Below, in pieces: positions 1 to 64,000 of a DNA stretch of 64,000 bases. The translations under genes were made by a program, and so were the position numbers. Under the pieces are notes generated by a model. It was not told the DNA's origin, made no database searches, and was given only the letters and a program-made list of their open reading frames with translations. This stretch comes from Deltaproteobacteria bacterium (lineage in GTDB: Bacteria > Myxococcota > JADLHZ01). Within the stretch, counting starts at the first letter, position 1. The number at the start of each line of letters is the position of its first letter. The DNA is taken from the NCBI GenBank assembly GCA_020848545.1, contig JADLHZ010000044.1, positions 186,001-250,000 of the forward strand, in the 5' to 3' direction.

Positions 1-746
1 CGCCCTTCGGCAAGGCGTACCCCACGATCATCCAGACCGACGTCTTCGACGTGATCGACGTCGACTGGAAGAAGCAGCTCGTCGCGTTTCGCCACATCTA
101 CCGCTTGAGCGAGCGCGATCCGGCTGGGGTCGACGACGAGGGCAACGCGCTCGCGCACGCCGACGGCACGGCGTTGAAGCGCTGCGCGTACCCCGGCATG
201 AGCGACACGCCGTATGCGGGCTTGATCGTGGGCGTCTACGACATCGGCAACGACAAGCTGAAGGGCGCGTTTCAGATCTACGAGTCGACCCGGGGCGAGT
301 GCACCTCCGAAGAGAAGGCCGCCGAGCAGAAGCGCAGCGCCGAGCAGGTGCTGAAGTCGTTCGGGCTCGGGCCGAGCTCGCGCGCGCAGGTGTTGAAGCT
401 GCCGCCGCCAAAAGACGGCGTGCAGAGCTTCGTATTGCGATCGAAGGCGAAGAGCTACGAGCTCACGGCCACGAACGTGCGCCACGCGGCCGACGATCCG
501 CCGACCGTCTGCGGCAACGAAGCGATGGTGACGGCCGGCATCGTCAAGTACGGCGCGATGACGGTGTGGGTGCGCTGCCAGCGCGATCGTTACCGCAGCG
601 CGAGCGGCGGGGCGTTCACCTATCCGCTCGCGGTCATCGGCGACGGCCGCCTGCTCCTCGTCGAGAAGTTTCACCACAGCTCGTTCGAGACCGACGTGCC
701 GACGCGCGAGATGTGGTCGTTCTCGCGGATCTTGAAGTTGAAGTGA
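1..746 (+). CDS. Hypothetical protein, 5' end outside window
   Basis: The reading frame is open from base 3 to the stop at 746, so the true start lies before the window. The visible 247 residues show no motif I recognise. They contain alternating hydrophilic and beta-type segments and several cysteines (RCAYPG, GECTSEE, TVCGNE, VRCQRD), which would fit a folded extracytoplasmic domain, but no signal peptide can be judged because the N-terminus is missing. The stop codon overlaps the GTG start of the next gene (GTGA at 743-746), so the two are probably translationally coupled in one operon. Function unknown. Confidence 0.75.
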   Translation, partial: PFGKAYPTIIQTDVFDVIDVDWKKQLVAFRHIYRLSERDPAGVDDEGNALAHADGTALKRCAYPGMSDTPYAGLIVGVYDIGNDKLKGAFQIYESTRGECTSEEKAAEQKRSAEQVLKSFGLGPSSRAQVLKLPPPKDGVQSFVLRSKAKSYELTATNVRHAADDPPTVCGNEAMVTAGIVKYGAMTVWVRCQRDRYRSASGGAFTYPLAVIGDGRLLLVEKFHHSSFETDVPTREMWSFSRILKLK

Positions 747-1675
747 GCTACGTCGAACCGTTCGATCTTCACGGCGGCTTGCTGCTCCACGCCGACGCGC
801 CGAAGCGTCCGGAGCTCGCGTGCGAGTACGCGTTGAAGCGGGAGAAGAACGCGACGTCGTACGTGCTGCGGCTCGCGATCGCCGGTGAAGCGCGGATGTG
901 GTTTCGCATCGACGACTGGTGGAGCGCCGTCACGATGGCGCGCGCCGACGGCGAGGTGGCGATCGTCGATCCGATCCGCGCCGCGACCGTGCGCGAGACG
1001 AAGGACTGGCTGCGCTACTTCGCCGACGCGTTGATCCGCTCGCCGCGAACGCCCCTGCACCAAGGGACCTTCTGGCTGACCCCGCTCGTCGAGACGAAGC
1101 GGCACAAGCGGCTGCCGCCCTACGTGAAGCCGCTGACGGACGTCGGGCGAACGTTCGCCCGCGGCCGGGAGGTGTGGGAGCCGAAGCACTACGGCGCGAT
1201 CTGGCCGCTGCGGAGCGCGTCAAACAACGACTCGGGACGCGTGAAGATGTGGAGGAAGCACGCGCGCGCCGGAACGTTGCCGCCGATCCTCTTGCTCCTC
1301 GTCTCGCCGATCGAAGGCTACATCTTGCTCGACGGCCATGATCGCCTGCTCGCCGCGCTGCTCGAGCACAAGCGACCAGGGGCGATCGCGCTCGCACATC
1401 TCAGCGACGACGCGCGAAACGCCGGCCACTTGTCGTGGCAGCGCGCGCTCGAAGAGCAGCTCGCGAAGGCGCGCACCGAGCGCTTCTCACAGCAGACCAT
1501 CGAGCGCTTCAACCTGCAGCTGATCATGGCGCACGGCGCCGATCGCTACGAGGCGCGCACCCGGTGCTATCCGATGCGCGGCGGGCTCGCGGGCTTTCGC
1601 GCCGAGGTGAAGCGCGCCGTGAGCCATCCCGACATCGCTTCCGACCTCGCAGGCATTGCGCGGCGGCGGCGCTGA
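743..1675 (+). CDS. Hypothetical protein with ParB/Srx-like segment
   Basis: A 310-residue protein starting at a GTG that overlaps the previous stop. Around residues 180-215 it reads GTLPPILLLLV followed by ILLDGHDRLLAAL, which resembles the core of the ParB/sulfiredoxin fold, where a Gly-His-x-Arg loop sits in a nucleotide-binding site. The rest is charged and has no signal peptide or membrane segment. It lies directly downstream of, and overlaps, an unknown gene, and 16 bp upstream of an acyl-CoA ligase. The ParB-like resemblance is local and weak, so I do not assign an activity. It could equally be an uncharacterised soluble protein of this lineage. Confidence 0.7.
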   Translation: MSYVEPFDLHGGLLLHADAPKRPELACEYALKREKNATSYVLRLAIAGEARMWFRIDDWWSAVTMARADGEVAIVDPIRAATVRETKDWLRYFADALIRSPRTPLHQGTFWLTPLVETKRHKRLPPYVKPLTDVGRTFARGREVWEPKHYGAIWPLRSASNNDSGRVKMWRKHARAGTLPPILLLLVSPIEGYILLDGHDRLLAALLEHKRPGAIALAHLSDDARNAGHLSWQRALEEQLAKARTERFSQQTIERFNLQLIMAHGADRYEARTRCYPMRGGLAGFRAEVKRAVSHPDIASDLAGIARRRR

Positions 1676-1691
1676 CACTAAGTCGCTTGGC

Positions 1692-3350
1692 ATGAAGACC
1701 CACTTAGACTTCGTCTACGAGCATGAGACGCAGATCCCCGACCGGCCGTGGCTGACGCAACCGATGGGCGGCGGCGCGCTCGAAGAGTACACCTGGAAGC
1801 GCGGCATGGACGAAGCGCGGCGCATGGCGGCGCACCTCGGCACGCTCGGCTTCGCGCCGAAGACCAAGATCGCGATCTTCGCCAAGAACAACGCGTGGTG
1901 GCTGATCAGCGATCTGGCGATTTGGATGGCAGGGCACGTCTCGGTGCCGGTCTATCCGACGCTCGCCGCCGGCAGCATCAAGCAGATCCTGGAGCACAGC
2001 GAGGCGAAGCTCGTGATCGTCGGCAAGCTCGACGGCTTCAAGCTCATGGAGCCGGGGCTGCCCGCCGAGCTGCCGCGGATCGCCATGCCGCTCGCGCCGG
2101 CGGAGCTGAAGAACGCGACGCCCTGGAGAGAGATCATCGCGAAGACGGCGCCGCTCACCGGGACGCCGCGGCGCGCGCTCGATGATCTCGCGACGATCAT
2201 CTACACCTCCGGCAGCACCGGCGTGCCGAAGGGCGTGATGCACAGCTTTCGCACGATGGCCGCCGCGCAGAGGTTCACCGACCTCACGAGCCTGAAGCTC
2301 GACGATCGGTTGATCTCGTACTTGCCGCTCGCGCACGTCGCCGAGCGCGCGGTGTTGCAAACGACGAACTGCCAGGTCGGCTACCACGTGTACTTCGCCG
2401 AGGCGCTCGACACCTTCAACGTCGACGTCCGGCGCGCGCAGCCGACGGTGTTCGGCAGCGTGCCGCGGCTTTGGCTCAAGTTTCAGAGCGGCGTCTACGC
2501 GAAGATGCCGCCGAAGAAGCTCGCGCGCATGCTGAAGATCCCGATCTTGTCGCGCATCGTGAAGAAGAAGGTGCTCGACGCGCTCGGGCTCTACAACGTG
2601 CGCTGGGCGGTCACCGGCTCCGCGCCGACACCGAAGGAGCTCGTCGCGTTCTACACCGAGCTCGGCCTCAACATGTACGAGATGTACGGGATGACCGAGA
2701 ACTTCGCGGTCTCGCACTCGGCGCTGCCCGGGCAAGTGCGCTCCGGTTATATCGGTACGCCGCTGCCGGGCGTCGAGCAGAAGATCGGCCCGAACGACGA
2801 GGTGTTGGTGAAGAGCCCGGGCACCATGCTCGGGTACTACAAGGCCGACGCGCTCACGAAGGAGACGATCGACGCGGAGGGCTTCTTGCATACCGGCGAT
2901 CGCGGCGAGATCGACTCCGAGGGCCGCTTGAAGATCACCGGCCGCGTGAAGGAGCAGTTCAAGACGAGCAAGGGAAAGTACGTGGCGCCGGCGCCGATCG
3001 AGAACCGCCTGCTCGCGTACCCCGATCTCGAGCAAGCGTGCGTGTCGGGAGCAGACATGGCGCAGCCGTACGCGCTCGTGGTGCTCGCCGAGCACATTCG
3101 CAAGAGCGACCGCGTGAAGTCGGAGCGGGCAGCGATCGGCAAAGCGCTCGAAGCCTACGTGGCGAAGCTGAACCAGGAGCTCGACCCCCACGAGCAGCTC
3201 GAGAAGGTGGTGGTCATGGCGGACGAGTGGACCGTGGACAACGGCCTGCTCACGCCGACCCTGAAGCTCAAGCGGGCGGCGATCGAGGCCCGCTACGCCC
3301 CGAATGTGCCGGCTTGGTACGCGCAAAAGGATCACGTGATCTGGGCCTAG
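1692..3350 (+). CDS. Long-chain acyl-CoA ligase family (AMP-forming)
   Basis: A 552-residue member of the adenylate-forming (ANL) superfamily, which activates a carboxylate with ATP and normally transfers it to CoA. The phosphate-binding loop TSGSTGVPKG lies near residues 171-180, the A5 motif MYGMTE near 331, and the A7 TGDRGE motif near 401. The C-terminal hinge and lysine segment (KITGRVKEQFKTSKGKYV) resembles the FACL/ACSBG-type fatty acyl-CoA synthetases. It is cytoplasmic, with no signal peptide. The ATG at 1692 is preferred over an upstream GTG because family homology begins there. The substrate is inferred only from overall similarity; a medium- or long-chain fatty acid is the likeliest. 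It stands alone before a promoter gap. Confidence 0.85.
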   Translation: MKTHLDFVYEHETQIPDRPWLTQPMGGGALEEYTWKRGMDEARRMAAHLGTLGFAPKTKIAIFAKNNAWWLISDLAIWMAGHVSVPVYPTLAAGSIKQILEHSEAKLVIVGKLDGFKLMEPGLPAELPRIAMPLAPAELKNATPWREIIAKTAPLTGTPRRALDDLATIIYTSGSTGVPKGVMHSFRTMAAAQRFTDLTSLKLDDRLISYLPLAHVAERAVLQTTNCQVGYHVYFAEALDTFNVDVRRAQPTVFGSVPRLWLKFQSGVYAKMPPKKLARMLKIPILSRIVKKKVLDALGLYNVRWAVTGSAPTPKELVAFYTELGLNMYEMYGMTENFAVSHSALPGQVRSGYIGTPLPGVEQKIGPNDEVLVKSPGTMLGYYKADALTKETIDAEGFLHTGDRGEIDSEGRLKITGRVKEQFKTSKGKYVAPAPIENRLLAYPDLEQACVSGADMAQPYALVVLAEHIRKSDRVKSERAAIGKALEAYVAKLNQELDPHEQLEKVVVMADEWTVDNGLLTPTLKLKRAAIEARYAPNVPAWYAQKDHVIWA

Positions 3351-3442
3351 ACCAGGCCTAGACCTGGCCGTGCACGTGGCCATGGGCGTAGCCGGCAGTT
3401 TTCCCTTCCTTCGTTCTCGAACTCTGCTAAGGGAAGCCACCC

Positions 3443-4843
3443 ATGCCTGGCGTGCACCGCATCCTGGCTGTATCGATCGCTGTCGCAGCGCTGCCTGGGT
3501 GTTTGCTCGACGGCGCCAAAGACGCCTGCGAAACCGACGATCACTGCACTGAAGGACGCGTCTGCAGCGTTGGCTTGTGTGTCGATCCGAGCACGCTCGT
3601 CTTGCCCCAGCCGCAAGCCGCGACGGCCGATCCGGTCGACGCCGATCCGAAGAACGTCTTCGCGCTGACGACGACGGATCCCGCCGCCTCCGCCGCCGAG
3701 CTCACGCCCTTTTTGGCGTTGACGAAGAACCGTCAGGTCGTCGCGTTCGGCGACACCTACTTCACCTCAGGCGGCATGAACGAGCTGAAGGCGCGCCTCG
3801 TCCGCGCGCTCGTCACCCAGCAAGGCTATCGAGCGATCGCGTTGACGACGGCGTGGCGTGAAGCCGAGGCGGCCGGCGAGTACCTCGAGCGTTGCACCGG
3901 CGACGCGTCGGCGGTGCTCGATCATTTGTCGGACATTTATCAGGACGTGACGGTGCGCAATCTGCTCGTGTGGCTCTGCGACTTCAACAAGACCCACAAG
4001 GTCGACCCGGTGCGCGTGTTCGGCTTCGACATCGTGCAGCCATGGTTGGACGTCGACGAGCTCGAGGACTTCGCCGCGAGCACGCCCGGCATTCCTCCGG
4101 GCCTCGCCGATCGCCTCGCGCAGTGCAGCAGCTCGACCTTCAAGAACGAGCAGGACTTCCTCGGGTCGCAGGAGCTGGCGAAGACGCTCGCCGGCGAGAC
4201 GCCCATTCAGCAGACGCGCTACGACGCGTGCATGCAGGAGCTGCAAGCGCTGAAGGCCGTGCTCGACGCCCGCGGCGGCGAGTCTGCGTTCCACGCACGG
4301 GCGGCGATCGAGAGCTTTCGCGCGTGGGAGTCGTACGTGTATCTGCGCTCGAACGGCAAAGCGGCTGCGGCCTTCGACGCGTGGGAGCAAGGCAACGTGG
4401 CGCTGCTCGATCTCTATCGCCTGCGCAGCGGCGAGGGCACGAAGACGGTGATCTTCGCGCACGCGGTATCGGTGGCGCGGGCGACGGGCGACATCGCGGG
4501 CTACAAGGGCGCCAAGTCGCTCGGTGCGACGCTGCAGCGAAAGCTCGGCGACGCCTACCTGCCCATCGCGGTGATGGCGTACGACATGGGGACGCGCTTG
4601 CAGGGCAACGAACGTCCGGAGCGGCCGACCGCCGCGTATGCGATCGAGCGCCGCTTCGACGAGCGCGCGAGCGACCTCGACGTGCCAGGCTTGTTCGTGG
4701 CGCTCGACGAGGAAGTCACCGATGCGACGCTGCTCGCGCCGGGCACCTTGTACGAGCTCGGCGGCTTGGCGATGGATCCGTACCGGCAGTTCGGCGCGAT
4801 GTGCTTTCTATCGAAGAGCGCCGCCATGTCCTTCGCGCGCTGA
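3443..4843 (+). CDS. Erythromycin-esterase-like lipoprotein, catalytic site altered
   Basis: A 466-residue predicted lipoprotein: a short signal peptide ends in the lipobox LPGC, followed by a Cys-rich segment (CETDDHC, RVCSVGLC) common in myxobacterial surface lipoproteins. From about residue 95 it follows the erythromycin esterase (EreA/EreB-like) pattern: VVAFGDTYFTSGG, then RALVTQQGYRAIALTTAWREA and a later NLLVWLCDFN segment. In active family members the first motif is normally GE-x-T-H-G with a catalytic Glu and His. Here it reads GDTYFTSG and both are replaced, so macrolide hydrolysis is unlikely. An outer-membrane anchored binding or structural role is an inference. The ATG at 3443 follows the weak ribosome site GGGAAG. 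Confidence 0.7.
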   Translation: MPGVHRILAVSIAVAALPGCLLDGAKDACETDDHCTEGRVCSVGLCVDPSTLVLPQPQAATADPVDADPKNVFALTTTDPAASAAELTPFLALTKNRQVVAFGDTYFTSGGMNELKARLVRALVTQQGYRAIALTTAWREAEAAGEYLERCTGDASAVLDHLSDIYQDVTVRNLLVWLCDFNKTHKVDPVRVFGFDIVQPWLDVDELEDFAASTPGIPPGLADRLAQCSSSTFKNEQDFLGSQELAKTLAGETPIQQTRYDACMQELQALKAVLDARGGESAFHARAAIESFRAWESYVYLRSNGKAAAAFDAWEQGNVALLDLYRLRSGEGTKTVIFAHAVSVARATGDIAGYKGAKSLGATLQRKLGDAYLPIAVMAYDMGTRLQGNERPERPTAAYAIERRFDERASDLDVPGLFVALDEEVTDATLLAPGTLYELGGLAMDPYRQFGAMCFLSKSAAMSFAR

Positions 4844-4930
4844 TCGTCTTCACGTTTCCGTGGCCGTCGCCGTCGCCGATCCGGGCCGTCGCACGCTTCT
4901 GTGATCATGCGCGGCCCCGCTGGCTCCTAG

Positions 4931-5091
4931 GCGCGGTCCTTCCCTTCGCTCCCCCTGGTCTGCCGTTCGGCTGACGTTGCTGCTGCCACTTTGGGTCGCA
5001 GCTCCGTGCTCCGATCGCGCTTTCGCATGCTCCGGCGGGAGCGGGTGTCGCGCTTCGAACGTGGGCTTCGTGGCCGCCTCATGTCGCGCGC
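4931..5091 (+). repeat. Left inverted repeat of the RAYT element
   Basis: This non-coding stretch matches the reverse complement of 6270-6430 over its full length with scattered mismatches and a few gaps. Within it, 5029-5042 forms a perfect small hairpin (GCTCC, loop GGCG, GGAGC). From 5092 to 5292 I see no gene, only an AT-rich TTTTATATATAAG stretch at 5273-5285 just before the transposase start, which may carry its promoter. Bases 4844-4930 hold nothing recognisable. Confidence 0.6.
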
Positions 5092-5292
5092 GGAGGTGTG
5101 TCGTGCTCGTCGCGCCGTGCCTTTGCGCGCGCGACGGGGGCACGTCGGCAAAGACAGCTACCAGGAGTGAACGTCTTCGCTCGCGCACGGGTCCACGGGG
5201 CGACTGTCAGCGATGTATCCGGTCTGTACCCTCGTGTTCTTTTGCGTTTGCCCTTGCCTTTTTCGTCGTCATTTTATATATAAGCTGAAATT

Positions 5293-6081
5293 ATGAAGCG
5301 TGTCCAGAGCCAAACGTTGTTGCCATTCGGCCGTCGCGAGCGCGTGGTGAATCGTCAGATCGCGCAGCGCATGTCTGGGAAGAAAGTCACGCGCGGGCCG
5401 GGACGGCCGAAGTCGTCGACGCGGTTGCCGCACGTGGCGCGTGAGGTGCTGGGGGAGAAGACGGCCGTGCACGTCACGATGCGGTGTTGTCGCACCGCAC
5501 CGGCGTTGCGGACGCGGCGGCATTTTGCGTTGTTGAAGCGCGCGTTTGGGAAGCATGGCGGGCAGGGCGGCTTTCGCGTGATCCACTTCGCGGTGCTCGG
5601 CGATCACGTGCACCTCTTATGCGAAGCAGACAGCAAGCAGTGGCTCACGCGCGGAATGCGGGCGTTGGCGATCAGCATCGCGCGCTTGCTGAACGTCGAT
5701 GGGGTGCGCAAAGCGGGTGGTTCGCTCGACCCGCGTCACGGCGAATGGAGCGCGCGACGAGGGTGGATCGGACAGATCTTCGCCGAGCGCTACGATGCGC
5801 ACGTCCTGGCGACGCCGACCGAGATCGCGAACTGTCTGACGTATTTGTTCGACAACGCGAAGAACCACTTCGGCCAGGTCAACGAAGCCCGCATTTGTGT
5901 GCTCCGTGCAGACGGTCGCAAGCGCTATCTCGTCGCCGACACCTTCACTTCCTTCGCGCTGCTTCACGCATCACGTGCGCCTCAGCGCGACGGCACCGAG
6001 GAGCTCACGTTGCCGAACCCACGCGGTTTCCTGCTCGGCCGCGCGATCCGCCAACAAGTGTGGGCCACGAGGCGCAGTTAG
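5293..6081 (+). CDS. REP-associated tyrosine transposase (Y1/HUH family)
   Basis: A 262-residue protein of the IS200/REP-type single-strand transposase family. These enzymes cut and join DNA at hairpins through a tyrosine, using a metal held by a His-hydrophobe-His pair. The pair is visible as HVHLL in FAVLGDHVHLLCEA near residue 100. The likely nucleophile tyrosine is in NCLTYLFDNAKNH near residue 185. VHVTMRC near residue 58 is the typical first strand of the fold. The N-terminal 50 residues are basic (RGPGRPK) and may contact DNA. The gene is flanked by inverted repeats, the arrangement expected if the protein acts on them. The start ATG at 5293 follows an AT-rich stretch. All catalytic residues appear intact. 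Confidence 0.8.
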   Translation: MKRVQSQTLLPFGRRERVVNRQIAQRMSGKKVTRGPGRPKSSTRLPHVAREVLGEKTAVHVTMRCCRTAPALRTRRHFALLKRAFGKHGGQGGFRVIHFAVLGDHVHLLCEADSKQWLTRGMRALAISIARLLNVDGVRKAGGSLDPRHGEWSARRGWIGQIFAERYDAHVLATPTEIANCLTYLFDNAKNHFGQVNEARICVLRADGRKRYLVADTFTSFALLHASRAPQRDGTEELTLPNPRGFLLGRAIRQQVWATRRS

Positions 6082-6104
6082 TCCGCGAAAAGCGTCCGGG
6101 AAAA

Positions 6105-6172
6105 CGGTCCGGGAAGGTTGACTCGAAAGGGTCCGGGACATTTCGAAAAGTGGACCGGGCGAAGCGGTGGGC
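6105..6172. repeat. Short GTCCGGGA-type repeats after the transposase
   Basis: Directly after the transposase stop the non-coding strand carries CGTCCGGGA, GGTCCGGGA, GGTCCGGGA and then GGACCGGGC/GGACCGGGA in the opposite sense within about 90 bp. No gene is supported between 6082 and 6269. The repeats may be remnants of hairpin units acted on by the transposase; that is inference. Confidence 0.4.
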
Positions 6173-6269
6173 GAAGCGGACCGGGAGCGTTGCGAGCCGG
6201 CCGGCGTTGCCTCGGCGCCCCGCGCTCCGGTCGCGCGCCCTACATATGGCGTGACAGGCACTAACCGCG

Positions 6270-6430
6270 TCGCGCGCGACATGAGGCGGCCGCGGAGCGT
6301 GCGTTCGGAGCACCGCGACCAACTTCCGCCGGAGCATGCCGGTGTGCGATCGCAGCTCGGAGTCGCGACCCGAAGTGGCAGAAGCAACACGTCACGCAAC
6401 GACGACGAAGCCTAACGAAGGAAGGACCGC
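6270..6430 (-). repeat. Right inverted repeat of the RAYT element
   Basis: Reverse-complement partner of 4931-5091. The best blocks are around 6277-6297 and 6328-6341. It ends 21 bp before the stop of the DUF1444 gene. No coding function is supported here. Confidence 0.6.
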
Positions 6431-6451
6431 TCCCGCAGCTGTCTGAATTCT

Positions 6452-7315
6452 TCACCGTTGAAAACGCACGAGGTACGGCTCCCACTTGCCACCGCGACGC
6501 ACGAGCCACTGCTGCGACACGGGATAGCTCACGCTGTCGCCGCTGAGCCGCTGCATCGACGCGCGCATCGACGCCATCCCGGCTTCGGACTGCGTGCCGG
6601 TGTAGAGGATCACGTCGCGCGTCGGGACCGCGGCGACGAGCTCGCCTTCGATGCCTTTCGCGGCGTTGTCCCAAACGTCGTCGAGCAAGAGCAACGAAGC
6701 CTCGAAGCTGCCGCCGGCCGTCAGCATGTAGGCGGCCTCGCCGTGGCGCTCGATCTTCGGCAGCACGCGGCGCAGGTTCGCGATCGCCAACGCCCGCAGC
6801 TCCGCGGCCGGCACAGCGAGCGCCGCGAGCTCCTTGTCGCTCACGTACGCGATGCCCTTCGGCTGATCGATCGCGTAGACGATCCAGAGATCGGCGGCGA
6901 GCCGTTCGCCGCTGAGCTTCCCGCCTCGCGCCGCCATCCTCTCGTTGGCGCCGCGCACGTAGATGTCGTCTTTGATCATGGGAATGACGGTCTCGCGCGA
7001 GGGCTTCACTTCGCTGGTGCCGGCGAGGGCGGCGATGCGGTCCTCGATCGCAGTCTTGCGCTTGGCCGGATCGTCTTTGCTCTCGGCCCACGCGTTATCG
7101 AGGAAGAATTTGCGCCATTGGCCGCCGACCACGACGCTCAGCTCGAGCTCGCCGGTGACGGTGACCGTCGCGTTCGGAAGCGCCTCTCGGACCATGTCGG
7201 CGGCGATCGCGGTGAAGCGGGCGGCGTCGAGCTCCGTGCTTTCGAGCGGCTTGCTCTTCGGGAGCAGCGCGAAGGCGGCAGCAGCAAGGATGACGACGAC
7301 GGCGAGGGCTCTCAT
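6452..7315 (-). CDS. DUF1444 (YtpQ-like) protein, membrane anchored
   Basis: A 287-residue protein with an N-terminal hydrophobic segment (MRALAVVVILAAAAFALLP) that is a signal anchor or uncleaved signal peptide. The remainder follows the DUF1444/YtpQ pattern: LWIVYAIDQPKGIAYVSDKEL, then LRALAIANLRRVLPKIE and a C-terminal SQQWLVRRGGKWEPYLVRF. The molecular role of this family is not established. The ATG at 7315 is preferred because the hydrophobic segment starts there; an upstream TTG would add six residues. It is transcribed away from the preceding transposon-like unit and follows the ExeA-like ATPase gene on the same strand, 52 bp downstream. Confidence 0.65.
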   Translation of the reverse strand: MRALAVVVILAAAAFALLPKSKPLESTELDAARFTAIAADMVREALPNATVTVTGELELSVVVGGQWRKFFLDNAWAESKDDPAKRKTAIEDRIAALAGTSEVKPSRETVIPMIKDDIYVRGANERMAARGGKLSGERLAADLWIVYAIDQPKGIAYVSDKELAALAVPAAELRALAIANLRRVLPKIERHGEAAYMLTAGGSFEASLLLLDDVWDNAAKGIEGELVAAVPTRDVILYTGTQSEAGMASMRASMQRLSGDSVSYPVSQQWLVRRGGKWEPYLVRFQR

Positions 7316-7367
7316 GCGGCGTGCGGCTAACACGCGCGTACGACTGCCGACAGGACAAAGATCCCGG

Positions 7368-8735
7368 CTAGCCGATCGGCTTCTTGATCTGTGCCAGCAA
7401 CGAATCGATCTCGTCGAGGTTCACTGTGGTCTTCTTGAGCGACGACGCCGGCTTCGGCGGCGGCCGCGGCGGCGGGGCGTCGTCGTCCGTCTCGAAGGCG
7501 GAGAGCATCGGTGACGGCTGCTCTTCCGGCGCCACGAGCGTCGCTTGCGGCTTCGGTGTGGGCTTCGGCGGCGGCGCCGGCGCCTTCATGTTCACCGTGA
7601 CGGCGGGCGGCGCGCTCGCGGCGACGGGCGCCGGAGGTGGCTTCGCCACGGGGTTCGAAACGGGGTTCGAAACGGGGTTCGAAACCGGCCGCGGCGGTGG
7701 AGCCGCGGCGGCGGGGCGGGGCGCGGCGACGGGAGACGCGGCGGCAGCCGGCGGCGCGGAGGGCGGCGCCAGCGTCGGTTTTCCCGGCGCTGCACTGACC
7801 GGCGCTTTCTCCGCGGGCTTCGGCGCCGCTTTCGGTGTCGTCGCAGCGGGAACCGGCGGCGACGGCGGCGCCGGTTCGTGGGAGAAGTCACCGGCGGCTT
7901 CTTCGTAGTCCTTCGGATCGATCCCGAGGTTGTCGACGACCTCGAGCACGAGCGGCGCGTCGATCTGCGTCTGCCCGGCCAAGAACGCCTCCATCAGCGT
8001 GTTGTCGCAGAGCGCGTTGATCAAGCGCGGGGTGCCGGCGGTCGCGTCGTAGATCACGTCGAGCGCGGCCATCGTGTAGATCGGGGTCGTGGCGCCGGCG
8101 AGGTGCAGGCGGTGCTGAATATAGCGCTCGGTCGACTCGCGCGAGAGGCCCTCCAAGCGGAACTTCAAGGCCACGCGTTGCTTCAATGGGGGATCGAGCT
8201 TCATGATCCGATCGATCTCCGGCAGGCCGAAGAACACGATCGAGAGCAGCTTGCGCTCGGGCACCTCGAGGTTGAGCAGGCCGCGGAACTCTTCCATGAG
8301 CTCGCGCGTCGCCAGCATCTGCGCTTCGTCGATGAGCACGACCGCCTTCTTACCGGCCTGGTAGATCTCGACGAGGCGCTGATAGAGCTGCGACAACAAC
8401 GCGAGCTTCTCTTCGTGCGGCTCGACGACGCCGAGCTGCATCGCGATGCGGCGCAGCAACCACGACGCGTCGACGCCCGAGTGGATGATGACGAGGAGCG
8501 CCGCTTCGTACTCGGTGTCTGGCAACGAATCGAGTAAGCGGCGGGCGAGCGTGGTCTTGCCGGTGCCGATGCCGCCGATCACGATGCAGAGGCCCTTCAT
8601 GCCGGAGAGCGCGAAGCCGAGCCGCGTCAATGCTTGTTTGTGCTGCTCGCTCTCATAATAGAAGCGTGCGACCGGGGCGTTCGAGAACGGCTCGCCAGAG
8701 AGCCCGAAATGGCTGAGATAGCTCGACCCCTGCAT
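7368..8735 (-). CDS. ExeA/GspA-like AAA ATPase with Pro/Ala-rich tail
   Basis: A 455-residue protein. Residues 1-275 form an ExeA/GspA-type ATPase: the start YLSHFGLSGEPFSNAP is the hallmark of this family, Walker A is GGIGTGKTT near residue 53, and Walker B is VVLIDEAQ near 131. In type II secretion systems ExeA helps place the secretin through the cell wall; here no GspB/ExeB or secretin gene is nearby, so the partner is unknown. Residues 285-425 are a Pro/Ala/Lys-rich linker including a VSNP tandem repeat, and the end (KKTTVNLDEIDSLLAQIKKP) looks like a short docking helix. The linker is much longer than needed for the ATPase. It diverges from the hydrolase gene at 8777. Confidence 0.8.
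   Translation of the reverse strand: MQGSSYLSHFGLSGEPFSNAPVARFYYESEQHKQALTRLGFALSGMKGLCIVIGGIGTGKTTLARRLLDSLPDTEYEAALLVIIHSGVDASWLLRRIAMQLGVVEPHEEKLALLSQLYQRLVEIYQAGKKAVVLIDEAQMLATRELMEEFRGLLNLEVPERKLLSIVFFGLPEIDRIMKLDPPLKQRVALKFRLEGLSRESTERYIQHRLHLAGATTPIYTMAALDVIYDATAGTPRLINALCDNTLMEAFLAGQTQIDAPLVLEVVDNLGIDPKDYEEAAGDFSHEPAPPSPPVPAATTPKAAPKPAEKAPVSAAPGKPTLAPPSAPPAAAASPVAAPRPAAAAPPPRPVSNPVSNPVSNPVAKPPPAPVAASAPPAVTVNMKAPAPPPKPTPKPQATLVAPEEQPSPMLSAFETDDDAPPPRPPPKPASSLKKTTVNLDEIDSLLAQIKKPIG
7649..7684. repeat. 12-bp tandem repeat in the ATPase linker
   Basis: Three exact copies of CGGGGTTCGAAA in tandem, in frame, encoding the repeated Pro-Val-Ser-Asn of the ATPase linker. Copy number could vary by slippage without breaking the frame. 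Confidence 0.85.
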
Positions 8736-8776
8736 TGGGCTTTAGTGTCGTCAACATCCCTGTTAAGTTCAAGAAT

Positions 8777-11647
8777 ATGGATCTTCTTCGTCGCCTCGCC
8801 TGGATCGCCTCCTTCGCGATCGCGCTCTCGTCCTGCCGCGCGTTGACCTACCCGCCGCCGTCGCGGACGAAGGGCATTGGCGCCGACTGCGTGCTCGACA
8901 CCGAGTGCCGGCGCGGCATGGCCTGCGTCGCGAGCCTGTGCGCGTCGAACGCGTCGCTCGCGCAAGACGACAAGTGCGACCTCACTGAAGGCTGCCAAGC
9001 GGGCCTCTACTGCTCGACCGAAGCGCAGACGTGTCAGCCCCAGGGCACGCACGGCTTGAACGAGAGCTGCACGACGAGCGGCGACTGTCTCCGTGGCCTC
9101 TACTGTGGGCTCAGCGGTCTCTTTCATGTGTGCTTGCCCGGCGGCCAACGCGACATCGGCGCGGCGTGCACGAGCGCAGCGGATTGTCTCGCGGGCCTCG
9201 GTTGCTTGGGCGGCCAGTGCGCGGCGGGCGCTCCGACCGCGGTGATCCCGGACTTCGGCGGCGTCGACTGTCAGACCGATAGCGGCGCCTTTCGCGTCTA
9301 TTTCCAAGTGCCCGCTGCGGGGCAGACGAACCCGGACTTCTTCCGCCTGCCGTTTCCGAACGAGGCACGCAACCGCGGCACCGCCGGCACCGATCTCGCC
9401 GGCTTTCCGCGGCCGGCGAACGGCACCGTCGGCGACATGATCGCGCGCTACGTGGAGGCGGCGTCGCTCGAGACCGGCGGCGGCGGGGCGAATCAAGCGG
9501 TGACGATGCGCTTCAGTGCGCCCGTCCAAGACACCTCGCTCGTCTACGGCATCACCGCGCCGACGACGCCGACGGTGTACCTGTTCAAGGTCGAGCCCGT
9601 CGATCCTGCGAAGATCGGCGCGCTCGATCAGGAGTTCGGCTGCTACACGAGCGACTTCGACACCGGCGGCACCGCGCAGCCCTTGTGGAAGCTGACGGCC
9701 GTCGGCGGCGTCGTCGAGTGGCTCGTGATCCCGGGCCGCACGCCGTATCTTTGCGCGAACAGCTTCTCGTTCCGTCCGCGCAGCGACAATCCCCTCGAGC
9801 CGAACACGCTCTACGCCGTCGCGCTCTCGAGCGAGGTCCGATCGGATCAGAACGTGGCGCTCACCCGCGACGCCGATCTCGACGCGCTGCTCTCGAGCAC
9901 GGCGCCGGCCACGGGCGATCGCTTGGCGCGGCCGCACAGCTGCTACGCGCCGGCACGCGCCGCGTTTTGCTCGACGGCGAACGGCAACACCGGCTGCACC
10001 ATCCCGACCGGCAGCGGCAACAATCGCGTGCCGCTCGCCGCGCTCTCGCTCTTTCGCACGCAGGACACGCAAGCGCCGGTGAAGGCCGTGTTGAAGACGA
10101 TGGCGTCGTTGCCGGCCACCGCCACGCCGCAGGTGACCGCGCTCGTCAAGTGCACGCCGAGCGCTGTGTCGCCATGCGCGAGCGCGACGGACCCGACGCG
10201 CGCGTGCCCCGCGACCGACAGTCCTTTATATGACGAGTACCACGGCAAGCTGCGCGTGCCGGTGCTGCAAGCGGGGACGCGGCCGTACCTCGTCGACGGT
10301 GGATATATCGAATACACCGACGGCTCGGCGACGCGCCGGCGCATGGCGAAGACCGACGACAGCGCGGTCGTTCAAGGCACCGAAGAGGTCTGCTTCTCGC
10401 TCACGGTTCCCGAGGGCCCGGACTTCGGCGATCCGAACGAGCGCGCGATCGCGATCTACGGTCACGGCACCGGCGGCAACTTTCGCACGTTCACGGGCGA
10501 AGGCCAGACCGACACGCAGCGCCGCCTGATCCCGGGGAGCGACCTTGCGTCGATGCTCGCCGACGGCAACGGTAACCCGGCGCTCGCCGTCCTGTCCTTC
10601 GATCAGCCGCTGCACGGCGGCCGCCAGCCCGGCGTGTTTCCGCCGGACCAGCTCTACTTCAACGTCGGCAATCCGCGGGCGATGCGCGACAACGGCCTGC
10701 AAGCGGTGGCCGACTACGCGCAGTTCGTGGCGTTGGCGAAGGCGTTCGCAGCAGGCAACGTGGCGTCGGCGGCGGGCGTCGACACGGCGCTCGTCACCAC
10801 GCTGCAGAGCGCGCTCGCCGGCAGCAAGCGCGTGTTCATCGGCCACTCGCAAGGTGGCACGAACGGCGCGCTCTACATCGCGGCGACGCCGAACACCGAC
10901 GTGCAAGCGGCGCTCTTCTCAGGCACCGGCGGCGGGCTCACGCAGTCGCTGTTGAACAAGGCGCAGCCGATCGACTTTCGCACGTTGATCAACGGCGCTT
11001 TGCAAGATCCGCAGGTCAATCAATACCACCCGGTGCTCGGCCTGATGCAGATGGTCGGCGAGCGATCGGATCCGATCAACTTTGGCCGTTCGATGATCGG
11101 CATCGGCACGGTGAAGGGGCTGATCCTGCCGGTGCCTGCGGGACCGTCGGTGTCGCCGAACATCAAGTCGCTGCTGCACATCATCGGCTTCGGCGACAAC
11201 TACACGCCGCTCCGGACGGCGAGCGATCTCTGGCGCTCTTTTGGCACGGTGCCGGTGCTCGCGGCGAACGACGCCGTCGAAGCCGGCGGCCAAATCGGCG
11301 CGTTCGAGACCGACGCGTCGGCGCGCGGGCCGCTGAAGAAGCTCTCGGCGGTCGCCGACACCGGTCCTCCGGGCGGCATGCTCTGCAACTGCACGCCGCT
11401 GTCGATCTCGGCGGGCGCCGTCGTCACGCCCGGAAAGTGCGAAGCGACGTCGACCTCGGACGTGGCGATGCAGCCGACGCACATGACCGCGGCGAGCATC
11501 GTCTACCGGCCGGATCGCGACTACGACGGCCACTTCGTCATGTTCGAGCATCCGTCGGCGCGCGCGCAGGCGAAGCGTTTCTTGCAGGATTCCGCGGCGT
11601 CGACCGGCGGCTTTTGCACGCCGGGACCGGTCACGATTCCCCAGTAG
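8777..11647 (+). CDS. Large secreted alpha/beta hydrolase lipoprotein
   Basis: A 956-residue lipoprotein: signal peptide with lipobox LSSC (Cys 20). Residues 30-150 hold four Cys-rich modules of the CxxDxxC...GxxC type (for example CVLDTECRRGMAC, CTTSGDCLRGLYC, CTSAADCLAGLGC), a frequent surface module in myxobacteria. From about residue 190 the FFRLPFPNEARNRG segment resembles the N-terminal region of VolA/Pla-1-type extracellular lipases. A hydrolase core follows with the oxyanion region IYGHGTGGNF near 565 and the nucleophile elbow GHSQGG near 688. A late histidine (HFVMFEH) could complete the triad. It probably acts outside the cell on a lipid or ester; the substrate is unknown. The ATG at 8777 is chosen because the signal peptide begins there. 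Confidence 0.8.
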   Translation: MDLLRRLAWIASFAIALSSCRALTYPPPSRTKGIGADCVLDTECRRGMACVASLCASNASLAQDDKCDLTEGCQAGLYCSTEAQTCQPQGTHGLNESCTTSGDCLRGLYCGLSGLFHVCLPGGQRDIGAACTSAADCLAGLGCLGGQCAAGAPTAVIPDFGGVDCQTDSGAFRVYFQVPAAGQTNPDFFRLPFPNEARNRGTAGTDLAGFPRPANGTVGDMIARYVEAASLETGGGGANQAVTMRFSAPVQDTSLVYGITAPTTPTVYLFKVEPVDPAKIGALDQEFGCYTSDFDTGGTAQPLWKLTAVGGVVEWLVIPGRTPYLCANSFSFRPRSDNPLEPNTLYAVALSSEVRSDQNVALTRDADLDALLSSTAPATGDRLARPHSCYAPARAAFCSTANGNTGCTIPTGSGNNRVPLAALSLFRTQDTQAPVKAVLKTMASLPATATPQVTALVKCTPSAVSPCASATDPTRACPATDSPLYDEYHGKLRVPVLQAGTRPYLVDGGYIEYTDGSATRRRMAKTDDSAVVQGTEEVCFSLTVPEGPDFGDPNERAIAIYGHGTGGNFRTFTGEGQTDTQRRLIPGSDLASMLADGNGNPALAVLSFDQPLHGGRQPGVFPPDQLYFNVGNPRAMRDNGLQAVADYAQFVALAKAFAAGNVASAAGVDTALVTTLQSALAGSKRVFIGHSQGGTNGALYIAATPNTDVQAALFSGTGGGLTQSLLNKAQPIDFRTLINGALQDPQVNQYHPVLGLMQMVGERSDPINFGRSMIGIGTVKGLILPVPAGPSVSPNIKSLLHIIGFGDNYTPLRTASDLWRSFGTVPVLAANDAVEAGGQIGAFETDASARGPLKKLSAVADTGPPGGMLCNCTPLSISAGAVVTPGKCEATSTSDVAMQPTHMTAASIVYRPDRDYDGHFVMFEHPSARAQAKRFLQDSAASTGGFCTPGPVTIPQ

Positions 11648-11649
11648 GC

Positions 11650-12714
11650 TCAGTCGTCATCGAGCAAGAGATCGACGTTCGCGTCGTAGCGCACGAGCAT
11701 CACGTCCGCGTTCGGCACGTACGCCGTGTGCGCGCGATCGATGCGCCGGTAGGATCCGAAGCTCACGCCGTTCTCCCAGATCGATCGCGAATCGACGCCG
11801 AAGAAGGGCGCGTGCGGCGCGTTGAAGATCATCGTTTGCCCGAAGAGATCGTCGTCGGAGACGATCTCGGCGCGGGCGAGGCCGTTTTGCACCATGTAGC
11901 GGCCGGCGTTCCTCACGTTGGTCGGCGAGTGGCGCGCGGTCGGCTCCAAGATCACGCGATCGGCCGGCACGTGCAGCACGTCGACGAGGTAGCGCTTCAG
12001 CTCCGCCGCTTCGTTGAAGGGCGTGTTCGCGGGGTGCACGTTGCAGCCGCTCACCAAGATGAAGGGGGCGCGGCCGGCGAAGAAGTCGCGCGCGGCGAGC
12101 CGTGCCCGTTCCGCAGCGCGAGGGTGGAGCGCGCCCTCGAAGCGTGCCGTCGCGTAGCCCGGAATGATCAGCACATCGCTCGCGTAGGTCTTGCCGGCGA
12201 ACTCGCCCGTGTGGGCGACGTAGCGCGCGACCGCGGCGTCGGCGGCGGCGTTCTCGGCGAGGCGCGGCCAGTTTTGCGGAGCGATGCGGAAGAAGTTTGC
12301 GCGATCGCGCGGCACGGCTTCTTCGTCGACGATCGCGCGGGCGAGCGCCGTCAAGCCGTAGCGCAAGAGATCGAATGGCAGCGCCAAGACCGTGGCGAGC
12401 ATTGATTCGATCTTCAGCGCGCCGAGCAGCGGCCAGGAGACGAAGGCGAGCAGGAAGGCGAGAAAGGCCCAAACGCCGCCCTTGTTCCAGTTGGTCGAGA
12501 TGACGTCGCAGAGGCCCTCGAAGGCGCGTTCGACGGTCTCATTCTGCACGTGCAGAACGTCACCCGGAAAGCACAAGATCGACGCCGTCACCGCCATGAC
12601 TTGGGGGGAAACGCCGCGATCGACCGGCGTTCCGCGACGCGCCGCGGCGGCGATCCCGCGGCGATACGCCGAGAAGTCGTCGCCACGAGGCAGCGGCTCG
12701 GGCTCGGCGCTCAT
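11650..12714 (-). CDS. DUF218 (YdcF/ElyC-like) membrane protein
   Basis: A protein of about 354 residues. An N-terminal soluble part is followed by two hydrophobic segments (GGVWAFLAFLLAFVSWPLL and MLATVLALPFDLLRYGL), then a DUF218 domain: DVLIIPGYA, ILVSGCNVHP, VILEPTARHSPTNVRN and IVSDDDLFGQ. ElyC and SanA, which carry this domain, act in envelope polysaccharide metabolism, but the enzymatic reaction is not settled. The start is uncertain: ATG 12714 is used here, while ATG 12747 or GTG 12891 would add a Pro/Ala-rich N-terminus containing a 14-bp direct repeat (CTGAATGCGAGTGA at 12848 and 12863). It is convergent with the hydrolase gene and divergent from purS. Confidence 0.7.
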   Translation of the reverse strand: MSAEPEPLPRGDDFSAYRRGIAAAARRGTPVDRGVSPQVMAVTASILCFPGDVLHVQNETVERAFEGLCDVISTNWNKGGVWAFLAFLLAFVSWPLLGALKIESMLATVLALPFDLLRYGLTALARAIVDEEAVPRDRANFFRIAPQNWPRLAENAAADAAVARYVAHTGEFAGKTYASDVLIIPGYATARFEGALHPRAAERARLAARDFFAGRAPFILVSGCNVHPANTPFNEAAELKRYLVDVLHVPADRVILEPTARHSPTNVRNAGRYMVQNGLARAEIVSDDDLFGQTMIFNAPHAPFFGVDSRSIWENGVSFGSYRRIDRAHTAYVPNADVMLVRYDANVDLLLDDD

Positions 12715-12971
12715 GCGCGTGGGGACCGCTGGGGGTGGCGCGTCCATCGCGTCGACCCCGACCGGACCCGCCCTCGGAGCCGTCGCGCCATTCGTGGCCG
12801 GCGGCGGCAGGGCGCCGAGCAGCGGGGCGCGCACGAACGCGGGCGAACTGAATGCGAGTGAGCTGAATGCGAGTGATACACGAGGGCTCACCTGATCATT
12901 GTCGGTCAGCGGCCCCGGCGCGTCCTCGATGGATCCCCGCGTTTGAGCGAGGCCCGCAACTGGCAGCCCTG

Positions 12972-12989
12972 GAACCTCCGCGGAGGTTC
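12972..12989. promoter_or_regulatory. Perfect 18-bp palindrome upstream of purS
   Basis: GAACCTCCGCGGAGGTTC reads the same on both strands and ends 17 bp before the purS ATG. Its position between a divergent gene and the pur operon, and its perfect two-fold symmetry, suggest a dimeric regulator site or an attenuator-type hairpin. It is not followed by a T run. Confidence 0.5.
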
Positions 12990-13006
12990 TGCTACGCCCG
13001 AGGGCA

Positions 13007-13255
13007 ATGAAATTCCGCGTGCATGTAGCGTTGAAGAACGGGGTGCACGATCCGCAGGGCGAGGCCGCCTTGCGCGTGCTCAAGCGCAACGGGCTCGAAG
13101 GCTTCAAGGACGTGCGCGTCGGCAAGGTGCTCGACGTCGAGGTCGATGCGCGCACGCCGGCCGAGGCCAAGGCGCTGGTCGAAAAAGCGTCCAAAGAGCT
13201 CTTCTGCAACACCGTCATCGAGCGCTTCACCGTGAGCGCGGTCGACGAAGCCTAG
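13007..13255 (+). CDS. purS: Phosphoribosylformylglycinamidine synthase subunit PurS
   Basis: An 82-residue small subunit of FGAM synthase, the fourth step of de novo purine synthesis. It bridges the glutaminase PurQ and the synthetase PurL. The sequence (MKFRVHVALKNGVHDPQGEA, then GFKDVRVGKVLDVEVDA) matches PurS over its entire length. Its presence means the organism uses the three-part PurSQL enzyme rather than the single large form found in E. coli. It is the first gene of a purSQLF operon, 9 bp before purQ, with a palindrome just upstream that may control the operon. Start ATG follows AGGGCA. Confidence 0.93.
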   Translation: MKFRVHVALKNGVHDPQGEAALRVLKRNGLEGFKDVRVGKVLDVEVDARTPAEAKALVEKASKELFCNTVIERFTVSAVDEA

Positions 13256-13264
13256 GAGCGCGTG

Positions 13265-13923
<659 letters not shown>

Positions 13924-13927
<4 letters not shown>

Positions 13928-16161
13928 CGAAGCACCGGGAGCCGCTCGGCAGCAAAGAGCTCGCGAAGAAGTTCGGCCTCTCGCAAGAGGAGTGGGAGAG
14001 CGTGTTGAAGCGCTTGGGGCGGAATCCCACGCTCACCGAGCTCGGCCTGTTCTCGGCGCTGTGGAGCGAGCACTGCTCGTACAAGTCGTCGAAGGTGCAC
14101 TTGAAGAAGTTCCCGACGAAGGGCCAGCGCGTGCTGCAAGGCCCCGGCGAAAACGCGGGCGCGATCGATCTCGGCGGCGGCCTCGCGGCGGTGTTCAAGA
14201 TCGAGTCGCACAACCACCCGAGCTACATCGAGCCGGTGCAAGGCGCGGCGACCGGCGTCGGTGGCATCCTGCGCGACATCTTCACCATGGGCGCGCGCCC
14301 GGTGGCGTTGATGAACAGCCTGCGCTTCGGCCGGCCCGAGCACCCGAAGACGCCGCACCTGCTCCGCGGCGTCGTCAAGGGCATCGGCAGCTACGGCAAC
14401 GCGGTCGGCATCCCGACGATCGCCGGCGAGGTCTACTTCGACCCGAGCTACGACGGAAACATCTTGGTCAACGCGTTCGCGCTCGGCGTGTGTAAGCCCG
14501 GCGAAGTCGTGCGCGCGGTGGCGAAGGGGGCCGGCAACCTCATCGTCTACCTTGGCGCCACGACCGGGCGCGACGGCATCCACGGCGCGACCATGGCATC
14601 GGCGAGCTTCGGCGAAGACATCGAAGAGAAGCGGCCGACGGTGCAAGTCGGGGATCCGTTCAAGGAGAAGCTGCTCTTGGAAGCGTGCATGGAGATGTTC
14701 GCCGAGGGCTGCCTCGTCGGCATTCAAGACATGGGCGCCGCCGGCTTGTCGTCGTCGTCGTCGGAGATGGCGGCGCGCGGCGGCGTCGGGCTCGAGATCG
14801 ACACGCAGAAAGTGCCGGCGCGCGAGACCGGCATGACGCCGTACGAGTTCATGCTCAGCGAGTCGCAAGAGCGCATGCTGATTTGCTGTCGGCCGGATCA
14901 GCTCGCGGCGATCGAGCGCATCGCCTACAAGTGGGACGTCGACTGCGCCGTCATCGGAAAAGTCACCGACACGCAGCGGCTCGTCGTCAAGCACGGCGAC
15001 GCGCTCGCCGCCGACGTGCCGGTCAAAGAGCTCACCGACAACGCGCCGCTCTACGAGAGGCCGCACATCGCGCCGCCGTCGCCTGCGAAGCTCGATCTCG
15101 CGAACGTCGCCGATCTCAGCGACGTGCAAGGCTCGCTGCTCCGCTTGCTCGGATCGCCGAACCTCTGCTCGCGGCGCTGGGTGTATCGCCAATACGATCA
15201 AGACGTCGGCACGCTCACCATCCGCCGTCCGGACGCTGCCGACGCCGGCGTCATCATGCTCGGGCCGATGTTCCCAGGGCGCAAAGACGCGCTGGCGATG
15301 ACGGTCGACTGTAACGCGCGCTACGTGAAGGCCGATCCGCTCGAAGGCTCGAAGGCGGTGGCGCTCGAGTGCTATCGCAACTTGGCGGCCACCGGCGCGC
15401 TCGGCCTCGCGATCACCGACTGCTTGAACTTCGGCAGCCCCGAGGATCCGATCGTCATGGGTGAGCTCGCGCTCGCGTGTGACGGCCTGGCGGCGGCGGC
15501 GCGCGCTTTGGATACGCCGGTCATCTCCGGCAACGTGTCCTTATATAATCAGACGGGCGACGACGGCATCGATCCGACGCCGACCGTGGGCATGGTCGGG
15601 CAGATCGCCGACGCGACCAAGACGGGTCGCCTGGCGCCGCGCGCGGCCGATCTCGACGTGTGGCTCTTCGGCACGGGCACGCCGTCGTTGGCGCAGTCCG
15701 AGTGGCTCTTCGTCAGCCGTGGCGAGAAGAAGGGTAGGCTGCCCCCCGTCGATATCGCTGCGCAAAAGGCCGCGTGCGACGCCGTGCGGGTGCTGTGGGA
15801 GCAAGACACGCTCGACGCCGCGCACGACGTCGCCGAAGGTGGGCTCCTCGTGGCGCTCGCCGAGATGGTGCTCGCAGCGCCGGTCGGAATCCGCATCGAT
15901 CAGCCGTTGGCGAGCATCGCAAAGGGGCTGCGCCGGGACGAAGCGTTGTTCGGCGAGCATGGTTGCCGCTTCGTCTTGGTGGCGCCAAAGGATCAACGCG
16001 CGGCGCTCGAAAAGCTCTCCGGCGCGCTGCGCGTGGGGACGACGACGACGGCGCGGAGGCTCGAGTGGACCGACGTCTGCGCGATCGGCCAGGAAGCGAT
16101 GGCGGCAGTGTTCGACACGGCGATGGAGCGCATCGCGGAAGGGACGCCGGCAAAACGATGA
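13924..16161 (+). CDS. purL: Phosphoribosylformylglycinamidine synthase subunit PurL
   Basis: A 745-residue synthetase that converts FGAR, ATP and ammonia to FGAM. The length is that of the small PurL type that needs PurS and PurQ. The active-site segment [20 protein letters not shown] near residue 40 and the metal and nucleotide loops ([28 protein letters not shown]) are intact. It overlaps purQ upstream and purF downstream, each by ATGA, so the operon is densely coupled. An unusual TTA-TAT codon pair occurs at 15541-15546 in an otherwise GC-rich codon context. Confidence 0.96.
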
Positions 16162-17555
16162 GCGAGCTGCGCGAAAACTGCGGCCTCTTTGCGGTCTACG
16201 ACGATCCGGAAGCCGCGAGCCTCGTCCCGCTCGGCTTGTTTGCGCTGCAGCACCGCGGCGAAGAGTCCGCTGGCATCGTCTGGTCGCACGAAGGCGTCTT
16301 GAGCGCGCACCGCGGCCTCGGCCTCGTGACGGAGGCGCTGCCGCCGGCGAGGATGAGCCAAGTCGTCGCGAAGATCGCTGTCGGCCACACGCGCTACGCG
16401 ACGGCCGGCGGCAGCGGCCTGCACAACGCGCAGCCTTTTCTGGCGAGCACGGCGAAGGGCCAAGTCGCCGTCGCGCACAACGGGACGCTGACGAACGCGC
16501 GCAAGCTCCGGCGCGAGCTCGAGAGCGGCGGCGCGATCTTCAGCTCGAACAGCGACACCGAGGTCATCTTGCACCTCGTCGCGCGCGCGCAGGCCGTGAG
16601 CTTCGTCGATCGGCTGAAGGAAGCGCTGCCGCAGATCGAAGGTGCGTTCAGCCTGGTGCTGTTGAGCGGCACGACGCTGGTGGCGCTGCGCGACCCCATG
16701 GGCTTTCGGCCGCTCGTGCTCGGTGAGCGCAACGGCAAGTACGTCGTCGCTTCCGAGACCTGCGCCCTGGATCTCATCGAGGCGCGGGTCGTGCGCGAGA
16801 TCGAGCCGGGTGAGATGGTGATCATCGACGAGCGGGGCCTGCGCAGCGAACGCTACGCCTCGAAGCTCAAGGTGCTGCCCGGCGAGACGCCGCGCGTCGC
16901 CCCGTGCGTCTTCGAGCACATTTACTTTGCGCGGCCGGACTCGAACGTGTTCGGCCGCGACGTTTACCTCGTGCGAAAAGCGCTCGGCCGCGAGCTCGGG
17001 CGCTTGCATCCCGCTGAGGCCGACATCGTCATCCCGGTGCCGGACTCGGGCGTGCCCGCGGCCATCGGCTTCTCGGAGCAGACGAAGATCCCCTTCGACA
17101 TGATCTTCACGCGCAGCCACTACGTCGGCCGCTCGTTCATCCAGCCGGCGCAGAACATCCGCAATCTCTCTGTGCGCCTGAAGCTCGCGGCGGCGTCGAA
17201 CGTCTTGAAAGGTAAGCGCGTGGTGGTCGTCGACGACTCGCTCGTGCGCGGCACCACGTCGAAGAAGATCGTCGCGCTCTTGCGGCACGCCGGCGCGCAG
17301 CAAGTTCACCTGCGCATCAGCGCGCCGCCGACCATCTCGCCCTGCTACTACGGCATCGACATGCCGACGAAAGCGGAGCTCATCGCCGCGAACCAAGACA
17401 TCGCTGCGATCCGCGACTTCATCGGCGCCGACAGCGTGGGCTACTTGGATCTTCCGGCGATGCGCCGCGCGGTCGGCTACGACAACGCGTCGCAGTTCTG
17501 CGAAGCGTGCTTCAGTGGGCAGTATCCGGTGCCGGTGGCGGACTCTCAGCTGTAG
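16158..17555 (+). CDS. purF: Amidophosphoribosyltransferase PurF
   Basis: A 465-residue enzyme for the first committed step of purine synthesis (PRPP plus glutamine to phosphoribosylamine). The N-terminal nucleophile is Cys 8, preceded by a seven-residue propeptide (MSELREN), as in Bacillus-type PurF. The PRPP loop is [16 protein letters not shown]. The cysteines expected for the 4Fe-4S cluster are present (VAPCVFEH and FCEACFSG), so this is the oxygen-sensitive Fe-S form, unlike that of E. coli. It starts at an ATG overlapping the purL stop. The 3' end overlaps the convergent downstream gene by 44 bp. Confidence 0.95.
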
Positions 17556-18756
17556 GGATCGTCCGCTTCAAATACGTGACGACGTGGATCCCGTAGAGCG
17601 AGACGTAGGTCTCGGACTCGCCGTTCTCGTGCCAATCGAAGCGCAGCTGCGGGCGGCCGATCGCAATGACGAGCAAGACGAGCGGGAACAGTAGACCGGC
17701 GAGCAAGCGCACGATGAGCGTGAGCAGGCCGTCGAAGAAGCCAATCTTGGTCGGGTGGAAGTCGATCGCTCTGTAAAACTGATCGACGACCTCGAACACG
17801 TTCAAGTGCATGCGCGCGCGTAAGCCGGCGCGATCCAGCTGTGAGACGTGCAGCGTGAGCGTATCGCCGGGCTTCACGGTGGGCGGCAGCTGCGGCAGCA
17901 GCTCCTTTGGGATGTCTTTGCTGAAGTGCAGCTCGAGGTCGTCGTTTTTCGTGAAGCGCAGGCGATCGACGAAGCTCAGCGAGTAGAGCGCGGGGATCTT
18001 CGATCCGTAGCGCTGCGTGAGCTCGGCGATGCCGGCGCGCGGATCGAAGTCGATGGTGCCGCCCTTTTTGTCGCGCAGAATGCGCAGCAGCGTGAGCACG
18101 TCGCTCGGCTGCACGCGGGCGGCGATCACGCGGTCGACGAGCGCGCGATCGATCTTGCCCTCGACGATGTCCTTCAAGATCGCGCCGGCCGGGAGCTGAA
18201 ACGCGCGCATCATGGTCAGCACCAGGTTGGCTTCGGGCGAGGCGAGCGCAGGCCCCATCATCGCCGCGGCGCTCATCACCTGGGCGTGGAGCTGCTCGGG
18301 CGAGCTGACGAGACTGACGAGCTTGCGCAGCGGATTGTCCGGGTTCGCAAGCACGCCGTGCACCATGCGCAGATCCGTCTTCAGCGCGGAGTCCGGCATC
18401 GCATCGGCGAGCGCGCCGATCGCCGGAATGTCGCCGCTGGCGATGCGCAGGAGGATGCCGGAGTCTTTGGTGATCGCTTCGGTGAAGCGCGGATCGTCGA
18501 GCAGCGCGTAGAGGCTGTCACGGTAGTGCGCGGGAATGCGCTCGATCGCCGCGACGATCGGCGCGGTCTTCGACGGCGGCGGCGGCGCGGTCTTCGGTGG
18601 TGCGAGCGCGGCGCCGGTGTTCGCCGGGGGCGGGGTAGGGATCGCTGCAGACGGCGCGTTCGGTGCGATGGTTGGTGCCGGTGCCGGAGCAGCGGTCGCC
18701 GTGGCCGTGGCCGTGGCCGTATTCGTCCTCAGTACTGGCGCCGCCGGTCCAACCAT
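17512..18756 (-). CDS. Hypothetical membrane protein
   Basis: A 414-residue protein of unknown function. The N-terminal 70 residues are Thr/Ala/Pro-rich with an Ala-Thr repeat (coded by repeated GTGGCC). The middle (residues 70-330) is helical and unfamiliar. One or two hydrophobic segments near residues 345-372 ([27 protein letters not shown]) anchor it, followed by a beta-rich tail ([30 protein letters not shown]). [28 protein letters not shown] before the membrane segment looks like a beta strand pair. It is convergent with purF and divergent from the sigma factor gene. No known family was recognised. Confidence 0.6.
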
Positions 18757-18881
18757 TCCCTCTTATTCTCGGGCATTTGTCGCGCTAGTGTCGCCACTTC
18801 CGGCTCGCATGTGATCTTTGGCGTACGTCGGGGCCTGCGGCGCCTACGAACCTTTTCCCCGCAGCGGTGTCTTACTTGCGC

Positions 18882-19427
18882 ATGGACGACCTAGAACCCG
18901 GTGACGAAGCGCTCTACCGGCGCATCAAAGCTGGCGATCTCGTCGCCTTCGATATCCTCTATGGTCGCTACGAAGCTCGGCTTTTTGGCTTCATTATGAC
19001 CCAAGTCAAGAGCCGCGCCGACGCCGAAGAAGTCTTCCAGGAAGCGTTCATGCGTACCTTGAAGAGCGCCGAGGTCACCTTCGAGGTCGGCTTCAAGTGC
19101 TGGCTCTTTCGCATCGCGCGCAACCTGGTGCTCAATCGCGCAAGGTCGTCGCGCCGGGCCGAGAACGCGCTGAGCGCCATGCCCGAATCGCTGCCCGGCC
19201 CCAGCGCGGTCGAACGGCTCGCCGAAAGTGAACGCTCGCTCGCATTACAAGCAGCGGTGGCGAAGCTGCCGGCGTCGCTCTCCGAGCTCTTTCGCCTGCG
19301 CACCGCCGGGCTCAGCTACGACGAGATGGCGGCGGTGCTCGAGCTTCCGCTCGGGACGCTGAAGTCCCGCTTTCACCAGATGGTCGTCACACTCAGGGAG
19401 GCGCTCGAACCATGGACTGCACGCTGA
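18882..19427 (+). CDS. ECF-type RNA polymerase sigma factor
   Basis: A 181-residue sigma-70 family factor with only regions 2 and 4. Region 2 is GDLVAFDILYGRYEARLFGFI through ADAEEVFQEAFMRTLK and the WLFRIARNLVLNRARS segment; region 4 is LPASLSELFRLRTAGLSYDEMAAVLELPLGTLKSR. Such factors redirect RNA polymerase to a small regulon. The start could also be a GTG at 18867. Its last 16 bases overlap the start of the next gene, a zinc-binding anti-sigma candidate, and a protease follows, a layout typical of a self-regulated ECF unit. Confidence 0.88.
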   Translation: MDDLEPGDEALYRRIKAGDLVAFDILYGRYEARLFGFIMTQVKSRADAEEVFQEAFMRTLKSAEVTFEVGFKCWLFRIARNLVLNRARSSRRAENALSAMPESLPGPSAVERLAESERSLALQAAVAKLPASLSELFRLRTAGLSYDEMAAVLELPLGTLKSRFHQMVVTLREALEPWTAR

Positions 19428-19828
19428 TGCGCTCGGAGCTCTTGGCCTATTACTTTGGCACCAGCGAACGCGCGGCCGACGCCGGCGCGCATTTGCTCAC
19501 GTGCAAGGACTGCCTCGGCGCGTACCTGCGGCTGAAGCACGAGATCGAGCGCGGCGCCGGCCCAGAACGACCGAGCGTGGCGATGAGAGAACGCCTGCGC
19601 GCGGAAGTCGCCGACACGTTCCGGCCGTCGTTGTCGCGGCGCTTGCGGGCGTGGCTCGAGCGGCCGGTGCCGCGCTACCAGAGCGTCGCGCTCGCGGCGG
19701 CCGCCGCCTTTGTGCTTGCCGTCGTGGTGGTGAAGCGCGGCGATCCCCCGACCACCGCTTCGTTCGCTGCCACCGGTGCGCTCACCGACAGCGCGCGCGC
19801 GTCGCCCGAGTCTTTGGACTTCTACTGA
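19412..19828 (+). CDS. Putative zinc-binding anti-sigma factor
   Basis: A 138-residue protein overlapping the sigma factor gene. The N-terminal domain carries His-x3-Cys-x2-Cys (HLLTCKDC) near residues 28-35, the pattern of ZAS-type anti-sigma domains that hold the cognate sigma factor. A single membrane segment follows (SVALAAAAAFVLAVVVVKRG, about residues 91-110) with a short outer tail, so the signal would be read outside the cytoplasm. The pairing with the upstream ECF factor is inferred from overlap and domain type. Confidence 0.75.
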   Translation: MDCTLMRSELLAYYFGTSERAADAGAHLLTCKDCLGAYLRLKHEIERGAGPERPSVAMRERLRAEVADTFRPSLSRRLRAWLERPVPRYQSVALAAAAAFVLAVVVVKRGDPPTTASFAATGALTDSARASPESLDFY

Positions 19829-19840
19829 AGGAGAATTTTC

Positions 19841-21070
19841 ATGAAACGCTTGTGGTTGCTCGTCATCGTTCCGCCGCTCTTGCTCGCGCGCGCCGAAGCC
19901 AAGGATTCAAAGCCGAAAGAGGAAGACGAAACCCCCGCGGCGCTGCAGACGAGCGCGGGCTTCAAGAGGGGAGAGGCCGCGTTTCTCGCTGCGAAGAAGA
20001 CCTTGCTCGACGAGTACTATCGCAAGGGTTTGAGCGAGGACGACCTCTACCGCGCGGCGACGCTCGGGCTCTTGAACTTCGTCGATCCGGACCTGAAGCG
20101 CTGGAACACGCTGCTCTCGCCCGACGAATTGAAGGAGCTGCACAATAGCTTGAAGGGCGAGATCGTCGGTGTCGGCGTGGCGCTGCGCTTCTCGGAAGAG
20201 ACCGGCTACGGCGAGGTGCTCGACGTGCTCCCGGGCACCGCCGCCGAAAAAGCCGGCATGAAGAAGAACGATCTCATCGTGTCGGTGAACGGCAAGCTCT
20301 ACAAAGGGCTCTCGATCGACGCCTTGGTCAAAGACATCCGCGGCAAGGCCGGTGAAGTCGTGAAGATGATGGCGCTGCGCGGTGACAAGATGCTGCCGTT
20401 CTCGCTCACGCGTGCCGTCGTCACCTTCGACGCCGTCGAGTGGCGCACCTTGCCGCTCGGCGCGCGGCAAGCGGGGCTGCTCTGCATCCGCAGCTTCACC
20501 GAGAAGACGCCCGCGCTCGTCGACCAAGCGTTCGCGCATTTCGAGCAAGCGAAGGCGGCGGCGATCGTCGTCGATCTGCGCGGCAACCACGGCGGCTCCT
20601 TCGAAGACGCGCTGACCGTGACCGAGCGCTTCGTCGCGAGCGGCCAGACGATGGTGCGCCTCCAGATGCGCGCCGGCGAGAGCGCGCGGGTGTCCAAAGG
20701 CACGCCGCGTTTGCTCGGGCTGCCTCTCGCGGTGCTCGTCGACGACGACACGGCCTCCGGCGCGGAGCTCTTCGCCGCCGCCTTGCGCGACGCGCGTCAT
20801 GCGGCGGTGATCGGCAAGCGCACGTTCGGAAAAGGCACGGTGCAGCGCGTGGACGAGCTACCGAATGGCTACGGCATCAAGTACACCGTCGGGCTCTTCT
20901 CGACGCCGAGCGGCCGGGCGATCCAGCAAGACGGGCTCGTGCCAGACGTCGAAATCGAGTTCGATGAAGTCGCGATCGAGCGCGTGCGCAGCGAGAGCGA
21001 GGCACAGCGGCGTCTTTCGGTCGACGCGCCGCTGCGCACCGCGCTCGGTTTGCTAGCGCCGAAGATCTGA
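19841..21070 (+). CDS. C-terminal processing peptidase (PDZ, S41 family)
   Basis: A 409-residue secreted or periplasmic serine protease. A signal peptide (residues 1-20) is followed by a helical region, a PDZ domain (about 105-185, GVGVALRFSEETGYGEVLDVLPGTAAEKAG) and the S41 catalytic domain. The Ser is in DDTASGAELFAAAL near 306 and the Lys in GKRTFGKGTVQ near 331, the Ser-Lys dyad of CtpA-like enzymes. The ATG has a strong AAGGAG ribosome site. Placed directly after the sigma/anti-sigma pair, it may take part in the same envelope response; that is inference from order only. Confidence 0.85.
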   Translation: MKRLWLLVIVPPLLLARAEAKDSKPKEEDETPAALQTSAGFKRGEAAFLAAKKTLLDEYYRKGLSEDDLYRAATLGLLNFVDPDLKRWNTLLSPDELKELHNSLKGEIVGVGVALRFSEETGYGEVLDVLPGTAAEKAGMKKNDLIVSVNGKLYKGLSIDALVKDIRGKAGEVVKMMALRGDKMLPFSLTRAVVTFDAVEWRTLPLGARQAGLLCIRSFTEKTPALVDQAFAHFEQAKAAAIVVDLRGNHGGSFEDALTVTERFVASGQTMVRLQMRAGESARVSKGTPRLLGLPLAVLVDDDTASGAELFAAALRDARHAAVIGKRTFGKGTVQRVDELPNGYGIKYTVGLFSTPSGRAIQQDGLVPDVEIEFDEVAIERVRSESEAQRRLSVDAPLRTALGLLAPKI

Positions 21071-21144
21071 GCGATTTTACCCGCGGTTGGAGTTGACCCG
21101 GTTTGGTGGACACCTGGTCCTTGCGGACCGAAAAGGGAGTCACC

Positions 21145-21459
21145 ATGGCGAAGAGACCGAAACGCTATCCGAAGGAGTTCCGTGAACAGGTCGTCGAGCT
21201 GGCACGAGCGGGACGGACACCGCGGCAGCTGGCCGATGAGTTCGGGATCACGGACAACACCGTTCGCAACTGGGTGAAGCAGGCGGGCCTCGACCGCGGC
21301 AGCCGCAGCGACGGGCTGACGACGGAGGAGAAGCAGGAGCTGGCGCGGCTGCGTCGCGAGAACCGTCAGCTGAAGCTCGAGAGGGACATCCTCTCAAAAG
21401 CCGCGGCCTGGTTCGCTCGGGAGACCGGTTCGATCCCCAAAGGGTCTTCGAACTCGTAA
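21145..21459 (+). CDS. IS3-family transposase OrfA
   Basis: A 104-residue DNA-binding half of an IS3 transposase. It has an N-terminal helix-turn-helix (KEFREQVVELARAGRTPRQLADEFGITDNTVRNWV) and a C-terminal leucine-zipper-like coil (LTTEEKQELARLRRENRQLKLERDILSKAAAWF). The frame of orfB lies at -1 relative to this one; the sequence TCAAAAGCC at the end of the coil contains AAAAG, the shift site type used by IS3. The fused OrfAB product would be the active transposase. Confidence 0.88.
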   Translation: MAKRPKRYPKEFREQVVELARAGRTPRQLADEFGITDNTVRNWVKQAGLDRGSRSDGLTTEEKQELARLRRENRQLKLERDILSKAAAWFARETGSIPKGSSNS

Positions 21460-21491
21460 GAGCGCACGAGGCCGCCCTGCCAGTCGCCGCG

Positions 21492-22304
21492 ATGTGCCGC
21501 ACGCTCGGGGTCTCCAAGAGCGGGTACTACGCGTGGTACGATCGCGAGCCGTCAGCGAAGGTGGTGCGTGACGTGGAGCTGCTCGTCGAGATCAAGAAGA
21601 GCCATGCCGCGTCGAACGGGGCGTATGGCGTGCCGAACATCATCCTCGATCTTCGCGACTGGGGCTTTGCCACGAGCAGAAAGCGGATCGCGAAGCTGAT
21701 GCGAAGCGCAGGTATCCAAGGCGTGAGTCGGCGGCGCAAGAGCACGGTGACAACGTTGCGAGCAGTGGACGACCCGCTGTCGCCCGATCTCGTGGATCGG
21801 AACTTCACGGCGGACGCGGCAAACAAGCTATGGGTCGCCGACATCACGTTCATCCCGACGTGGGTCGGCTTCCTCTATCTGGCGGTGGTGCTCGACGTCT
21901 GGAGCAGGAAGATTGTCGGTTGGTCGATGTCGGCGAACCCGGACACCGAGCTCGTGCTCGCGGCGCTCAACACCGCCGTCGCGCAGAGACAGCCGGAGGA
22001 CGTCGTGCATCACTCCGATCAGGGCTGCCAGTACACGTCGTTCGCGTTCGGCAAGCGCTGCAAACGGATGGGCGTGCGGCCGTCGATGGGCTCGGTCGGC
22101 GACGCGTACGACAACGCGATGTGCGAGAGCTTCTTCGCGTCGCTCGAATGCGAGCTGATCGATCGGACCTCGTTCAAGACGCACGCCGAGGCGAAGGCGG
22201 CGATCTTCAAGTTCATCGAAGGCTGGTACAATCCGCGGCGCCGACACTCAGGGATTGGTCGCATCGCGCCGATGGTCTTCGAGGCGATGCACGCCGCCGC
22301 GTAG
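21492..22304 (+). CDS. IS3-family transposase OrfB (DDE)
   Basis: A 270-residue catalytic half with an rve/DDE integrase core. The acidic residues are visible in WVADITF, HHSDQGCQYTS and NAMCESFFASLECE, and the C-terminal segment EGWYNPRRRHSGIGRIAPMVFE is typical. The frame is open upstream of this ATG and joins OrfA by -1 shift, so the listed start is only nominal. No internal stop or deletion is seen, so the copy may be functional. Confidence 0.9.
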   Translation: MCRTLGVSKSGYYAWYDREPSAKVVRDVELLVEIKKSHAASNGAYGVPNIILDLRDWGFATSRKRIAKLMRSAGIQGVSRRRKSTVTTLRAVDDPLSPDLVDRNFTADAANKLWVADITFIPTWVGFLYLAVVLDVWSRKIVGWSMSANPDTELVLAALNTAVAQRQPEDVVHHSDQGCQYTSFAFGKRCKRMGVRPSMGSVGDAYDNAMCESFFASLECELIDRTSFKTHAEAKAAIFKFIEGWYNPRRRHSGIGRIAPMVFEAMHAAA

Positions 22305-22428
22305 CTTGTTTCAGGGGATAGTCAGGGTTCGGTCGGGCCGGGAAAACGGCCCATATCGAATCCTCGCGCGAAAAATTTTCATTTTCGAGCGGCGGAAGCC
22401 AAAAACGAGATCAATCTCAGCGCGGGCA

Positions 22429-22466
22429 GGCAGCGCGACGATGGCTTGAAGGGCCATCGCGCTGCC
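22429..22466. other. Long imperfect hairpin downstream of the IS
   Basis: GGCAGCGCGA, a 3-base bulge, TGGC, a short loop, then GCCATCGCGCTGCC form a strong stem. There is no T run, so it is not a typical terminator. It lies in the otherwise gene-free gap between the insertion sequence and the gene at 22582, where nothing else is recognised. Confidence 0.45.
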
Positions 22467-22581
22467 GTTGCTCGACTCGAACATCGAGGTGAGCTACGAA
22501 TTCAGACGGCTGAGATCCTCAGCATCAACCTGTCCACCGAATCGGGGCAGCTCCAGGTGACACTTGCGCTAGCGTCGCGGC

Positions 22582-23064
22582 ATGGCGCTCGAAGTGTTGC
22601 ACATGGACTCGGCCTTCGCCCTCGGCGCCTACGATCGTGTGATCCTGCAGAGCTGGACGGCGAAGGTGAAGAAGGAAGACGTCGTCGTCGGCTACGAGCA
22701 CGGCCACAAGATCGCGCAGCGCTTCGCCCCCGAAAAGATCGCGGCGATCGCCATCGCCGATACGAAGAGCGGCCTGCCCGATGAGGAAACGCGCAAGCTC
22801 AGCGCGGAGATGATCCAGAAGATGAAGGACGCGCACGCCGCGTCGGCGATCGTGCTCGAAGGCAGCGGCTTCTGGTCGAGCGCCGCCCGCGCCGCCGTGA
22901 CCGGGATTCACTTGCTCGCGCGCACGCCGTTTCCGACGAAGCCGTTCGCGACGGTGGAGCTCGCGTCAGAGTGGGTCGGGTCGTACTTTCAGTGGCCGCC
23001 GGATCGCATTGCGGCGTTGGCCACGGCGATGCACGAGCTACGCGCGAAGCAGAAGACAGCGTGA
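22582..23064 (+). CDS. Hypothetical protein, STAS/SpoIIAA-like fold
   Basis: A 160-residue cytoplasmic protein without signal or membrane segment. It alternates strand and helix (AYDRVILQSWTAKVKKEDV, IAAIAIADTKSGLPDEETRKLSAEMIQKMKD, ASAIVLEGSGFWSSAARAAVTGIHLLA) as in the STAS/SpoIIAA-like fold that is common and uncharacterised in myxobacteria. The gene at 44578-45063 encodes a protein with the same layout, so it is probably a paralogue. It sits just upstream of two tRNA genes. The function is unknown; a link to regulation is only suggested by the fold. Confidence 0.65.
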   Translation: MALEVLHMDSAFALGAYDRVILQSWTAKVKKEDVVVGYEHGHKIAQRFAPEKIAAIAIADTKSGLPDEETRKLSAEMIQKMKDAHAASAIVLEGSGFWSSAARAAVTGIHLLARTPFPTKPFATVELASEWVGSYFQWPPDRIAALATAMHELRAKQKTA

Positions 23065-23130
23065 GGCGAACATCGATATTGACTTGCTACCTGGCGACCT
23101 TTATACCGCGCGTGCTTTTCGAGACGGCCC

Positions 23131-23203
23131 GGGGCGTTAGCTCAGTCGGTAGAGCATCGGCCTTTTAAGCCGTGGGTCGCTGGTTCGATTCCAGCACGCC
23201 TCA
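23131..23203 (+). tRNA. tRNA-Lys (TTT)
   Basis: A 73-nt cloverleaf: acceptor GGGGCGT pairs with ACGCCTC, the D arm is GCTCAGTCGGTAGAGC, the anticodon loop is CTTTTAA (anticodon TTT), and the T arm contains GGTTCGATTCC. CCA is not encoded. It lies 15 bp before tRNA-Glu. Confidence 0.93.
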
Positions 23204-23218
23204 ATGCCGCCTTCGCGT

Positions 23219-23293
23219 GGCCCCTTAGTCTAGCGGTCAGGACACGGCCCTTTCACGGCTGTGACACGGGTTCGAATCCCGTAGGGGTCACCA
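23219..23293 (+). tRNA. tRNA-Glu (TTC), integration site of the island
   Basis: A 72-nt cloverleaf plus encoded CCA: acceptor GGCCCCT pairs with AGGGGTC (one G-T pair), and the anticodon loop CTTTCAC gives TTC. Its last 24 bases (T arm, 3' acceptor strand and CCA) are repeated exactly at 35456-35479, marking attL of an integrated element. The integrase gene ends inside this tRNA on the opposite strand. Confidence 0.95.
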
Positions 23294-24576
23294 ACTTTCA
23301 TCATCAAAATCGGAATGTTGCCGGCACTGTAGCGCGGCTGTAGCAAGTTGCCGCGCTCTTCACTGCCCGCGGACTGCCCCCGATTTCCGCTCGCGACCAT
23401 CGGCAACACGTTCGCGTCGCGGCCGCGCACTTCGATCTTCAGCTTCGCGACTTCCTCGCAGAGCAGCTCCCACGGCAGCGACGTGTACATGTTCATGATG
23501 TCGCCGCGCGGGCCGTGCGTGATCGCTTCGAGAATGTCGACGCGTGCGCCGTCGCGACGCGCCAGCGTGATGAACGTGCGGCGCGCGTCGTGCTGTCGCC
23601 GCGGCCGCATGCCGAGACGCTTCAAGTCACCAACGAACGCGAGCCTCGCCGTCTGCACCACGCGGTGTCCGCCGTGCTTGAACGGGACGATGAGGTCATC
23701 CGCCGCCGGCGACGTCGCGTGACCGAGGAAGCGCTGCCAGCCGCTGAGCTTCCAGTCGGCGAGCACGCGCGCGAGCGTCGGATGCACCGGCACCTCGCGC
23801 GACACTTGGGTCTTCGTCGACTTCTCGCTGCGCGTGCGCACGTTGAACGACTTCGCGATGAGCAAATGCGCGAGCGGCTTGCGCGCTTTGTCGTACGCCG
23901 ACCAGCGTAGCGCCGCGACTTCGCCGAAGCGCGCGCCGGTGAGGAAGAGCAGCGCATAGAGCACGCGCCGATCTTCGGGCACTTGCTCGGACGAGATCAG
24001 CGTCTCGACTTCCTCACGCGTGAAGACGGCGCCGGCGCGCCACGACGGATCCTTGTCGACCTTCGCCGGCAGGTCGCCGCGCTTGAGCACGCATGGGTTG
24101 CTCGCGACGAGCTCGTCGACGACGGCCTCCTCGAACATCGTGTGCAACGTGCCGTAGACGTGGCGCACGCTGCGCGGCGCGAGCTGCTCGTCGCCGGGGC
24201 CGCACTTCGCCTTCAACGCGAGCACCAAGTCGCGAATATGCCGCGGGCGGATGTCGAACATGGCGAGCGCGCCGATCGCCGGCGTCGCGTACTTGGCGAT
24301 CCGCGCTTCGTCGTCGTCGACTTCCACACCGCGATCGCGTCGCGCGGTGATCCAACGCTTCGCGTACGCGCGAAAGGTGAAAACGCCCGCGCCGGTTTCG
24401 TCCTCGGCGCCGAGCTTTGCTTGCCGCTCGAGCTCGTCGGCAAAGCGTCGCGCGAGCTCTTCCTGGCCGTGCGCGTACGGCGTCGAGCATTGTCGGCGCG
24501 CGCCGGTCGCGTCGGTGTACGAGCACCAGAGCTTGCGCGTGCCGCTTCGTTTGTAGACGGACGCCATGTCAGCCAC
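23230..24576 (-). CDS. int: Tyrosine-type site-specific integrase
   Basis: A 448-residue phage-type integrase. The catalytic set is complete: Arg 216 (LTGARFGEV), Lys near 255, His 329 and Arg 332 (HDARRTF), His 354 and the nucleophile Tyr 364 (NMYTS). An N-terminal SAM-like core-binding domain covers about residues 65-160. The last 21 residues (VGDPYGIRTR onward) are read from the antisense strand of tRNA-Glu through the attL core, so the natural C-terminus depends on whether the island is integrated. In the circle the frame would continue past residue 436 for 79 more codons. The start overlaps the end of the upstream HTH gene by 8 bp, forming an xis-like/int operon. Confidence 0.92.
   Translation of the reverse strand: MADMASVYKRSGTRKLWCSYTDATGARRQCSTPYAHGQEELARRFADELERQAKLGAEDETGAGVFTFRAYAKRWITARRDRGVEVDDDEARIAKYATPAIGALAMFDIRPRHIRDLVLALKAKCGPGDEQLAPRSVRHVYGTLHTMFEEAVVDELVASNPCVLKRGDLPAKVDKDPSWRAGAVFTREEVETLISSEQVPEDRRVLYALLFLTGARFGEVAALRWSAYDKARKPLAHLLIAKSFNVRTRSEKSTKTQVSREVPVHPTLARVLADWKLSGWQRFLGHATSPAADDLIVPFKHGGHRVVQTARLAFVGDLKRLGMRPRRQHDARRTFITLARRDGARVDILEAITHGPRGDIMNMYTSLPWELLCEEVAKLKIEVRGRDANVLPMVASGNRGQSAGSEERGNLLQPRYSAGNIPILMMKVGDPYGIRTRVTAVKGPCPDR
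23270..23293 (+). repeat. attL core, 24-bp direct repeat
   Basis: Identical to 35456-35479. It starts GTTCGAATCCCG and ends GTCACCA and overlaps the tRNA-Glu T arm and 3' acceptor strand. Confidence 0.95.
23326..23344 (+). promoter_or_regulatory. Candidate integrase arm site, left end
   Basis: ACTGTAGC, then GCGG, then CTGTAGC, 33 bp inside the attL core and within the integrase 3' end. The same octamer occurs twice in the opposite orientation near attR (35336-35351). Paired inverted arm sites of this kind flank attP cores in tyrosine integrase systems. Confidence 0.45.
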
Positions 24577-24892
24577 TTTGCCTGCGAAGGTGAATTACTG
24601 CCAGCTGCTCGGGGGTGTGGTCGGCCTCCTTCGGCTTCGGCCCGGCCGCCATGAACGTGACGAGCTCGTCGCGATCGACGCGGTGGGAGCGGCCGGCTTT
24701 GAGCGCGCGCAGCTCGCCGGCAGCGATCCACTTGCGTACCGTCTTCGGCGTCACACGCGCGAGCTCTGCCGCTTCATTTACCGTCAGGCATGCGCGCTGC
24801 GACGCCGCCGGACTGGAGTGCATCGCCTCCGTCACCGCGGCGCGCACTTCGTCGCGGATCATCGCGCGCAGCGTTCGCTCGAGCTCGGTCAT
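24569..24892 (-). CDS. Excisionase-family HTH DNA-binding protein
   Basis: A 107-residue protein: an N-terminal helix (MTELERTLRAMIRDEVRAAVTEAM) that may dimerise, then an HTH_17/MerR-like domain (LTVNEAAELARVTPKTVRKWIAAGELRALKAGRSHRVDRDELVTFM). Such proteins bend DNA as recombination directionality factors or act as AlpA-type activators. The ATG at 24892 overlaps the stop of the upstream HTH gene (ATGA) and the stop overlaps the integrase start, giving a three-gene coupled operon. Assigned as xis-like from fold and position, not from a specific match. Confidence 0.8.
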   Translation of the reverse strand: MTELERTLRAMIRDEVRAAVTEAMHSSPAASQRACLTVNEAAELARVTPKTVRKWIAAGELRALKAGRSHRVDRDELVTFMAAGPKPKEADHTPEQLAVIHLRRQSG

Positions 24893-25155
24893 GCGCTCTC
24901 CTCTGGTTCGCTTGAATGGACCCCCGCTGGCTGAGCATGCCGCATCGCCCAGGCGCGGATCGCCGCCGGTTCGAAGCGCAGGGCCCGCCGTCGCGAATTG
25001 CTGTCCCCGAGCCGCGTGCACGGAAGCTTGCCGCGCTCCGCAGACTGGTAGACCTGAGACTTGGAGACGCGAAGGTATTGGGCGACGTCGTCTACCGTCC
25101 ACAGCGACTCGTGCCGCGGCTCCTGATGTTCGCACGTGTTCTTCGGCGTAGTCAT
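24889..25155 (-). CDS. AlpA/excisionase-like HTH protein
   Basis: An 88-residue protein with an HTH_17-type domain (SLWTVDDVAQYLRVSKSQVYQSAERGKLPCTRLG, then LRFEPAAIRAWA). It is the second such protein in the operon, upstream of and overlapping the first. The start codon lies inside a cluster of GTAGTCAC octamers (25148-25172), so expression could be controlled by a protein bound there. A role as AlpA-like activator or excisionase is inferred from fold and context. Confidence 0.8.
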   Translation of the reverse strand: MTTPKNTCEHQEPRHESLWTVDDVAQYLRVSKSQVYQSAERGKLPCTRLGDSNSRRRALRFEPAAIRAWAMRHAQPAGVHSSEPEESA

Positions 25156-25252
25156 GTAGTCACCGTAGTCACCTAGTTCCGGTTTGCTCGATCGTGAATT
25201 GGAAGGTTGCCAGTTAACGGAGAATTGCTGTCTACAGTGGCTACGTGACTAC
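25148..25252. promoter_or_regulatory. Inverted clusters of GTAGTCAC-type octamers
   Basis: GTAGTCAT (25148), GTAGTCAC (25156) and GTAGTCAC (25165) lie in tandem over the start of the AlpA-like gene. About 55 bp away three octamers in the opposite sense, CTGTCTAC (25228), GTGGCTAC (25237) and GTGACTAC (25245), sit in the helicase 3' end. The array could bind the HTH proteins or serve as iterons for the primase/helicase. Confidence 0.5.
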
Positions 25253-26678
25253 GACTGTCTTCCTCGTCGGTGGCGATCTTCTTGCGCACGCCGAGCCAGC
25301 CTCTAACCGGAGCGCCGCCCTCGCGCATTGTCGTCTCGCGGCAGCTGCGCTCTCGTAGCCGATCGGCGAACGCCTTGGGTCCGAGCGCGGTCGCTCCCTC
25401 GTCCTCGCACCACGTCGTGTAGCGGTGTCGAATATCGCGGCGAGAGATACGGGCGCCGTCCTCGAGAACACAGCAGTCGGCGAGGAAGTCGCCGAAGATG
25501 TCTTGCTCCCGGCGATACTGCTCGACAGCGCCACAAACGGCCGTAGGTGGATCGACAGACAGGGGCTGAGCTCGCCATAGGGCGTTGCCCTCGACGAGCC
25601 AACGAAGGATCCCCGGCAGCTCAGCGCGCAGCTTCTCGATGAGGCTTGGGTCGCGCTCGGCCTCCGGTATCGTGACGGCGAAAGGGATGAGCTTGATGCG
25701 CCGCCAAATCCCCTCGTCGGTGCCACCGATCGCTGGCTTGTGATTGCCAGCGAGCCAGAGCTTGTGCGTCGGCGCGAACTTCCAGAAGTCCTCTCGCATG
25801 CGGCGCGCCATGATGAAATCGCCACCGGTTAGCTGCTTCACAGTGGTCTCGGCGAAGCGCTTTCCCTGTTCCGTCTCTTGGCAGACGACAAGACGACGCC
25901 CGCACAGAGCGGCCTGCTCGGTCGGGTGTGCATCGCCCCCCTTCGACATGAGCAGGCCCGGAGGTCCCTGCTCGGCGTAGTCGCCGAAGAGCTCGAGCAC
26001 GATGCGCATGAGCGTGCTTTTGCCGTTCGCTCCCGCGCCGTGAAGAAAGAACAGGCACTGCTCGCCGACATCGCCAGTGAGCGTGTAGCCCAGCGCGCGA
26101 TGCACGAAGTGCAACAGCGCTTCGTCACCGTCGAGGATGCGGGCGATGAACGCCGCGAATGTCGGCGCCGTTGCCTCCGCGTCGTAGTTCACAGGTGCAA
26201 CCCTTGTCAGAAGATCCTGAGGATCGTGCTTGCGCAGCTGGCCGGTTGTGAGATCGATCGTTCCGTTCAGCACGTTGAAGAGCAACGGGGCGGCGTCGAG
26301 CTTCTCGTGCGCAATCGCGATCCCGGGCTCCGATCGCGCCATCGCGATCATTGCTGCAACGCGGTCGCGGCCAAGGCTTCGTTTTGCGTGCTTGAAGAGG
26401 TCGGTGTCAGCTGTCTTCGCCGCTTCTGCTAGTAACCGCCTGGCGGTTTTCTTGGCGAGCGCTTCGATTGAAACCCCGTCGTCGATGCGCCAGTGAGAGC
26501 CGCACCAGACGATCCACTTTTGCCACGTCGAGACGTAGCGAACGATCGACCCGTGCTCGTCAGCGAACGCTTGACCGTTGCCAACGTCCGAGCGCGCGAG
26601 CACGTCGCCCGTCTCGGATCTCGGTGCGACCACACGCAGCTCGGGCTCGGCGTCCTGCTTCGCGCTCCGCGCAGTCAT
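25173..26678 (-). CDS. P4/D5-family SF3 replicative helicase
   Basis: A 501-residue protein of the phage/plasmid primase P4 C-terminal type. A D5-N-like domain (LLFNVLNGTIDLTTGQLRKHDP) precedes an SF3 helicase with Walker A GAGANGKST, Walker B-like RRLVVCQE and motif C KLWLAGNHKP. A winged-helix-type tail follows (ISRRDIRHRYTTWCEDEG). It unwinds DNA at the origin of the element. In P4 primase and helicase are fused; here the primase is a separate gene whose stop overlaps this ATG (ATGA at 26675-26678), which also selects the start. Confidence 0.9.
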   Translation of the reverse strand: MTARSAKQDAEPELRVVAPRSETGDVLARSDVGNGQAFADEHGSIVRYVSTWQKWIVWCGSHWRIDDGVSIEALAKKTARRLLAEAAKTADTDLFKHAKRSLGRDRVAAMIAMARSEPGIAIAHEKLDAAPLLFNVLNGTIDLTTGQLRKHDPQDLLTRVAPVNYDAEATAPTFAAFIARILDGDEALLHFVHRALGYTLTGDVGEQCLFFLHGAGANGKSTLMRIVLELFGDYAEQGPPGLLMSKGGDAHPTEQAALCGRRLVVCQETEQGKRFAETTVKQLTGGDFIMARRMREDFWKFAPTHKLWLAGNHKPAIGGTDEGIWRRIKLIPFAVTIPEAERDPSLIEKLRAELPGILRWLVEGNALWRAQPLSVDPPTAVCGAVEQYRREQDIFGDFLADCCVLEDGARISRRDIRHRYTTWCEDEGATALGPKAFADRLRERSCRETTMREGGAPVRGWLGVRKKIATDEEDSRSHVATVDSNSPLTGNLPIHDRANRN

Positions 26679-27568
26679 GTGTGATGACCCTTCTGGCGCT
26701 CTTCGTTGAAGTCCTTGCACCCTGCGACGGGTGTGGCGATATGCACGCGCCGTCCTTCGGCACGGAAGCGCTGCGCGGCTGCGTGCGCTTCTTTCAGGCC
26801 AGTGGCATCGTTATCCGCGATGATCGTGATCTCGGCCGCGAGCGGCAGATCGGGGAGCGAGACACGTGAGAAGTTCGCTGTGCCGAGAACAGCCCAACAC
26901 GGAAGCGTCGGATCGTGGCTGAGCGCGTAGCTGAGTGCGTCCTCGATGCCCTCGGCGATGCCGAGTCGCGCGCCCACGGGCGCAAGACGAACTGCACCGC
27001 CGGCGACCGTGCCCAGCGACTTCTTCGCCGTCTTCGGTGGCACGTTCGCTTTCCCTGTGCCGTCTCGCCGCAAGTAGATGCGATGCACGCCGACGACGCT
27101 GCGATTCGGCCAACGAGACACCGCCGCGACAAGAGCCGGATGTCGCTCGCGCGACTCGGCATGCCAGAGCTCAGACGCGAACCGCAGTGTGGGTGGCGGA
27201 ACGATGTCGATGCAGCGGGACCGCAGGTACGTCTCGACGAGCGTGCTCACGGCTGAGCTCGAGGTCGTCCAGCATGCGAGAGCCTTTGCAGAGCGCTCGG
27301 CCGCGCTTGGCGCGACGTCCAGCGTCGGAGGTCGTCGTTCGTCGCAGCGCAGGTTGCGGTTCTTCAGCGCGGCGAGGATCGCGGCCTGGCTGCAACCGCC
27401 ATGGCACCGAAAGAGCGGCAGCCCGTTTCGACCGATGCGGATTGCGAGCGAAGGCGTCGTGTCCTTGTGCCCGTCGGCGATGCACCGAGCCATGTATTGA
27501 CCCGGCCCGGCTCGCTTTGCACCGAGCTCGCGCACGAGCTGCTCGAAGGTCGTCGACGCGACGCTCAT
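26675..27568 (-). CDS. DNA primase with zinc-finger and Toprim domains
   Basis: A 297-residue primase. The N-terminal zinc-ribbon is CIADGHKDTTPS to FRCHGGCSQ (Cys/His ligands spaced as in CHC2-type primases), and the Toprim domain holds IAEGIEDALSYAL and ITIIADNDATGLKEA, with the acidic residues for metal binding. It makes primers for island replication together with the downstream helicase. The ATG at 27568 is chosen because it overlaps the stop of a 22-codon ORF (ATGA type junction) and the domain starts there; the frame is open further upstream but overlaps the XRE gene. Confidence 0.88.
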   Translation of the reverse strand: MSVASTTFEQLVRELGAKRAGPGQYMARCIADGHKDTTPSLAIRIGRNGLPLFRCHGGCSQAAILAALKNRNLRCDERRPPTLDVAPSAAERSAKALACWTTSSSAVSTLVETYLRSRCIDIVPPPTLRFASELWHAESRERHPALVAAVSRWPNRSVVGVHRIYLRRDGTGKANVPPKTAKKSLGTVAGGAVRLAPVGARLGIAEGIEDALSYALSHDPTLPCWAVLGTANFSRVSLPDLPLAAEITIIADNDATGLKEAHAAAQRFRAEGRRVHIATPVAGCKDFNEERQKGHHT

Positions 27569-27633
27569 TGCGCTCCGCCAGGGCGTGCGCCCATGCGACG
27601 AGCGCCAAGTGCGTCCACGAGATCGCCAATCAT
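27565..27633 (-). CDS. 22-codon micro-ORF coupled at both ends
   Basis: An ATG that overlaps the stop of the XRE gene (27630-27633) opens a 22-residue frame (MIGDLVDALGARRMGARPGG...) whose TGA overlaps the primase ATG (27565-27568). The two exact four-base overlaps are better explained by translational relay between the regulator and the primase than by chance, though no homologue is known to me. Product function, if any, is unknown. Confidence 0.45.
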   Translation of the reverse strand: MIGDLVDALGARRMGARPGGAQ

Positions 27634-27878
27634 CGAGGCTGCTCCGCGATGCGAGCCGTTTTCGCAGCGACGAGAGTTTCGAGCGCAGCCGCGTACCGAC
27701 GACGAAAGCGATCGGATACCTTCGAAGCTCCGCGCTCGAGCGCGCACACATACGTGTAATCAACGCCCATTGCGGCCGCGACGTCAGTGCGCGTGAAACC
27801 GAGGCGCTCTCTCTGTCGCACAAGGGCGCGAAGCGCTGACCATCCGGCGGGTTCGATGAGTGGTGCGGCGTTGCTCAT
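27630..27878 (-). CDS. XRE-family transcriptional regulator
   Basis: An 82-residue HTH protein (LRALVRQRERLGFTRTDVAAAMGVDYTYVCALERGASKVSDRFRRRYAAAL), the typical single-domain phage repressor or Cro-like fold. It is the first gene of the primase/helicase operon, with an AT-rich promoter gap and an inverted repeat (27930-27950) upstream, so it probably controls its own operon. The distinction between repressor and activator cannot be made from sequence. Confidence 0.82.
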   Translation of the reverse strand: MSNAAPLIEPAGWSALRALVRQRERLGFTRTDVAAAMGVDYTYVCALERGASKVSDRFRRRYAAALETLVAAKTARIAEQPR

Positions 27879-27929
27879 GGGCTCCTCTTTCTATTTCTTC
27901 TTTTTCTACCGCCGTGTTTTTCTCTGAGC

Positions 27930-27950
27930 CGTCAACGCTCGTTTTTGACG
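27930..27950. promoter_or_regulatory. Candidate XRE operator
   Basis: CGTCAA, nine bases, TTGACG: an inverted repeat in the AT-rich gap 51 bp upstream of the XRE gene start. The rest of the gap (27879-28001) holds T-rich stretches and no gene. Confidence 0.4.
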
Positions 27951-28001
27951 CGAAACGCCGAGCGAAATGCGTCGTGACGCCTTGTGATGTCTGGAAACGC
28001 C

Positions 28002-28023
28002 AAAAAAACTTCGAAGTTTTTTT
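28002..28023. terminator. Symmetric A-tract/T-tract terminator
   Basis: Seven A, CTTCGAAG, seven T (eight with the next base) form a perfect palindrome starting at the stop codon of the gene ending at 28024. It would form a stem with U run in either direction and so can stop transcription from both sides. Confidence 0.7.
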
Positions 28024-28305
28024 TCAGCAACAGCCGTCATCGAGAGTCCTCGTTGAGTCCGACGCTGCGACACCGAAATCGCGAAGGAGGAAGCCACGTG
28101 CTGGCGCGCCGCTCGTATCGAAGTCGTTGAGCACCGCGGCCGCGGCCTTGTTGAAGTACTCGCGTCGCGCGCTGGTTACCGGACCAGGGGTGCCATCGCG
28201 ATCGGGGAAGAGATGCTCGGCGTTCACCAAGATCAACCACAGCACGTCGGCGATTTCGCGATTGCGTGCGATGCGCTCCGCCTCCGTTTCGCGGCGCCGG
28301 CTCAT
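28024..28305 (-). CDS. Hypothetical island protein
   Basis: A 93-residue protein (MSRRRETEAERIARNREIAD start, then VLWLILVNAEHLFPDRDGTPGP and FNKAAAAVLNDFD). No motif is recognised. The ATG at 28305 overlaps the stop of the upstream XRE gene (ATGA at 28302-28305), so it is coupled to that regulator. It ends at a symmetric terminator. It may be a small modulator of the regulator; that is a guess from coupling. Confidence 0.6.
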   Translation of the reverse strand: MSRRRETEAERIARNREIADVLWLILVNAEHLFPDRDGTPGPVTSARREYFNKAAAAVLNDFDTSGAPARGFLLRDFGVAASDSTRTLDDGCC

Positions 28306-28526
28306 CGTGCAACGCCTTCCGCGTTGTCCCCGACGCCGTGGAGTTGATCGGGAGTGACGCCCAGCGCCGCCGCGATCTTTTGCACTTGGGAATCGTACGG
28401 CCTCACGCGGCCAGCTTCGATCTTGCCAACCTCGCTCGCGCTCATCGACGCTTGGCGCGCGAGCTCCGCCCGGCTCCATCCCTTGGCTTCTCGAAGTTTG
28501 CGGATCTCTTCCACGGGTTCCTCCAT
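28302..28526 (-). CDS. XRE-family transcriptional regulator
   Basis: A 74-residue single HTH domain (IRKLREAKGWSRAELARQASMSASEVGKIEAGRVRPYDSQVQKIAAALGVTPDQLHG), similar to phage and plasmid repressors. The ATG at 28526 is chosen since homology starts there. It diverges from the gene at 28619 across a 92-bp gap with an AT-rich segment (GTGCGTGTTTTTTCAG), the usual place for a switch region. Confidence 0.82.
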   Translation of the reverse strand: MEEPVEEIRKLREAKGWSRAELARQASMSASEVGKIEAGRVRPYDSQVQKIAAALGVTPDQLHGVGDNAEGVAR

Positions 28527-28618
28527 CGCCCTAGGTCTTGGGCTCTGTACCCGTGCGTGTTTTTTCAGAATCGGGAGATTGGTTACGGGCGGCGAGCGGA
28601 AATCCGCGGCTCGGTTAG

Positions 28619-28975
28619 ATGCGAGACCGCGCCCCGCCTCTCCCGCAGCCACTCGACAATGGATTCATATGCCGCCAGCAGGTCATCAACGCGCAGAGGA
28701 TCTCGACGCATACGATCGACGGCCTGCAGGTGATCGGTCACCGCACGAGGAACGAAGTTGCTCTACTTCTCGCTGAGGGTGTGAGCGTTGCGGACATCGC
28801 ACGGCGCCTCGGTCGCCGCTATCACATGGTCTGGATCGAAGCGCGCAAGCTCATGGCCGACGCGAAGAAGGTGCGCGTGCGCGCCGTCGAGCGACCAGCG
28901 CCGACCGTCGAGCTCGAGGTGCTCGAGGTGTTCGCCGAGCTGCAAGGCATCGTGCCGGAGCACCTGCGGCGGTGA
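28619..28975 (+). CDS. Putative HTH protein divergent from the XRE gene
   Basis: A 118-residue protein with a helix-turn-helix-like segment near residues 48-75 (EVALLLAEGVSVADIARRLGRRYHMVWIEARKL), of the type in DNA-invertase or sigma-like regulators. The C-terminal part is acidic (VELEVLEVFAELQGIVPEHL). It is the first rightward gene in the island, opposed to the XRE operon, a position that suits a lysogeny-type switch partner. The start is uncertain, and GTG or ATG codons further in would also fit. The gap to 29178 holds no gene I can support. Confidence 0.55.
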   Translation: MRDRAPPLPQPLDNGFICRQQVINAQRISTHTIDGLQVIGHRTRNEVALLLAEGVSVADIARRLGRRYHMVWIEARKLMADAKKVRVRAVERPAPTVELEVLEVFAELQGIVPEHLRR

Positions 28976-29178
28976 CCAGTCGCGTCAGCAAAAACGCCTC
29001 AACGGGTCAAAAACCCACGGGAAAAGCAACCGCGCGGCACCACCCCCGATAAGATGGATGGCATGCTGTGTGCGTCGATGTCCCGACTGGGTGCATCTAG
29101 AGCATTGCCTGCAATTAGGCGCTTGCGCTATCCCGTGCGGTTCGACAAAGCGCAGCTATCCTCTCAGGGGACGAGAAT

Positions 29179-29661
29179 ATGATGACGACGACCAAAAAAT
29201 ACCCCCTGCTTTTCGGCTTTCGCGAGCCGATCTTCGGCCGAAAGTTCGTTGCCGGCGTGAAGCTCCATGGGCGCGCGATGGCAGAGGACGAAGGCGACGA
29301 CGGTTGGTGGATCTACGGGGTAACCCCCGGGGCGCTGACGGACACTGGTTCCACCCTGGTGGAAGCCATGACAGCGTTCCGGCAGCGGCTGAAGGCCGTA
29401 CTCGTTGATTATGCCGCAGAAGCCACCGACTTCGCATCGTTCAAAGTCCATGTGTCGGCGTTCTTGAAAGCCGTTGACGAGGATGCCAACCAAGAGTGGG
29501 AAGCAGCGCGAAAGGCCGTCAGGGCCGGCAAGGTCGATGTCGAAGGACTGGGGTTGCAGCGAGAAACTGCGCCGGGCATCCCATCTTTCGAGGTTGTGGA
29601 GCTTGTCCTTGAGCCGAGCGCGAACAGTCTCAACGCCGATGGATCAAGCCTAGCCGCATAG
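29179..29661 (+). CDS. HicB-like antitoxin candidate
   Basis: A 160-residue protein. The N-terminal half (GWWIYGVTPGALTDTGSTLVEAMTAFRQRLKAVLVDY) follows the HicB RNase-H-like pattern, in which a short strand pair is followed by a G-x-T-x-x-EA helix. The C-terminal half is helical and may bind DNA or the partner. It precedes a HicA-like gene by 15 bp, the reverse of the usual hicA-hicB order. The start has two adjacent ATGs after GGGGACGAG. It is a candidate pair only; neither member is a clear family match. Confidence 0.5.
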   Translation: MMTTTKKYPLLFGFREPIFGRKFVAGVKLHGRAMAEDEGDDGWWIYGVTPGALTDTGSTLVEAMTAFRQRLKAVLVDYAAEATDFASFKVHVSAFLKAVDEDANQEWEAARKAVRAGKVDVEGLGLQRETAPGIPSFEVVELVLEPSANSLNADGSSLAA

Positions 29662-29676
29662 CGCGAGGACAAGAGG

Positions 29677-29928
29677 GTGGGATCTTCAGGGACAGTAGCG
29701 CTGGCGGAAGTGTGGGCCATGCTCGAACACTGCGCGCCGGGCCATACGAAGAAAGCCACCGATCACCATTGGCGAATCGCCTACGATCAGAAACTCTATC
29801 CAGCGTTCCCTCTCGGTCCGCACGGTGCACGGAAGAACCCCGAGATTCAGGTCGGTCATGTGAGAAAAATGGCTCGATTTCTCGGGATTCTCGCGTGCGC
29901 GAAGCAGCAGTTGCCGCAGCTCTGCTGA
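29677..29928 (+). CDS. HicA-like toxin candidate
   Basis: An 83-residue small protein starting at GTG. The segment KKATDHHWRIAYDQKLYPAFPLGPHG followed by VGHVRKMARFLGI mirrors the HicA mRNA-interferase pattern, where a conserved SHH-type His precedes a strand ending in P and a final G-x-L/V-R-x-I-L-x-x-x-G-I helix. His-His at about residues 29-30 would hold the catalytic His. With the upstream HicB-like gene it may form a maintenance or defence toxin-antitoxin unit of the island. Confidence 0.45.
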   Translation: MGSSGTVALAEVWAMLEHCAPGHTKKATDHHWRIAYDQKLYPAFPLGPHGARKNPEIQVGHVRKMARFLGILACAKQQLPQLC

Positions 29929-29943
29929 AGCGTCACTTGCGGA

Positions 29944-30237
29944 CTACTTCGCACGACTCTTCGCGTTCTTCAGCTCCGCTGCGATCGCGGTAGGTGCTTC
30001 GCCGAGACGTTGTGGGTCGCCATCGAGCACGTGAAGCCCGATGCGCATCGCCTGCGCGGCGAGGCTCGTGTGCGAGAGGAAGTCCCACCGCTGCACGAGC
30101 TTGTCGAGGAGCTCGCGATCTCCATCGGTGAGCTTCAAGAGCAGTTGGCGCGGCGAGCTTGCAGCCTCCACGCCTCGCTCGAAGTGCTCGCGGGCCCAGG
30201 ATCCTCCGCTCGGCGGATCCTTCTTCTTGGTCTTCAC
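29944..30237 (-). CDS. Small RHH-like protein coupled to serine recombinase
   Basis: A 97-residue basic N-terminus (MKTKKKDPPSGG) followed by GDRELLDKLVQRWDFLSHTSLAAQAMRIGLHVLDGDPQRL, a pattern compatible with a ribbon-helix-helix DNA-binding protein. The GTG at 30237 overlaps the recombinase stop (GTGA) and has GGAGGC as ribosome site, so it is chosen over a GTG 15 bp upstream. Coupling to the recombinase suggests an accessory role in its regulation or site binding. Confidence 0.6.
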   Translation of the reverse strand: MKTKKKDPPSGGSWAREHFERGVEAASSPRQLLLKLTDGDRELLDKLVQRWDFLSHTSLAAQAMRIGLHVLDGDPQRLGEAPTAIAAELKNAKSRAK

Positions 30238-30941
30238 GCCGCCTCCTTGCACACGAGCCTTTGCACTGTCGACTTGCCGAGCGGCTTGCCGGCGCGTCCG
30301 GTAATGCCCTCGGCGGCCAGCCTGGCGACAATGCCGCGCACACTCACGTTCGCTTCGCGCAGTTCGAGGACCCGCGCGATAGTCGCTTGCTCCTTGGCGT
30401 TGACCTCGAGCGTTCGCCCGTTCGACGCGAGGTGATAGCCGAACCGCACGGTGCCCGTGCGCTCGCCGCGCGATCTCTTCGCAGCAAGGGCGGCGCGGGT
30501 GCGCGCACGGATGAGCGCACGCTCGTACTCGGCGAACACGTCGACAATCCGCCGCATCATCAGCGCGGCCGGATCGTTCATGTCGTCGCCGCCCTCGCCA
30601 GCGGCCGATACAACGCGTGCGCCGGCTTTCTCGGCGAGCCGCTCGATGAGCGCGGCCTTCACCACGTCGCGGGCGAGGCGATCGCGCTTCGCGACGACGA
30701 GCAGCCCTGCACCGTTTGCCGTCAGAGCGTCGAGCGCCGCTTGCAGTGCCGGCCGATTATCGAGCTCGGCGGCGCCGCTGATTCCCTGGTCGACGTGCCA
30801 CGCGGCGATCGTGATGCCAGCGGCAGCCGCCCAGCGCTCAATCGCTTCGCGTTGCGCTTCTGGTCCGAGCCGCTGCTCTTCGGTGGAGACGCGAAGGTAG
30901 GCGACGGCTGACTTCGGGTTGGCTCGTGACTTACGTTTCAT
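30234..30941 (-). CDS. Small serine recombinase (resolvase/invertase family)
   Basis: A 235-residue recombinase. The N-terminal catalytic domain has the nucleophile Ser in AYLRVSTEEQ and conserved arginines in VAKRDRLARD and FAEYERALIRARTRAAL. The C-terminal part (GTVRFGYHLASNGRTLEVN to VRGIVARLAAEGITGRAGKPLGKSTVQRLV) is a short Recombinase-type domain with HTH end. It is much shorter than the large serine integrases and is probably a resolvase or invertase. It is a second recombinase besides the tyrosine integrase. The start ATG 30941 is preferred over an upstream TTG. Confidence 0.85.
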   Translation of the reverse strand: MKRKSRANPKSAVAYLRVSTEEQRLGPEAQREAIERWAAAAGITIAAWHVDQGISGAAELDNRPALQAALDALTANGAGLLVVAKRDRLARDVVKAALIERLAEKAGARVVSAAGEGGDDMNDPAALMMRRIVDVFAEYERALIRARTRAALAAKRSRGERTGTVRFGYHLASNGRTLEVNAKEQATIARVLELREANVSVRGIVARLAAEGITGRAGKPLGKSTVQRLVCKEAA

Positions 30942-30985
30942 GGTGTACAACTTAGCAAATGTTAGTATATGATTTCAAGTGTTAA

Positions 30986-31013
30986 TGTACCCTAACCGTC
31001 CGGTAGGGGTACA
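30986..31013. promoter_or_regulatory. Imperfect palindrome in divergent promoter gap
   Basis: TGTACCCTAACCG, TC, CGGTAGGGGTACA: a 28-bp inverted repeat with two mismatched pairs, in the AT-rich gap between the serine recombinase (left) and the gene at 31041 (right). It is a plausible operator for a dimeric regulator of both. Confidence 0.5.
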
Positions 31014-31040
31014 CCAAACCAAGTAAGCGGGAGGAACATC

Positions 31041-31598
31041 ATGGGCGATGAAGTGAACGCGGGGCGGATGGCGAAGGTTTCGAAGGTCAGGAACGCAGGG
31101 CGGCAGACGAGGCCGGATTACGAGATTGCACGGGGCGAGGAGGCGCCGTTCGCGAAGGTGGGTGACTACGTTGCTGCCTGCACGTTCTACCGAAAGTACC
31201 CGCGCGGAAGCGACGCGCGCTACGTGTGGCAGATGCTGCGCAACCACTGGCGCGTCGTGCCCGGCACTGAAGACCACGACGAGATTCACTTCGCCGCGGA
31301 GTACTCAGCGGCGTACGCGCGCCTTGCTGGCCACGAGGACGACGCGCGCGAACTCGACCGCCTTCGTGAGGCGTGCCTGCCTGCGTACATCGCGCGTCGC
31401 CCGGAACAGCGCACGCAGCGCTGGCTTTCACAGCACGCCCGCGACACGGAGGTTACGACGCGAACGATCGTGAATGCTCCGGCGGTTGCTCGTGAGCTGC
31501 GTACGATTGCCAAGCAACTGGCGCGAGAGCGCGGAATGTCGTGGCGGGTGCTGCGTGAGCTCGAGATAGACCTGCTTTCGCGCCGCGAGGCCTGGTAG
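31041..31598 (+). CDS. Hypothetical island protein
   Basis: A 185-residue basic, helical protein (many Arg) with no motif I recognise. MGDEVNAGRMAKVSKVRNAG begins it after a strong GGGAGGAAC ribosome site. HFAAEYSAAYARLAGHEDDARELDRLREACLPAYIARRPEQR looks like a helical repeat. It starts the accessory block that ends in the HEPN protein and is probably co-transcribed with it. Unknown function. Confidence 0.65.
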   Translation: MGDEVNAGRMAKVSKVRNAGRQTRPDYEIARGEEAPFAKVGDYVAACTFYRKYPRGSDARYVWQMLRNHWRVVPGTEDHDEIHFAAEYSAAYARLAGHEDDARELDRLREACLPAYIARRPEQRTQRWLSQHARDTEVTTRTIVNAPAVARELRTIAKQLARERGMSWRVLRELEIDLLSRREAW

Positions 31599-31600
31599 CC

Positions 31601-31732
31601 ATGGCGTTCGCTCCATCGATGGTGCGGAAAACGCGAGCGCAATTGCTTGCCGAGTGCACGCCTAGTTGGCGCATGATCATGCGGACCCGCTTGTGCAAGC
31701 GCTTCGGGCGACGCGGTGGGGTGTTGGCGTGA
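31601..31732 (+). CDS. Small basic ORF
   Basis: A 43-residue frame from an ATG 2 bp after the previous stop (MAFAPSMVRKTRAQLLAECT...), ending in a TGA that overlaps a GTG of a second small frame (31729-31890, 53 residues, MSRADDLIAALLERVAAMR...). That second frame overlaps the HEPN gene by 62 bp and is less likely. Both are short and without homology. I regard the first as possible and the second as doubtful. Confidence 0.35.
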   Translation: MAFAPSMVRKTRAQLLAECTPSWRMIMRTRLCKRFGRRGGVLA

Positions 31733-31828
31733 GCCGCGCCGATGATTTGATCGCCGCATTGCTTGAGCGCGTAGCGGCGATGCGGGCTCCGTCTCGGTGG
31801 CTCCGCTCTGACGTGCTAGAGACGCGCC

Positions 31829-32656
31829 ATGAACGCCTCGCCTCAAAAGCAGCGCGCCCTCGACCGCTTGTCCAAGATGTCCCTTCGTGAGGCCGAGCAT
31901 CTAACCTTCGATGTCCTTCGCCGATGGCTCGACAAAGCGCCCGATCGGCGACCTTTCTCGGTCCACGGTGATTTCGGGTTGATCGCGATGGGTATTCTGT
32001 TCCCCGAGGCGGTCGAGGAAGATCGCATCGCGATGAAGGAAGTGTTCCTCAGCGGTCAAACAGGCCCAGAGCTCCGAACGATCTTCGAGACCTGGTGGGC
32101 GTTCGTTCGGCGAGGGCTGTTGATACCAACGCAGCATTTCCAGGGGCAGTGGATTTACTTCACACTCACTGACGCCGGCGCGCGCGCCGTTAGCAACGTC
32201 GATCACCCCTACTCGGCGAACGCGCTTGAGCGGCTGGCCGCTCGCTGCCCCGAACTGCCTGAGTTGGTGCTGACTTCGATCGACGATGCGATCCTCTGCG
32301 CGCAGCACGCCCTCTATCGGGCGTCAGTGACGCTGGTGGGGCTCGCCTACGAGGCGACCATCGAGCAGGTCTTGGAAGCGTTCGTGGCAAAGGGCCGCGC
32401 GAAGCTTCCGTTCAAGGCCGGGGATCGGGTTGGCGAGCTCAAGCGTGTTCTGGACGCGATCTCGTCTGTACACAAGGACGAACGTCGGATGCTGGCGTCG
32501 GCGATCGACTTTGGCGACCACCTTCGCGAACGAAGAAACGAAGCGTCCCACGCGAAGAGCGAGTTGCCGTTCGACAGCGCCGACGAGATCGATGAGTGGC
32601 TAGCTGGCGCCCTGCGTCATCTGCCGGTGCTGTGGTCAATGCGCTTGCTCTCGTGA
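31829..32656 (+). CDS. Winged-helix plus HEPN-domain protein, candidate defence RNase
   Basis: A 275-residue protein. Residues 60-120 look like a winged helix (RTIFETWWAFVRRGLLIPTQHFQGQWIYFTLTDAGARAV). The C-terminal part (LYRASVTLVGLAYEATIEQVLEAFV onward) is an all-helical bundle ending in LRERRNEASHAKS, where RNEASH (about residues 236-241) is the exact Arg-x4-His motif of catalytic HEPN ribonucleases. HEPN proteins are common in toxin-antitoxin and abortive infection systems. It lies in the accessory part of the island, where satellites often carry anti-phage genes. RNase activity and the defence role are inferences. Confidence 0.65.
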   Translation: MNASPQKQRALDRLSKMSLREAEHLTFDVLRRWLDKAPDRRPFSVHGDFGLIAMGILFPEAVEEDRIAMKEVFLSGQTGPELRTIFETWWAFVRRGLLIPTQHFQGQWIYFTLTDAGARAVSNVDHPYSANALERLAARCPELPELVLTSIDDAILCAQHALYRASVTLVGLAYEATIEQVLEAFVAKGRAKLPFKAGDRVGELKRVLDAISSVHKDERRMLASAIDFGDHLRERRNEASHAKSELPFDSADEIDEWLAGALRHLPVLWSMRLLS

Positions 32657-32859
32657 TCGAGCACGGCGCCGGCGAGCGCTTTGACCGCTGAGCTCGCGCC
32701 CGGTTGCTCGTCGCGAATTGAGCGCAGCACACGGCGCAGCAGCTCGAGCTCCTCCTCGGCGAACAGCTTGCCGCTCCACGGCTCACGGTTCATACGCGCG
32801 ATCTCCGCGCGCAGTACGGCTGCCGACAGCGGCGCAGCTCGCCGGCGCTTAGTTGTCAC
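32617..32859 (-). CDS. Small hypothetical island protein
   Basis: An 80-residue protein starting with GTG (MTTKRRRAAPLSAAVLRAEIARMNREPW), then an acidic helix (FAEEELELLRRVLRSIRDEQPG). Last gene of the leftward tail/DUF5681 operon; its start overlaps the upstream gene by 11 bp and its end overlaps the convergent HEPN gene by 40 bp. Function unknown. Confidence 0.5.
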   Translation of the reverse strand: MTTKRRRAAPLSAAVLRAEIARMNREPWSGKLFAEEELELLRRVLRSIRDEQPGASSAVKALAGAVLDHESKRIDHSTGR

Positions 32860-33034
32860 GGCGTATCTTCCTCTTCGACATGATGGCCGTTCGATCGCGG
32901 AGCGCGAGCGCCAAAAACGGTGCAGCGGCAGCGAACGTGAGCGGCGAGAGGTGCGACAGATCGCGACCGAGCGACTCGACGTAGAACGCGCAGAGCACAG
33001 CGCGCTCGTCGTCGCTGGCGAGCGCGTTACACAC
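32849..33034 (-). CDS. Small hypothetical island protein
   Basis: A short frame ending in LSPLTFAAAAPFLALALRDRTAIMSKRKIRRDN. The start is unclear: a GTG at 33034 overlaps the tail-type gene by 8 bp (61 residues), whereas an ATG at 33121 would extend it into that gene. The hydrophobic centre could be a membrane helix. Possibly a holin-like or accessory protein, but nothing specific supports it. Confidence 0.4.
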   Translation of the reverse strand: MCNALASDDERAVLCAFYVESLGRDLSHLSPLTFAAAAPFLALALRDRTAIMSKRKIRRDN

Positions 33035-34646
33035 GCGACGCTCGCCCGGTGCTTTGACGGCGAGCGATGGCGTGGCCGAGCTCGGCGCGCACGGCCTTAC
33101 GTTCGGCGGGTTCGTCGTCATCCCCGTCGTCATCGCGCTCGAGCGAGCCGACGCGCTTGTGCATGTGAGCGAGGCCGGCGAGCGCAGCACCGATAGCTTG
33201 CTTGATGTCGATCGCTTTGCCTTCCGGCGTGTCGATGACGAGCATGCGTCCGACGGGAGTGCGCTCTGCATCCTGCGCCATGATTCCGATGCGCCGTCCT
33301 TCGCCGTGTTTCTCGTCTTTGTAGTCGAAGGTCTTGGCCACGAGCGCTTCGAGAAAGTCGTCCATGTGCTCGCCGGCGTCGGCGACGTTCTTCTTCAGCC
33401 GGCGATCGGACATCGCTGCCGCGCCCAATGCTCCGACGGCCGAGATTCCGGCTCCGAGCAGCTGCGTGCCGGTCTGCGAGGCCGCCATCGCCACGCCCTT
33501 GTCCGCGGCGGCCTGGCGCGCGAGCAGCTCGGCGTTGAACTGCGACTGCTGCAGCTCGTACTGACGCTTCGCCGCGTCGAGCGACATGCCCTGCGCCATC
33601 AGCGCGCTGATCTGCTCGTCGGCGCTCTTTCGCTGGTCGACACCCGCGAGCAGGTTCGTTTTCATCGCGTCTTGCGACAGGCCAACATTCGTCTTCAGTC
33701 GATCGTGCACAAAGCCGGCGTTCGTCGCGGAGGCTTGCTGCGCGAGCTGCGCGTTCTGGCTTGCGGCGTCGAGATCTTGACCGCGCGCGCCGGCGAGCAC
33801 TGCGCCGAGCTGTTGCCGAGCGTTCTGGATCTCCTGTGCACGCACCGCCGAGGCCTGCGCACCCGTTTGCTGGGCGTTTTGTACCGCAGCGTTCTGCGCG
33901 GCCTGCATCGCGACGCTCTGGTTGCCGCGGCCGCTCTTCGCGAGCGCGATCGCCATTTGGTTGCCGGTGTTCGCACCGGCGCGCATCATGCCTTCAGCCG
34001 CGGAGGGACCTCGACCGGCGCTCTGCGCCATGAGTGCTTCGGCGAGCTGCTGCTGACTGCCGCGAAACTGGTTCGCTCCGCGCTGGTCGAGCTGCGCGGC
34101 GTCCATGCGGCCTTCGGTGTTCATCCATGAAGTGCCCATCGTCAGCGGCTGGCGTTGGTCGAGCTGCGCCAGGCGCTCGCCGATCATCGCCTTGTTCGCG
34201 TCGGTCGTCGTGTCGTCGCTGCGACCCGAGGTGTAGTGCTTGACGACTTGCACGCCGCCGAACGCACCGGGGATGCCGCCCGCGGGCGCGATCGCGTCCG
34301 ACACCTCGACGCCGGCGCGACGCGCTTGCTCCTCCTCGAGCGCACCCGTCGCTGCGTTGCGTGCCGAGTTGTGCGCCATCAGCTCGTCGACGGTGAACGG
34401 TCGACCGCCTGCGCCAGCGGCGATCTCGTCGGCCTTGTTCTGGAACGCGTCGTGTTTGAGCTGCGCGTCTTGGCCAAGCTTGAAGTTCGCGCCGTCGCGC
34501 ATCCCGTCGGCGCCCGGCGTATTGCCGGCGTTCGCTCGCGCCTGCGCGGCCTGAGCGTCTGCGACTGCTCGTCGATTCGCTTCCTCTTCCTCCGGCGTGA
34601 GCGGTCGCTGCGTTCCATCGCCGCGGGGCTTGTATCCAGTGGCCAT
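33027..34646 (-). CDS. Tail-type protein with C-terminal S74 chaperone domain
   Basis: A 539-residue protein. Residues 1-400 are Gln/Ala/Asn-rich helices with repeats (LAEALMAQSAGRG, MAIALAKSGRGNQSVAMQAAQNAAVQNAQQ) as in phage structural or internal virion proteins. From about residue 410, AAMSDRRLKKNVADAGEHMDDFLEAL starts a Peptidase_S74 intramolecular chaperone; Ser of SDRRLKK is the self-cleavage nucleophile and GIMAQDAE the typical second motif. The domain helps fold trimeric tail fibres and is then released. It is the only virion-type protein in the island. The ribosome site AGGAAAC precedes the ATG. Confidence 0.8.
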   Translation of the reverse strand: MATGYKPRGDGTQRPLTPEEEEANRRAVADAQAAQARANAGNTPGADGMRDGANFKLGQDAQLKHDAFQNKADEIAAGAGGRPFTVDELMAHNSARNAATGALEEEQARRAGVEVSDAIAPAGGIPGAFGGVQVVKHYTSGRSDDTTTDANKAMIGERLAQLDQRQPLTMGTSWMNTEGRMDAAQLDQRGANQFRGSQQQLAEALMAQSAGRGPSAAEGMMRAGANTGNQMAIALAKSGRGNQSVAMQAAQNAAVQNAQQTGAQASAVRAQEIQNARQQLGAVLAGARGQDLDAASQNAQLAQQASATNAGFVHDRLKTNVGLSQDAMKTNLLAGVDQRKSADEQISALMAQGMSLDAAKRQYELQQSQFNAELLARQAAADKGVAMAASQTGTQLLGAGISAVGALGAAAMSDRRLKKNVADAGEHMDDFLEALVAKTFDYKDEKHGEGRRIGIMAQDAERTPVGRMLVIDTPEGKAIDIKQAIGAALAGLAHMHKRVGSLERDDDGDDDEPAERKAVRAELGHAIARRQSTGRASRV

Positions 34647-34825
34647 CGTTTCGTTTCCTCGTTCGCGTGGTCTGTTCTGCTGCCTTGGTTTGCTCTAGAT
34701 GTTGTCCACTTGGTTTGGCTGCCGCGTGCTTTGGTTGTCGTTGTCGACGTGCGCGCTTTGGTTCTTGCGTGGGCTTCGCCGGCGCTGCTGGCCGTTCATC
34801 CGAGCCAAATTTTTCACGCACGGTG
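34647..34825 (-). other. Gap between tail-type and DUF5681 genes
   Basis: A GTG at 34821, 4 bp after the DUF5681 stop, opens a Lys/Gln/Pro-rich frame that runs into the tail-type gene in another frame, so it is not supported as a gene. It is probably a leader of the tail-type gene. Confidence 0.4.
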
Positions 34826-35218
34826 TTAGTCGTCGTGTGCGTCCGATGCGGCGATCGCGCGAAGCTCCTCGGTCGACATCGTCGCTGCAGCCTTGAGGTC
34901 GCGTTGCAGCACGAGCTCGCGACGTCTCGCTTCGTCGGCTTCGCCTTCGGCGTGCCCCGGCTTGCCGTAAGCGCGGTCGAGGATGGAGTTGGCCGCGGCG
35001 ATGCGAACCCGTGCGTCGTCGTCTTCGAGCGATTCCGCGAGCACTGCGATGGCGCGGTCGGTGTGTTGGAGCGCGAGCTCGCGAAGGTAAGCCGTGCGCT
35101 TCGGGCGCCCGCCGGGATTGCCGCTCTGACCGGGCACGAAGCGTCCTGATCCGTTCCTGTTCTGAGGCGCCGCTGCTCGTCGGGGAGCAGCGGTCGGCGC
35201 CTTTGGTCGTGCAGTCAT
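34826..35218 (-). CDS. DUF5681 domain protein, small-terminase-like
   Basis: A 130-residue protein. The N-terminal NGSGRFVPGQSGNPGGRPK is the signature of DUF5681, found in phage and mobile-element proteins and often near terminase genes. The rest is helical with an ARVRIAAANSILDRAYGKPGHAEGE segment resembling the HTH-and-linker of small terminases. No large terminase is present. Its ATG overlaps the stop of the frame that crosses attR (ATGA at 35215-35218), so translation depends on what is read from there. A TerS-like role (packaging redirection) is an inference. Confidence 0.7.
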   Translation of the reverse strand: MTARPKAPTAAPRRAAAPQNRNGSGRFVPGQSGNPGGRPKRTAYLRELALQHTDRAIAVLAESLEDDDARVRIAAANSILDRAYGKPGHAEGEADEARRRELVLQRDLKAAATMSTEELRAIAASDAHDD

Positions 35219-35508
35219 CGGGCGCCCCTGGTTATGGCAGCGAGAGCCGTACGCAGAGCGTGCTCGAGCTCGTCGACGTCGCCGGCGGCGTGGGCACGCT
35301 GCGCGGCCGCGAGCGCGTCAGCGATTTCGTCGGTTGCTACAGTGCTACAGTGAGCGTCGCCGGGAGCGCGTTCGCTTCCCTCGCCTGCTGCGCCGCCCCG
35401 CGAAATCGCGGCGTTTTCTTCCTTCGCTTCCCCTCGATTCCCCTCGGCACCGCTCGTTCGAATCCCGTAGGGGTCACCATTTTTTTCCGGCGTCACCGGT
35501 GGCAGCAC
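35215..35508 (-). CDS. ORF crossing attR, in frame with integrase in the circle
   Basis: A 97-codon frame starting at a GTG in host DNA (35508), reading through the attR core as GDPYGIRT, then 79 codons (SGAEGNRGEAKEENAA..., DALAAAQRAHAAGDVDELEHAL) inside the island. The island part has no ATG, GTG or TTG in frame, so it cannot start by itself. In the excised circle the integrase frame enters it in the same phase through the same core, giving a 515-residue product. The stop overlaps the DUF5681 start. Confidence 0.55.
   Translation of the reverse strand: MLPPVTPEKNGDPYGIRTSGAEGNRGEAKEENAAISRGGAAGEGSERAPGDAHCSTVATDEIADALAAAQRAHAAGDVDELEHALRTALAAITRGAR
35336..35351 (-). promoter_or_regulatory. 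Candidate integrase arm sites, right end
   Basis: GCTACAGT twice in tandem, the reverse complement of the ACTGTAGC motif at 23326, lying 104 bp inside the attR core. In the circle the two pairs would flank the core in opposite orientation. Confidence 0.45.
35456..35479 (+). repeat. attR core, 24-bp direct repeat
   Basis: Exact copy of 23270-23293, the tRNA-Glu 3' end including CCA, followed by a T run (35480-35486) that was probably the tRNA terminator before insertion. Confidence 0.95.
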
Positions 35509-35511
35509 GCG

Positions 35512-35706
35512 TTGATCGCCACGAGCACGTTCCTCGGCTTCGCGTCGTTCATCCAGATCGATCGCCGCTACACCGTCGACGTGCTCAACTCGATCGTGAT
35601 CGTGGGACTGTTGCTCTGCGTGTACGTGCGGGAGATGGGGCGAGAAGGCGTACTTCGATCGCTAGGGCGCACCAGCTCGCGCACCTGGCTTCTTCACTTC
35701 TTGTAG
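35512..35706 (+). CDS. Possible small membrane protein
   Basis: A 64-residue frame from a TTG (MIATSTFLGFASFIQIDRRYTVDVLNSIVIVGLLLCVYVREMGRE...) with one or two hydrophobic stretches. It starts 32 bp after attR, so it was downstream of tRNA-Glu before insertion. No ribosome site is evident, and it overlaps the convergent gene end by 13 bp. Doubtful. Confidence 0.3.
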   Translation: MIATSTFLGFASFIQIDRRYTVDVLNSIVIVGLLLCVYVREMGREGVLRSLGRTSSRTWLLHFL

Positions 35707-37235
35707 TAAGAGTAGATGAACCACGCGCCTTCCGGGGGGCCGTAGCGGCCGAGGCCGAGGTGCCGCTCTTCTACGGCGATCCCAAGCGCGAACGGATAAC
35801 GGAACGCCGGATCTGTGCAGTCGTACATGACGTACTTATAGCGTCCGACGTGGTTCTCGCCCGTGCCGTCCGTTCGCCACTCGTGCTTCTCGACGCCGAG
35901 CGGCTTGCACTTGGTCTTCGGCCAGCTACCCGCGATGTAGGCCTTGGCGACGCTGGCGAGCGCCGGGTCTTTGCCCCCGAGCGTCGTGCCTTCTTTGGCG
36001 AAGCGCGTGAGCAGCGGTGCCTTTTTCTTCAGCAGCTTGGCGAAGGTCGCGACGTATTCTTCGATCTCTTTTCCGAGCGCCGGCACGTCGGCGTTGACCG
36101 GCAGATTGAGCGCCTTGCCGTACGCGAGGAAGCGACCGATACGGGCTTGCAGCTTCTTCTTCGCGTACTCCGGCGCGTCCTTCGCGGCGAGCACGTCCGT
36201 GCCGTCGTCCGGCCGATAGTCGTTGTTGTAGCCGTCTTCGGTCGGCTTCAAGAGCCGCATGAACTCCTCGACGTGTTTCTTCGGGTCGAGCGGCACCGTG
36301 CGCGCGAAGAGCTCTTTGTGGCGTGAGACGACGTCGGCGATCGTACGCGGGCAGTACGCGCACTTCGGCGTGCGTTCGAGCGGTGGGAGCTCCGGGAACT
36401 TCGCTTTCAACGCCGCGTCCGCTTTCGCCCAAGCCGCGAGCACCTTCTCGAACTCTGGCACAGCCTCTGGCTCGGTTTCGTGCGGCGGCGGCAACGACGT
36501 CGAGTCGCCGAGCGCAAAAGCGAGCGTGAATTGCAGGTTCATCGCCTTCAGCTCACGCAGCGGCTTCACCACCTCTTCGAAGGCTTCGTAGGTCCAATCG
36601 TCGACGAAGTGTTTCTCGTTGATGACGTTGAGGTCGGTGTAGCCGGTGATGGTCGCCTTGTAGCCTCCGCCTTCGACCGATGTGATGGTCGCGGGCAGGA
36701 AGCCGTTCGAGACGTAGCGCACCTTGGCGCCAGCCTTGTATTTCATCTGCGAAGGATCCCACGTGCCTTTGATGTCGCCGAGCGCGATGCGCGACTCGAC
36801 GCCGCCGCTCGTGTAGCTCCAGCTGTACGGCCCCGCGCTCCAAAGCTTGGCGACGAATCTCTCCGGATCGCTCGCGCGCTGAACGTAGACCCAGTCTCCT
36901 GACTTGTAGCCGGCCTGCGCCGCCGCGGCCTTCATCTCCTGATCTTTCTTCTCTGCCGCTTCCTGCTCGGGCGGTACGCGAAGATCGGTCTCGACGAGCC
37001 AGGCGTCATAGGGCGCTGCCCAGCCGTCATAGTGGACGAGGTAGCCCTTCTTGGCGTCGCAGCGCACGACGGTCGCTTTCGCCCACTCTGCGTCTTTCTT
37101 TGCCTGGATGCGTTGTTCGCGCCGAAACAGCGCACAGTTTGTCGCTGCCGAGGCGGAGTTGATGAGCGCCAGTGACAAGCACGCGACGGCGCTCGCGGAC
37201 GCGATGAGAGTGCCGAGGAAACGACGGTGAGGCAT
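35694..37235 (-). CDS. Secreted protein with Tudor-knot-like domains
   Basis: A 513-residue protein with a signal peptide (MPHRRFLGTLIASASAVACLSLALINSASA). After it, KATVVRCDAKKGYLVHYDGWAAPYDAWL closely follows the Tudor-knot/chromo-barrel pattern (VHY-x-GW-x3-x-D-x-W) that is typical in eukaryotic chromatin proteins. A second barrel-like stretch (GAKVRYVSNGFLPATITSVEGGGYKATITGYTDLNVINEKHF) occurs near residues 165-210. The C-terminal half contains CAYCP and paired Cys (TKCKPLG, YDCTDP) suggesting disulphides. Secretion makes a histone-type ligand unlikely; the barrel may bind another polymer. An ATG at 37244 is an alternative start. Confidence 0.65.
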   Translation of the reverse strand: MPHRRFLGTLIASASAVACLSLALINSASAATNCALFRREQRIQAKKDAEWAKATVVRCDAKKGYLVHYDGWAAPYDAWLVETDLRVPPEQEAAEKKDQEMKAAAAQAGYKSGDWVYVQRASDPERFVAKLWSAGPYSWSYTSGGVESRIALGDIKGTWDPSQMKYKAGAKVRYVSNGFLPATITSVEGGGYKATITGYTDLNVINEKHFVDDWTYEAFEEVVKPLRELKAMNLQFTLAFALGDSTSLPPPHETEPEAVPEFEKVLAAWAKADAALKAKFPELPPLERTPKCAYCPRTIADVVSRHKELFARTVPLDPKKHVEEFMRLLKPTEDGYNNDYRPDDGTDVLAAKDAPEYAKKKLQARIGRFLAYGKALNLPVNADVPALGKEIEEYVATFAKLLKKKAPLLTRFAKEGTTLGGKDPALASVAKAYIAGSWPKTKCKPLGVEKHEWRTDGTGENHVGRYKYVMYDCTDPAFRYPFALGIAVEERHLGLGRYGPPEGAWFIYSYYKK

Positions 37236-37380
37236 GACGATCATGAGCGAATGCTTGCCGATTGCTCCCGGCGATCAAGAAAAATGTCCGCCTGAAGCGC
37301 GACTTCAGCGCGCGAGCCGCACACGAATCCGATGCCCGGCGCGACAACGGCGTGCTCCACTGCGGAGGTCCACTGAGCGA

Positions 37381-40300
37381 TCAGGGCACGACGAAGGCCT
37401 GCAGTGTCCCGGGTTCGTCGAGCAAGACTTCCACCGAACCTTTCGCGGCGTCTGTCGTCGGCTGCGTCGCTGCGAGTGGGTCGATCTTCACGATGAAACG
37501 CTCGCCGGTCGACGAGCCCGTCGAAAAAGAGCCGTCGTCGTCGGCCGGGACCTCGTGCCACGTGGTCTCGTAGCGGATGAGGTCGAAAGCCTGGCCGTCC
37601 GCATTCGTCAGGCGCGGCAGAAAGCGCGGATCATCGAGCGGATCGGCCGCGATTTCGTCGGAGCGATAGAGACGGCGTACTTGCTTGAACACGTGAACTT
37701 TGGAAGCTGCGAGCGCCCCGACCAACGTCGCATGGCTCTTGCGGCGGTTGAGAGGAAGGGAGACGACGAGCCCGCGTCCGGCGTTCAGGTCGAGGCCTCC
37801 GCGATCGAAGCCGGCGAGCACGCCAGCCCCCGGCGAGAGGAGCGGGCCAAAGCGGTTGAACAGTCGGAGACGGGCACCAAGGGTGGGGGGGTCGCTCGGC
37901 CCTGACATGCGATGGGCTTTCTCGAAGCCATCGACGAGCCACGCGTTCGAGATCTCGTCGAGCCCCGACGGAAGTGCGAGCCCGGATCTGCGGAGCGCGT
38001 TCCAGAAGTCTTGGTCGCGCGACTGCGCCTCGGGAAACGCGGGCCGCATGATGACACTCTTCGTGCCGAGGTTCGTACCGAAGAGCCCGACGTCGGGCTC
38101 GACGATGCCGCTGCCGAACGCGCGGACCTTCGACGTTCCTGTCTGGCGTACGGCGAATGCGAACGGGCGCTGTTCTTGATACTGACCATACCAGAGGCTG
38201 AGGACACGGCTCTCCGCGTGGAGAATTGCCCAATCGGGGATCTCGTCGCCGTTGAGATCTCGGACGACGAGCGAGCTCGGTGCGAGGCCACTGGACGTCA
38301 AGAACACCGACGGCGCCGCGAACGTTCCCGTGGGGAGCCCGTTCGCGCTTTGTCCTCTCAGCAGCATGATCTCGCGTTTGTTCAGGGTGAACGCGACGAG
38401 ATCGAGCGTGCCGTCCAAGTCGGCATCAGTGACGAACACCGCACCGGGCGTCGAGACTTGCGGGTGACCCGGGTACGCGACTTCCGGAGCGAAGGTACCG
38501 TTCGGTACGCCCGACACTCCCTGGCCGAGGCTCACCGTGATCTGACCGTTCGTCGTACCTCCGGATGAAACGAGATCGAGATAGCCATCGCGGTTGAGAT
38601 CGATCGCGGTGGGATACACGCGCAGCTGAGCCCCCGACAGCGTCGTTGGCGCGGCGAACAATCCGTTCCCAGTGCCGAGCAGGAGCGCTGACGGCGGTAC
38701 ACCAAAGACGGCCGTCTGCCTGAAGATGATGTCAGTGAGGTTATCGCCGTTGAAGTCGCCTACCACCGTCGCGGTGGATCGCGCCGCGCCCGTGGCGATC
38801 GTCGACAACGACGCGAACGTACCGTCGCCTCGCCCGCCGGTCTGATTTCCCAGATAGAGCAGGATCCCCGTTGTCGAGCTTCGCGTCGCGAGGATGTCGA
38901 GGACGCCGTCGTTCGAGACGTCAGCGAGACGCAGAGAATTGACCGCGGTTGGTAGCGTGATGGTCGAAGACGCGGCGAAGCTCGCAGCGCCCGAAGAAAG
39001 GGCGACGATGAGCTCCGTGCCGCGGACGAGCACGAGATCCGTCAACCCGTCATCGTTGAGATCGTCCGCCTCTAGTTGGCTGACCACCGCGCCCCCGGCG
39101 AAGCTCACGACGTCGCTCTGGAACCCTCCGGTCGCGAGTCCCTGGCTACCCGCGCCGAGCCGCACGCGAATTTCGCCTATGAAGCCCGTTGGGCCGAGCG
39201 GCGAAGGCCCCGCGTACGCGAGATCGGGCACGCCATCGCCGTTGAAATCGCCTGTCCGAAGGCGCGCTTGCCCAAGCGAATAGACGTCGTGCTCGAGCTC
39301 GAAGGCGCGTTCGTCGGCGAAGTAAGAGTTGGTCGCCGCCGGCCGCTGGCTGGAGCGCAACGCGCTGACGAACAAGTTCGGCCCGATGACATAAGGATCA
39401 CGTCGCGCGAACGCGACGTCGGGTACGTCGTCGGAGTTCAAGTACGCCACGGCCGCGTCGTAGGCGCGATACGGACTTGTGAAGAAGGGCACGGCCGGCG
39501 CCAAGTTGATCCCACGACCGAAGTAGCATTCCACTCCGTTGGTCGTCGAAGCGATCACCGTCTCGGTCGCAATCAAATCGTCGAACCCGTCCGCGTTCAC
39601 ATCCACCGCGTTCAAGGACCCTTGCGCCTGCGGACCGTGTAGCGTGTCGCGCATCACGAAATACGGCGGCGTCGTCTGCCCGGTCAGGGTGAGCAGCTCT
39701 CGCTCGCGGGCGGCGGCCAAGTCGGGCGTCCCGTCTGCGTCGATGTCCAAGACCGCCAGTGCGAACGGATCGTTGCCCGGCAGCACCGGCACCACGTGCG
39801 GGATTAGTGCTGGGCTCGGGCCGCTCAGATCGTTGAGAAGGACGGTGATCGGTGCGATGTCGTCGCCTGCGACGATGAGGTCGAGGTCTGCATCGGCGTC
39901 CACGCGGCTGACGACGACCTTGCTGGCCCGTGCCGCCACCTGGATCTGGGTCAGGAAGGTGAGGTTGTACGAAGGGATCGGCCCCGGTGCCGCAGCACCC
40001 ACGAATACCGCGACCGCTCCGGTCAGTGTGGCGACAGCGAGATCCGGATAGCTGTCTCCGTTGAGATTCGCGACGACGAACCCGCCGATCGGATCCGTGA
40101 GCGGCGCCAACGAGAACTCCTCGGCAGGCTCGATGAAGCTGTTGCGCGTCAGCCCATCGTTTCCAGTGCCCTTGAGGTACCAGAGTCTTGCGTCGTCCGC
40201 CGCCATCAAGACGTCGAGCAATCCGTCGCCGCCAAGATCGTAAAGGCCCATGGTTGTCGCGGTGACGAGAGGATTGCCGCAGTCCCCGGACGGATTCGCG

Positions 40301-42585
40301 CAGTACCAATGCTGAGGTGATCTCAAGAAGGTGCCGTTACCGATGCCAGCTGTTCCCTGACCGATGTACATTTCCACCGTCGTGCCGTAGCGCTGCGTGG
40401 CGAGGACATCGGTGATGCCGTCACCGGTGAGATCGGCCGCAGTGGTGATCATCGATGCCTGGTCTTCATAGACATAGTTGTAGTCGCTCGGGCCGGTCGG
40501 GCCGAGTGAGTCGAGCGTGTATTGGCCGTCATTCGGAGGGTCGAACGAGGGCTGGGCCGGCCGCGGGAAGAAGCGCTCGATCGGAGTCGACTCGCTCTGG
40601 GTGTACTTGCTGTCACGGGCTTTGATCTTGAGCTCGACCGAGCCCGCAGCGCGGATGCGATCGGCGGTCGGGTTCCACACAAAGACATGCTCGACACCAA
40701 TCGGTGAGCTGCGGAGAGCTCGGGTGTCTTCACTGAGCGGCGTCGGATATTCGGGGCACGGGCCGAAGGGGCCTCCGTCGAACGACAGCTCGAAGCTCAC
40801 GTCGACGGGATGGGACTCGTCGTCATAGACCTTGTACCGGATCGTGACCGGCCCGGAGCCGTCGGAGTCGATGAGCCGGTCGAATTCGACGTTGTCGACG
40901 CGCGCCGCATTCTGATTGCGGATCTCGCACAGCCTCGTCGGCGTCGACCAAGGCCCGTAGTGGGGCACGCCGGCCGAATGATCGATGGCCCGAACGCGCA
41001 CGCGCGTGTTCTTCGAGAGGTTGTACCCGACGCCCTGCGGGGTCCGTGGACTGCCGGGTGCCGGATCCGCGGCGCTATTCCACATGACGAGATGTGTGGC
41101 GCCGGCAGGGCTCGTGGCCAGGTCGTTCACGTTGCTGAGGACGAGCGCGGCGTCGCGGAACGCGCAGTCGCCTACAGGCGGAAGTAGGCCCGTGCAGCCC
41201 GTGGGGCCGGTGGCGCCACAATCGCTCGGTTCGGCGAATTGCACCTCGAGGTCTGCCGGATCGGACGCGGCGTCCTCGATCGACACGGAGATCGCGATGT
41301 CGTATTTTGGATCGCTGCTGACCCCGACGATCGCTCCCGTCGGCGCCTTGTTCCCGACCGCGCCGGTGCTGACGTAGACGACCTCGCTCGTCAGACCGGC
41401 GCTGTCGGTGAGCTGCGCGCGGACGCGGATGTCGCTCTCGTAACCGAGCACCTCGACTGGTGCGCCCGCTCCGTTGGTCGTGTCGATGCTTTCTTTCGAC
41501 AGCGCGTTCATCGGCTGCGCGAGCGCGTTCCAGACGATCGTGCGCGGGCCGGGCGCGAGGTTGGCGACGTCCGTCCCGTCGTCGAGCGTCATCACATGCC
41601 AGTCGTTCGGCGCGGCCGCGGTGGCGTAGTCGAGCGCGAGCGAGAGCGTCTCATCTCCTGGGGCGTTGGGGTCGCTCGCCTCGAGCGTGAATGAGATCGC
41701 GTTCATCGCGCGCGTCGCCGTCGGCAGCAGTGCGAAGCGGAGCTTCGGGGAGTTGTCCAGGAGGAACGTCGCGGACTTGGCGTACTCGGACTCCGCTCCG
41801 AATGCGTCCTCGACTTTCAGCCGCACGGCGATGTCGCCATTCGGCAGCGCGGCGCTCGTGGCCGTATGCCAGGCGAGCGGTGGTGCGGTGGAGCGCACCG
41901 ACGTCGGAAGCCCCGCGAGCGTCGCCGCGTTTCCGAAGTTTCCATCGTCGAGTGGCACCGAGACGACGGTCTGAAAGTCATCGCGCGAGTACTCGAACGC
42001 CGACACGCGCACGGGATCGTCGCTCGAGTCGGTCAGGCGCAGCGAGACCATGACGATGCCGCCGGAGCCCGTGACCTCGAGCTCCTCGATCTTTGGGGGG
42101 TCATTGCCGATCGCAAAGGGCTCGGACGCGACCGTTGCGCCGACGCCGGTCTTATCACGCGACGTCACGAGCAGAGCCAGGTCGGGGCGGTATCCTTCGC
42201 CGAGCGCGGGGCCTAAGTCGAGCGCGAGCGTGTGCTCCACGCCTCCGGGCGCAGTCGCGAACGTCGTGTCTGGCAGCGGCAAGGGGACGTCTATCCCGGC
42301 CATGCGAAGCTGTACCGAGAGCGTCGCTTCGTTCGATTCTTCGTCGAAGAGTGTCACCTTGAGGGGCACCGTTCCCGTCGTTCGGGGGATCGATGCGATC
42401 GTCACGCTCGGCGCTTGATTGGCGGGGCCCGCGACGCAGCTGCCGATGGTCGTGCTGCAGCGCCACTCGGGCGGACAGTCGCTGTCCTTTTCGCAAGCCA
42501 GCAGCGTCCCCGCGGGTACGCCCAGTTTCACGGTGCAACCGCTCACGACGCAGACGAGCCAAGCGCAGCGGATACGACGAAGCAT
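37381..42585 (-). CDS. Giant FG-GAP/VCBS-repeat lipoprotein
   Basis: A 1734-residue protein with lipobox VVSGC and a Cys-rich start (LLACEKDSDCPPEWRCSTTIGSC). Residues 65-700 look like Ig/fibronectin-type beta domains. From about 720 to 1500 at least 14 FG-GAP-type units occur, each with a calcium loop, for example DLTGDGITDVLA, DIDADGTPDLAA, DFNGDGVPDLAYA, DLNRDGYLDLVS. These build integrin-like beta-propellers. The likely role is a surface adhesin or carbohydrate-binding scaffold. Start ATG 42585 is placed at the signal peptide. It follows the secreted Tudor-like gene on the same strand, 145 bp apart. Confidence 0.88.
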   Translation of the reverse strand: MLRRIRCAWLVCVVSGCTVKLGVPAGTLLACEKDSDCPPEWRCSTTIGSCVAGPANQAPSVTIASIPRTTGTVPLKVTLFDEESNEATLSVQLRMAGIDVPLPLPDTTFATAPGGVEHTLALDLGPALGEGYRPDLALLVTSRDKTGVGATVASEPFAIGNDPPKIEELEVTGSGGIVMVSLRLTDSSDDPVRVSAFEYSRDDFQTVVSVPLDDGNFGNAATLAGLPTSVRSTAPPLAWHTATSAALPNGDIAVRLKVEDAFGAESEYAKSATFLLDNSPKLRFALLPTATRAMNAISFTLEASDPNAPGDETLSLALDYATAAAPNDWHVMTLDDGTDVANLAPGPRTIVWNALAQPMNALSKESIDTTNGAGAPVEVLGYESDIRVRAQLTDSAGLTSEVVYVSTGAVGNKAPTGAIVGVSSDPKYDIAISVSIEDAASDPADLEVQFAEPSDCGATGPTGCTGLLPPVGDCAFRDAALVLSNVNDLATSPAGATHLVMWNSAADPAPGSPRTPQGVGYNLSKNTRVRVRAIDHSAGVPHYGPWSTPTRLCEIRNQNAARVDNVEFDRLIDSDGSGPVTIRYKVYDDESHPVDVSFELSFDGGPFGPCPEYPTPLSEDTRALRSSPIGVEHVFVWNPTADRIRAAGSVELKIKARDSKYTQSESTPIERFFPRPAQPSFDPPNDGQYTLDSLGPTGPSDYNYVYEDQASMITTAADLTGDGITDVLATQRYGTTVEMYIGQGTAGIGNGTFLRSPQHWYCANPSGDCGNPLVTATTMGLYDLGGDGLLDVLMAADDARLWYLKGTGNDGLTRNSFIEPAEEFSLAPLTDPIGGFVVANLNGDSYPDLAVATLTGAVAVFVGAAAPGPIPSYNLTFLTQIQVAARASKVVVSRVDADADLDLIVAGDDIAPITVLLNDLSGPSPALIPHVVPVLPGNDPFALAVLDIDADGTPDLAAARERELLTLTGQTTPPYFVMRDTLHGPQAQGSLNAVDVNADGFDDLIATETVIASTTNGVECYFGRGINLAPAVPFFTSPYRAYDAAVAYLNSDDVPDVAFARRDPYVIGPNLFVSALRSSQRPAATNSYFADERAFELEHDVYSLGQARLRTGDFNGDGVPDLAYAGPSPLGPTGFIGEIRVRLGAGSQGLATGGFQSDVVSFAGGAVVSQLEADDLNDDGLTDLVLVRGTELIVALSSGAASFAASSTITLPTAVNSLRLADVSNDGVLDILATRSSTTGILLYLGNQTGGRGDGTFASLSTIATGAARSTATVVGDFNGDNLTDIIFRQTAVFGVPPSALLLGTGNGLFAAPTTLSGAQLRVYPTAIDLNRDGYLDLVSSGGTTNGQITVSLGQGVSGVPNGTFAPEVAYPGHPQVSTPGAVFVTDADLDGTLDLVAFTLNKREIMLLRGQSANGLPTGTFAAPSVFLTSSGLAPSSLVVRDLNGDEIPDWAILHAESRVLSLWYGQYQEQRPFAFAVRQTGTSKVRAFGSGIVEPDVGLFGTNLGTKSVIMRPAFPEAQSRDQDFWNALRRSGLALPSGLDEISNAWLVDGFEKAHRMSGPSDPPTLGARLRLFNRFGPLLSPGAGVLAGFDRGGLDLNAGRGLVVSLPLNRRKSHATLVGALAASKVHVFKQVRRLYRSDEIAADPLDDPRFLPRLTNADGQAFDLIRYETTWHEVPADDDGSFSTGSSTGERFIVKIDPLAATQPTTDAAKGSVEVLLDEPGTLQAFVVP

Positions 42586-43027
42586 CCCTGGATTTAACCA
42601 CGGTCGCGGGTCGGCCGCAGGAATTCGAGTAACCCTGCAGCGTTCGGTCTGTCGCTTGGCTCTGCGCCGGGTCGTCCGCATGGAGACGGCGAAAGGCGAA
42701 CGGATCTGGGCCGCGACCGAGGGGAACGTAGGCCCCCGCCCGCATGAGGACCGTCTGGGTCAGCGAAAACTCGAGCGAGGGCCCGCCTGTCGCGTTCACG
42801 AGCGCGCTGACGACGGCGCTCTTCGTCCAAATCTTCGTGGAGCTTCGCCGGAAAGGCCGACTCGGGATCGATCGGGAGCTCGACGAGGTGGAGCGCTGCG
42901 CTCATGGCCGTGGCGTACAGAACCGCCGGCGCAGAGGTCAACCGGAAGGCGCACGCATCGGGATCATTGGCGCAAGAGCTTCGTCGCCCAGGCTTTGGAC
43001 GCCGGCGAGTTGTGCTACGCGCGGCGC
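42586..43027. other. Gap without a supported gene
   Basis: The 442 bp between the FG-GAP lipoprotein start and the next gene contain several open frames on both strands, but none has a ribosome site or protein-like composition along its length. It probably holds the divergent promoters. Confidence 0.5.
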
Positions 43028-44128
43028 ATGGCGATCGAGCTGCCGCTGAGGGTCCCGGGGAAAATCGTCGTGCCGAAGCGCTGGAGCGGTGAGGGGAGGC
43101 GCGTCTTGCTCGGGCCCGACGTCGGCTGGACTAACGGCGAAGTCAGCGACTGGAAGATGACCGCTTCGTTCTCGAGCAAGCGCGTCGCAAGCGAAGGCGT
43201 GGAGGAGGAAGACCTCGCGTTTCTGCCCGAGCGCAACATCGACGCGACGAAGTACCCGCGCGTGTATGCCGCGGCGCTCGCGTGCCGGGTCATCGTCACG
43301 CAGGTCTACGGGTGGAGCGGGCCGGAGCCGCGGGGGCCACACGACGAACGGCTCAGCGCGCACGGCGTCTACGGCGACATCGAGCTCGGCTTTCACCGCG
43401 GCAGCAATGGTTTCACGCTGACGGTCGTTGGCGACAGCGTGGCCAAGTCGATCTCCGGGGTCGACGGCGTCGCGCCCGACCACATCATGCCAGACGGCGT
43501 CCCCGCGGTGGCGATCGACGCCGAGTATTCCCTCGATCGTCTGCTGCGCGCGCTGTCCGGCGGCGAGTTCGGCGCGGCGAGCCTCGCGCTCGCGTACGAG
43601 CTGTACGACGTCCTCAACGCGGAAGACGGCGAAGAAAGGCTCGCGCGCTGGGAAGAAGAGCTCCTCGCGCTCGAGCGAGCGGCGCCCGCGGACGTCGACG
43701 CGCTCGTCGCCGCGATCGCCGCTGTCTCGGAGGAGACGTCGCAAGAGACCGCGATCGGCGTCGTTCATGCGCACGTCCTCGGTGCGTGTGAGCTCACGTC
43801 GTCGCGGCAGAAGATCGCGACGATGGCGCGCGAGGTGTTGTTCGCGGCGTATGACCAAGCACCGCCTGCGCGCGCAGAGCCCGCGGCGTCCGCGCAAGTG
43901 GCGCTCCACAGTACGATCGCGGATCTGCCGAGCGAAGCGGAAATTCTCGCGACGAAGCAACGCCTCGCTGAGATCGTGCGCGAACGGCAGATCGCGGTGC
44001 CACCCGAAGTCGCCGCGCAGCTCGGCATTGCGCCAGCCGGAGTGATGGACCGCCTGGCTCAGTCACCGACGGCCATCGTGCTCTTCGTCCTCGCCTTCGT
44101 CGTGCTGTTCCTGGCGCTCACCGCCTAG
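43028..44128 (+). CDS. Hypothetical tail-anchored membrane protein
   Basis: A 366-residue protein. The first 150 residues are beta-rich and unfamiliar (MAIELPLRVPGKIVVPKRW, GVYGDIELGFHRGSNGFTLTVVG); the middle is helical and acidic; a single C-terminal hydrophobic segment (PTAIVLFVLAFVVLFLALTA) would anchor it with the bulk in the cytoplasm. A LPSEAEILATKQRLAEIVRER coil precedes it. No family recognised. ATG 43028 is chosen because upstream sequence in this frame has no protein-like composition. Confidence 0.6.
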   Translation: MAIELPLRVPGKIVVPKRWSGEGRRVLLGPDVGWTNGEVSDWKMTASFSSKRVASEGVEEEDLAFLPERNIDATKYPRVYAAALACRVIVTQVYGWSGPEPRGPHDERLSAHGVYGDIELGFHRGSNGFTLTVVGDSVAKSISGVDGVAPDHIMPDGVPAVAIDAEYSLDRLLRALSGGEFGAASLALAYELYDVLNAEDGEERLARWEEELLALERAAPADVDALVAAIAAVSEETSQETAIGVVHAHVLGACELTSSRQKIATMAREVLFAAYDQAPPARAEPAASAQVALHSTIADLPSEAEILATKQRLAEIVRERQIAVPPEVAAQLGIAPAGVMDRLAQSPTAIVLFVLAFVVLFLALTA

Positions 44129-44197
44129 GCGCCGAAGCAGAGGTCGTTGGCGTCCGACCACGGGTGGCTCGGACAAGGCACGAGCGATAACGGTCGC

Positions 44198-44610
44198 ATG
44201 AGCACGCTGCGCATCGTCATGCCCTCGGATCCCCTCGAATCCCGCCGCTTCATCGCGCGCCTCCCGAGGCCGGCGTCAACTATCACGACATCATCCTCGG
44301 TGAGGTCGACGACACGTCGTTGGCCCTTGGCGGCCGACCGTCTTTGGAGCGCGCGATGGCGAGCTCGGGCGATCCGACTGCGCTCGACCTCGGCGACTTC
44401 GACTACCCGCACGCGGAGCTCGCCGACATGCACAGCGGCAGGAAGCCGTTGACGCCGGCGACGTTCAACCCCGCCTGGGCCGAAGCGCGGATGAACGAGA
44501 ACATCGATCGCATCGAGAAGGGCGCCCTGGCGCTGTCGAGCACGGACCGCAGCGCCGCGCCGGGATCGACGACCGGTCTAGCCGGCGGCGTTTTGTCCCG
44601 TCTTGATTGA
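44198..44610 (+). pseudogene. Frameshifted hypothetical gene
   Basis: The frame starting at ATG 44198 (MSTLRIVMPSDPLESRRFIAR) and a second frame from about 44262 (PPEAGVNYHDIILGEVDDTSLALGG, later FDYPHAELADMHSG) read as one coherent protein if one base is lost or gained near 44255-44262. The second part has no good start of its own. It ends convergent with the gene at 44578. It may be a real frameshift or a sequencing error. Confidence 0.45.
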
Positions 44611-45063
44611 GTCGAGGTCTAGCCCAACGTGCGCAGCACCACGGCCGATGCACTCGTGTGCCTTGAGCAGGTCGAACTTCGCAAAACGCGAGAGCCAGGC
44701 GAGCGCCTCGCCGTGATTGCCTGGTGAATAGGCCTTCGTCTTCGGACCCGGCATCGCCCAAGACAGCGCTTGGACAGCGCCCCGAACGAGGAAGCTGCTC
44801 GAGACGAGAGCAACAGCCTTGATATTGGACAGGCCGAGCTCGGCCTCACGTGCCTTCATCGCTGCGCGCCCTTTTGCCGTAGGCACAAATGTGTAGGAGA
44901 AGTTCAAGATCGCGACCTGCGTCACTCCGCGCACATCCGCCGCGTGGGCGTCGAGGTAGGCGAGGAACGCGGCATCGGTGATGTCGCCGCGTTGGGACCA
45001 CATGACGATGCTCAGCTCGGCGACGGTGTCGGAAAAGTACAGCCTGCTTTCGGGTGCCAACAT
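44578..45063 (-). CDS. Hypothetical protein, STAS/SpoIIAA-like, paralogue of 22582 gene
   Basis: A 161-residue cytoplasmic protein with the same strand/helix order as the protein at 22582-23064: ELSIVMWSQRGDITDAAFLAYLD, VAILNFSYTFVPTAKGRAAMKAREAELG, IKAVALVSSSFLVRGAVQALSWAM, then HGEALAWLSRF. The layout resembles SpoIIAA-like or STAS-type small domains, widespread in myxobacteria but not assigned a role. An AT-rich gap (45064-45261) without a gene lies upstream. Confidence 0.6.
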   Translation of the reverse strand: MLAPESRLYFSDTVAELSIVMWSQRGDITDAAFLAYLDAHAADVRGVTQVAILNFSYTFVPTAKGRAAMKAREAELGLSNIKAVALVSSSFLVRGAVQALSWAMPGPKTKAYSPGNHGEALAWLSRFAKFDLLKAHECIGRGAAHVGLDLDSIKTGQNAAG

Positions 45064-45261
45064 GATTGTATTCAGACAGACGCTGGTCGTCAGACCAACT
45101 ATTTCCGCGACGCCGGCGGGCGCTGTTCGCCAAATATCGAAGGTTGTCGCGTATCCGTCGAATTCAATCGATGCGATCGCTATACTCGCGCGCGCGAAGT
45201 CTCTGCTCGAACTTCCATTCCTTCGTGCAAGCGCGGGCCTTCGTCGGCTAAGCTTCAGCTC

Positions 45262-45930
45262 GTGCGGATCTTCTTCGCGTTGTGTCTGAGTGCGTGCGCC
45301 GCGACGAACGCCGCGGCGCCAGGGCGTGTGCCGGCCGTCGCCATGAGCTCCGCGGCGACGCGCGAAGCGGCGGAGGCCGAGATCAAAGAGCGGCTATCGA
45401 CGCGCGTGCAGCAGCTCGAGCGCGGCATCGGCTTTCTGCTCGAGCGGCCGGCCGGCGGCAAGGTGGCGATGAAGCTCGCCGTCGAGCCGATGAAGGTCGA
45501 GGTCGCGCCCGAGATCATCGAGCGCGCGAGCGGCGGCTACGTCGGGCGCGTGCCGATCGTGCGCAGCGAAGAGACGCGCGAGGCGCTGACGGCGATGCGT
45601 ACGCTGCACGGCGAAGCGCGCGTCGCCGGCAAAGACCTCGGCAAGGGGCTCGCGCGGGCGGAGCGGGAGATCCTGCGCGACGTCGCCGTGAAGGTGGCTG
45701 AGCGCGAAGGCCGCAAAGACACGGCGCTCAACGGCCGCGCCACGATCGTCAGCTATACGATCGCCGACGAAGGCAGCTCGATCCTCGTCGGTATGGACGT
45801 GGCGATCGACTACGACATCAAGAAGAAGGCGCCCGCGAGCGAGCCCGTGTCGCAGCCCACGACCACGCCGGCGCCGCCACCGCCGGTGAAGAAGCAAAAG
45901 GTGCTCGAGCAAGACGAACCCGACGATTAG
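45262..45930 (+). CDS. Hypothetical lipoprotein
   Basis: A 222-residue predicted lipoprotein from a GTG (MRIFFALCLSACAATNAAAPG; lipobox LSAC). The body is helical and Arg/Glu-rich, then beta (DTALNGRATIVSYTIADEGSSILVGMDVAIDYDIKKK), ending in a Pro/Lys tail. No known domain. The frame is open far upstream, but the signal peptide fixes the start here. Confidence 0.6.
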   Translation: MRIFFALCLSACAATNAAAPGRVPAVAMSSAATREAAEAEIKERLSTRVQQLERGIGFLLERPAGGKVAMKLAVEPMKVEVAPEIIERASGGYVGRVPIVRSEETREALTAMRTLHGEARVAGKDLGKGLARAEREILRDVAVKVAEREGRKDTALNGRATIVSYTIADEGSSILVGMDVAIDYDIKKKAPASEPVSQPTTTPAPPPPVKKQKVLEQDEPDD

Positions 45931-45932
45931 GT

Positions 45933-47333
45933 TCACATGAAGTACGCGAACCAGTGCAAGAGCCAGCTCCACAGCTTGATGTACCAAGGATCGTTCTTCA
46001 GCGTCTCCAAGGTCACCGGCTCCGCTTCCTCGTCGATCACGTCCCAGTGCCGCTCCATGCGTAGCGCCAGCGCCGGCTCGCGCATGCCGACCACCGTCTC
46101 GCTGTCGTGGCGCATGCTCCGGTGGTTCAGGTTCGCCGAGCCCACGATCACGTAGGTGCCGTCGAAGCTCGCGGTCTTCGCGTGCAACATCCGCGTCTTC
46201 ATCTCGTGGATCTCGATGCTGCCGTGTGGCGCCGGCAGCTTCTCGGCCGCCTTCAAGAGGTCCTTGTACCAGTAGCGTCCGGCGTAGCTCTCGATCGACA
46301 GATCGCTCGCCTCGGCGCTGTTCGTCATGATCCGCACGTGCACGCCGCGCTCGGCGGCGGCGATCAACGCGCGGCGAATCTTGGGTGTCGGCACGAAGTA
46401 GGCGTTCTCGATGGTGATGCTCGTCTTCGCCTCGTTGATCGCGAGCAAGTACATGCGCTCGATGTTGCGCGTGCCGGCGAAGTCCTTCTCGTCGTCGTTG
46501 GGTCGATTCTGCACGACGCGCACGCTGGCGCCGCCGGCATACGCGGGCACCGGCGGCAACGCTTTGCGCACCTCGTCTTCGCTGAGCGGCGGGCCGAGGC
46601 GGTTCCAGTTGCGGATGAAGTCCCACTGCGCTTCCTGCGCCGCTGGGCCTGCAAAGCGGACGTCGGTGTCGTGCCAGCCCTCCGGCTGCACCTTCTTGAA
46701 GCACTTCTCGATCCAGCCGCCGCCGCTCGCCGAGTATTCGTCGCCCACGTTCATGCCGCCCTCGATGGCGGCGCGGCCGTCGACGATCAGGTTCTTCTCG
46801 TGCCAGCGCGCGTTCAGCCGATCGAAGAGGGCGGTCTCGCGCAACGCCCGCACTTGCACGCCGTGCTTCCTCATGAACGCGAAGATCGCCGGGTCGGTGT
46901 CGTCGGATCCGACAGCGTCGTAGATCACACGCACGGTGACCGGCGGCTTCGCTTCGGCGCGGGCGGCGAGCAGGCGAGCCGTGCGCCAACCGGTTGCATC
47001 GCTCGCGAAGATGTAGGTCTGCAGATGGATCGTGCGCTCGGCGCCGAGGATGAGCCGTTCCCTCTCGGTGAAGCTGGCCTTGCCGTCGAAGAGCACGTTC
47101 GTCAGGTTGCCCGCACGCGCGATCGAGTGCGTTTGGTCGTCGAGCGCCGCTTCGAAGGCCGGGCCGAAGGTCTCGTCGCGGGTGATCGGCCGCGGCGGCG
47201 CCGGCTGCACGGTGTCCCGCGGCGCAGCGGTCTTCGGCAGGCGGGTGCGCGGGACCTCCTTGGCCGTCTGCGGTGGGCGCATCTGCTGCGCGGTGCTCGC
47301 GCGGGCGCGTTCTGCGGGGCTCGGGCCGGTCAA
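45933..47333 (-). CDS. Phospholipase D / cardiolipin synthase family protein
   Basis: A 466-residue PLD-superfamily enzyme with two HKD motifs: HEKNLIVD near residue 174 and HAKTASFD near 380, each followed by Gly/Asn-rich segments (GGMNVGDEY, GSANLNHRS). Enzymes of this group transfer phosphatidyl groups, including cardiolipin synthesis, or hydrolyse phosphodiesters. The N-terminus is Pro/Arg-rich and has no signal peptide; a hydrophobic end (YIKLWSWLLHWFAYFM) may dip into the membrane. The start is a TTG (47331-47333) with an excellent GAGGAGG ribosome site 4-5 bp upstream. Confidence 0.85.
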   Translation of the reverse strand: MTGPSPAERARASTAQQMRPPQTAKEVPRTRLPKTAAPRDTVQPAPPRPITRDETFGPAFEAALDDQTHSIARAGNLTNVLFDGKASFTERERLILGAERTIHLQTYIFASDATGWRTARLLAARAEAKPPVTVRVIYDAVGSDDTDPAIFAFMRKHGVQVRALRETALFDRLNARWHEKNLIVDGRAAIEGGMNVGDEYSASGGGWIEKCFKKVQPEGWHDTDVRFAGPAAQEAQWDFIRNWNRLGPPLSEDEVRKALPPVPAYAGGASVRVVQNRPNDDEKDFAGTRNIERMYLLAINEAKTSITIENAYFVPTPKIRRALIAAAERGVHVRIMTNSAEASDLSIESYAGRYWYKDLLKAAEKLPAPHGSIEIHEMKTRMLHAKTASFDGTYVIVGSANLNHRSMRHDSETVVGMREPALALRMERHWDVIDEEAEPVTLETLKNDPWYIKLWSWLLHWFAYFM

Positions 47334-47475
47334 AGATCCTCCTCAGGCATGGTCGTTCTCGGCGCCGGCCCGCGCGCAGGCGCCCCGAATTCTTCGGTTT
47401 TGCGCGATATGTGAGTAAGATTTCACGCGACCCACGCCGATCACCGTAGAAATGCGCGTCACCCGGGGACGAACG

Positions 47476-48471
47476 CTACGCGATGGATCGCGCCCGGCCC
47501 GCCGGCAAGTCGAGCACCGTCTTCAACCCCGGGCTCAGCGCGATCAACTGCCGCACCGCATGCACCGACGCCCACGCCGTCGCCGTGTCGCCGGGCGTGC
47601 CGCCTTTGACGATGAGCTCGAGCGGCGGATCGGTGTCGAGACGGATCTCGTCGCGCGGATTCTCGGCGCCGATCGCGATCGTCAGATCGAGCGTGACGAC
47701 CTCGGCGCCGTTTTTGTATGCGCGCGCGATCTGATGGATGCCCGCCACTTGGCCCTTCTGGACGAGCACCGCGGCTTCGAGCTCGCGATCGCTGATGACG
47801 GGCTCGACGCTCTCGGACACCCGATCGACCTTGCCCATGCCGCAGCCGAGCGCGAGGAGCGCCGCGCTCTCTTTCAGCCCGACGTGACCGAAGCCGCCGT
47901 TGTTCACGCGCCCGACGAACGCTTCTTTCGTAAGGCCGGCGCCGGTCTTCATCTGCAGCGCGTGCCGGCGCGTCCGGGTGTCTACGACGCGCACGCCGTG
48001 CACGCGCTTCACCTCGCCGCCGACGAGCGACATGATCGACGACAGGCGCTCGAAGACGAAGCCAGGGTTGACGCCGGTGCCGACGATGCGGACGCCGTAG
48101 TCATGCGCGAGCTGATCGAGGACGTTCGCGCGATCCGGGCTCGCGAGCCACGGATATGCGAGCTCTTCGCAGGTCGAGACGATGTTCAGCCGCGCGCGCA
48201 TGCACGCTTCGAGCTGGCTCTCCACCTGGTGCAGATACGATCCGGTCGCTTGCAACACCGCGCCGCCCTTGGCCAAGCGGGCGACCGCCGCGATGTCGGC
48301 GCCGACTTCCATCGTCGAGTTGTCCTCGAGCAACTCGCCGAGGCGCTCTCCGGCGTGCGCCGGGTCCACCGCCGCGACCACTTCGAGATCGGGCGCCAGG
48401 AGCGCGGCCTTCGCGATCGTGCGGCCGATGACGCCGAGGCCCATGATGATGACCGGAGTCTTTTGGCTCAT
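47476..48471 (-). CDS. NAD(P)-binding dehydrogenase, diaminopentanoate-dehydrogenase-like
   Basis: A 331-residue soluble oxidoreductase. The Rossmann loop is IIMGLGVIGRTIAKAAL near residue 9, followed by VVAAVDPAHAGERLG. The architecture (dihydrodipicolinate reductase N-terminal fold, with IVSTCEELAYPW and GTGVNPGFVFERL) resembles 2,4-diaminopentanoate dehydrogenase of ornithine fermentation and related uncharacterised proteins. No other genes of that pathway are here, so the substrate is open. It diverges from the NFACT-R gene. Confidence 0.75.
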   Translation of the reverse strand: MSQKTPVIIMGLGVIGRTIAKAALLAPDLEVVAAVDPAHAGERLGELLEDNSTMEVGADIAAVARLAKGGAVLQATGSYLHQVESQLEACMRARLNIVSTCEELAYPWLASPDRANVLDQLAHDYGVRIVGTGVNPGFVFERLSSIMSLVGGEVKRVHGVRVVDTRTRRHALQMKTGAGLTKEAFVGRVNNGGFGHVGLKESAALLALGCGMGKVDRVSESVEPVISDRELEAAVLVQKGQVAGIHQIARAYKNGAEVVTLDLTIAIGAENPRDEIRLDTDPPLELIVKGGTPGDTATAWASVHAVRQLIALSPGLKTVLDLPAGRARSIA

Positions 48472-48524
48472 GCGGCGGAATGTAAGGCCGGAAGGTGCCC
48501 TTGCGCCAGTTTCCCTGGCAAGCG

Positions 48525-49412
48525 ATGAGCAGCGGCGTGACCGTCGACGAAGTGCGGGCGAAGATCGCGGTGCTCGCGAAGAAGCACGAGCGCCGCCGCG
48601 CGGCTGTGGCGAAGGATCTTCTGCGCATCGAAGAAGCGCCGCGCCTGCTCTACGAGACCGAGCTCTTGAAAAGCGCGCGGGCGAGGCCCTTCGACACCTT
48701 CGCCGAGGTCGTCGACTACGCGACGGATCCGCCGGCGACGATCCGCATCGCGCTCGAGCCCGGCCGGCCGCTCCAGGAGCAAGTGCAAAGACGTTTCAGG
48801 CTCGCGCGCCGGTTGCAGGCCGCTGAAGCGAAGGCGCTCGAGCGGCTGGAGATGATCGAAGCCGAAGGCAAGAAGCTCGCCGGCGTCGCGCGCGAGATCG
48901 AGACCATCGCCGAGCGCGGCGGCAGCGACGCGGCGATCGCGGCGTTCATGGCCGCCCACGCCGATCTCTTCGGCGCCGCCGGCCAGACACCGCGCAAGAA
49001 AGGCGAGCCGCTGCCGTCCGAGCTGCCGTACCGAGAGTACGTCTCGGCGAGCGGCCGCGCGATCTGGGTCGGCAAGAGCAGCAAGAAGAACGACGTCATG
49101 ACCTTCAAGCACGCCTCGCCGCACGCGCAGTGGCTGCACGTGTCCGGCTACGCGGGGACGCACGTCATCGTGCCGAAGAAGCGCGACGAAGCGCTCGACG
49201 CCGCCACGCTGAGCGACGCCGCGTTGTTGGCCGCGCACTTCTCGAAGGCGCCCGACGGCGCGGTCGAGGTGAGCGTGACCGAGGTCAAGTTCGTCAGGAA
49301 GTTCCGCGGCGCGAACGCCGGGCAAGTGAAGATCGAGCGGGAGCGACACGTGATCGTGAACAAGGATCCTGCGGCGGCGAAGGTCATCGAGCAGCGGCGC
49401 CCTGTACTTTGA
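48525..49412 (+). CDS. NFACT-R (DUF814) protein, RqcH-like without NFACT-N
   Basis: A 295-residue protein made of a long helical coil (about residues 15-145) and an NFACT-R domain: YREYVSASGRAIWVGKSSKKNDVMTFKHASPHAQWLHVSGYAGTHVIVPKK. RqcH/Rqc2 proteins carry NFACT-N, HhH, coiled coil and NFACT-R and bind the peptidyl-tRNA on stalled large subunits. Here NFACT-N is missing. It is followed after 18 bp by mutS2, whose B. subtilis homologue also acts on stalled ribosomes, so the pair may form a quality-control unit. ATG 48525 is preferred; a GTG at 48495 is an alternative. Confidence 0.8.
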   Translation: MSSGVTVDEVRAKIAVLAKKHERRRAAVAKDLLRIEEAPRLLYETELLKSARARPFDTFAEVVDYATDPPATIRIALEPGRPLQEQVQRRFRLARRLQAAEAKALERLEMIEAEGKKLAGVAREIETIAERGGSDAAIAAFMAAHADLFGAAGQTPRKKGEPLPSELPYREYVSASGRAIWVGKSSKKNDVMTFKHASPHAQWLHVSGYAGTHVIVPKKRDEALDAATLSDAALLAAHFSKAPDGAVEVSVTEVKFVRKFRGANAGQVKIERERHVIVNKDPAAAKVIEQRRPVL

Positions 49413-49430
49413 GCGAGAAAACGCGCAAAA

Positions 49431-51908
49431 ATGCCGCATCCGATGCAGATCCGCAAGACCACGCTCGAAGACCTCGATTGGGACGCGCTACGTGACGCGC
49501 TTTCGTGGTCGGCGCACAGCCCGCTCGGCCGCGAGGCGCTGAAGGCCCTCGGCTTCTTGGCGAGCAAGGCCGAGATCGACCAAGAGTACGATCGCATCGC
49601 TGAAGCGCTCGAGCTCTTGCAGCAGGACGCGCGGCCGTCGCTGCACGATCTCTTCGACATCGGCCAGGAGCTCGGCGCGGCGCGGCGCGGTGCAGCGGTG
49701 CCCGGCATCGGCCTCCTGAACGTGGCGTCGATTTGCCGCACGATCGCCGCGACCCGGCAGTGGACCCAAGCGATCCCGCACGCTTTTGCTGCCGTGCGAA
49801 CGCTCGTCGGCGCGCCGGCGGATCCGCGGCCGCTGCTACAGGCGATCGAGCGCGCGATCGACACGAACGGCGAGCTGCGCGACGACGCGTCGGCCGAGCT
49901 GAAGTCGCTCCGTGATCGCGCGCTCGTGCTCCACGATGGCATCACGCAAGAGCTCGAGCGCATGTTGGTGAAGCTCGACGATCAAGGGCTGCTCTCCGAT
50001 CGCTTCGTGTCGCTGCGCAACGATCGCTTCGTCATCCCGGTGAAGGCGAGCGCGCAGCACGACGTTGGCGGCATCGTCCACGACGCGTCGCACTCGGGCT
50101 TCACGGTCTTCGTCGAGCCCGAGGCGATCATCGAGCGCGGCAACAAGCTGAAGATCCTGCGCGTGCGCATCCTCGAAGAGGAGCAGCGGATCTTGCGCGA
50201 GCTCAGCGAAGCGGTCTCGGCGATGGCCGACGACATCACCGCCGCGGTGCGCGCCGCGACCAGCCTCGACATGCTCTTTGCGAAGGCCGACTTCGCGCGC
50301 AAGCTCGAAGCCGAGCGGCCGGAGATCGTCGATCCGAAGACACCGCTGATGCTCGAGCGCGTGCGGCATCCGCTCTTGATGTTGCAGAAGCAGAACGTCG
50401 TCGCCAATGACATCCTGTTCTCAGCGAGCGAGCGCTGCCTCGTCCTCACCGGCCCGAACACCGGCGGAAAGACGGCGGCGCTGAAGACCGTCGGCACCAT
50501 CTCGCTCATGGGCCGCGCCGGCCTCTTCATTCCCGCGCGCGGTGGCTCGCGCTTGCCGCTCTACGAAGGCATCTACTCGGTGATCGGCGACAATCAGTCG
50601 CTCTCGCGCGCGCTGTCGACGTTTTCGTCGCACATCGTCGAGGTGCGCGAGCTGCTCGACGCCGTGACGCGCGCGCATCAGAACGGCGACGCGCTCATCC
50701 TCCTCGACGAGCTCTGCGCCGACACCGATCCGCGCCTCGGCGCCGCGCTCGGCCAGGCGATCCTCGAGGCCCTGGTCGAGCGCAGCGCGTGGGTCGTCCT
50801 GACCACGCACTACTTCGACCTCGCCGCGCTGGCGATGAAGGACGGCCGCTTCGCGAACGCGTCCTTCGGCTTCGATCCCGAGAGGCTGGTGCCGACCTAC
50901 CGCCTGCAGCGCGGCATGCCGGGCGCGTCGAGCCCCTTCGAGATCGCGTTGACGCTCGGCCTCGACAGCGGCGTGGTCGAGCGGGCGCGCGCGATCGTGC
51001 CGAGCGTGGGCGGCGGGCTCGACGAGCTCACCCGGCGCGTCGAAGGGCGGCTCGTCGAGGTCGACGCGTTGAAGCAAGCGCTCGAGGTCGAGAAGCGCGA
51101 GATCGACAAAGATCGGGCGGTGACGCAGGAAGAGCGCCGGCTCGCCGCCTTGGAGCGCAAGGAAGCCGAAGAGCGCGCGCTGGCGATGCTCGGCGATGAT
51201 CTGAAGAAAGCGCAGGCGCAGGTGAAGGAGGCCGTGCGCCGCTTGCAAGACGGGCTGCTGTCGAAGCCGACGCGCGAGGCCGCCCGCGAGATGACCACGC
51301 GCGACGCGATGAAGCTCGTCGAAGACGTGCGCGGCGAGCTGGCTGACGCGCAGAGCGTGGTGCAGAAGCACGCGCCGCCGGCGCCGGCCGCCGCCGATCC
51401 GGGCGGGATCCGCGTCGGTGACCTGGTGACGGCGCAGAGCCTCGCGCGCGACGCCGTCGGCGAAGTGCTGGCGATCGACGCGGCGAAGCACGAAGTGACG
51501 GTGGCGCTCGGCAAGCTGCGCATGCGCCTGCCGATGTCCGAGCTGATCCCGAGCCACAAGCAACGCGGCGTGAGCGCGCGGGCGCCGGCGCGGGCAGCGT
51601 CAGCGGTGCGCGAGGCGAGGCGAGGCCCGCGTGGCAGCGACGAAGCTCCCTCCGAAGGTCAGCTCGTCCAGGGCAACAAGCTCGACGTGCGCGGCGTGCG
51701 GGTGGAAGACGCGCTGCGGGCGATCGATCGCGCGCTCGACGCGGCGTTGAAAGAGTCGACGCCGGAGCTCGTGATTCTGCACGGTCACGGCACTGGCGCG
51801 CTGAAGAATGCCATCCGAGAGTACTTGTCGTTTTCGCACTATGTCCGCTCGTATCGGCCGGGGAGGGCGAACGAAGGCGAGGACAGCGTCACCGTCGTCG
51901 AGCTTTAG
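49431..51908 (+). CDS. mutS2: MutS2 ATPase/endonuclease with Smr domain
   Basis: An 825-residue MutS2: core and clamp helices, ABC-type ATPase with Walker A TGPNTGGKTAALK near residue 340 and DELCADTDPRLGAAL as Walker B/D-loop, a long coiled coil (about 540-640), KOW-like segment (IRVGDLVTAQSL) and C-terminal Smr nuclease domain (KLDVRGVRVEDAL, LVILHGHGTGALKNAIREYL). MutS2 suppresses recombination and, in Bacillus, splits collided ribosomes. The gene directly follows the NFACT-R gene, presumably in one transcript. Confidence 0.94.
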   Translation: MPHPMQIRKTTLEDLDWDALRDALSWSAHSPLGREALKALGFLASKAEIDQEYDRIAEALELLQQDARPSLHDLFDIGQELGAARRGAAVPGIGLLNVASICRTIAATRQWTQAIPHAFAAVRTLVGAPADPRPLLQAIERAIDTNGELRDDASAELKSLRDRALVLHDGITQELERMLVKLDDQGLLSDRFVSLRNDRFVIPVKASAQHDVGGIVHDASHSGFTVFVEPEAIIERGNKLKILRVRILEEEQRILRELSEAVSAMADDITAAVRAATSLDMLFAKADFARKLEAERPEIVDPKTPLMLERVRHPLLMLQKQNVVANDILFSASERCLVLTGPNTGGKTAALKTVGTISLMGRAGLFIPARGGSRLPLYEGIYSVIGDNQSLSRALSTFSSHIVEVRELLDAVTRAHQNGDALILLDELCADTDPRLGAALGQAILEALVERSAWVVLTTHYFDLAALAMKDGRFANASFGFDPERLVPTYRLQRGMPGASSPFEIALTLGLDSGVVERARAIVPSVGGGLDELTRRVEGRLVEVDALKQALEVEKREIDKDRAVTQEERRLAALERKEAEERALAMLGDDLKKAQAQVKEAVRRLQDGLLSKPTREAAREMTTRDAMKLVEDVRGELADAQSVVQKHAPPAPAAADPGGIRVGDLVTAQSLARDAVGEVLAIDAAKHEVTVALGKLRMRLPMSELIPSHKQRGVSARAPARAASAVREARRGPRGSDEAPSEGQLVQGNKLDVRGVRVEDALRAIDRALDAALKESTPELVILHGHGTGALKNAIREYLSFSHYVRSYRPGRANEGEDSVTVVEL

Positions 51909-51923
51909 TCACAAGGAGATCCC

Positions 51924-52364
51924 ATGTCGCGTTTCATCGCCTGCGCCTTTGTCCTTGCTGCTTGCAGCGATCCGCCGCCGGCGCCGCCGAAGGCACCAGA
52001 GCCGCGCGTCACCGCGGAGGACCTGAAGCGTGACACCGAAAAGGCGCTCGACACGGCCGGCAAGCTCGCGACGCAGACGAAGGACGACTACGTCGCGAAG
52101 ACCGACGCGCGGCTCGAGAAGCTCGACGCCGATCTCGACGCGCTGAAGGCCGACGTGGCGAAGAAGAAGGGCGCAGCGAAGAAGAAGGCGGAGCAGCAGG
52201 TGGCCGAGCTGCAGAAGCAGAAGGACACCCTCGCCGCCGAGGTCGCCGCGCTGAAGAAGGGCACCGGCGAGAAGTGGGACGAAGCGCAGAAGAAGATCGA
52301 CGCGACCGCCGACGCCTTCGACGCCGCATTTCAAGAGCTGAAGAAGCGCCTCGAGAAGATCTAA
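51924..52364 (+). CDS. Coiled-coil lipoprotein
   Basis: A 146-residue lipoprotein (MSRFIACAFVLAACSDPPP; lipobox LAAC). After a Pro-rich spacer nearly all of it is heptad-rich helix (KTDARLEKLDADLDALKADVAKKKGAAKKKAEQQVAELQKQKDTLAAEVAALKKG). It may be a small outer-membrane spacer protein. It follows mutS2 by 15 bp, with AAGGAGA as ribosome site. Confidence 0.75.
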   Translation: MSRFIACAFVLAACSDPPPAPPKAPEPRVTAEDLKRDTEKALDTAGKLATQTKDDYVAKTDARLEKLDADLDALKADVAKKKGAAKKKAEQQVAELQKQKDTLAAEVAALKKGTGEKWDEAQKKIDATADAFDAAFQELKKRLEKI

Positions 52365-52365
52365 T

Positions 52366-54249
52366 TTAGTGCAGCAGCGGATCGGCAGCCTTCATCCACT
52401 GCTTCACCTCGGAGCGGATGATCTCGGAGTAGCCCTGCAGATCATCGGCGTACACCAAGGGATAGACGAGCACTTGGCTGACGCACGCGGTGGCGCTCTT
52501 GTCGCAGCGGGGCCGGCCGAGGACGCCGAGCACCTGGTTGCGCGCGTTCAAGACCGGCGCGCCGAGCATCGACGGCAACGCGAGCGAGCTCCCGTCGATC
52601 GCGAGCAGCGGTCCGTTCTCGGGGTCGCGCTGCGGTAGGTGCACGCGGGTCGTCTTCACGCCGACGCTCGGCAAGTCGGTGGTGAGCGGCACGGTATGCA
52701 GCGTCTCGCCGATGAGGATCGCGTTCGACCAGGAGAGCGCCGGCGGCGTGACGCAGTCTCGGTCGAGCTCGAGCACCGTCAAGCCGAGCGCGTCCGAGCT
52801 GTGGGCGATGCGGCCGCCTTCGCTCCGCTCGCCGGCGCCGTGACAGCGCACGCGCCAGCCGTCGACGGCCGGGCGCAAGGCCGCGCGCGCGGTCAAGACG
52901 TGGCGCGGTGAGGTCGCGAGCCCGAAGCCGAGCCGCTCGCCCGACTTGCCGTCCACGATCACCGCGACATGCGAAGGTACCGGCTCGGCGATCGCCGGGG
53001 TGCTCGCAGGCACTGAAGCGGCGAGCGACGTTGGCGGCGCGACCGGCCGCGCGTCGACGACTTCCGGCGGCTCATCGCGCGGCAAGAAGACGAGCGCCGC
53101 GGCGACGAGCACGACCGCCGCGACCGTCGCCAGAACGAAAAGGGACCGGGGACGTTTTCGCGGGCGCGGCGCCGGATCGGCTGGACCGCGGAAGATCGGC
53201 CGCGTGGCGCCGTCGGGGCCGCGCTCTGCGCTCGCTCCGGCGACCGGCACGGGGCTGTCCTCCGGCAACGCTTCCGGTGCGAGCGGCGGCGTCGCGTGAC
53301 CGATGGCCGCCGCGCGCCGCGCCAGCATGCCGTCGAGCTCGGCGCGGTGGTCGCGCAGATGCGTCTGCACCGCCACGGTCGAGATGATGATGTCGACCTC
53401 GGTCGCCACGCGCTCGATCGCGCTCTGCATCTCGGCCGCGGTGAGGAAGCGATCGTCTGGCGACTTATGCAGCGCCGTCATCACGAGCTGAGACAGCGGT
53501 AGCGGCACGTCCGGCCGCAGCTCGCTGACGGTCGCGGGCGCCGTACCGGTGATCGCCGCGAGCGTGGCGATGTCGGACTCGGCGCGGAACGGATGCTTCG
53601 CCGTCAACAGCTCGTAGAGCACGATGCCAGCGGTGAAGACGTCGACGCGCTTGTCGATGGGCTTCAGCTGGATCTGCTCGGGCGCGAGGTAGCCGAGCTT
53701 GCCTTTGATGAGCCCGGCCTGTGTGCGCCCCTCGACGCGCGCCGTCGCCTTGGCGATGCCGAAGTCGACGACCTTCGCGACGCCGGTGTACGCGACGAGC
53801 ACGTTCGACGGGCTGATGTCTCGGTGCACGAGGCCGAGCGGCGCGCCGGCATCGTCGGTCAGGTGATGCGCGAAGTCGAGCCCGGCGAGCATGTCGCACG
53901 CGATCGAGCACGCGACGTTCACCGGAATCTGCGTGCCGGCATGGCGATGCCAAGCGAGCAAGGTGCCGGCGTCCACGCCTTGCACGTACTCGAGCGCGAT
54001 GAAGTAGGTGTCGCCCATCTGCCCGAGCTCGATGGTCTGCACGATGTTCGGATGCGTGAGCTTGGCGTTCAAGCGTGCTTCGTCGAGAAACGCCGCCACG
54101 AACTCGTGATCCATCGCCAGCTCCGGCAGCACGCGCTTGACGACGACGGTGCGCTCGAAGCCGGCGACGGCGCGTTGCTTGGCGAGGAAGATCTCGGCCA
54201 TGCCGCCGACCGCGATGCGTTTGATGATCTCGTAGCGCTCGGCCGACAC
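52366..54249 (-). CDS. Ser/Thr protein kinase with trypsin-like outer domain
   Basis: A 627-residue transmembrane kinase. The kinase domain (1-270) has the Gly loop IAVGGMAEIFLAKQ, Lys in VVVKRVLP, catalytic HRDISPSN near 140, DFG in VDFGIAKA and APE in YLAPEQ, all intact. A membrane segment (SLFVLATVAAVVLVAAALVFL, about 370-390) leads to an outer domain that resembles a trypsin fold but lacks the catalytic residues: VLTAAHC is VLTARAAL and the GDSGGP site is LPSMLGAPV. This suggests a ligand-sensing pseudo-protease. It is encoded convergent with the coiled-coil lipoprotein and divergent from the oligopeptidase. Confidence 0.85.
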   Translation of the reverse strand: MSAERYEIIKRIAVGGMAEIFLAKQRAVAGFERTVVVKRVLPELAMDHEFVAAFLDEARLNAKLTHPNIVQTIELGQMGDTYFIALEYVQGVDAGTLLAWHRHAGTQIPVNVACSIACDMLAGLDFAHHLTDDAGAPLGLVHRDISPSNVLVAYTGVAKVVDFGIAKATARVEGRTQAGLIKGKLGYLAPEQIQLKPIDKRVDVFTAGIVLYELLTAKHPFRAESDIATLAAITGTAPATVSELRPDVPLPLSQLVMTALHKSPDDRFLTAAEMQSAIERVATEVDIIISTVAVQTHLRDHRAELDGMLARRAAAIGHATPPLAPEALPEDSPVPVAGASAERGPDGATRPIFRGPADPAPRPRKRPRSLFVLATVAAVVLVAAALVFLPRDEPPEVVDARPVAPPTSLAASVPASTPAIAEPVPSHVAVIVDGKSGERLGFGLATSPRHVLTARAALRPAVDGWRVRCHGAGERSEGGRIAHSSDALGLTVLELDRDCVTPPALSWSNAILIGETLHTVPLTTDLPSVGVKTTRVHLPQRDPENGPLLAIDGSSLALPSMLGAPVLNARNQVLGVLGRPRCDKSATACVSQVLVYPLVYADDLQGYSEIIRSEVKQWMKAADPLLH

Positions 54250-54328
54250 CGTGCTCGGTGAGTATCACAGGGCCGACATGCGGCAAGCGCGCGCTTGAAC
54301 TCCGCGTGGCAAGCATCTAACGGGGCGC

Positions 54329-56416
54329 ATGCTCTTCGTCCTGCTCATCGCCGCGCTGTCCCCGCCCGTCGCGAAGATCGTCCCGCACGGACAAACGGTG
54401 CACGGCCTCGTGCTGAAGGACGACTACTTCTGGATGCGCAACAAAGGGAAGAAAGACGTCGTCGCGCACTTGGAGGCAGAGAACGCATACGCCCGCGCCA
54501 TGATGAAGCCGGCCGCGGCGCTCGAGCAGAAGCTTCACGAAGAGATGCGCGCGCGCGTGGAAGAGGACTCGCAGTCGCCGCCCGTGCGCATCAAGGATTG
54601 GCTGTATTATCGCCGTGAAGAGAAGGGGAAGCAGTACCCGATCTGGTGCCGCAAGAAGGAAGGCGGGCCGGAGATCGTCACCCTCGACGTCAACGCGCTC
54701 GCGAAGGGCGAAAAGTTCATCGACGTCGAGGGCACGCTGCCGTCCGACGACGGTCATCTCCTCGCCTACTTCGTCGACACCAAGGGCTTTCGCCAGTACG
54801 TGCTCAAGATCAAAGACCTGCGCACCGGCAAGCTGTCGAGCGAAGCGATCGAGCGCGCGACCGCGCTCGCCTTCGCCAAAGACAACAAGACGATGTTCTA
54901 CGTCACCGAGGATCCGCAGACCAAGCGGCCGAACAAGCTCTTTCGTCACACGCTCGGGGCGGCGCAAAAGAGCGATGTGCTCGTCTATGAAGAGAAGGAC
55001 GAGATGTTCGACCTCGACGTCGAGCGCTCGCGCAGCGGCGACTACGCGTTCGTCACCTCGGCGAGCCGCACGACGAGCGAAGTGCGCTTGATCGACGCCG
55101 GTGCGCCGACCGCCGAGATGCGCATCGTCGCGCCGCGCAAGCAGGACCACGAGTACTACGTCGATCACGGCGGCGACACCTTCTACGTGCGGACGAACGA
55201 CACCGGCCGAAACTTTCGTCTCGTCACCGCGCCGGTCAACGAGCCGAGCAAGTGGACCGAGCTCGTGGCGCACCGGCCGGACGTCATGCTCGAGGAAGTC
55301 CTCGCGCTGCAAAGCCACCTCGTCCGTTTCGAGCGCGAAGGTGGGCTCGCGCAGATCGTGATCACCGATCTGAAGACGCAAAAGAGCGGCCGCGTGAAGC
55401 ACGGCGAGCCCCTCTTCGACGTCTTTGCCGGCTGGAACCCAGAGTTCACCACCGACGAAGTGCGCTACTCGTTCACGTCGTTGAAGACACCGTTCACCTT
55501 CATGGCGGCGCCGCTCGCCAAGCTCGGCGAGGAGACGAAGGTGCTCAAGCAGAAGCAAGTGCCGACCTACGACGCGGCAAAATACGAGACGCGAAGGGTC
55601 GCTGTCACGGCGCGGGACGGCACGAAGATCCCGGTGTCGTTGCTCTACCGTGCCGGCACCCAGCCCGACGCCACCCAGGCGATGCTGCTCGACGGCTACG
55701 GCGCCTACGGCTTTCCGAATCCGGTCGCCTTCGATCCGCAAGTGATCTCGCTCGTCGATCGCGGCTTCGTCTACGCGATCGCGCACATCCGCGGCGGCGG
55801 CGAGCTTGGCAAGCGCTGGCACGACGACGGCCGCATGATGAAGAAGATGAACACCTTCACCGACTTCATCGATGCCGCCGAGGCGATGAAGAAGGACAAG
55901 TGGGTCGCGCCGGACAAGCTCGTGATCACGGGCGGCAGCGCCGGCGGCTTGCTGATGGGCGCGGTGCTCAATATGCGGCCGGATCTCTTCCGTGCCGCGC
56001 TCGTCTACGTGCCCTTCGTCGACGTCATCAACACGATGCTCGACGAGACGCTGCCGCTCACCGTCAACGAGTTCGAAGAGTGGGGCAACCCGAAGCAGAA
56101 GCCGGCGTTCGATTACATGGCGCAGTACAGCCCGTACGACAACGTGGCGAAGAAGGACTACCCGGCGACGCTCGTCGTCAGCGCGTACAACGACAGCCAG
56201 GTGATGTACTGGGAGCCGGCGAAGTGGGTGGCGAAGTTGCGTGCCCAGAAGACCGACAAGAACCCGCTGCTCTTCAAGATCAACATGCAGCCAGCCGGGC
56301 ACGGCGGCGTCTCTGGGCGCTACGATCGGATCAAGGACGCGGCGTTCGAATACGCGTTCGTGGTGCAAGCGGTCAGCTCTCAGCCATCAGACGTCAGCTC
56401 TCAGCTGAAACCATGA
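54329..56416 (+). CDS. Oligopeptidase B / prolyl oligopeptidase family (S9A)
   Basis: A 695-residue serine peptidase: seven-bladed propeller (about 70-400) and alpha/beta hydrolase domain. The nucleophile is in GGSAGG near residue 536, the Asp in YNDSQV near 620 and the His in AGHGG near 658. RGGGELGKRWH and the propeller sequences match oligopeptidase B (PtrB), which cleaves short peptides after basic residues. A weak hydrophobic start (MLFVLLIAALSPPVA) may export it. Its stop overlaps the next start (ATGA). Confidence 0.88.
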   Translation: MLFVLLIAALSPPVAKIVPHGQTVHGLVLKDDYFWMRNKGKKDVVAHLEAENAYARAMMKPAAALEQKLHEEMRARVEEDSQSPPVRIKDWLYYRREEKGKQYPIWCRKKEGGPEIVTLDVNALAKGEKFIDVEGTLPSDDGHLLAYFVDTKGFRQYVLKIKDLRTGKLSSEAIERATALAFAKDNKTMFYVTEDPQTKRPNKLFRHTLGAAQKSDVLVYEEKDEMFDLDVERSRSGDYAFVTSASRTTSEVRLIDAGAPTAEMRIVAPRKQDHEYYVDHGGDTFYVRTNDTGRNFRLVTAPVNEPSKWTELVAHRPDVMLEEVLALQSHLVRFEREGGLAQIVITDLKTQKSGRVKHGEPLFDVFAGWNPEFTTDEVRYSFTSLKTPFTFMAAPLAKLGEETKVLKQKQVPTYDAAKYETRRVAVTARDGTKIPVSLLYRAGTQPDATQAMLLDGYGAYGFPNPVAFDPQVISLVDRGFVYAIAHIRGGGELGKRWHDDGRMMKKMNTFTDFIDAAEAMKKDKWVAPDKLVITGGSAGGLLMGAVLNMRPDLFRAALVYVPFVDVINTMLDETLPLTVNEFEEWGNPKQKPAFDYMAQYSPYDNVAKKDYPATLVVSAYNDSQVMYWEPAKWVAKLRAQKTDKNPLLFKINMQPAGHGGVSGRYDRIKDAAFEYAFVVQAVSSQPSDVSSQLKP

Positions 56417-56643
56417 GCATTCGCGTGCGCGCCGATCTGCTCGCCGTCGCCGAGCGCGTCGCCCGCGAGTTCGGCAAGAACGACGACGGCACCATCGGGC
56501 GGGCGCAGATCGAGGCGGCGATCGCCGCGCAGGCCGCCGCTCCAGTCGCGCAGCGACCGTTTTCGGAGGACGAGAGCGCGTGCGTGTTGCGCTTGCGTAG
56601 CCAGGCGTTCAAAGCGCCGGACAAGAAGCTCAGGCTAGCTTGA
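56413..56643 (+). CDS. Small hypothetical protein coupled to oligopeptidase
   Basis: A 76-residue protein (MSIRVRADLLAVAERVAREFGKNDDGTIGRAQ...) overlapping the previous stop by ATGA. The first half is amphipathic helix; ends basic (DKKLRLA). No family seen. Overlaps the convergent DcrB-like gene by 14 bp. Confidence 0.5.
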   Translation: MSIRVRADLLAVAERVAREFGKNDDGTIGRAQIEAAIAAQAAAPVAQRPFSEDESACVLRLRSQAFKAPDKKLRLA

Positions 56644-57103
56644 CCGCCGAGATCACCGAGTCGAACATCTTCTTCTGCTCGGCGAAGTGCGCGGGCAAGG
56701 TGCTGAAGGTGAAGGTGTAGATCCAGGTGCCGTGCATGACGAACACTTGCAGTTGCTGCACGGTGGCCTTCTGGCTCTCGACGACGAAGGTGAAGTTGCG
56801 CGAGATCGCCGGCGCGCCACTGACCGTGATGTTCTCTTCGGTGACGACGGTGAGGTTCTTCATCTCGCGCGTTTGCTTCTGCGCGTTCAATTGTTCTTTG
56901 GCGTACGCATCGACGCGCTCGTGGCGGCCCTTGTGCTCGCGGGTGACGACGACGTTCGGCCGAAAGCCCTGGGTCTTCGCCATCGTCGGCAGGCCCGCGC
57001 TCATCGACTGCTCGGGCGCGACGAAGGTGTAAATCGAACGATCGTCCCAGTTGTCTGGTAAGGCCAGCGCGATCGAGCCGCCGTAGATGGAGTAGTTCGC
57101 CAT
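56630..57103 (-). CDS. DUF1795 (DcrB/Eag-like) protein
   Basis: A 157-residue cytoplasmic protein without signal peptide: MANYSIYGGSIALALPDNWDDRSIYTFVAPEQ, then VVVTREHKGRHERVDAYAKEQLNAQ and WIYTFTFSTLPAHFAEQKKMFDSVISAVKL. This is the DUF1795/DcrB pattern; Eag-type members are chaperones for type VI secretion effectors. No type VI gene is in the window. ATG 57103 is where homology begins. Confidence 0.75.
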   Translation of the reverse strand: MANYSIYGGSIALALPDNWDDRSIYTFVAPEQSMSAGLPTMAKTQGFRPNVVVTREHKGRHERVDAYAKEQLNAQKQTREMKNLTVVTEENITVSGAPAISRNFTFVVESQKATVQQLQVFVMHGTWIYTFTFSTLPAHFAEQKKMFDSVISAVKLA

Positions 57104-57176
57104 AGCAGGGTCGTAACAGCGAATTCGCCGCCGCGCAAAAGCTTGTGCTCCGCAAAGAAAGCCTCGATCATTGGGG

Positions 57177-58202
57177 ATGCCCTCGCTCCTCGCCGTGGCC
57201 ATGGTGCTCGCCGCATCCGCACAAGACGGCAGCAAGCCTTACGAAGACATCAAGTCGCGCTTTCGCATCGAGTTGCCCGAGGGCTGGAAGTGGAATCCGC
57301 AGCCTGGCGACACGCTCGGGACGTGGTTTCGCAAGCAGGACACCGGCGCGCTCGGCAACTTCGCCGTCCGCGTCGTGAAGCTCGATCGCACGACGACGCT
57401 CGACAACTTGCTGAAGGAGGCCGAGGGCGCGATCTCTGACGAGCCGGGCTACCGGCGCTTGAGCGACAAGCAAGTGACCGTGGCCTCGCGCGCGACGACC
57501 AAGCGTGAGTACACGATGTTCGTCGCCGGCAGCGATCGCACGCAGCGCCGTGTCGAAGACTATTTTCTGCAAAACGGCGACCACGCGTTTTGGCTGCACT
57601 TCGAAACCCTCGCCGAGGGCTTCGATCTCTTTCGCGAGGACGTCGATCAGATGGTCGCGAGCTTCGTGCCGATCGCCGGCGGTCAGAAGGCGGCGCTCGT
57701 CGGCGAGAGCGCGATGAAGCTCATCGGGCGGTGGCAGAAGATCGGCGACGCCGAGCTCGTCATGGAGCTGAAGGAAGACGGCACCTACGTGCTCGGCGCC
57801 GCGACCGGCTCCTACACCGTCGAGAAGAACGCGCTGATCCTGCGCATCTCGGGGCAGGGCGAGGAGCGCTTCAATTACTCCCTGAACAAAGACGAGCTCA
57901 CCGTGGCCGGACCGAACCTCGACGTGCCGATCCACTATCGGAAGATCGGCATCAAGCGCACGGCGAAGCTCGCCGGCACTTGGAAGCCGAGGAGCGCGAA
58001 GGTGAGCTCGCTGCGCTTGTCGCCAGGCGGGCAGTTCGTGTTCGGAGAAGTGACGGGGAACTACAAGCAGAAGGGCGACCTCTTGGTCATGCGCCGCGTC
58101 GACGGCGCCGAGGTCATCTATTCGCTGTGGCTGGAAGTGGATCTGATGAAGCTCTCCGGCGGCGATATGGCCGGTGAGACGATCTTCGATCGCGAGAAGT
58201 GA
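57177..58202 (+). CDS. Secreted PsbP/DcrB-like plus beta-barrel repeat protein
   Basis: A 341-residue protein with a signal peptide (MPSLLAVAMVLAASAQDG). The first half (IELPEGWKWNPQPGDT to VDQMVASFVPI) has the DUF1795/PsbP-like pattern also seen in its divergent neighbour. The second half contains two similar units: LIGRWQKIGDAELVMELKEDGTYVLG and LAGTWKPRSAKVSSLRLSPGGQFVFGE, a calycin-like beta arrangement. Role unknown, probably a periplasmic ligand-binding protein. ATG 57177 is chosen over TTG 57171. Confidence 0.65.
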   Translation: MPSLLAVAMVLAASAQDGSKPYEDIKSRFRIELPEGWKWNPQPGDTLGTWFRKQDTGALGNFAVRVVKLDRTTTLDNLLKEAEGAISDEPGYRRLSDKQVTVASRATTKREYTMFVAGSDRTQRRVEDYFLQNGDHAFWLHFETLAEGFDLFREDVDQMVASFVPIAGGQKAALVGESAMKLIGRWQKIGDAELVMELKEDGTYVLGAATGSYTVEKNALILRISGQGEERFNYSLNKDELTVAGPNLDVPIHYRKIGIKRTAKLAGTWKPRSAKVSSLRLSPGGQFVFGEVTGNYKQKGDLLVMRRVDGAEVIYSLWLEVDLMKLSGGDMAGETIFDREK

Positions 58203-58853
58203 CTACGGCGTGTCGGAGTCGTAGATGAGCCAAGCGGCGCTCAAGGTGAGAGGCGTGCAGCTGCCGCCACCGAGGGCATCCGTGCGCTGCACCGAGAGAA
58301 ACATCACGTCCTCGGCATCAATGCCGCCGACCGTGTAGGTGTCGTACGTCGCGGTCGACGCCCCCGAGAGGTCCAGGTGGTGCGAGACCGCTGCAGGCGG
58401 AGTCGGTGCGGCGACGCCTTCACGCAAGTAGCGTGACACGATGACCCCGACATCTGCGGTGCAGGTCGGCACACCTTCGTTGATGAAGGCGAGCTTCACG
58501 GTGACGGTCTGACCGTCGCGGGCGTCGACCGGAACGTGGAAAGGCAAGTGCAAAGCGTCGTTCGTCGCCGGGAAGCGCACCGATGGGTTGCTGCCTCCAG
58601 TGACCGCCGTTCCGGAAACAGTGCCGGAGAGGACGTTCAGACCGACCGACTTCTTGAAGGCCATTCCCGCGAGCTTCGTCAGGATCGACGCGCGATCTTC
58701 CGTAGGCCCAGTGGCGCCCGTTGATCCCGTTGGACCCGGGTCGCCTTTTGCACCGTCGTCGCCGTCGCGACCGGGCTCGCCTGGTCGCGCGACCGAGAGA
58801 GAGCATCCCGTGGCTGCGAGAACGACGAACACTGCCGCTATCAATCGTTTCAT
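58203..58853 (-). CDS. Collagen-like lipoprotein
   Basis: A 216-residue lipoprotein (VLAATGCSLS). Residues about 26-50 contain nine Gly-x-y triplets (GEPGRDGDDGAKGDP then GPTGSTGATGP), a short collagen-type triple-helix stretch. A C-terminal globular part (about 70-216, FPATNDALHLPFHVPVDARDGQTVTVKLAFINEGVP, paired Cys) is likely the surface head. Presumably trimeric at the cell surface. Its stop abuts the stop of the preceding convergent gene. The 118 bp upstream hold no gene. Confidence 0.7.
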   Translation of the reverse strand: MKRLIAAVFVVLAATGCSLSVARPGEPGRDGDDGAKGDPGPTGSTGATGPTEDRASILTKLAGMAFKKSVGLNVLSGTVSGTAVTGGSNPSVRFPATNDALHLPFHVPVDARDGQTVTVKLAFINEGVPTCTADVGVIVSRYLREGVAAPTPPAAVSHHLDLSGASTATYDTYTVGGIDAEDVMFLSVQRTDALGGGSCTPLTLSAAWLIYDSDTP

Positions 58854-58971
58854 GCGTAAAACCTAGCGTCCGCCGCGCCGCGTCGCAAAGATTCCGCCGA
58901 AAAGGGACCGGGGAAGAATTTCTCCGGGGATCGTGCTCTTGCACGGGAACGTCCACGATTCCGCGTGCCAG

Positions 58972-59586
58972 TTACTCCGTCACCATGATCGCCGGCCCGA
59001 GGAACAGATCCTTCTCCGTGTACCTGCGCTTCACCGTCTTCGACGGCCGATACCGGTTCGGCGGCCGTTCGAGCCACTGCAGCACCATGACCTCGCCGTC
59101 GAACGCGAGCGCCTCGGCGACCCAGGCGGGCATGCGCGAAGCGTAGCGGCGGATCAGCGGCTTGAGCTCCTTGTCGAACGCGCTCCGCGGCAGCGCGTCG
59201 TGGCGGCGGCGCACGTCGAGCGTGCCGTCGAAGCTCGGCGACATGTGATAGAGCTCGTGGAAGATCGTGCGCAGGCGATCCTGCGCCGACGAGCGCAGGA
59301 AGAACAGCGGCCGCAGCGTGATCTCGTAGCGCATGCGCCGGCCCTGCAGCTTGACGATCGGCTTGTAGAGCGCGCCGTTCTCGGACTTGCGCGTGCTCGT
59401 CTCGGCAAAGGCATACGGCCGCGTCGTCGCCCGCGACTTCTTCCTCGCCTGGCCGTAGGTGACGAGGATGCGGTCGGGCTGGAGGTGCTTCAGCTCGGGC
59501 ACGCGCGCCGCGACGTCTCTCAGGATCTCGCGCAGCGCCGCCGAAAAGTCGGGCCGCTTCGCTTTCCGCGTTTTGACGGCGCTCAC
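58972..59586 (-). CDS. Putative zinc metallopeptidase (HELYH)
   Basis: A 204-residue cytoplasmic protein with TIFHELYHMSPSFDGTLD near residue 109, a His-Glu-x-x-His zinc motif. The surrounding sequences are basic. Members with this layout are uncharacterised. It overlaps the start of the glycosidase-like gene by ATGA (59583-59586), so the two are coupled. Ends with TEKDLFLGPAIMVTE. Confidence 0.65.
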   Translation of the reverse strand: MSAVKTRKAKRPDFSAALREILRDVAARVPELKHLQPDRILVTYGQARKKSRATTRPYAFAETSTRKSENGALYKPIVKLQGRRMRYEITLRPLFFLRSSAQDRLRTIFHELYHMSPSFDGTLDVRRRHDALPRSAFDKELKPLIRRYASRMPAWVAEALAFDGEVMVLQWLERPPNRYRPSKTVKRRYTEKDLFLGPAIMVTE

Positions 59587-60638
59587 CGCTGCGAGGTCTC
59601 GGGCTTACGGAAGAAATCCCGGATCACCGTCGCCGCCGGCTTGCCGCGCGGGGAGAACCCACGATCCTGCGGACCTCCCGGCCCGAACCAGATCCAAAAG
59701 TAGAGCCCGAAGATCGCCGGTTCTTTCTCGAACGCGCGGGTGAACGCCTCATAGCAGCGGCGCTGCTCCTCCATGTCGATGGCGACGCCGCGGGTCTCGT
59801 CCCACGGGTAAGCGTTGGCGCCGTCGAGCGTGGGGTAGCCGATCTCGGTGATGACGAGCGGCCGTCCGATGCGCTTTTGAAACTGCCTGAGGCGGCGCTT
59901 CACCGGATCCCACGCGTTGACCATGTCGGTGACGTTTGGATCCAAGTTGTTCGCCGTGAGCTTGTGGTAGGCCGTGACGCCGGCGACGTCGACCGCGTCC
60001 CAGAAGCTCACCGGGTCGAAGTGATCCCAGTTCGCCGAATACAGGAGCTTGCCGGTGAAGATCGCCCGCACGTGCGCGATCACCTTGAGCCAGCGATCGC
60101 GCATCGTCTCGGTCGTCACGTACTCGCTGCCGACGACCAAGAACTCGGACTCGGCCTCGGCCGCGAGTCTCGCCATCTCGCCGATGAACACGGTGTACTG
60201 GCCGAACCAGAGGTCCCAGTCGTCGGGCCGCAACTTGCCGCGCCAATCGCCCGGCCCGCGCGTCGTGATGTGCACGATCGGAAAGAGCATCACGGCGAGG
60301 CCCTTTTGCTTGGCGTGCTTCAGCGTCTTTCGAATGTTGGCGACGCTCGGCGTGTAGCCCTTCCTCGGCGCGATCGTGGTCGAGGTGACGGTCTCTTGGA
60401 AGTAGACGACGATCAGCGAGATGTGCGTGGCGCCGGTCTCGACGATCTCGTCGACCGCTTTGGTGTAATCGGCATCCGGGTTCTGATCGTACATGCCGAG
60501 CGCGACGCCGCGATGGCCCTCGGAGCCGACTGAAAAACGCGGGATCGGTCCGAGTGTGTCCTCTGTGGAGGCGAAGGCGGGCAGGGTGCAGGCCGCGCAC
60601 GAGAGCGCGACGAGCAGAAGGGACGAGCGCAACGGCAC
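59583..60638 (-). CDS. Secreted glycoside hydrolase-like protein (GH113-type)
   Basis: A 351-residue exported protein from a GTG, with signal peptide and a possible lipobox (LSCAAC). A TIM-barrel glycosidase pattern: ALGMYDQNPDADYTKAVDEIVETGATHISLIVVYFQ, acid/base Glu candidate in VVGSEYVTT near 169 and nucleophile candidate in VITEIGYPT near 263. Resembles GH113-type mannanase-like proteins; the substrate is not shown. Upstream of the peptidase gene in the same transcript. Confidence 0.75.
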   Translation of the reverse strand: MPLRSSLLLVALSCAACTLPAFASTEDTLGPIPRFSVGSEGHRGVALGMYDQNPDADYTKAVDEIVETGATHISLIVVYFQETVTSTTIAPRKGYTPSVANIRKTLKHAKQKGLAVMLFPIVHITTRGPGDWRGKLRPDDWDLWFGQYTVFIGEMARLAAEAESEFLVVGSEYVTTETMRDRWLKVIAHVRAIFTGKLLYSANWDHFDPVSFWDAVDVAGVTAYHKLTANNLDPNVTDMVNAWDPVKRRLRQFQKRIGRPLVITEIGYPTLDGANAYPWDETRGVAIDMEEQRRCYEAFTRAFEKEPAIFGLYFWIWFGPGGPQDRGFSPRGKPAATVIRDFFRKPETSQR

Positions 60639-60646
60639 GGAGCTTC

Positions 60647-61009
60647 TCAGGTGTAAGACTTTTCCTGCTTCTCTTGCTCTTCCTTGCAGCGGATGCAGAG
60701 CGTGGTCACCGGCCGCGCCTCCAAGCGCTTCACCGAGATCTCTTCGCCGCAGACTTCGCAGACGCCGAACTCGCCGGCGTCGATCTTCGCGAGCGCTTTG
60801 TCGATCTTCTGGAGGAAGAACTTTTCGCGGTCGCGCAGGCGCAAGCTGAACGATTGCAGGTACTCCGAGGAGGCTTGATCGATCTCGTCCGGCAGGTCGT
60901 CCGTGTCGAGACGGGTGTCTTCAGCGCTCAGCTTCTGGGCCTTCTTCAACAAGAGCTCACGGTCCCGCAGGAGCAAATCCTTGAAGCGCTTGAGATCTTT
61001 CTTGTTCAC
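60647..61009 (-). CDS. dksA: DksA/TraR-family zinc-finger transcription factor
   Basis: A 120-residue DksA-like protein: coiled coil (KKDLKRFKDLLLRDRELLLKKAQ), LPDEIDQASSEYLQSFSLRLRDRE, and four-Cys zinc finger CEVCGEEI...CIRC. It binds RNA polymerase in the secondary channel, with ppGpp, in the stringent response. The acidic coil tip DTDDLPDEIDQAS is present. The GTG at 61009 is chosen because GGAGGC lies just upstream. Confidence 0.88.
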   Translation of the reverse strand: MNKKDLKRFKDLLLRDRELLLKKAQKLSAEDTRLDTDDLPDEIDQASSEYLQSFSLRLRDREKFFLQKIDKALAKIDAGEFGVCEVCGEEISVKRLEARPVTTLCIRCKEEQEKQEKSYT

Positions 61010-61101
61010 GCCGCCTCCGTAGTATGGCCGAGTATGGCCGGTTAGAATAGCGGTGAGGCGCATCACCGTCAAGGTAAGCTGCCGAGACTGGAGTGAGAGA
61101 G

Positions 61102-61335
61102 ATGGGAAACACCGAAGCCGGCGTGCGCGAATTGCTCGAAGAGCTCATCGACGTCGTGCCCGAAGACGCCTTGGCGCCGCTCGACCTGTCTGAGGTGCTC
61201 GACGACGTCGTCACCGAGTTGGAAGAGCGCTTCGGCATCACCTTGACGGCGCCGACCAAGGAGCAACTGCGCTCGGTCTCGGCCATCACCGCCCTGGTCG
61301 GCCAGAAGCAACGCGAAAAACGCCCTGCGAAATAG
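61102..61335 (+). CDS. Acyl-carrier-protein-like small protein without DSL serine
   Basis: A 77-residue acidic protein (MGNTEAGVRELLEELIDVV...). LDDVVTELEERFGITLTAPTKEQLRSVSAITALV follows helices II-III of acyl carrier proteins, but the DSL motif that takes phosphopantetheine is replaced by PLDLSEVL. It is divergent from dksA. Either a degenerate carrier or an unrelated helical protein; a GTG at 61093 is an alternative start. Confidence 0.5.
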   Translation: MGNTEAGVRELLEELIDVVPEDALAPLDLSEVLDDVVTELEERFGITLTAPTKEQLRSVSAITALVGQKQREKRPAK

Positions 61336-61437
61336 GGAACATACGGGCCGCGCTGCACGATAACGCCGGTGAGGGACATTTGCCGGCGCGGGTTTTACCC
61401 AGGCTCAGCGGCGAGGAATGTCACCTGAGGCGCAGCC

Positions 61438-63582
61438 GTGCGCATTACGTTTTCGAACGCTACGCCGCTTCTGAAAGCGACCTTCGGCGATGCCGCCGTC
61501 TCTGACAACGTTCTCGACGAGCAGGAGCTCTCCGCTTCGGGGCTCGACGATAAGACGTTGAAGGAGCTCGGCTACAGCAAAGACGCGACCCTCGACAAGA
61601 ACGCCCTCGCCCGGGTGGTTGGCGCCGCAGTTCAGAGGAAGCACGGGCTGCCCATCGCGAAGACGCAGAGCGAACGGCAGCTGAACGCGGACATCATGCA
61701 GGCGCTCGAGTGGCTGGCCGGCGATCAGCTGAGCGAAGCCGAGATCGTGGATGCTGCGAAGACCCTCTTGGCGCTGCCGCTCGAGCAACGCCGGCGCGCG
61801 TACACGCTGCTCCACCGCGACTTCTCCGACGACGCGACCCGGCGCTACTGGCTGATGGGCCACGACACCTACCAGGGCGCGATCGCGATCATCTGCGAGC
61901 TGTCGACCGTCGTCGGGTTCAAGCCGTCCGCGTACCTCTTCTTTGGCCGTTCGATGCCGAGCGATCCGCAGATGAGCGCGCAGCTCTTGAAGTCGCTGAT
62001 TCCTTCCTTCGGCAACGACGAGGCGCGCTATTCGTTGGCCGAAGACTCTGCCCGGCAGCTCGCGGCCGAGGGCGTCACCGATCCGAAGGCGCTGCGCGAC
62101 GGCGTCCTGCTTTGCGATCGCTTCTTGACGCGCGATACGCATTCGCTCGGCTACCTGACGCACGCCGGCCTGAAGCTCTCGACGCTGACCAAGGACAACT
62201 TCGTCGCCGAGGTCGCGAAGGCCATCGCGGCCCATCTCGCGCACGATCCGTCCTGGGGCCCGGTCGAGAGCGTGCGCATCGTCAACGGCGTGCATGATCT
62301 GCAGGGACAAGCGCCCGTTGCTGGCTCAGGGGGTGACTCGCACCGCGAAGGGATCATCAAGGCGCTCGGCGATCGCGAGATCTTGGCGATGATGGCCGGC
62401 GATCGCGGCGAGATGTACAACTCGACCTATCGCAAGCTCTACGCCGAGTGCGTGCGACGGGCGCCCGAGGGCGACGTGGGGGCATGGCTGCGCACGCAGG
62501 ATCCGACGCTCATGCGCGGCTTGCTCGCGAGCTTCGCGCGCTTCCGCCAACTCGACGCTGTCATGCAAGGCGGTGATCTCTTCGTCGACATGCTGATCAC
62601 TGGGGCTTCGGGCAGCGACGCCCCCCGCCTGGCGCCGGTGCTCTCCGAGATGCTCGTCAAAGGCACGCCCGAGGTGCGGGAGAAGCTTCGCAAGGCGCTC
62701 TTCGACCTGCTCGACCTGGACGTCGGCGCTCCCGGTCGGGCGACCGCCGGGCTCGCCCTGCGCGCGGCCTACGATCGCGGCGCCAGCTTCGGCGAAGACT
62801 ACGACCTCTACGGCAAGCGCTTGCCGGCGATCCCGAAGGCGACGGTGCCGGTCGACGAGATGCTCGCCGACGGAGCCGTGACGACGGTGCAGTTCCTGAC
62901 CACGAATCAAGGCGGCGCCGATCCGAAGGGCATGGCCAACTACTACATCGCGCACGGCTTCGTAGAGACCACCGTGGCGCGCAAGGTCGGCCGCGTCGTC
63001 GAGAAGGATCTTGGCAACGGCGTCATGATCTCCATGGTCGAGAGCGTCGACGTGCCGGCGGCCAAGGTGCCGTTCGGCTTGAACCCGAAGCAGACGAAGG
63101 TGTTCGAGAAGGTCGTCAACGGGGTGACGCTGCGCATGGTGATCACGACGGACATGACGCGCGATCGCAAAGCGGTCATCGACGATCCGGGCGTGGACAT
63201 GGTCACACACCGCGGACATCTCTACGACTTCGACAAGACCTTCCCGGCGATCGACAACCCGACGCGGAGCAAGCGCAGAAAGTTCCTGTTCGGTGGCTCG
63301 TGCTCGTCTTACAGCGACATGACGAGCGAGGGCTTTCAGCGCTCGTACGGCGAGCACCTCTTGTTCTCCGACTCGGACACCGGCCAAGCGGCGGTCAACA
63401 ATCCGTTCATCTTGGACGTGATGAAGGGCGTCGCAGCGGGCAAGCGCCAGATTTCGTCGTACGGCCTCGAGCGCTACGTGGACAAGCACGGCATCGTCCT
63501 CGCCGATGCGCCGGAGATGCAGCTCGAAGCCTATGCCTACACGCTCCGCGACTTCGTTTTGGATCCGTCCAAAAACCGATGA
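61438..63582 (+). CDS. Large protein with C-terminal caspase-like His/Cys pair
   Basis: A 714-residue soluble protein from a GTG. Residues 1-450 are helical and unfamiliar. Near 589-620, MVTHRGHLYDFDKTFPA is followed by KFLFGGSCSSYSDMTS. A His-containing RGH loop followed after about 30 residues by a Gly-Ser-Cys after a hydrophobic strand is the pattern of clan CD (caspase-like) cysteine peptidases. The N-terminal sequence ITFSNATPLLKATFGDAAVSDNVLDEQEL is not a clear signal peptide. Protease activity is inferred from the pair only. Confidence 0.6.
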   Translation: MRITFSNATPLLKATFGDAAVSDNVLDEQELSASGLDDKTLKELGYSKDATLDKNALARVVGAAVQRKHGLPIAKTQSERQLNADIMQALEWLAGDQLSEAEIVDAAKTLLALPLEQRRRAYTLLHRDFSDDATRRYWLMGHDTYQGAIAIICELSTVVGFKPSAYLFFGRSMPSDPQMSAQLLKSLIPSFGNDEARYSLAEDSARQLAAEGVTDPKALRDGVLLCDRFLTRDTHSLGYLTHAGLKLSTLTKDNFVAEVAKAIAAHLAHDPSWGPVESVRIVNGVHDLQGQAPVAGSGGDSHREGIIKALGDREILAMMAGDRGEMYNSTYRKLYAECVRRAPEGDVGAWLRTQDPTLMRGLLASFARFRQLDAVMQGGDLFVDMLITGASGSDAPRLAPVLSEMLVKGTPEVREKLRKALFDLLDLDVGAPGRATAGLALRAAYDRGASFGEDYDLYGKRLPAIPKATVPVDEMLADGAVTTVQFLTTNQGGADPKGMANYYIAHGFVETTVARKVGRVVEKDLGNGVMISMVESVDVPAAKVPFGLNPKQTKVFEKVVNGVTLRMVITTDMTRDRKAVIDDPGVDMVTHRGHLYDFDKTFPAIDNPTRSKRRKFLFGGSCSSYSDMTSEGFQRSYGEHLLFSDSDTGQAAVNNPFILDVMKGVAAGKRQISSYGLERYVDKHGIVLADAPEMQLEAYAYTLRDFVLDPSKNR

Positions 63583-63635
63583 CCCTTCGATTTCGCCGTC
63601 GACAATCGCTTAGCCCGAGTGTATGCGCTCGCCCT

Positions 63636-64000
63636 GTGGTGAGGGCGCTCTCCTTTATATGTCTGTCGGTGTTGGCGACAGGCGTGGCCGACGCGGCTTG
63701 CCTCACGCCGCTGCGCCGCCAAGCGCGGCCGATCGCTTCGGGTCGCCCGGCGTTCTCGATCACGGTCGCGTCGGCGACGGGCTTGCCCTTCGTCGTCCAT
63801 GGCCCCGCGGGCTCGACGGCGACGCTCAACAAGATCCGCGACGCCGCCGACGCCGCTTGGCAGGCCGAGATCGTTCAAGGCGGCTGGCCGGCGCCGCCGC
63901 CCGACAACAACGGCGGCGACAACAAGTTCGACATCTACATCGATCCCTCGCTCGGAGAGGGCGAAGCGTTCGTCGATGAAGACGGCAACGTCACGAGCAC
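63636..64000 (+). CDS. Secreted protein, 3' end outside window
   Basis: A frame running to the window end. It begins with a signal peptide from GTG 63636 or 63639 (MVRALSFICLSVLATGVADAAC), then PLRRQARPIASGRPAF and later WPAPPPDNNGGDNKFDIYIDPSLGEGEAF, which is reminiscent of secreted myxobacterial peptidase-like proteins with an acidic Asn/Asp-rich loop. The rest is missing and no function is assigned. Confidence 0.6.
   Translation, partial: MVRALSFICLSVLATGVADAACLTPLRRQARPIASGRPAFSITVASATGLPFVVHGPAGSTATLNKIRDAADAAWQAEIVQGGWPAPPPDNNGGDNKFDIYIDPSLGEGEAFVDEDGNVTS

Follow-up and report, generated by a model that had tools for sequence, protein, structure and literature searches.

What is the role of P0001, a 275-aa protein encoded by a single gene in a deltaproteobacterial mobile island? 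An initial annotation had proposed the gene as a new anti-phage candidate, combining an RNxxxH motif of HEPN ribonucleases with a winged-helix-like domain. The gene lies near the middle of the window analysed here (the whole stretch of 64,000 nucleotides). Its frame is intact from ATG to stop and is present as one copy in its own genome. Its codon-position GC (0.665/0.433/0.760) is of coding type and close to that of two other island genes, the integrase and D5. P0001 and the gene before it are as follows:

31829..32656, + strand: P0001, winged-helix and HEPN protein (probable HEPN ribonuclease), from the ORF, the family profile, AlphaFold2 and VIA-align
31041..31598, + strand: upstream gene of 185 aa, on the same strand as P0001 and 230 nt away

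The upstream gene had no Pfam or PHROG match, and its relatives were absent from the 188 other genomes of the phylum. An 80-aa ORF downstream is convergent with P0001. A GTG frame of 53 codons (window 31729-31890, + strand) overlaps the P0001 start; its composition (0.77/0.55/0.62) is not coding-like. No promoter- or terminator-like sites were found around P0001. The protein had no match at E up to 10 in Pfam and NCBIfam, and its PHROG matches were weak (best 0.018). Against PADLOC-DB 2.0.0 the best E value was 0.048, a marginal CARF-HEPN match at the C-terminus, with nothing convincing; the initial annotation, too, had matched the architecture to no named system.

The proposed location in an island was confirmed, and the island bears an integrase. 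The last 24 nt of a tRNA-Glu gene have a single exact copy elsewhere in the window, at 35456-35479, and the element between the two measures 12.2 kb:

23270..23293, + strand: left attachment core, the tRNA-Glu 3' end (ARAGORN tRNA 23219-23293, 24-nt direct repeat)
23230..24576, - strand: tyrosine recombinase (integrase), converging with tRNA-Glu (Pfam Phage_integrase 1.2e-6, over the cut-off)
24569..25135, - strand: HTH_17 excisionase-like DNA-binding protein (Pfam HTH_17 2e-13)
25173..26720, - strand: D5-type primase-helicase (Pfam D5_N 3.1e-33, PHROG DNA primase 7.2e-120)
26675..27538, - strand: Toprim primase-like protein (Pfam DUF7146 2.7e-27, Toprim_3 6.7e-15)
30234..30950, - strand: serine recombinase (Pfam Resolvase 1.1e-34)
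33027..34646, - strand: Peptidase_S74 (chaperone of endosialidase type) protein (Pfam 1.8e-9)
34826..35218, - strand: DUF5681 protein (Pfam 1.1e-8, PHROG 15261 2.6e-9)
35456..35479, + strand: right attachment core, exact 24-nt copy (direct repeat)

An HTH_3 regulator is also among the island genes. Because no capsid, portal or large terminase was found among the island ORFs scanned with Pfam and PHROGs, "satellite-like" is a fair, provisional description, and this gene content suggests that the element may depend on a helper. Searches with the upstream 185-aa gene and the DUF5681 protein returned no sister islands carrying the same cargo, and the phylum search contained no other genome from the genus or family of the source genome. 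For the D5 protein, viral contigs yielded no relative in a pattern scan. The same genome carries a second mobile element (L100, G000:C142:58000-77900), whose serine recombinase shares 71% identity over 235 aa with that of the P0001 island; both elements also have a DUF5681 protein and an HTH regulator. No HEPN protein match was found in this 19.9-kb stretch. Just outside the P0001 island, at window 21492-22304 (+ strand), lies an ORF that, from its sequence, we take to be IS3-type transposase-like.

The fold of P0001 was predicted with AlphaFold2 from alignment A4 of family members (pLDDT 85.9, pTM 0.80). Two helices (residues 5-36) precede a helix-helix-helix-strand-strand unit (H45-57, H63-74, H80-94, strands 98-102 and 109-113), and the C-terminal part consists of helices H132-139, H145-159, H163-187, H200-210, H216-240 and H251-274. 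Domains and motifs are placed as follows:

31946..32203, + strand: winged-helix-like domain, residues about 40-125 (helix-helix-helix-strand-strand in the model)
32246..32653, + strand: HEPN domain, residues about 140-275 (VIA-align HEPN matches)
32339..32353, + strand: GxAxE signature, residues 171-175, with the invariant Glu175 (51-row alignment A4)
32534..32551, + strand: catalytic-type motif R236-N237-E-A-S-H241 (R and H invariant in 51/51, N in 50/51)

Foldseek alone gave nothing at E <= 0.001 in the PDB or among viral models. VIA-align 2 served as a second look after Foldseek, and its Z values below 13 can be chance for helical bundles; its top match for residues 140-274 was the HEPN protein 2hsb (Z 14.2, 119 aligned residues, rmsd 2.8 Å), followed by Roquin ROQ-HEPN (Z 10.3-12.0) and by 1o3u, 1wol and HepT (Z 9.6-10.9), while the C-terminal part of AbiA reached Z 7.6. 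Residues about 10-147 aligned with PadR/MarR-type and other winged-helix chains (Z 6.5-7.8). A second family member, L045 from an Agrobacterium plasmid, was also modelled (pLDDT 88.8). Of the first 14 rows of its structural list, 12 are HEPN, HepT, Csm6 or Roquin chains; the other two come from structural genomics: 1ufb, which we take to be HEPN, and 2q00. The latter is described as the closest structural match of Roquin HEPN (PMC4614863). Neither structural list is headed by a clearly unrelated protein. A sequence search of the PDB returned "Dandelion-hepn" (9wx2) and MarR-family chains at E 0.037-0.74, too weak to rely on. Predicted fold and structural matches thus agree with the HEPN topology and the winged-helix-like N-terminal domain that had been proposed. 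The motif is also present as annotated, but it does not end the helical bundle: it closes the last long helix but one, and one more helix (251-274) comes after it.

Relatives of P0001 were reached mainly through an intermediate. Used as the sole query, P0001 found no relatives in pattern scans of genome contigs and viral contigs or by tblastn against phages and plasmids; within its phylum it gave one convincing match, P0002 (G189, 4.2e-6). Three further phylum matches (L003-L005, E 0.007-0.01) were taken as chance, and viral contigs gave no match to the two-row alignment A1. With P0002, plasmid copies were found in Mycobacterium marseillense and Agrobacterium vitis, and these three sequences, without P0001, retrieved 52 loci in genome contigs (84,980 species) and 2 viral contigs. 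Viral contigs thus account for 2 of the 54 scan loci, and most members lie on chromosomal or plasmid contigs of unrelated lineages, some being plasmid-borne. Before counting we dropped L027, L043 and L057 (broken or partial frames), L035 (a copy of L034), and L002, L006 and L008 (copies of L050 or L045). L007 is in the 51-member profile HMM and absent from alignment A4, and alignment A7 omits three more members (L011, L016 and L020). Directly after P0002 lies a 395-aa ORF (L002:2137-3324) that also has a HEPN-like stretch, R-S-S-A-V-H.

A profile of the 51 members, built without P0001, gave P0001 58.3 bits (E 4.4e-14 at Z = 1e6); the match covers residues 75-245, in both domains, and the best of 500 shuffles reached 3.4 bits. 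Within the phylum, a family match was present in 6 of 195 genomes, two of the six being weak. In the tree, members fall into 18 labelled groups, including Methanobacteriota, Nitrososphaerota and Thermoproteota. P0001 forms the longest branch (3.24 changes per column) and its placement is unsure. L018 (Rhodococcus) is placed under Cyanobacteriota, a label that looks like a name clash. Against PADLOC-DB 2.0.0, the 51 members gave no significant defence model (best E 0.011). Searches of the main text of PMC papers turned up no description of this solo wHTH-HEPN family. We conclude from the profile match that P0001 is a diverged, long-branch member of a broad wHTH-HEPN family, and we call it uncatalogued since it falls below the DUF4145 cut-off and has no convincing PADLOC 2.0.0 match.

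How much weight can the RNxxxH motif carry? In 20,000 composition shuffles of P0001, RN...H arose in 1.1%, so the motif alone is weak; the evidence that counts is that it is invariant in relatives. G171, A173, E175, R236 and H241 are invariant in all 51 rows of alignment A4; N237 is kept in 50, and R233 is nearly invariant. The Arg/His pair, whose loss among homologues had been named as grounds for giving up the HEPN reading, is therefore conserved throughout. E175 is a candidate for the conserved acidic residue of the HEPN site. One of the two patterns used to scan for relatives was the motif itself, a possible bias, so members without the genome-scan motif pattern were checked separately. 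All 25 such members (of 50) keep R236 and H241, as do 24/24 when L061, reachable by the looser viral-scan pattern, is excluded. RNxxxH is also found in L065, L066 and L067 and, as far as its sequence was read, in L068, all of them phylum profile matches obtained without motif bait. P0001 has S240 and A242 where nearly all other members have G and P.

The family was compared with Tha-1 and with DUF4145. Tha-1 of phage 80alpha is described as a one-gene prophage defence of Staphylococcus aureus, a protein of 301 aa with a C-terminal HEPN domain and the motif RNSIMH (PMC11087260). According to the same source it is a non-specific RNase once activated by phage tail proteins, and an H270A change abolishes protection (PMC11087260). 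The HEPN half of Tha-1 scored 19.0 bits against the family profile (E 4.3e-8 as a single comparison); 2000 shuffles reached at most 6.3 bits, and the highest of the 14 DUF4145 domains tested reached 12.1. G171, A173, E175, R236, N237 and H241 are in register with Tha-1. A direct BLASTP comparison of P0001 with Tha-1 was not significant (E 12), and hhalign of the family against Tha-1 was weak (probability 20%). The match begins at Tha residue 161, and the N-terminal half of Tha-1 gave no alignment with the family winged helix. Profile comparison indicates that the HEPN domain of the family is remotely homologous to the HEPN half of Tha-1, a link from family to family.

DUF4145 (PF13643), which also belongs to the HEPN superfamily, was the only recurrent Pfam signal, with sub-threshold matches in 14 of the 51 members (best 5e-4). 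Aligned to the family by hhalign, it has the motif in register (P 0.0024 vs 0.25 for the reversed alignment), with a probability of 12%; 20 column shuffles gave no more than 0.25%. We rejected P0001 as a DUF4145 member, as it falls under the Pfam cut-off (0 families at E up to 10); its own genome gave no PF13643 match at E <= 0.001. The aligned DUF4145 copies of the phylum (L069-L086) differ from the family in having G at the R236 position (GNxAxH). Many of these copies have an R three residues before that G, like R233 in P0001.

Genes around family members were chosen by an ORF heuristic, with no gene caller, and searched against PADLOC at 1e-10 (141 of 179 eligible genes within 3 kb, 114 of 129 beyond 4.5 kb). 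Defence genes showed no clear excess within 3 kb over those beyond 4.5 kb of family loci. In both sets the commonest PADLOC models match 3 members, which is why we claim no enrichment, and model numbers are incomparable between the sets because a single protein matches many PADLOC models. Single cases stand out: the A. vitis plasmid copy (L008, NZ_CP056050.1 14196-24753) lies near UvrD/PD-(D/E)XK, DUF6088-AbiEii, WYL and CBASS cyclase genes, and 4 of 50 family loci have type I methyltransferase-like genes nearby. No upstream partner recurs in at least 3 of 50 loci. The only recurrent adjacent gene is downstream, encodes about 480 aa and is confined to one clade of 6 loci (L014, L016, L018, L023, L024 and L025), with a gap of 0 nt in five. 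The wHTH-HEPN gene and this neighbour form a possible two-gene operon; most family members seem to be single genes.

Metal-independent RNase activity is predicted for HEPN domains that combine Rx4-6H, a polar residue (N, D or H) after the R and an acidic residue upstream (PMC3710099). P0001 has all three features (R236...H241, N237 and E175), which makes RNase activity likely, and on this sequence evidence we regard P0001 as very probably an RNase. An ordinary transcriptional repressor was rejected on two grounds, the invariant R/N/H and the net charge of the recognition-type helix (0 in P0001; family mean, -1.5). A neutral or acidic helix argues against ordinary DNA binding and for contact with protein or RNA. 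In Roquin, the wHTH is described as binding stem-loop RNA, with HEPN and ROQ gripping duplex RNA (PMC4614863); a wHTH and HEPN pair can therefore read RNA structure.

The reading we favour, by a modest balance of probability, is that P0001 is a one-gene effector, a HEPN RNase under the control of its winged helix and probably directed against phages. P0001 would be an endoribonuclease carried as accessory cargo of the 12.2-kb phage- or satellite-like element. Its C-terminal HEPN domain would probably form a homodimer, with R236, N237 and H241 of both chains and E175 lining a cleft that would cut RNA without metal. The N-terminal winged helix, a natural candidate for the gate, would keep the nuclease in check until it met a ligand made during infection, either a phage protein or structured RNA. 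The released RNase would then stop translation, and the incoming phage would fail. Phage defence by the family is plausible given its mobile setting, its patchy spread, the link to Tha and the single cases of the A. vitis plasmid and the methyltransferase-like neighbours.

The RNA contacts of Roquin also allow a different role. Both models have human Roquin ROQ-HEPN among their best structural matches, and non-catalytic HEPN domains exist (PMC3710099), so P0001 might instead be a Roquin-like or MtlR-like regulator that binds structured RNA and changes its fate without cleavage. We consider this unlikely, as R236 and H241 (51/51) and N237 (50/51) would be needless for mere binding and HEPN domains supposed to be non-catalytic are described without the motif (PMC3710099). 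Nor do the neighbourhoods favour a toxin that stabilises the island together with an antitoxin, either the 185-aa upstream protein or an unrecognised small product. Toxins paired with antitoxins are common among HEPN proteins (PMC3710099), and P0001 does have an orphan gene upstream on its strand and a 53-codon frame across its start. However, the orphan lacks relatives in the phylum genomes, the short frame has no coding-like composition, no upstream partner recurs in three or more of the 50 loci, and the one recurrent neighbour lies downstream in a single clade. A toxin-antitoxin pair is accordingly quite unlikely in our estimate.

We hold it equally improbable that P0001 serves the island itself, as a regulator or nuclease acting on a helper phage or on the element's own transcripts, with host protection as a side effect. 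The phage-like genes (D5 and Toprim primases, S74, DUF5681) and the lack of capsid, portal and large terminase among the scanned ORFs would suit such a role, but the family as a whole is rarely viral (2/54 scan loci) and is spread over chromosomes and plasmids of unrelated lineages. Finally, P0001 could be a diverged, inactive descendant in a decaying branch of the family. The longest branch of the tree and S240/A242 in place of G/P point that way and mean that its function could have drifted; an intact frame, coding-like composition and the retention of all five invariant positions make outright decay very improbable.

These results add to the HEPN ribonucleases an uncatalogued wHTH-HEPN family whose loci, as far as found, come from both bacteria and archaea. 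With just one gene of 275 aa to express, a test is easy: residues to mutate are defined, Tha-1, a distant relative with a proven defence role, can guide the assay, and the Roquin structures suggest how RNA may be gripped by a winged helix together with a HEPN bundle. If the winged helix is an infection sensor, P0001 would be a simple one-protein system joining sensing and RNA cleavage. A broader idea, which we offer as speculation and think doubtful as a whole, is that this pan-prokaryotic, mostly solo family is an infection-sensing defence and a sister of Tha, whose winged helix, with its neutral to acidic recognition-type helix, would sense phage-made structured RNA or protein instead of serving as a DNA-binding repressor module. 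The family would then be the bacterial equivalent of Roquin's wHTH-HEPN pair, but with a nuclease that is active.

Comparison with known systems qualifies the novelty of the architecture. The initial annotation had matched it to no named system; this holds for the catalogue (PADLOC) and fails as a claim of no precedent, since a wHTH and a HEPN domain in one protein are already known from CnuE (PMC11090510) and EC042_2821 (PMC3710099). CnuE, of type II CoCoNuT, is described as a wHTH fused to a single C-terminal HEPN ribonuclease, with a coiled coil between the domains, and is encoded with the UPF1-like helicase CnuH and the McrBC-type CnuB/CnuC (PMC11090510). No CnuH or CnuB/CnuC was found among the island genes scanned with Pfam and PHROGs, and a long GPPGTGK-type gene lies within 5 kb in only 1 of 50 family loci, on the opposite strand. 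P0001 as a CoCoNuT member was rejected by context, with no CnuH; CnuE was compared by description alone. The EC042_2821 HEPN family, which overlaps DUF3644, resembles P0001 in its active-motif HEPN and, in some members, an N-terminal wHTH; by the published description it differs in its REase and Zn-ribbon domains and in its setting in R-M operons (PMC3710099). Roquin (human RC3H1/RC3H2) likewise pairs a winged-helix RNA-binding domain with a HEPN bundle, but that bundle is built from the first three and last three helices around the ROQ domain (PMC4614863), and Roquin is an animal mRNA regulator. MntA-HepT shares the HEPN fold (Z 9.6-9.8, in the range that chance can give for helical bundles), whereas HepT pairs with a nucleotidyltransferase, of which none was found among the scanned island genes. 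Tha-1 differs in an N-terminal half that gives no alignment with the winged helix of the P0001 family; together with Tha-2 it resembles P0001 in being one gene of about 300 aa with an N-terminal part and a C-terminal RNxxxH HEPN domain, carried by a phage-related element.

Follow-up and report, generated by a model that had tools for sequence, protein, structure and literature searches.

Integrases with attachment sites in their own genes

Only a very small number of elements, with Mx8 among those named, are known to have their attachment site within the cognate integrase gene (PMC4701971). In Mx8, int contains attP, and Mx9 follows a similar principle (PMC6070905). Integration of Mx8 swaps a C-terminus of 112 residues for 13 residues, and the modified enzyme is less active (PMC4701971). 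Mx8 and SSV have also been treated as known cases in the Islander paper (PMC4383910). Splitting of a suicidal integrase leaves two inactive pieces, the C-terminal one of which contains the catalytic domain (PMC8371274). In streptococcal ICEs integrated into rumA, the attachment site is likewise found within the integrase gene, and both the length and the C-terminus of the protein change on excision (PMC4701971). The facts on Mx8 used here were drawn from reviews and GenBank records; in the GenBank record of this phage, the recombination core lies inside intP and is followed by 112 codons.

An island with an integrase of the Mx8 type

The window, which is the whole stretch of 64,000 nucleotides that was analysed, contains an island with a tyrosine integrase whose best match among 50,697 phage records is Mx8 Int (41% identity over 386 amino acids, E 4e-90). 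The start of this int gene is overlapped by the end of a gene encoding a helix-turn-helix (HTH) protein, which has 44% identity over 61 amino acids to Uoi of Mx8.

23230-24576, minus strand: tyrosine integrase in its integrated form, 448 amino acids (Pfam PF00589, PHROG integrase, 41% identity to Mx8 Int)
24569-25135, minus strand: Uoi-like HTH protein of the excisionase family, end overlapping the int start (TIGR01764 excise, 1.3e-12; match to Mx8 Uoi)
24889-25155, minus strand: second small HTH_17 protein, upstream (Pfam PF12728)

The island is a new element of the Mx8 integrase type, and the principle of its mechanism is already known from Mx8. The original prediction had described the precedents as having a different arrangement, which is wrong: the arrangement is the same in Mx8 and also in Mx9, and the integrase of the window is homologous to Mx8 Int. 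Both elements encode homologous integrases whose frame contains the attP core with flanking repeats, both have a Uoi-like gene overlapping the int start, and in both a long C-terminus is replaced by a short host-derived one (from 112 to 13 residues in Mx8, from 79 to 12 residues here). Mx8, like the window island, integrates into a tRNA gene. In contrast to Mx8, with its target tRNA-Asp and its genome of 49.5 kb, the element described here targets tRNA-Glu and is an island of 12 kb; the tail sequences are only weakly similar, and the next gene overlaps the int stop, whereas it lies 47 nt downstream in Mx8.

Besides the tyrosine integrase, the island encodes a serine resolvase-family recombinase (30234-30950) as well as a D5-type helicase/primase and a Toprim primase beside the xis-int genes (25173-27823). 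No capsid or terminase gene was recognised among the island proteins scanned. In its content, the island resembles a phage satellite or small integrative plasmid.

Attachment sites and integration target

An exact repeat search identified the 24-bp core GTTCGAATCCCGTAGGGGTCACCA at positions 23270-23293 and 35456-35479, and the island between these two copies has a size of about 12.2 kb. There are only two copies of the core in the 8-Mb genome, even if two mismatches are allowed in its last 23 bases. The copy at 23270-23293 constitutes the 3' end of a tRNA-Glu gene.

23219-23293, plus strand: tRNA-Glu (ttc), integration target, intact at attL (ARAGORN)
23270-23293, no strand assigned: attL core, 24 bp, inside int (antisense) and at the tRNA 3' end (exact repeat)
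35456-35479, no strand assigned: attR core, second 24-bp copy (exact repeat)
35694-37244, minus strand: host gene on the far side of attR, directed at the island and a possible origin of read-through when the element is integrated (ORF list)

The int gene, which is encoded on the minus strand, terminates within the tRNA-Glu gene in antisense orientation. It crosses attL as GDPYGIRT and ends with 12 residues antisense to the tRNA, so that the integrated integrase carries the host-derived C-terminus RVTAVKGPCPDR. The int transcript runs antisense into tRNA-Glu and then into tRNA-Lys (23131-23293), and strong transcription of int could disturb both tRNA genes.

The integrase frame in the predicted circle

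The original prediction held that the int frame passes through the attL core as GDPYGIRT and that the core at attR is read identically and in the same phase, which was confirmed by reconstruction of the attP junction. In this reconstruction, GDPYGIRT is followed by 79 residues, resulting in one frame of 515 codons compared with 448 residues in the integrated state. As had also been proposed, the 79 island codons include no ATG, GTG or TTG; in the integrated state, a GTG at 35508, just beyond the island, opens this frame as an ORF of 97 codons. The predicted overlap of the fused stop with the start of the DUF5681 gene was found as well: the stop TGA at 35217-35215 shares four nucleotides (ATGA) with the ATG at 35218.

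35215-35455, minus strand: 79 codons and a stop encoding the C-terminal tail of the free integrase, contiguous with int in the circle only (junction reconstruction, comparison, structure)

According to this sequence reconstruction, integration exchanges the 79-residue tail for a shorter C-terminus of 12 residues. Based on motif positions, the core corresponds to residues 429-436 and lies behind all of the catalytic residues (R216, H329, R332, H354, and Y364), which leaves the integrated gene with a complete catalytic domain. The location of the attachment site inside the integrase gene is shared with the archaeal SSV-type integrases and would fit a suicidal enzyme that is inactivated by integration. 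In contrast to these integrases, the catalytic domain remains intact after integration, and an SSV-type assignment, which we regard as having a negligible probability, was rejected because this domain is left undivided. The streptococcal ICEs in rumA differ in another respect, as they have an unrelated serine integrase and another target.

Conservation of the fused frame

In this GC-rich island, 79 or more open codons follow a random position on the same strand with a probability of about 0.39. At a single locus, openness alone is therefore no evidence, and the case rests on comparison. This probability leaves room for an incidental frame, in which the 79 codons would be only the P arm of attP and stop-free by chance in DNA with 65% GC. 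The arm-site repeats within the tail stretch (see below) and the GC3 of the window tail, which at 0.67 is below that of the int body (0.87), point in the same direction.

For the comparison, 36 loci with relatives of the integrase were collected from two additional MAGs and otherwise from genomes belonging to the same phylum. The int frame of 25 of these 36 relatives either stops within a tRNA or tmRNA gene or passes through one, in antisense as it does in the window. A second att copy was located upstream for nine of them, which together with the window gives 10 mapped elements; the targets of the nine are tRNA-Asp (2), tRNA-Val (2), tRNA-Glu (2), tRNA-Lys (1), and tmRNA (2). Past the core, the fused int frame is open for 78-117 codons in all 10 islands with both att sites, whereas openness over 78 codons is seen in only 3 of 20 cases for the other two frames (Fisher p 9.5e-6). 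With one member kept per related pair, the contrast has a p of 0.0015. The conservation in related islands that the original prediction called for was thus found, and the frame is broken at attP in none of the 10. A chance origin has to be weighed against this preference for the int frame over the other frames, against the resemblance of the tail to the tails of uninterrupted viral integrases, and against the prediction of a confident helical hairpin (both described below). An incidental frame is already largely refuted and very improbable, and the comparison of sequences makes it well supported that the fused frame would be a real gene in the circle.

In 13 further relatives, the search for the far att site was unsuccessful, in many cases because the contig or the available sequence ends. 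In three relatives (G051:C41, G090:C112, and G181:C56), int stops 27-59 nt before the tRNA or tmRNA gene, and no second att copy was found; an attachment site within int is therefore not universal in the wider family. These three may have lost this design. At the same tmRNA 3' end, the core is read in different frames, as WRRRESNPRP in L022, L030, and G116:C42 and as EAAGIEPA in L023 and L028, and the host-derived tail sequence thus seems to be unconstrained.

The tail as a protein domain

An alignment-based scan of viral contigs led to the identification of 20 IMG/VR loci with relatives of the window integrase; a scan of the viral contigs with the single protein gave no match. At several of these loci, int is one uninterrupted frame with a tail that ends in the same kind of sequence. 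The window tail has 46% identity to that of L139 with a local score of 52 (best of 1000 shuffles, 45) and reaches a score of 49 with that of L123 (best of 1000 shuffles, 40). It also aligns with the island tails of G092:C6 and G092:C128 (shuffle fractions 0.005 and 0.002, respectively). These pairwise shuffle tests were used in place of a first tail HMM, which was based on a poor alignment and whose score was equalled or exceeded by 71 of 5000 shuffles. With a profile built from three tails, no further convincing tails were retrieved from 195 genomes, and the weak matches inspected were unrelated proteins.

AlphaFold2, run on the tail with a five-row alignment, predicted that the first third is disordered and is followed by a hairpin of two helices (residues 31-57 and 60-78) with a pLDDT of 95-98 over tail residues 41-70. 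In the last 40 codons, the second codon position is lowest in GC in all ten tails, which is a coding-type bias. For comparisons between tails, the overall Ka/Ks lies only slightly under 1, and the case does not depend on it, since the linker half of the tail is variable. This half is not conserved, and a part of it doubles as DNA of putative arm-type sites, which were identified by 7-mer counts.

23327-23344, no strand assigned: int-side pair of putative arm-type sites, two copies of CTGTAGC
35336-35350, no strand assigned: tail-side pair of putative arm-type sites, two copies of GCTACAG, inverted relative to the int-side pair

The 7-mer GCTACAG/CTGTAGC occurs six times on both strands of the 64 kb, and four of these occurrences are in the two att arms. 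Similar inverted pairs around the core were seen by eye in L132, L139, and L128. In L132 and L139, the paired arm-like sites GGTTGCCA and TGGCAACC are inverted about the core and are translated as MATLATLA directly before the hairpin; the anatomy is the same as in the window, and the arm sequence is different. Residues shared between tails derive partly from arm sites, such as CSTVAT in L123, and some of the tail similarity may thus reflect a constraint on the DNA. Judged from its sequence, the tail DNA serves twice, as a putative attP arm and as coding sequence. The tail as a conserved folded domain is well supported.

Genes beyond the junction

The tail is followed by two genes on the same strand.

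34826-35218, minus strand: DUF5681 gene, ATG overlapping the stop of the fused integrase (PF18932, 1.1e-8)
33027-34646, minus strand: S74 (endosialidase-chaperone) domain protein, downstream of DUF5681 (PF13884, 1.8e-9)

In the reconstructed circle, the xis-like/int run continues directly and co-directionally into DUF5681 and then into the S74 gene, in agreement with the original prediction. In 8 of 10 islands, there is either an overlap or no gap between the fused stop and the next ORF: the overlap is four bases in the window, G148, G078, G092:C128, and, with a doubtful ORF, G035, and eight bases in G057 and G117, and the gap is zero in G092:C6. Among 11 distinct viral contigs, six have a four-base overlap with a candidate ORF. 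A high GC content readily gives rise to GTGA overlaps, and the more telling cases are only those with ATGA, namely the window, G148, and the viral L121 and L128.

The co-directional gene run with its ATGA overlap, and the recurrence of overlap or abutment in most islands and several viral contigs, raise the possibility that excision is mainly an expression switch. In that case, the int promoter would read into DUF5681 and S74, which would be silent in the integrated state, and the change of the tail would be secondary. No sigma-70-like promoter was found in 34800-36000, including the region from attR to DUF5681, which would also fit but is a weak test in this phylum. On the minus strand of the same region, no terminator-like site was called, and the folding of the stretch is not unusual (z -0.03). 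Since the host gene at 35694-37244 points toward attR without a recognised terminator, the island genes need not be silent when integrated. Furthermore, DUF5681 has its own start with AGGGG upstream, and the genes downstream of int differ between islands, so that no specific late operon is conserved. A precedent is found in Tn916, in which transcription proceeds across the ligated ends after excision, as for the transfer genes (PMC7288454). State-dependent promoters have been reported for int of ICEKp1 (PMC13023037). As in Tn916, circularisation would be required before transcription from the int end could reach the genes behind the junction. A fusion of the integrase frame has not been reported for the Tn916 attachment sites. 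That excision may switch on the DUF5681 and tail-type genes, as the original prediction proposed, is thus a plausible consequence of the joined ends. Taken as the main role of excision, an expression switch is rather unlikely; it is compatible with a switch of the protein tail, and the two are not mutually exclusive.

Proposed mechanism

A switch between a free and an integrated form of the integrase through an attP site inside int, as in Mx8, is as a whole a highly probable explanation. In the circle, int would be one gene of 515 codons, the last ~160 of which would hold attP with its core and its two sets of arm sites. On insertion at the tRNA-Glu 3' end, int would be cut downstream of the complete catalytic domain, and the 79-residue tail, consisting of the predicted disordered linker and helical hairpin, would give way to 12 residues antisense to the host tRNA gene; excision would restore the tail. 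Judging from Mx8, full activity most likely belongs to the free form of the integrase, with the integrated form being the weaker one. A weaker integrated form would favour or stabilise the integrated state, and the Uoi-like excisionase would give direction by aiding excision. The circle would also join the xis-int gene run to DUF5681 and S74 by the ATGA, which may couple translation, and we infer that co-expression after excision is a likely by-product.

Implications for the integrase family

New here are another element of the Mx8 type and the family-wide generalisation across related islands and viruses. The 10 mapped islands suggest that, in one phylum that includes the myxobacteria, a large integrase family usually has its attachment site within int, with tRNA-Glu, tRNA-Asp, tRNA-Val, tRNA-Lys, and tmRNA as mapped targets. 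The anatomy of the family consists of the catalytic domain, paired arm sites, the core, inverted paired arm sites, and the helical hairpin, often with a stop that overlaps the next gene. A tentative extension is that the circle junction has been selected throughout the family as a two-level switch, which turns the integrase tail on or off and translationally couples the next gene; if this were true, downstream genes would respond to excision across the whole family of islands and phages. For annotation, the C-termini of integrases from integrated copies should be read with caution, as they are host tRNA antisense and not native protein. The role of a swappable tail becomes testable across many elements.
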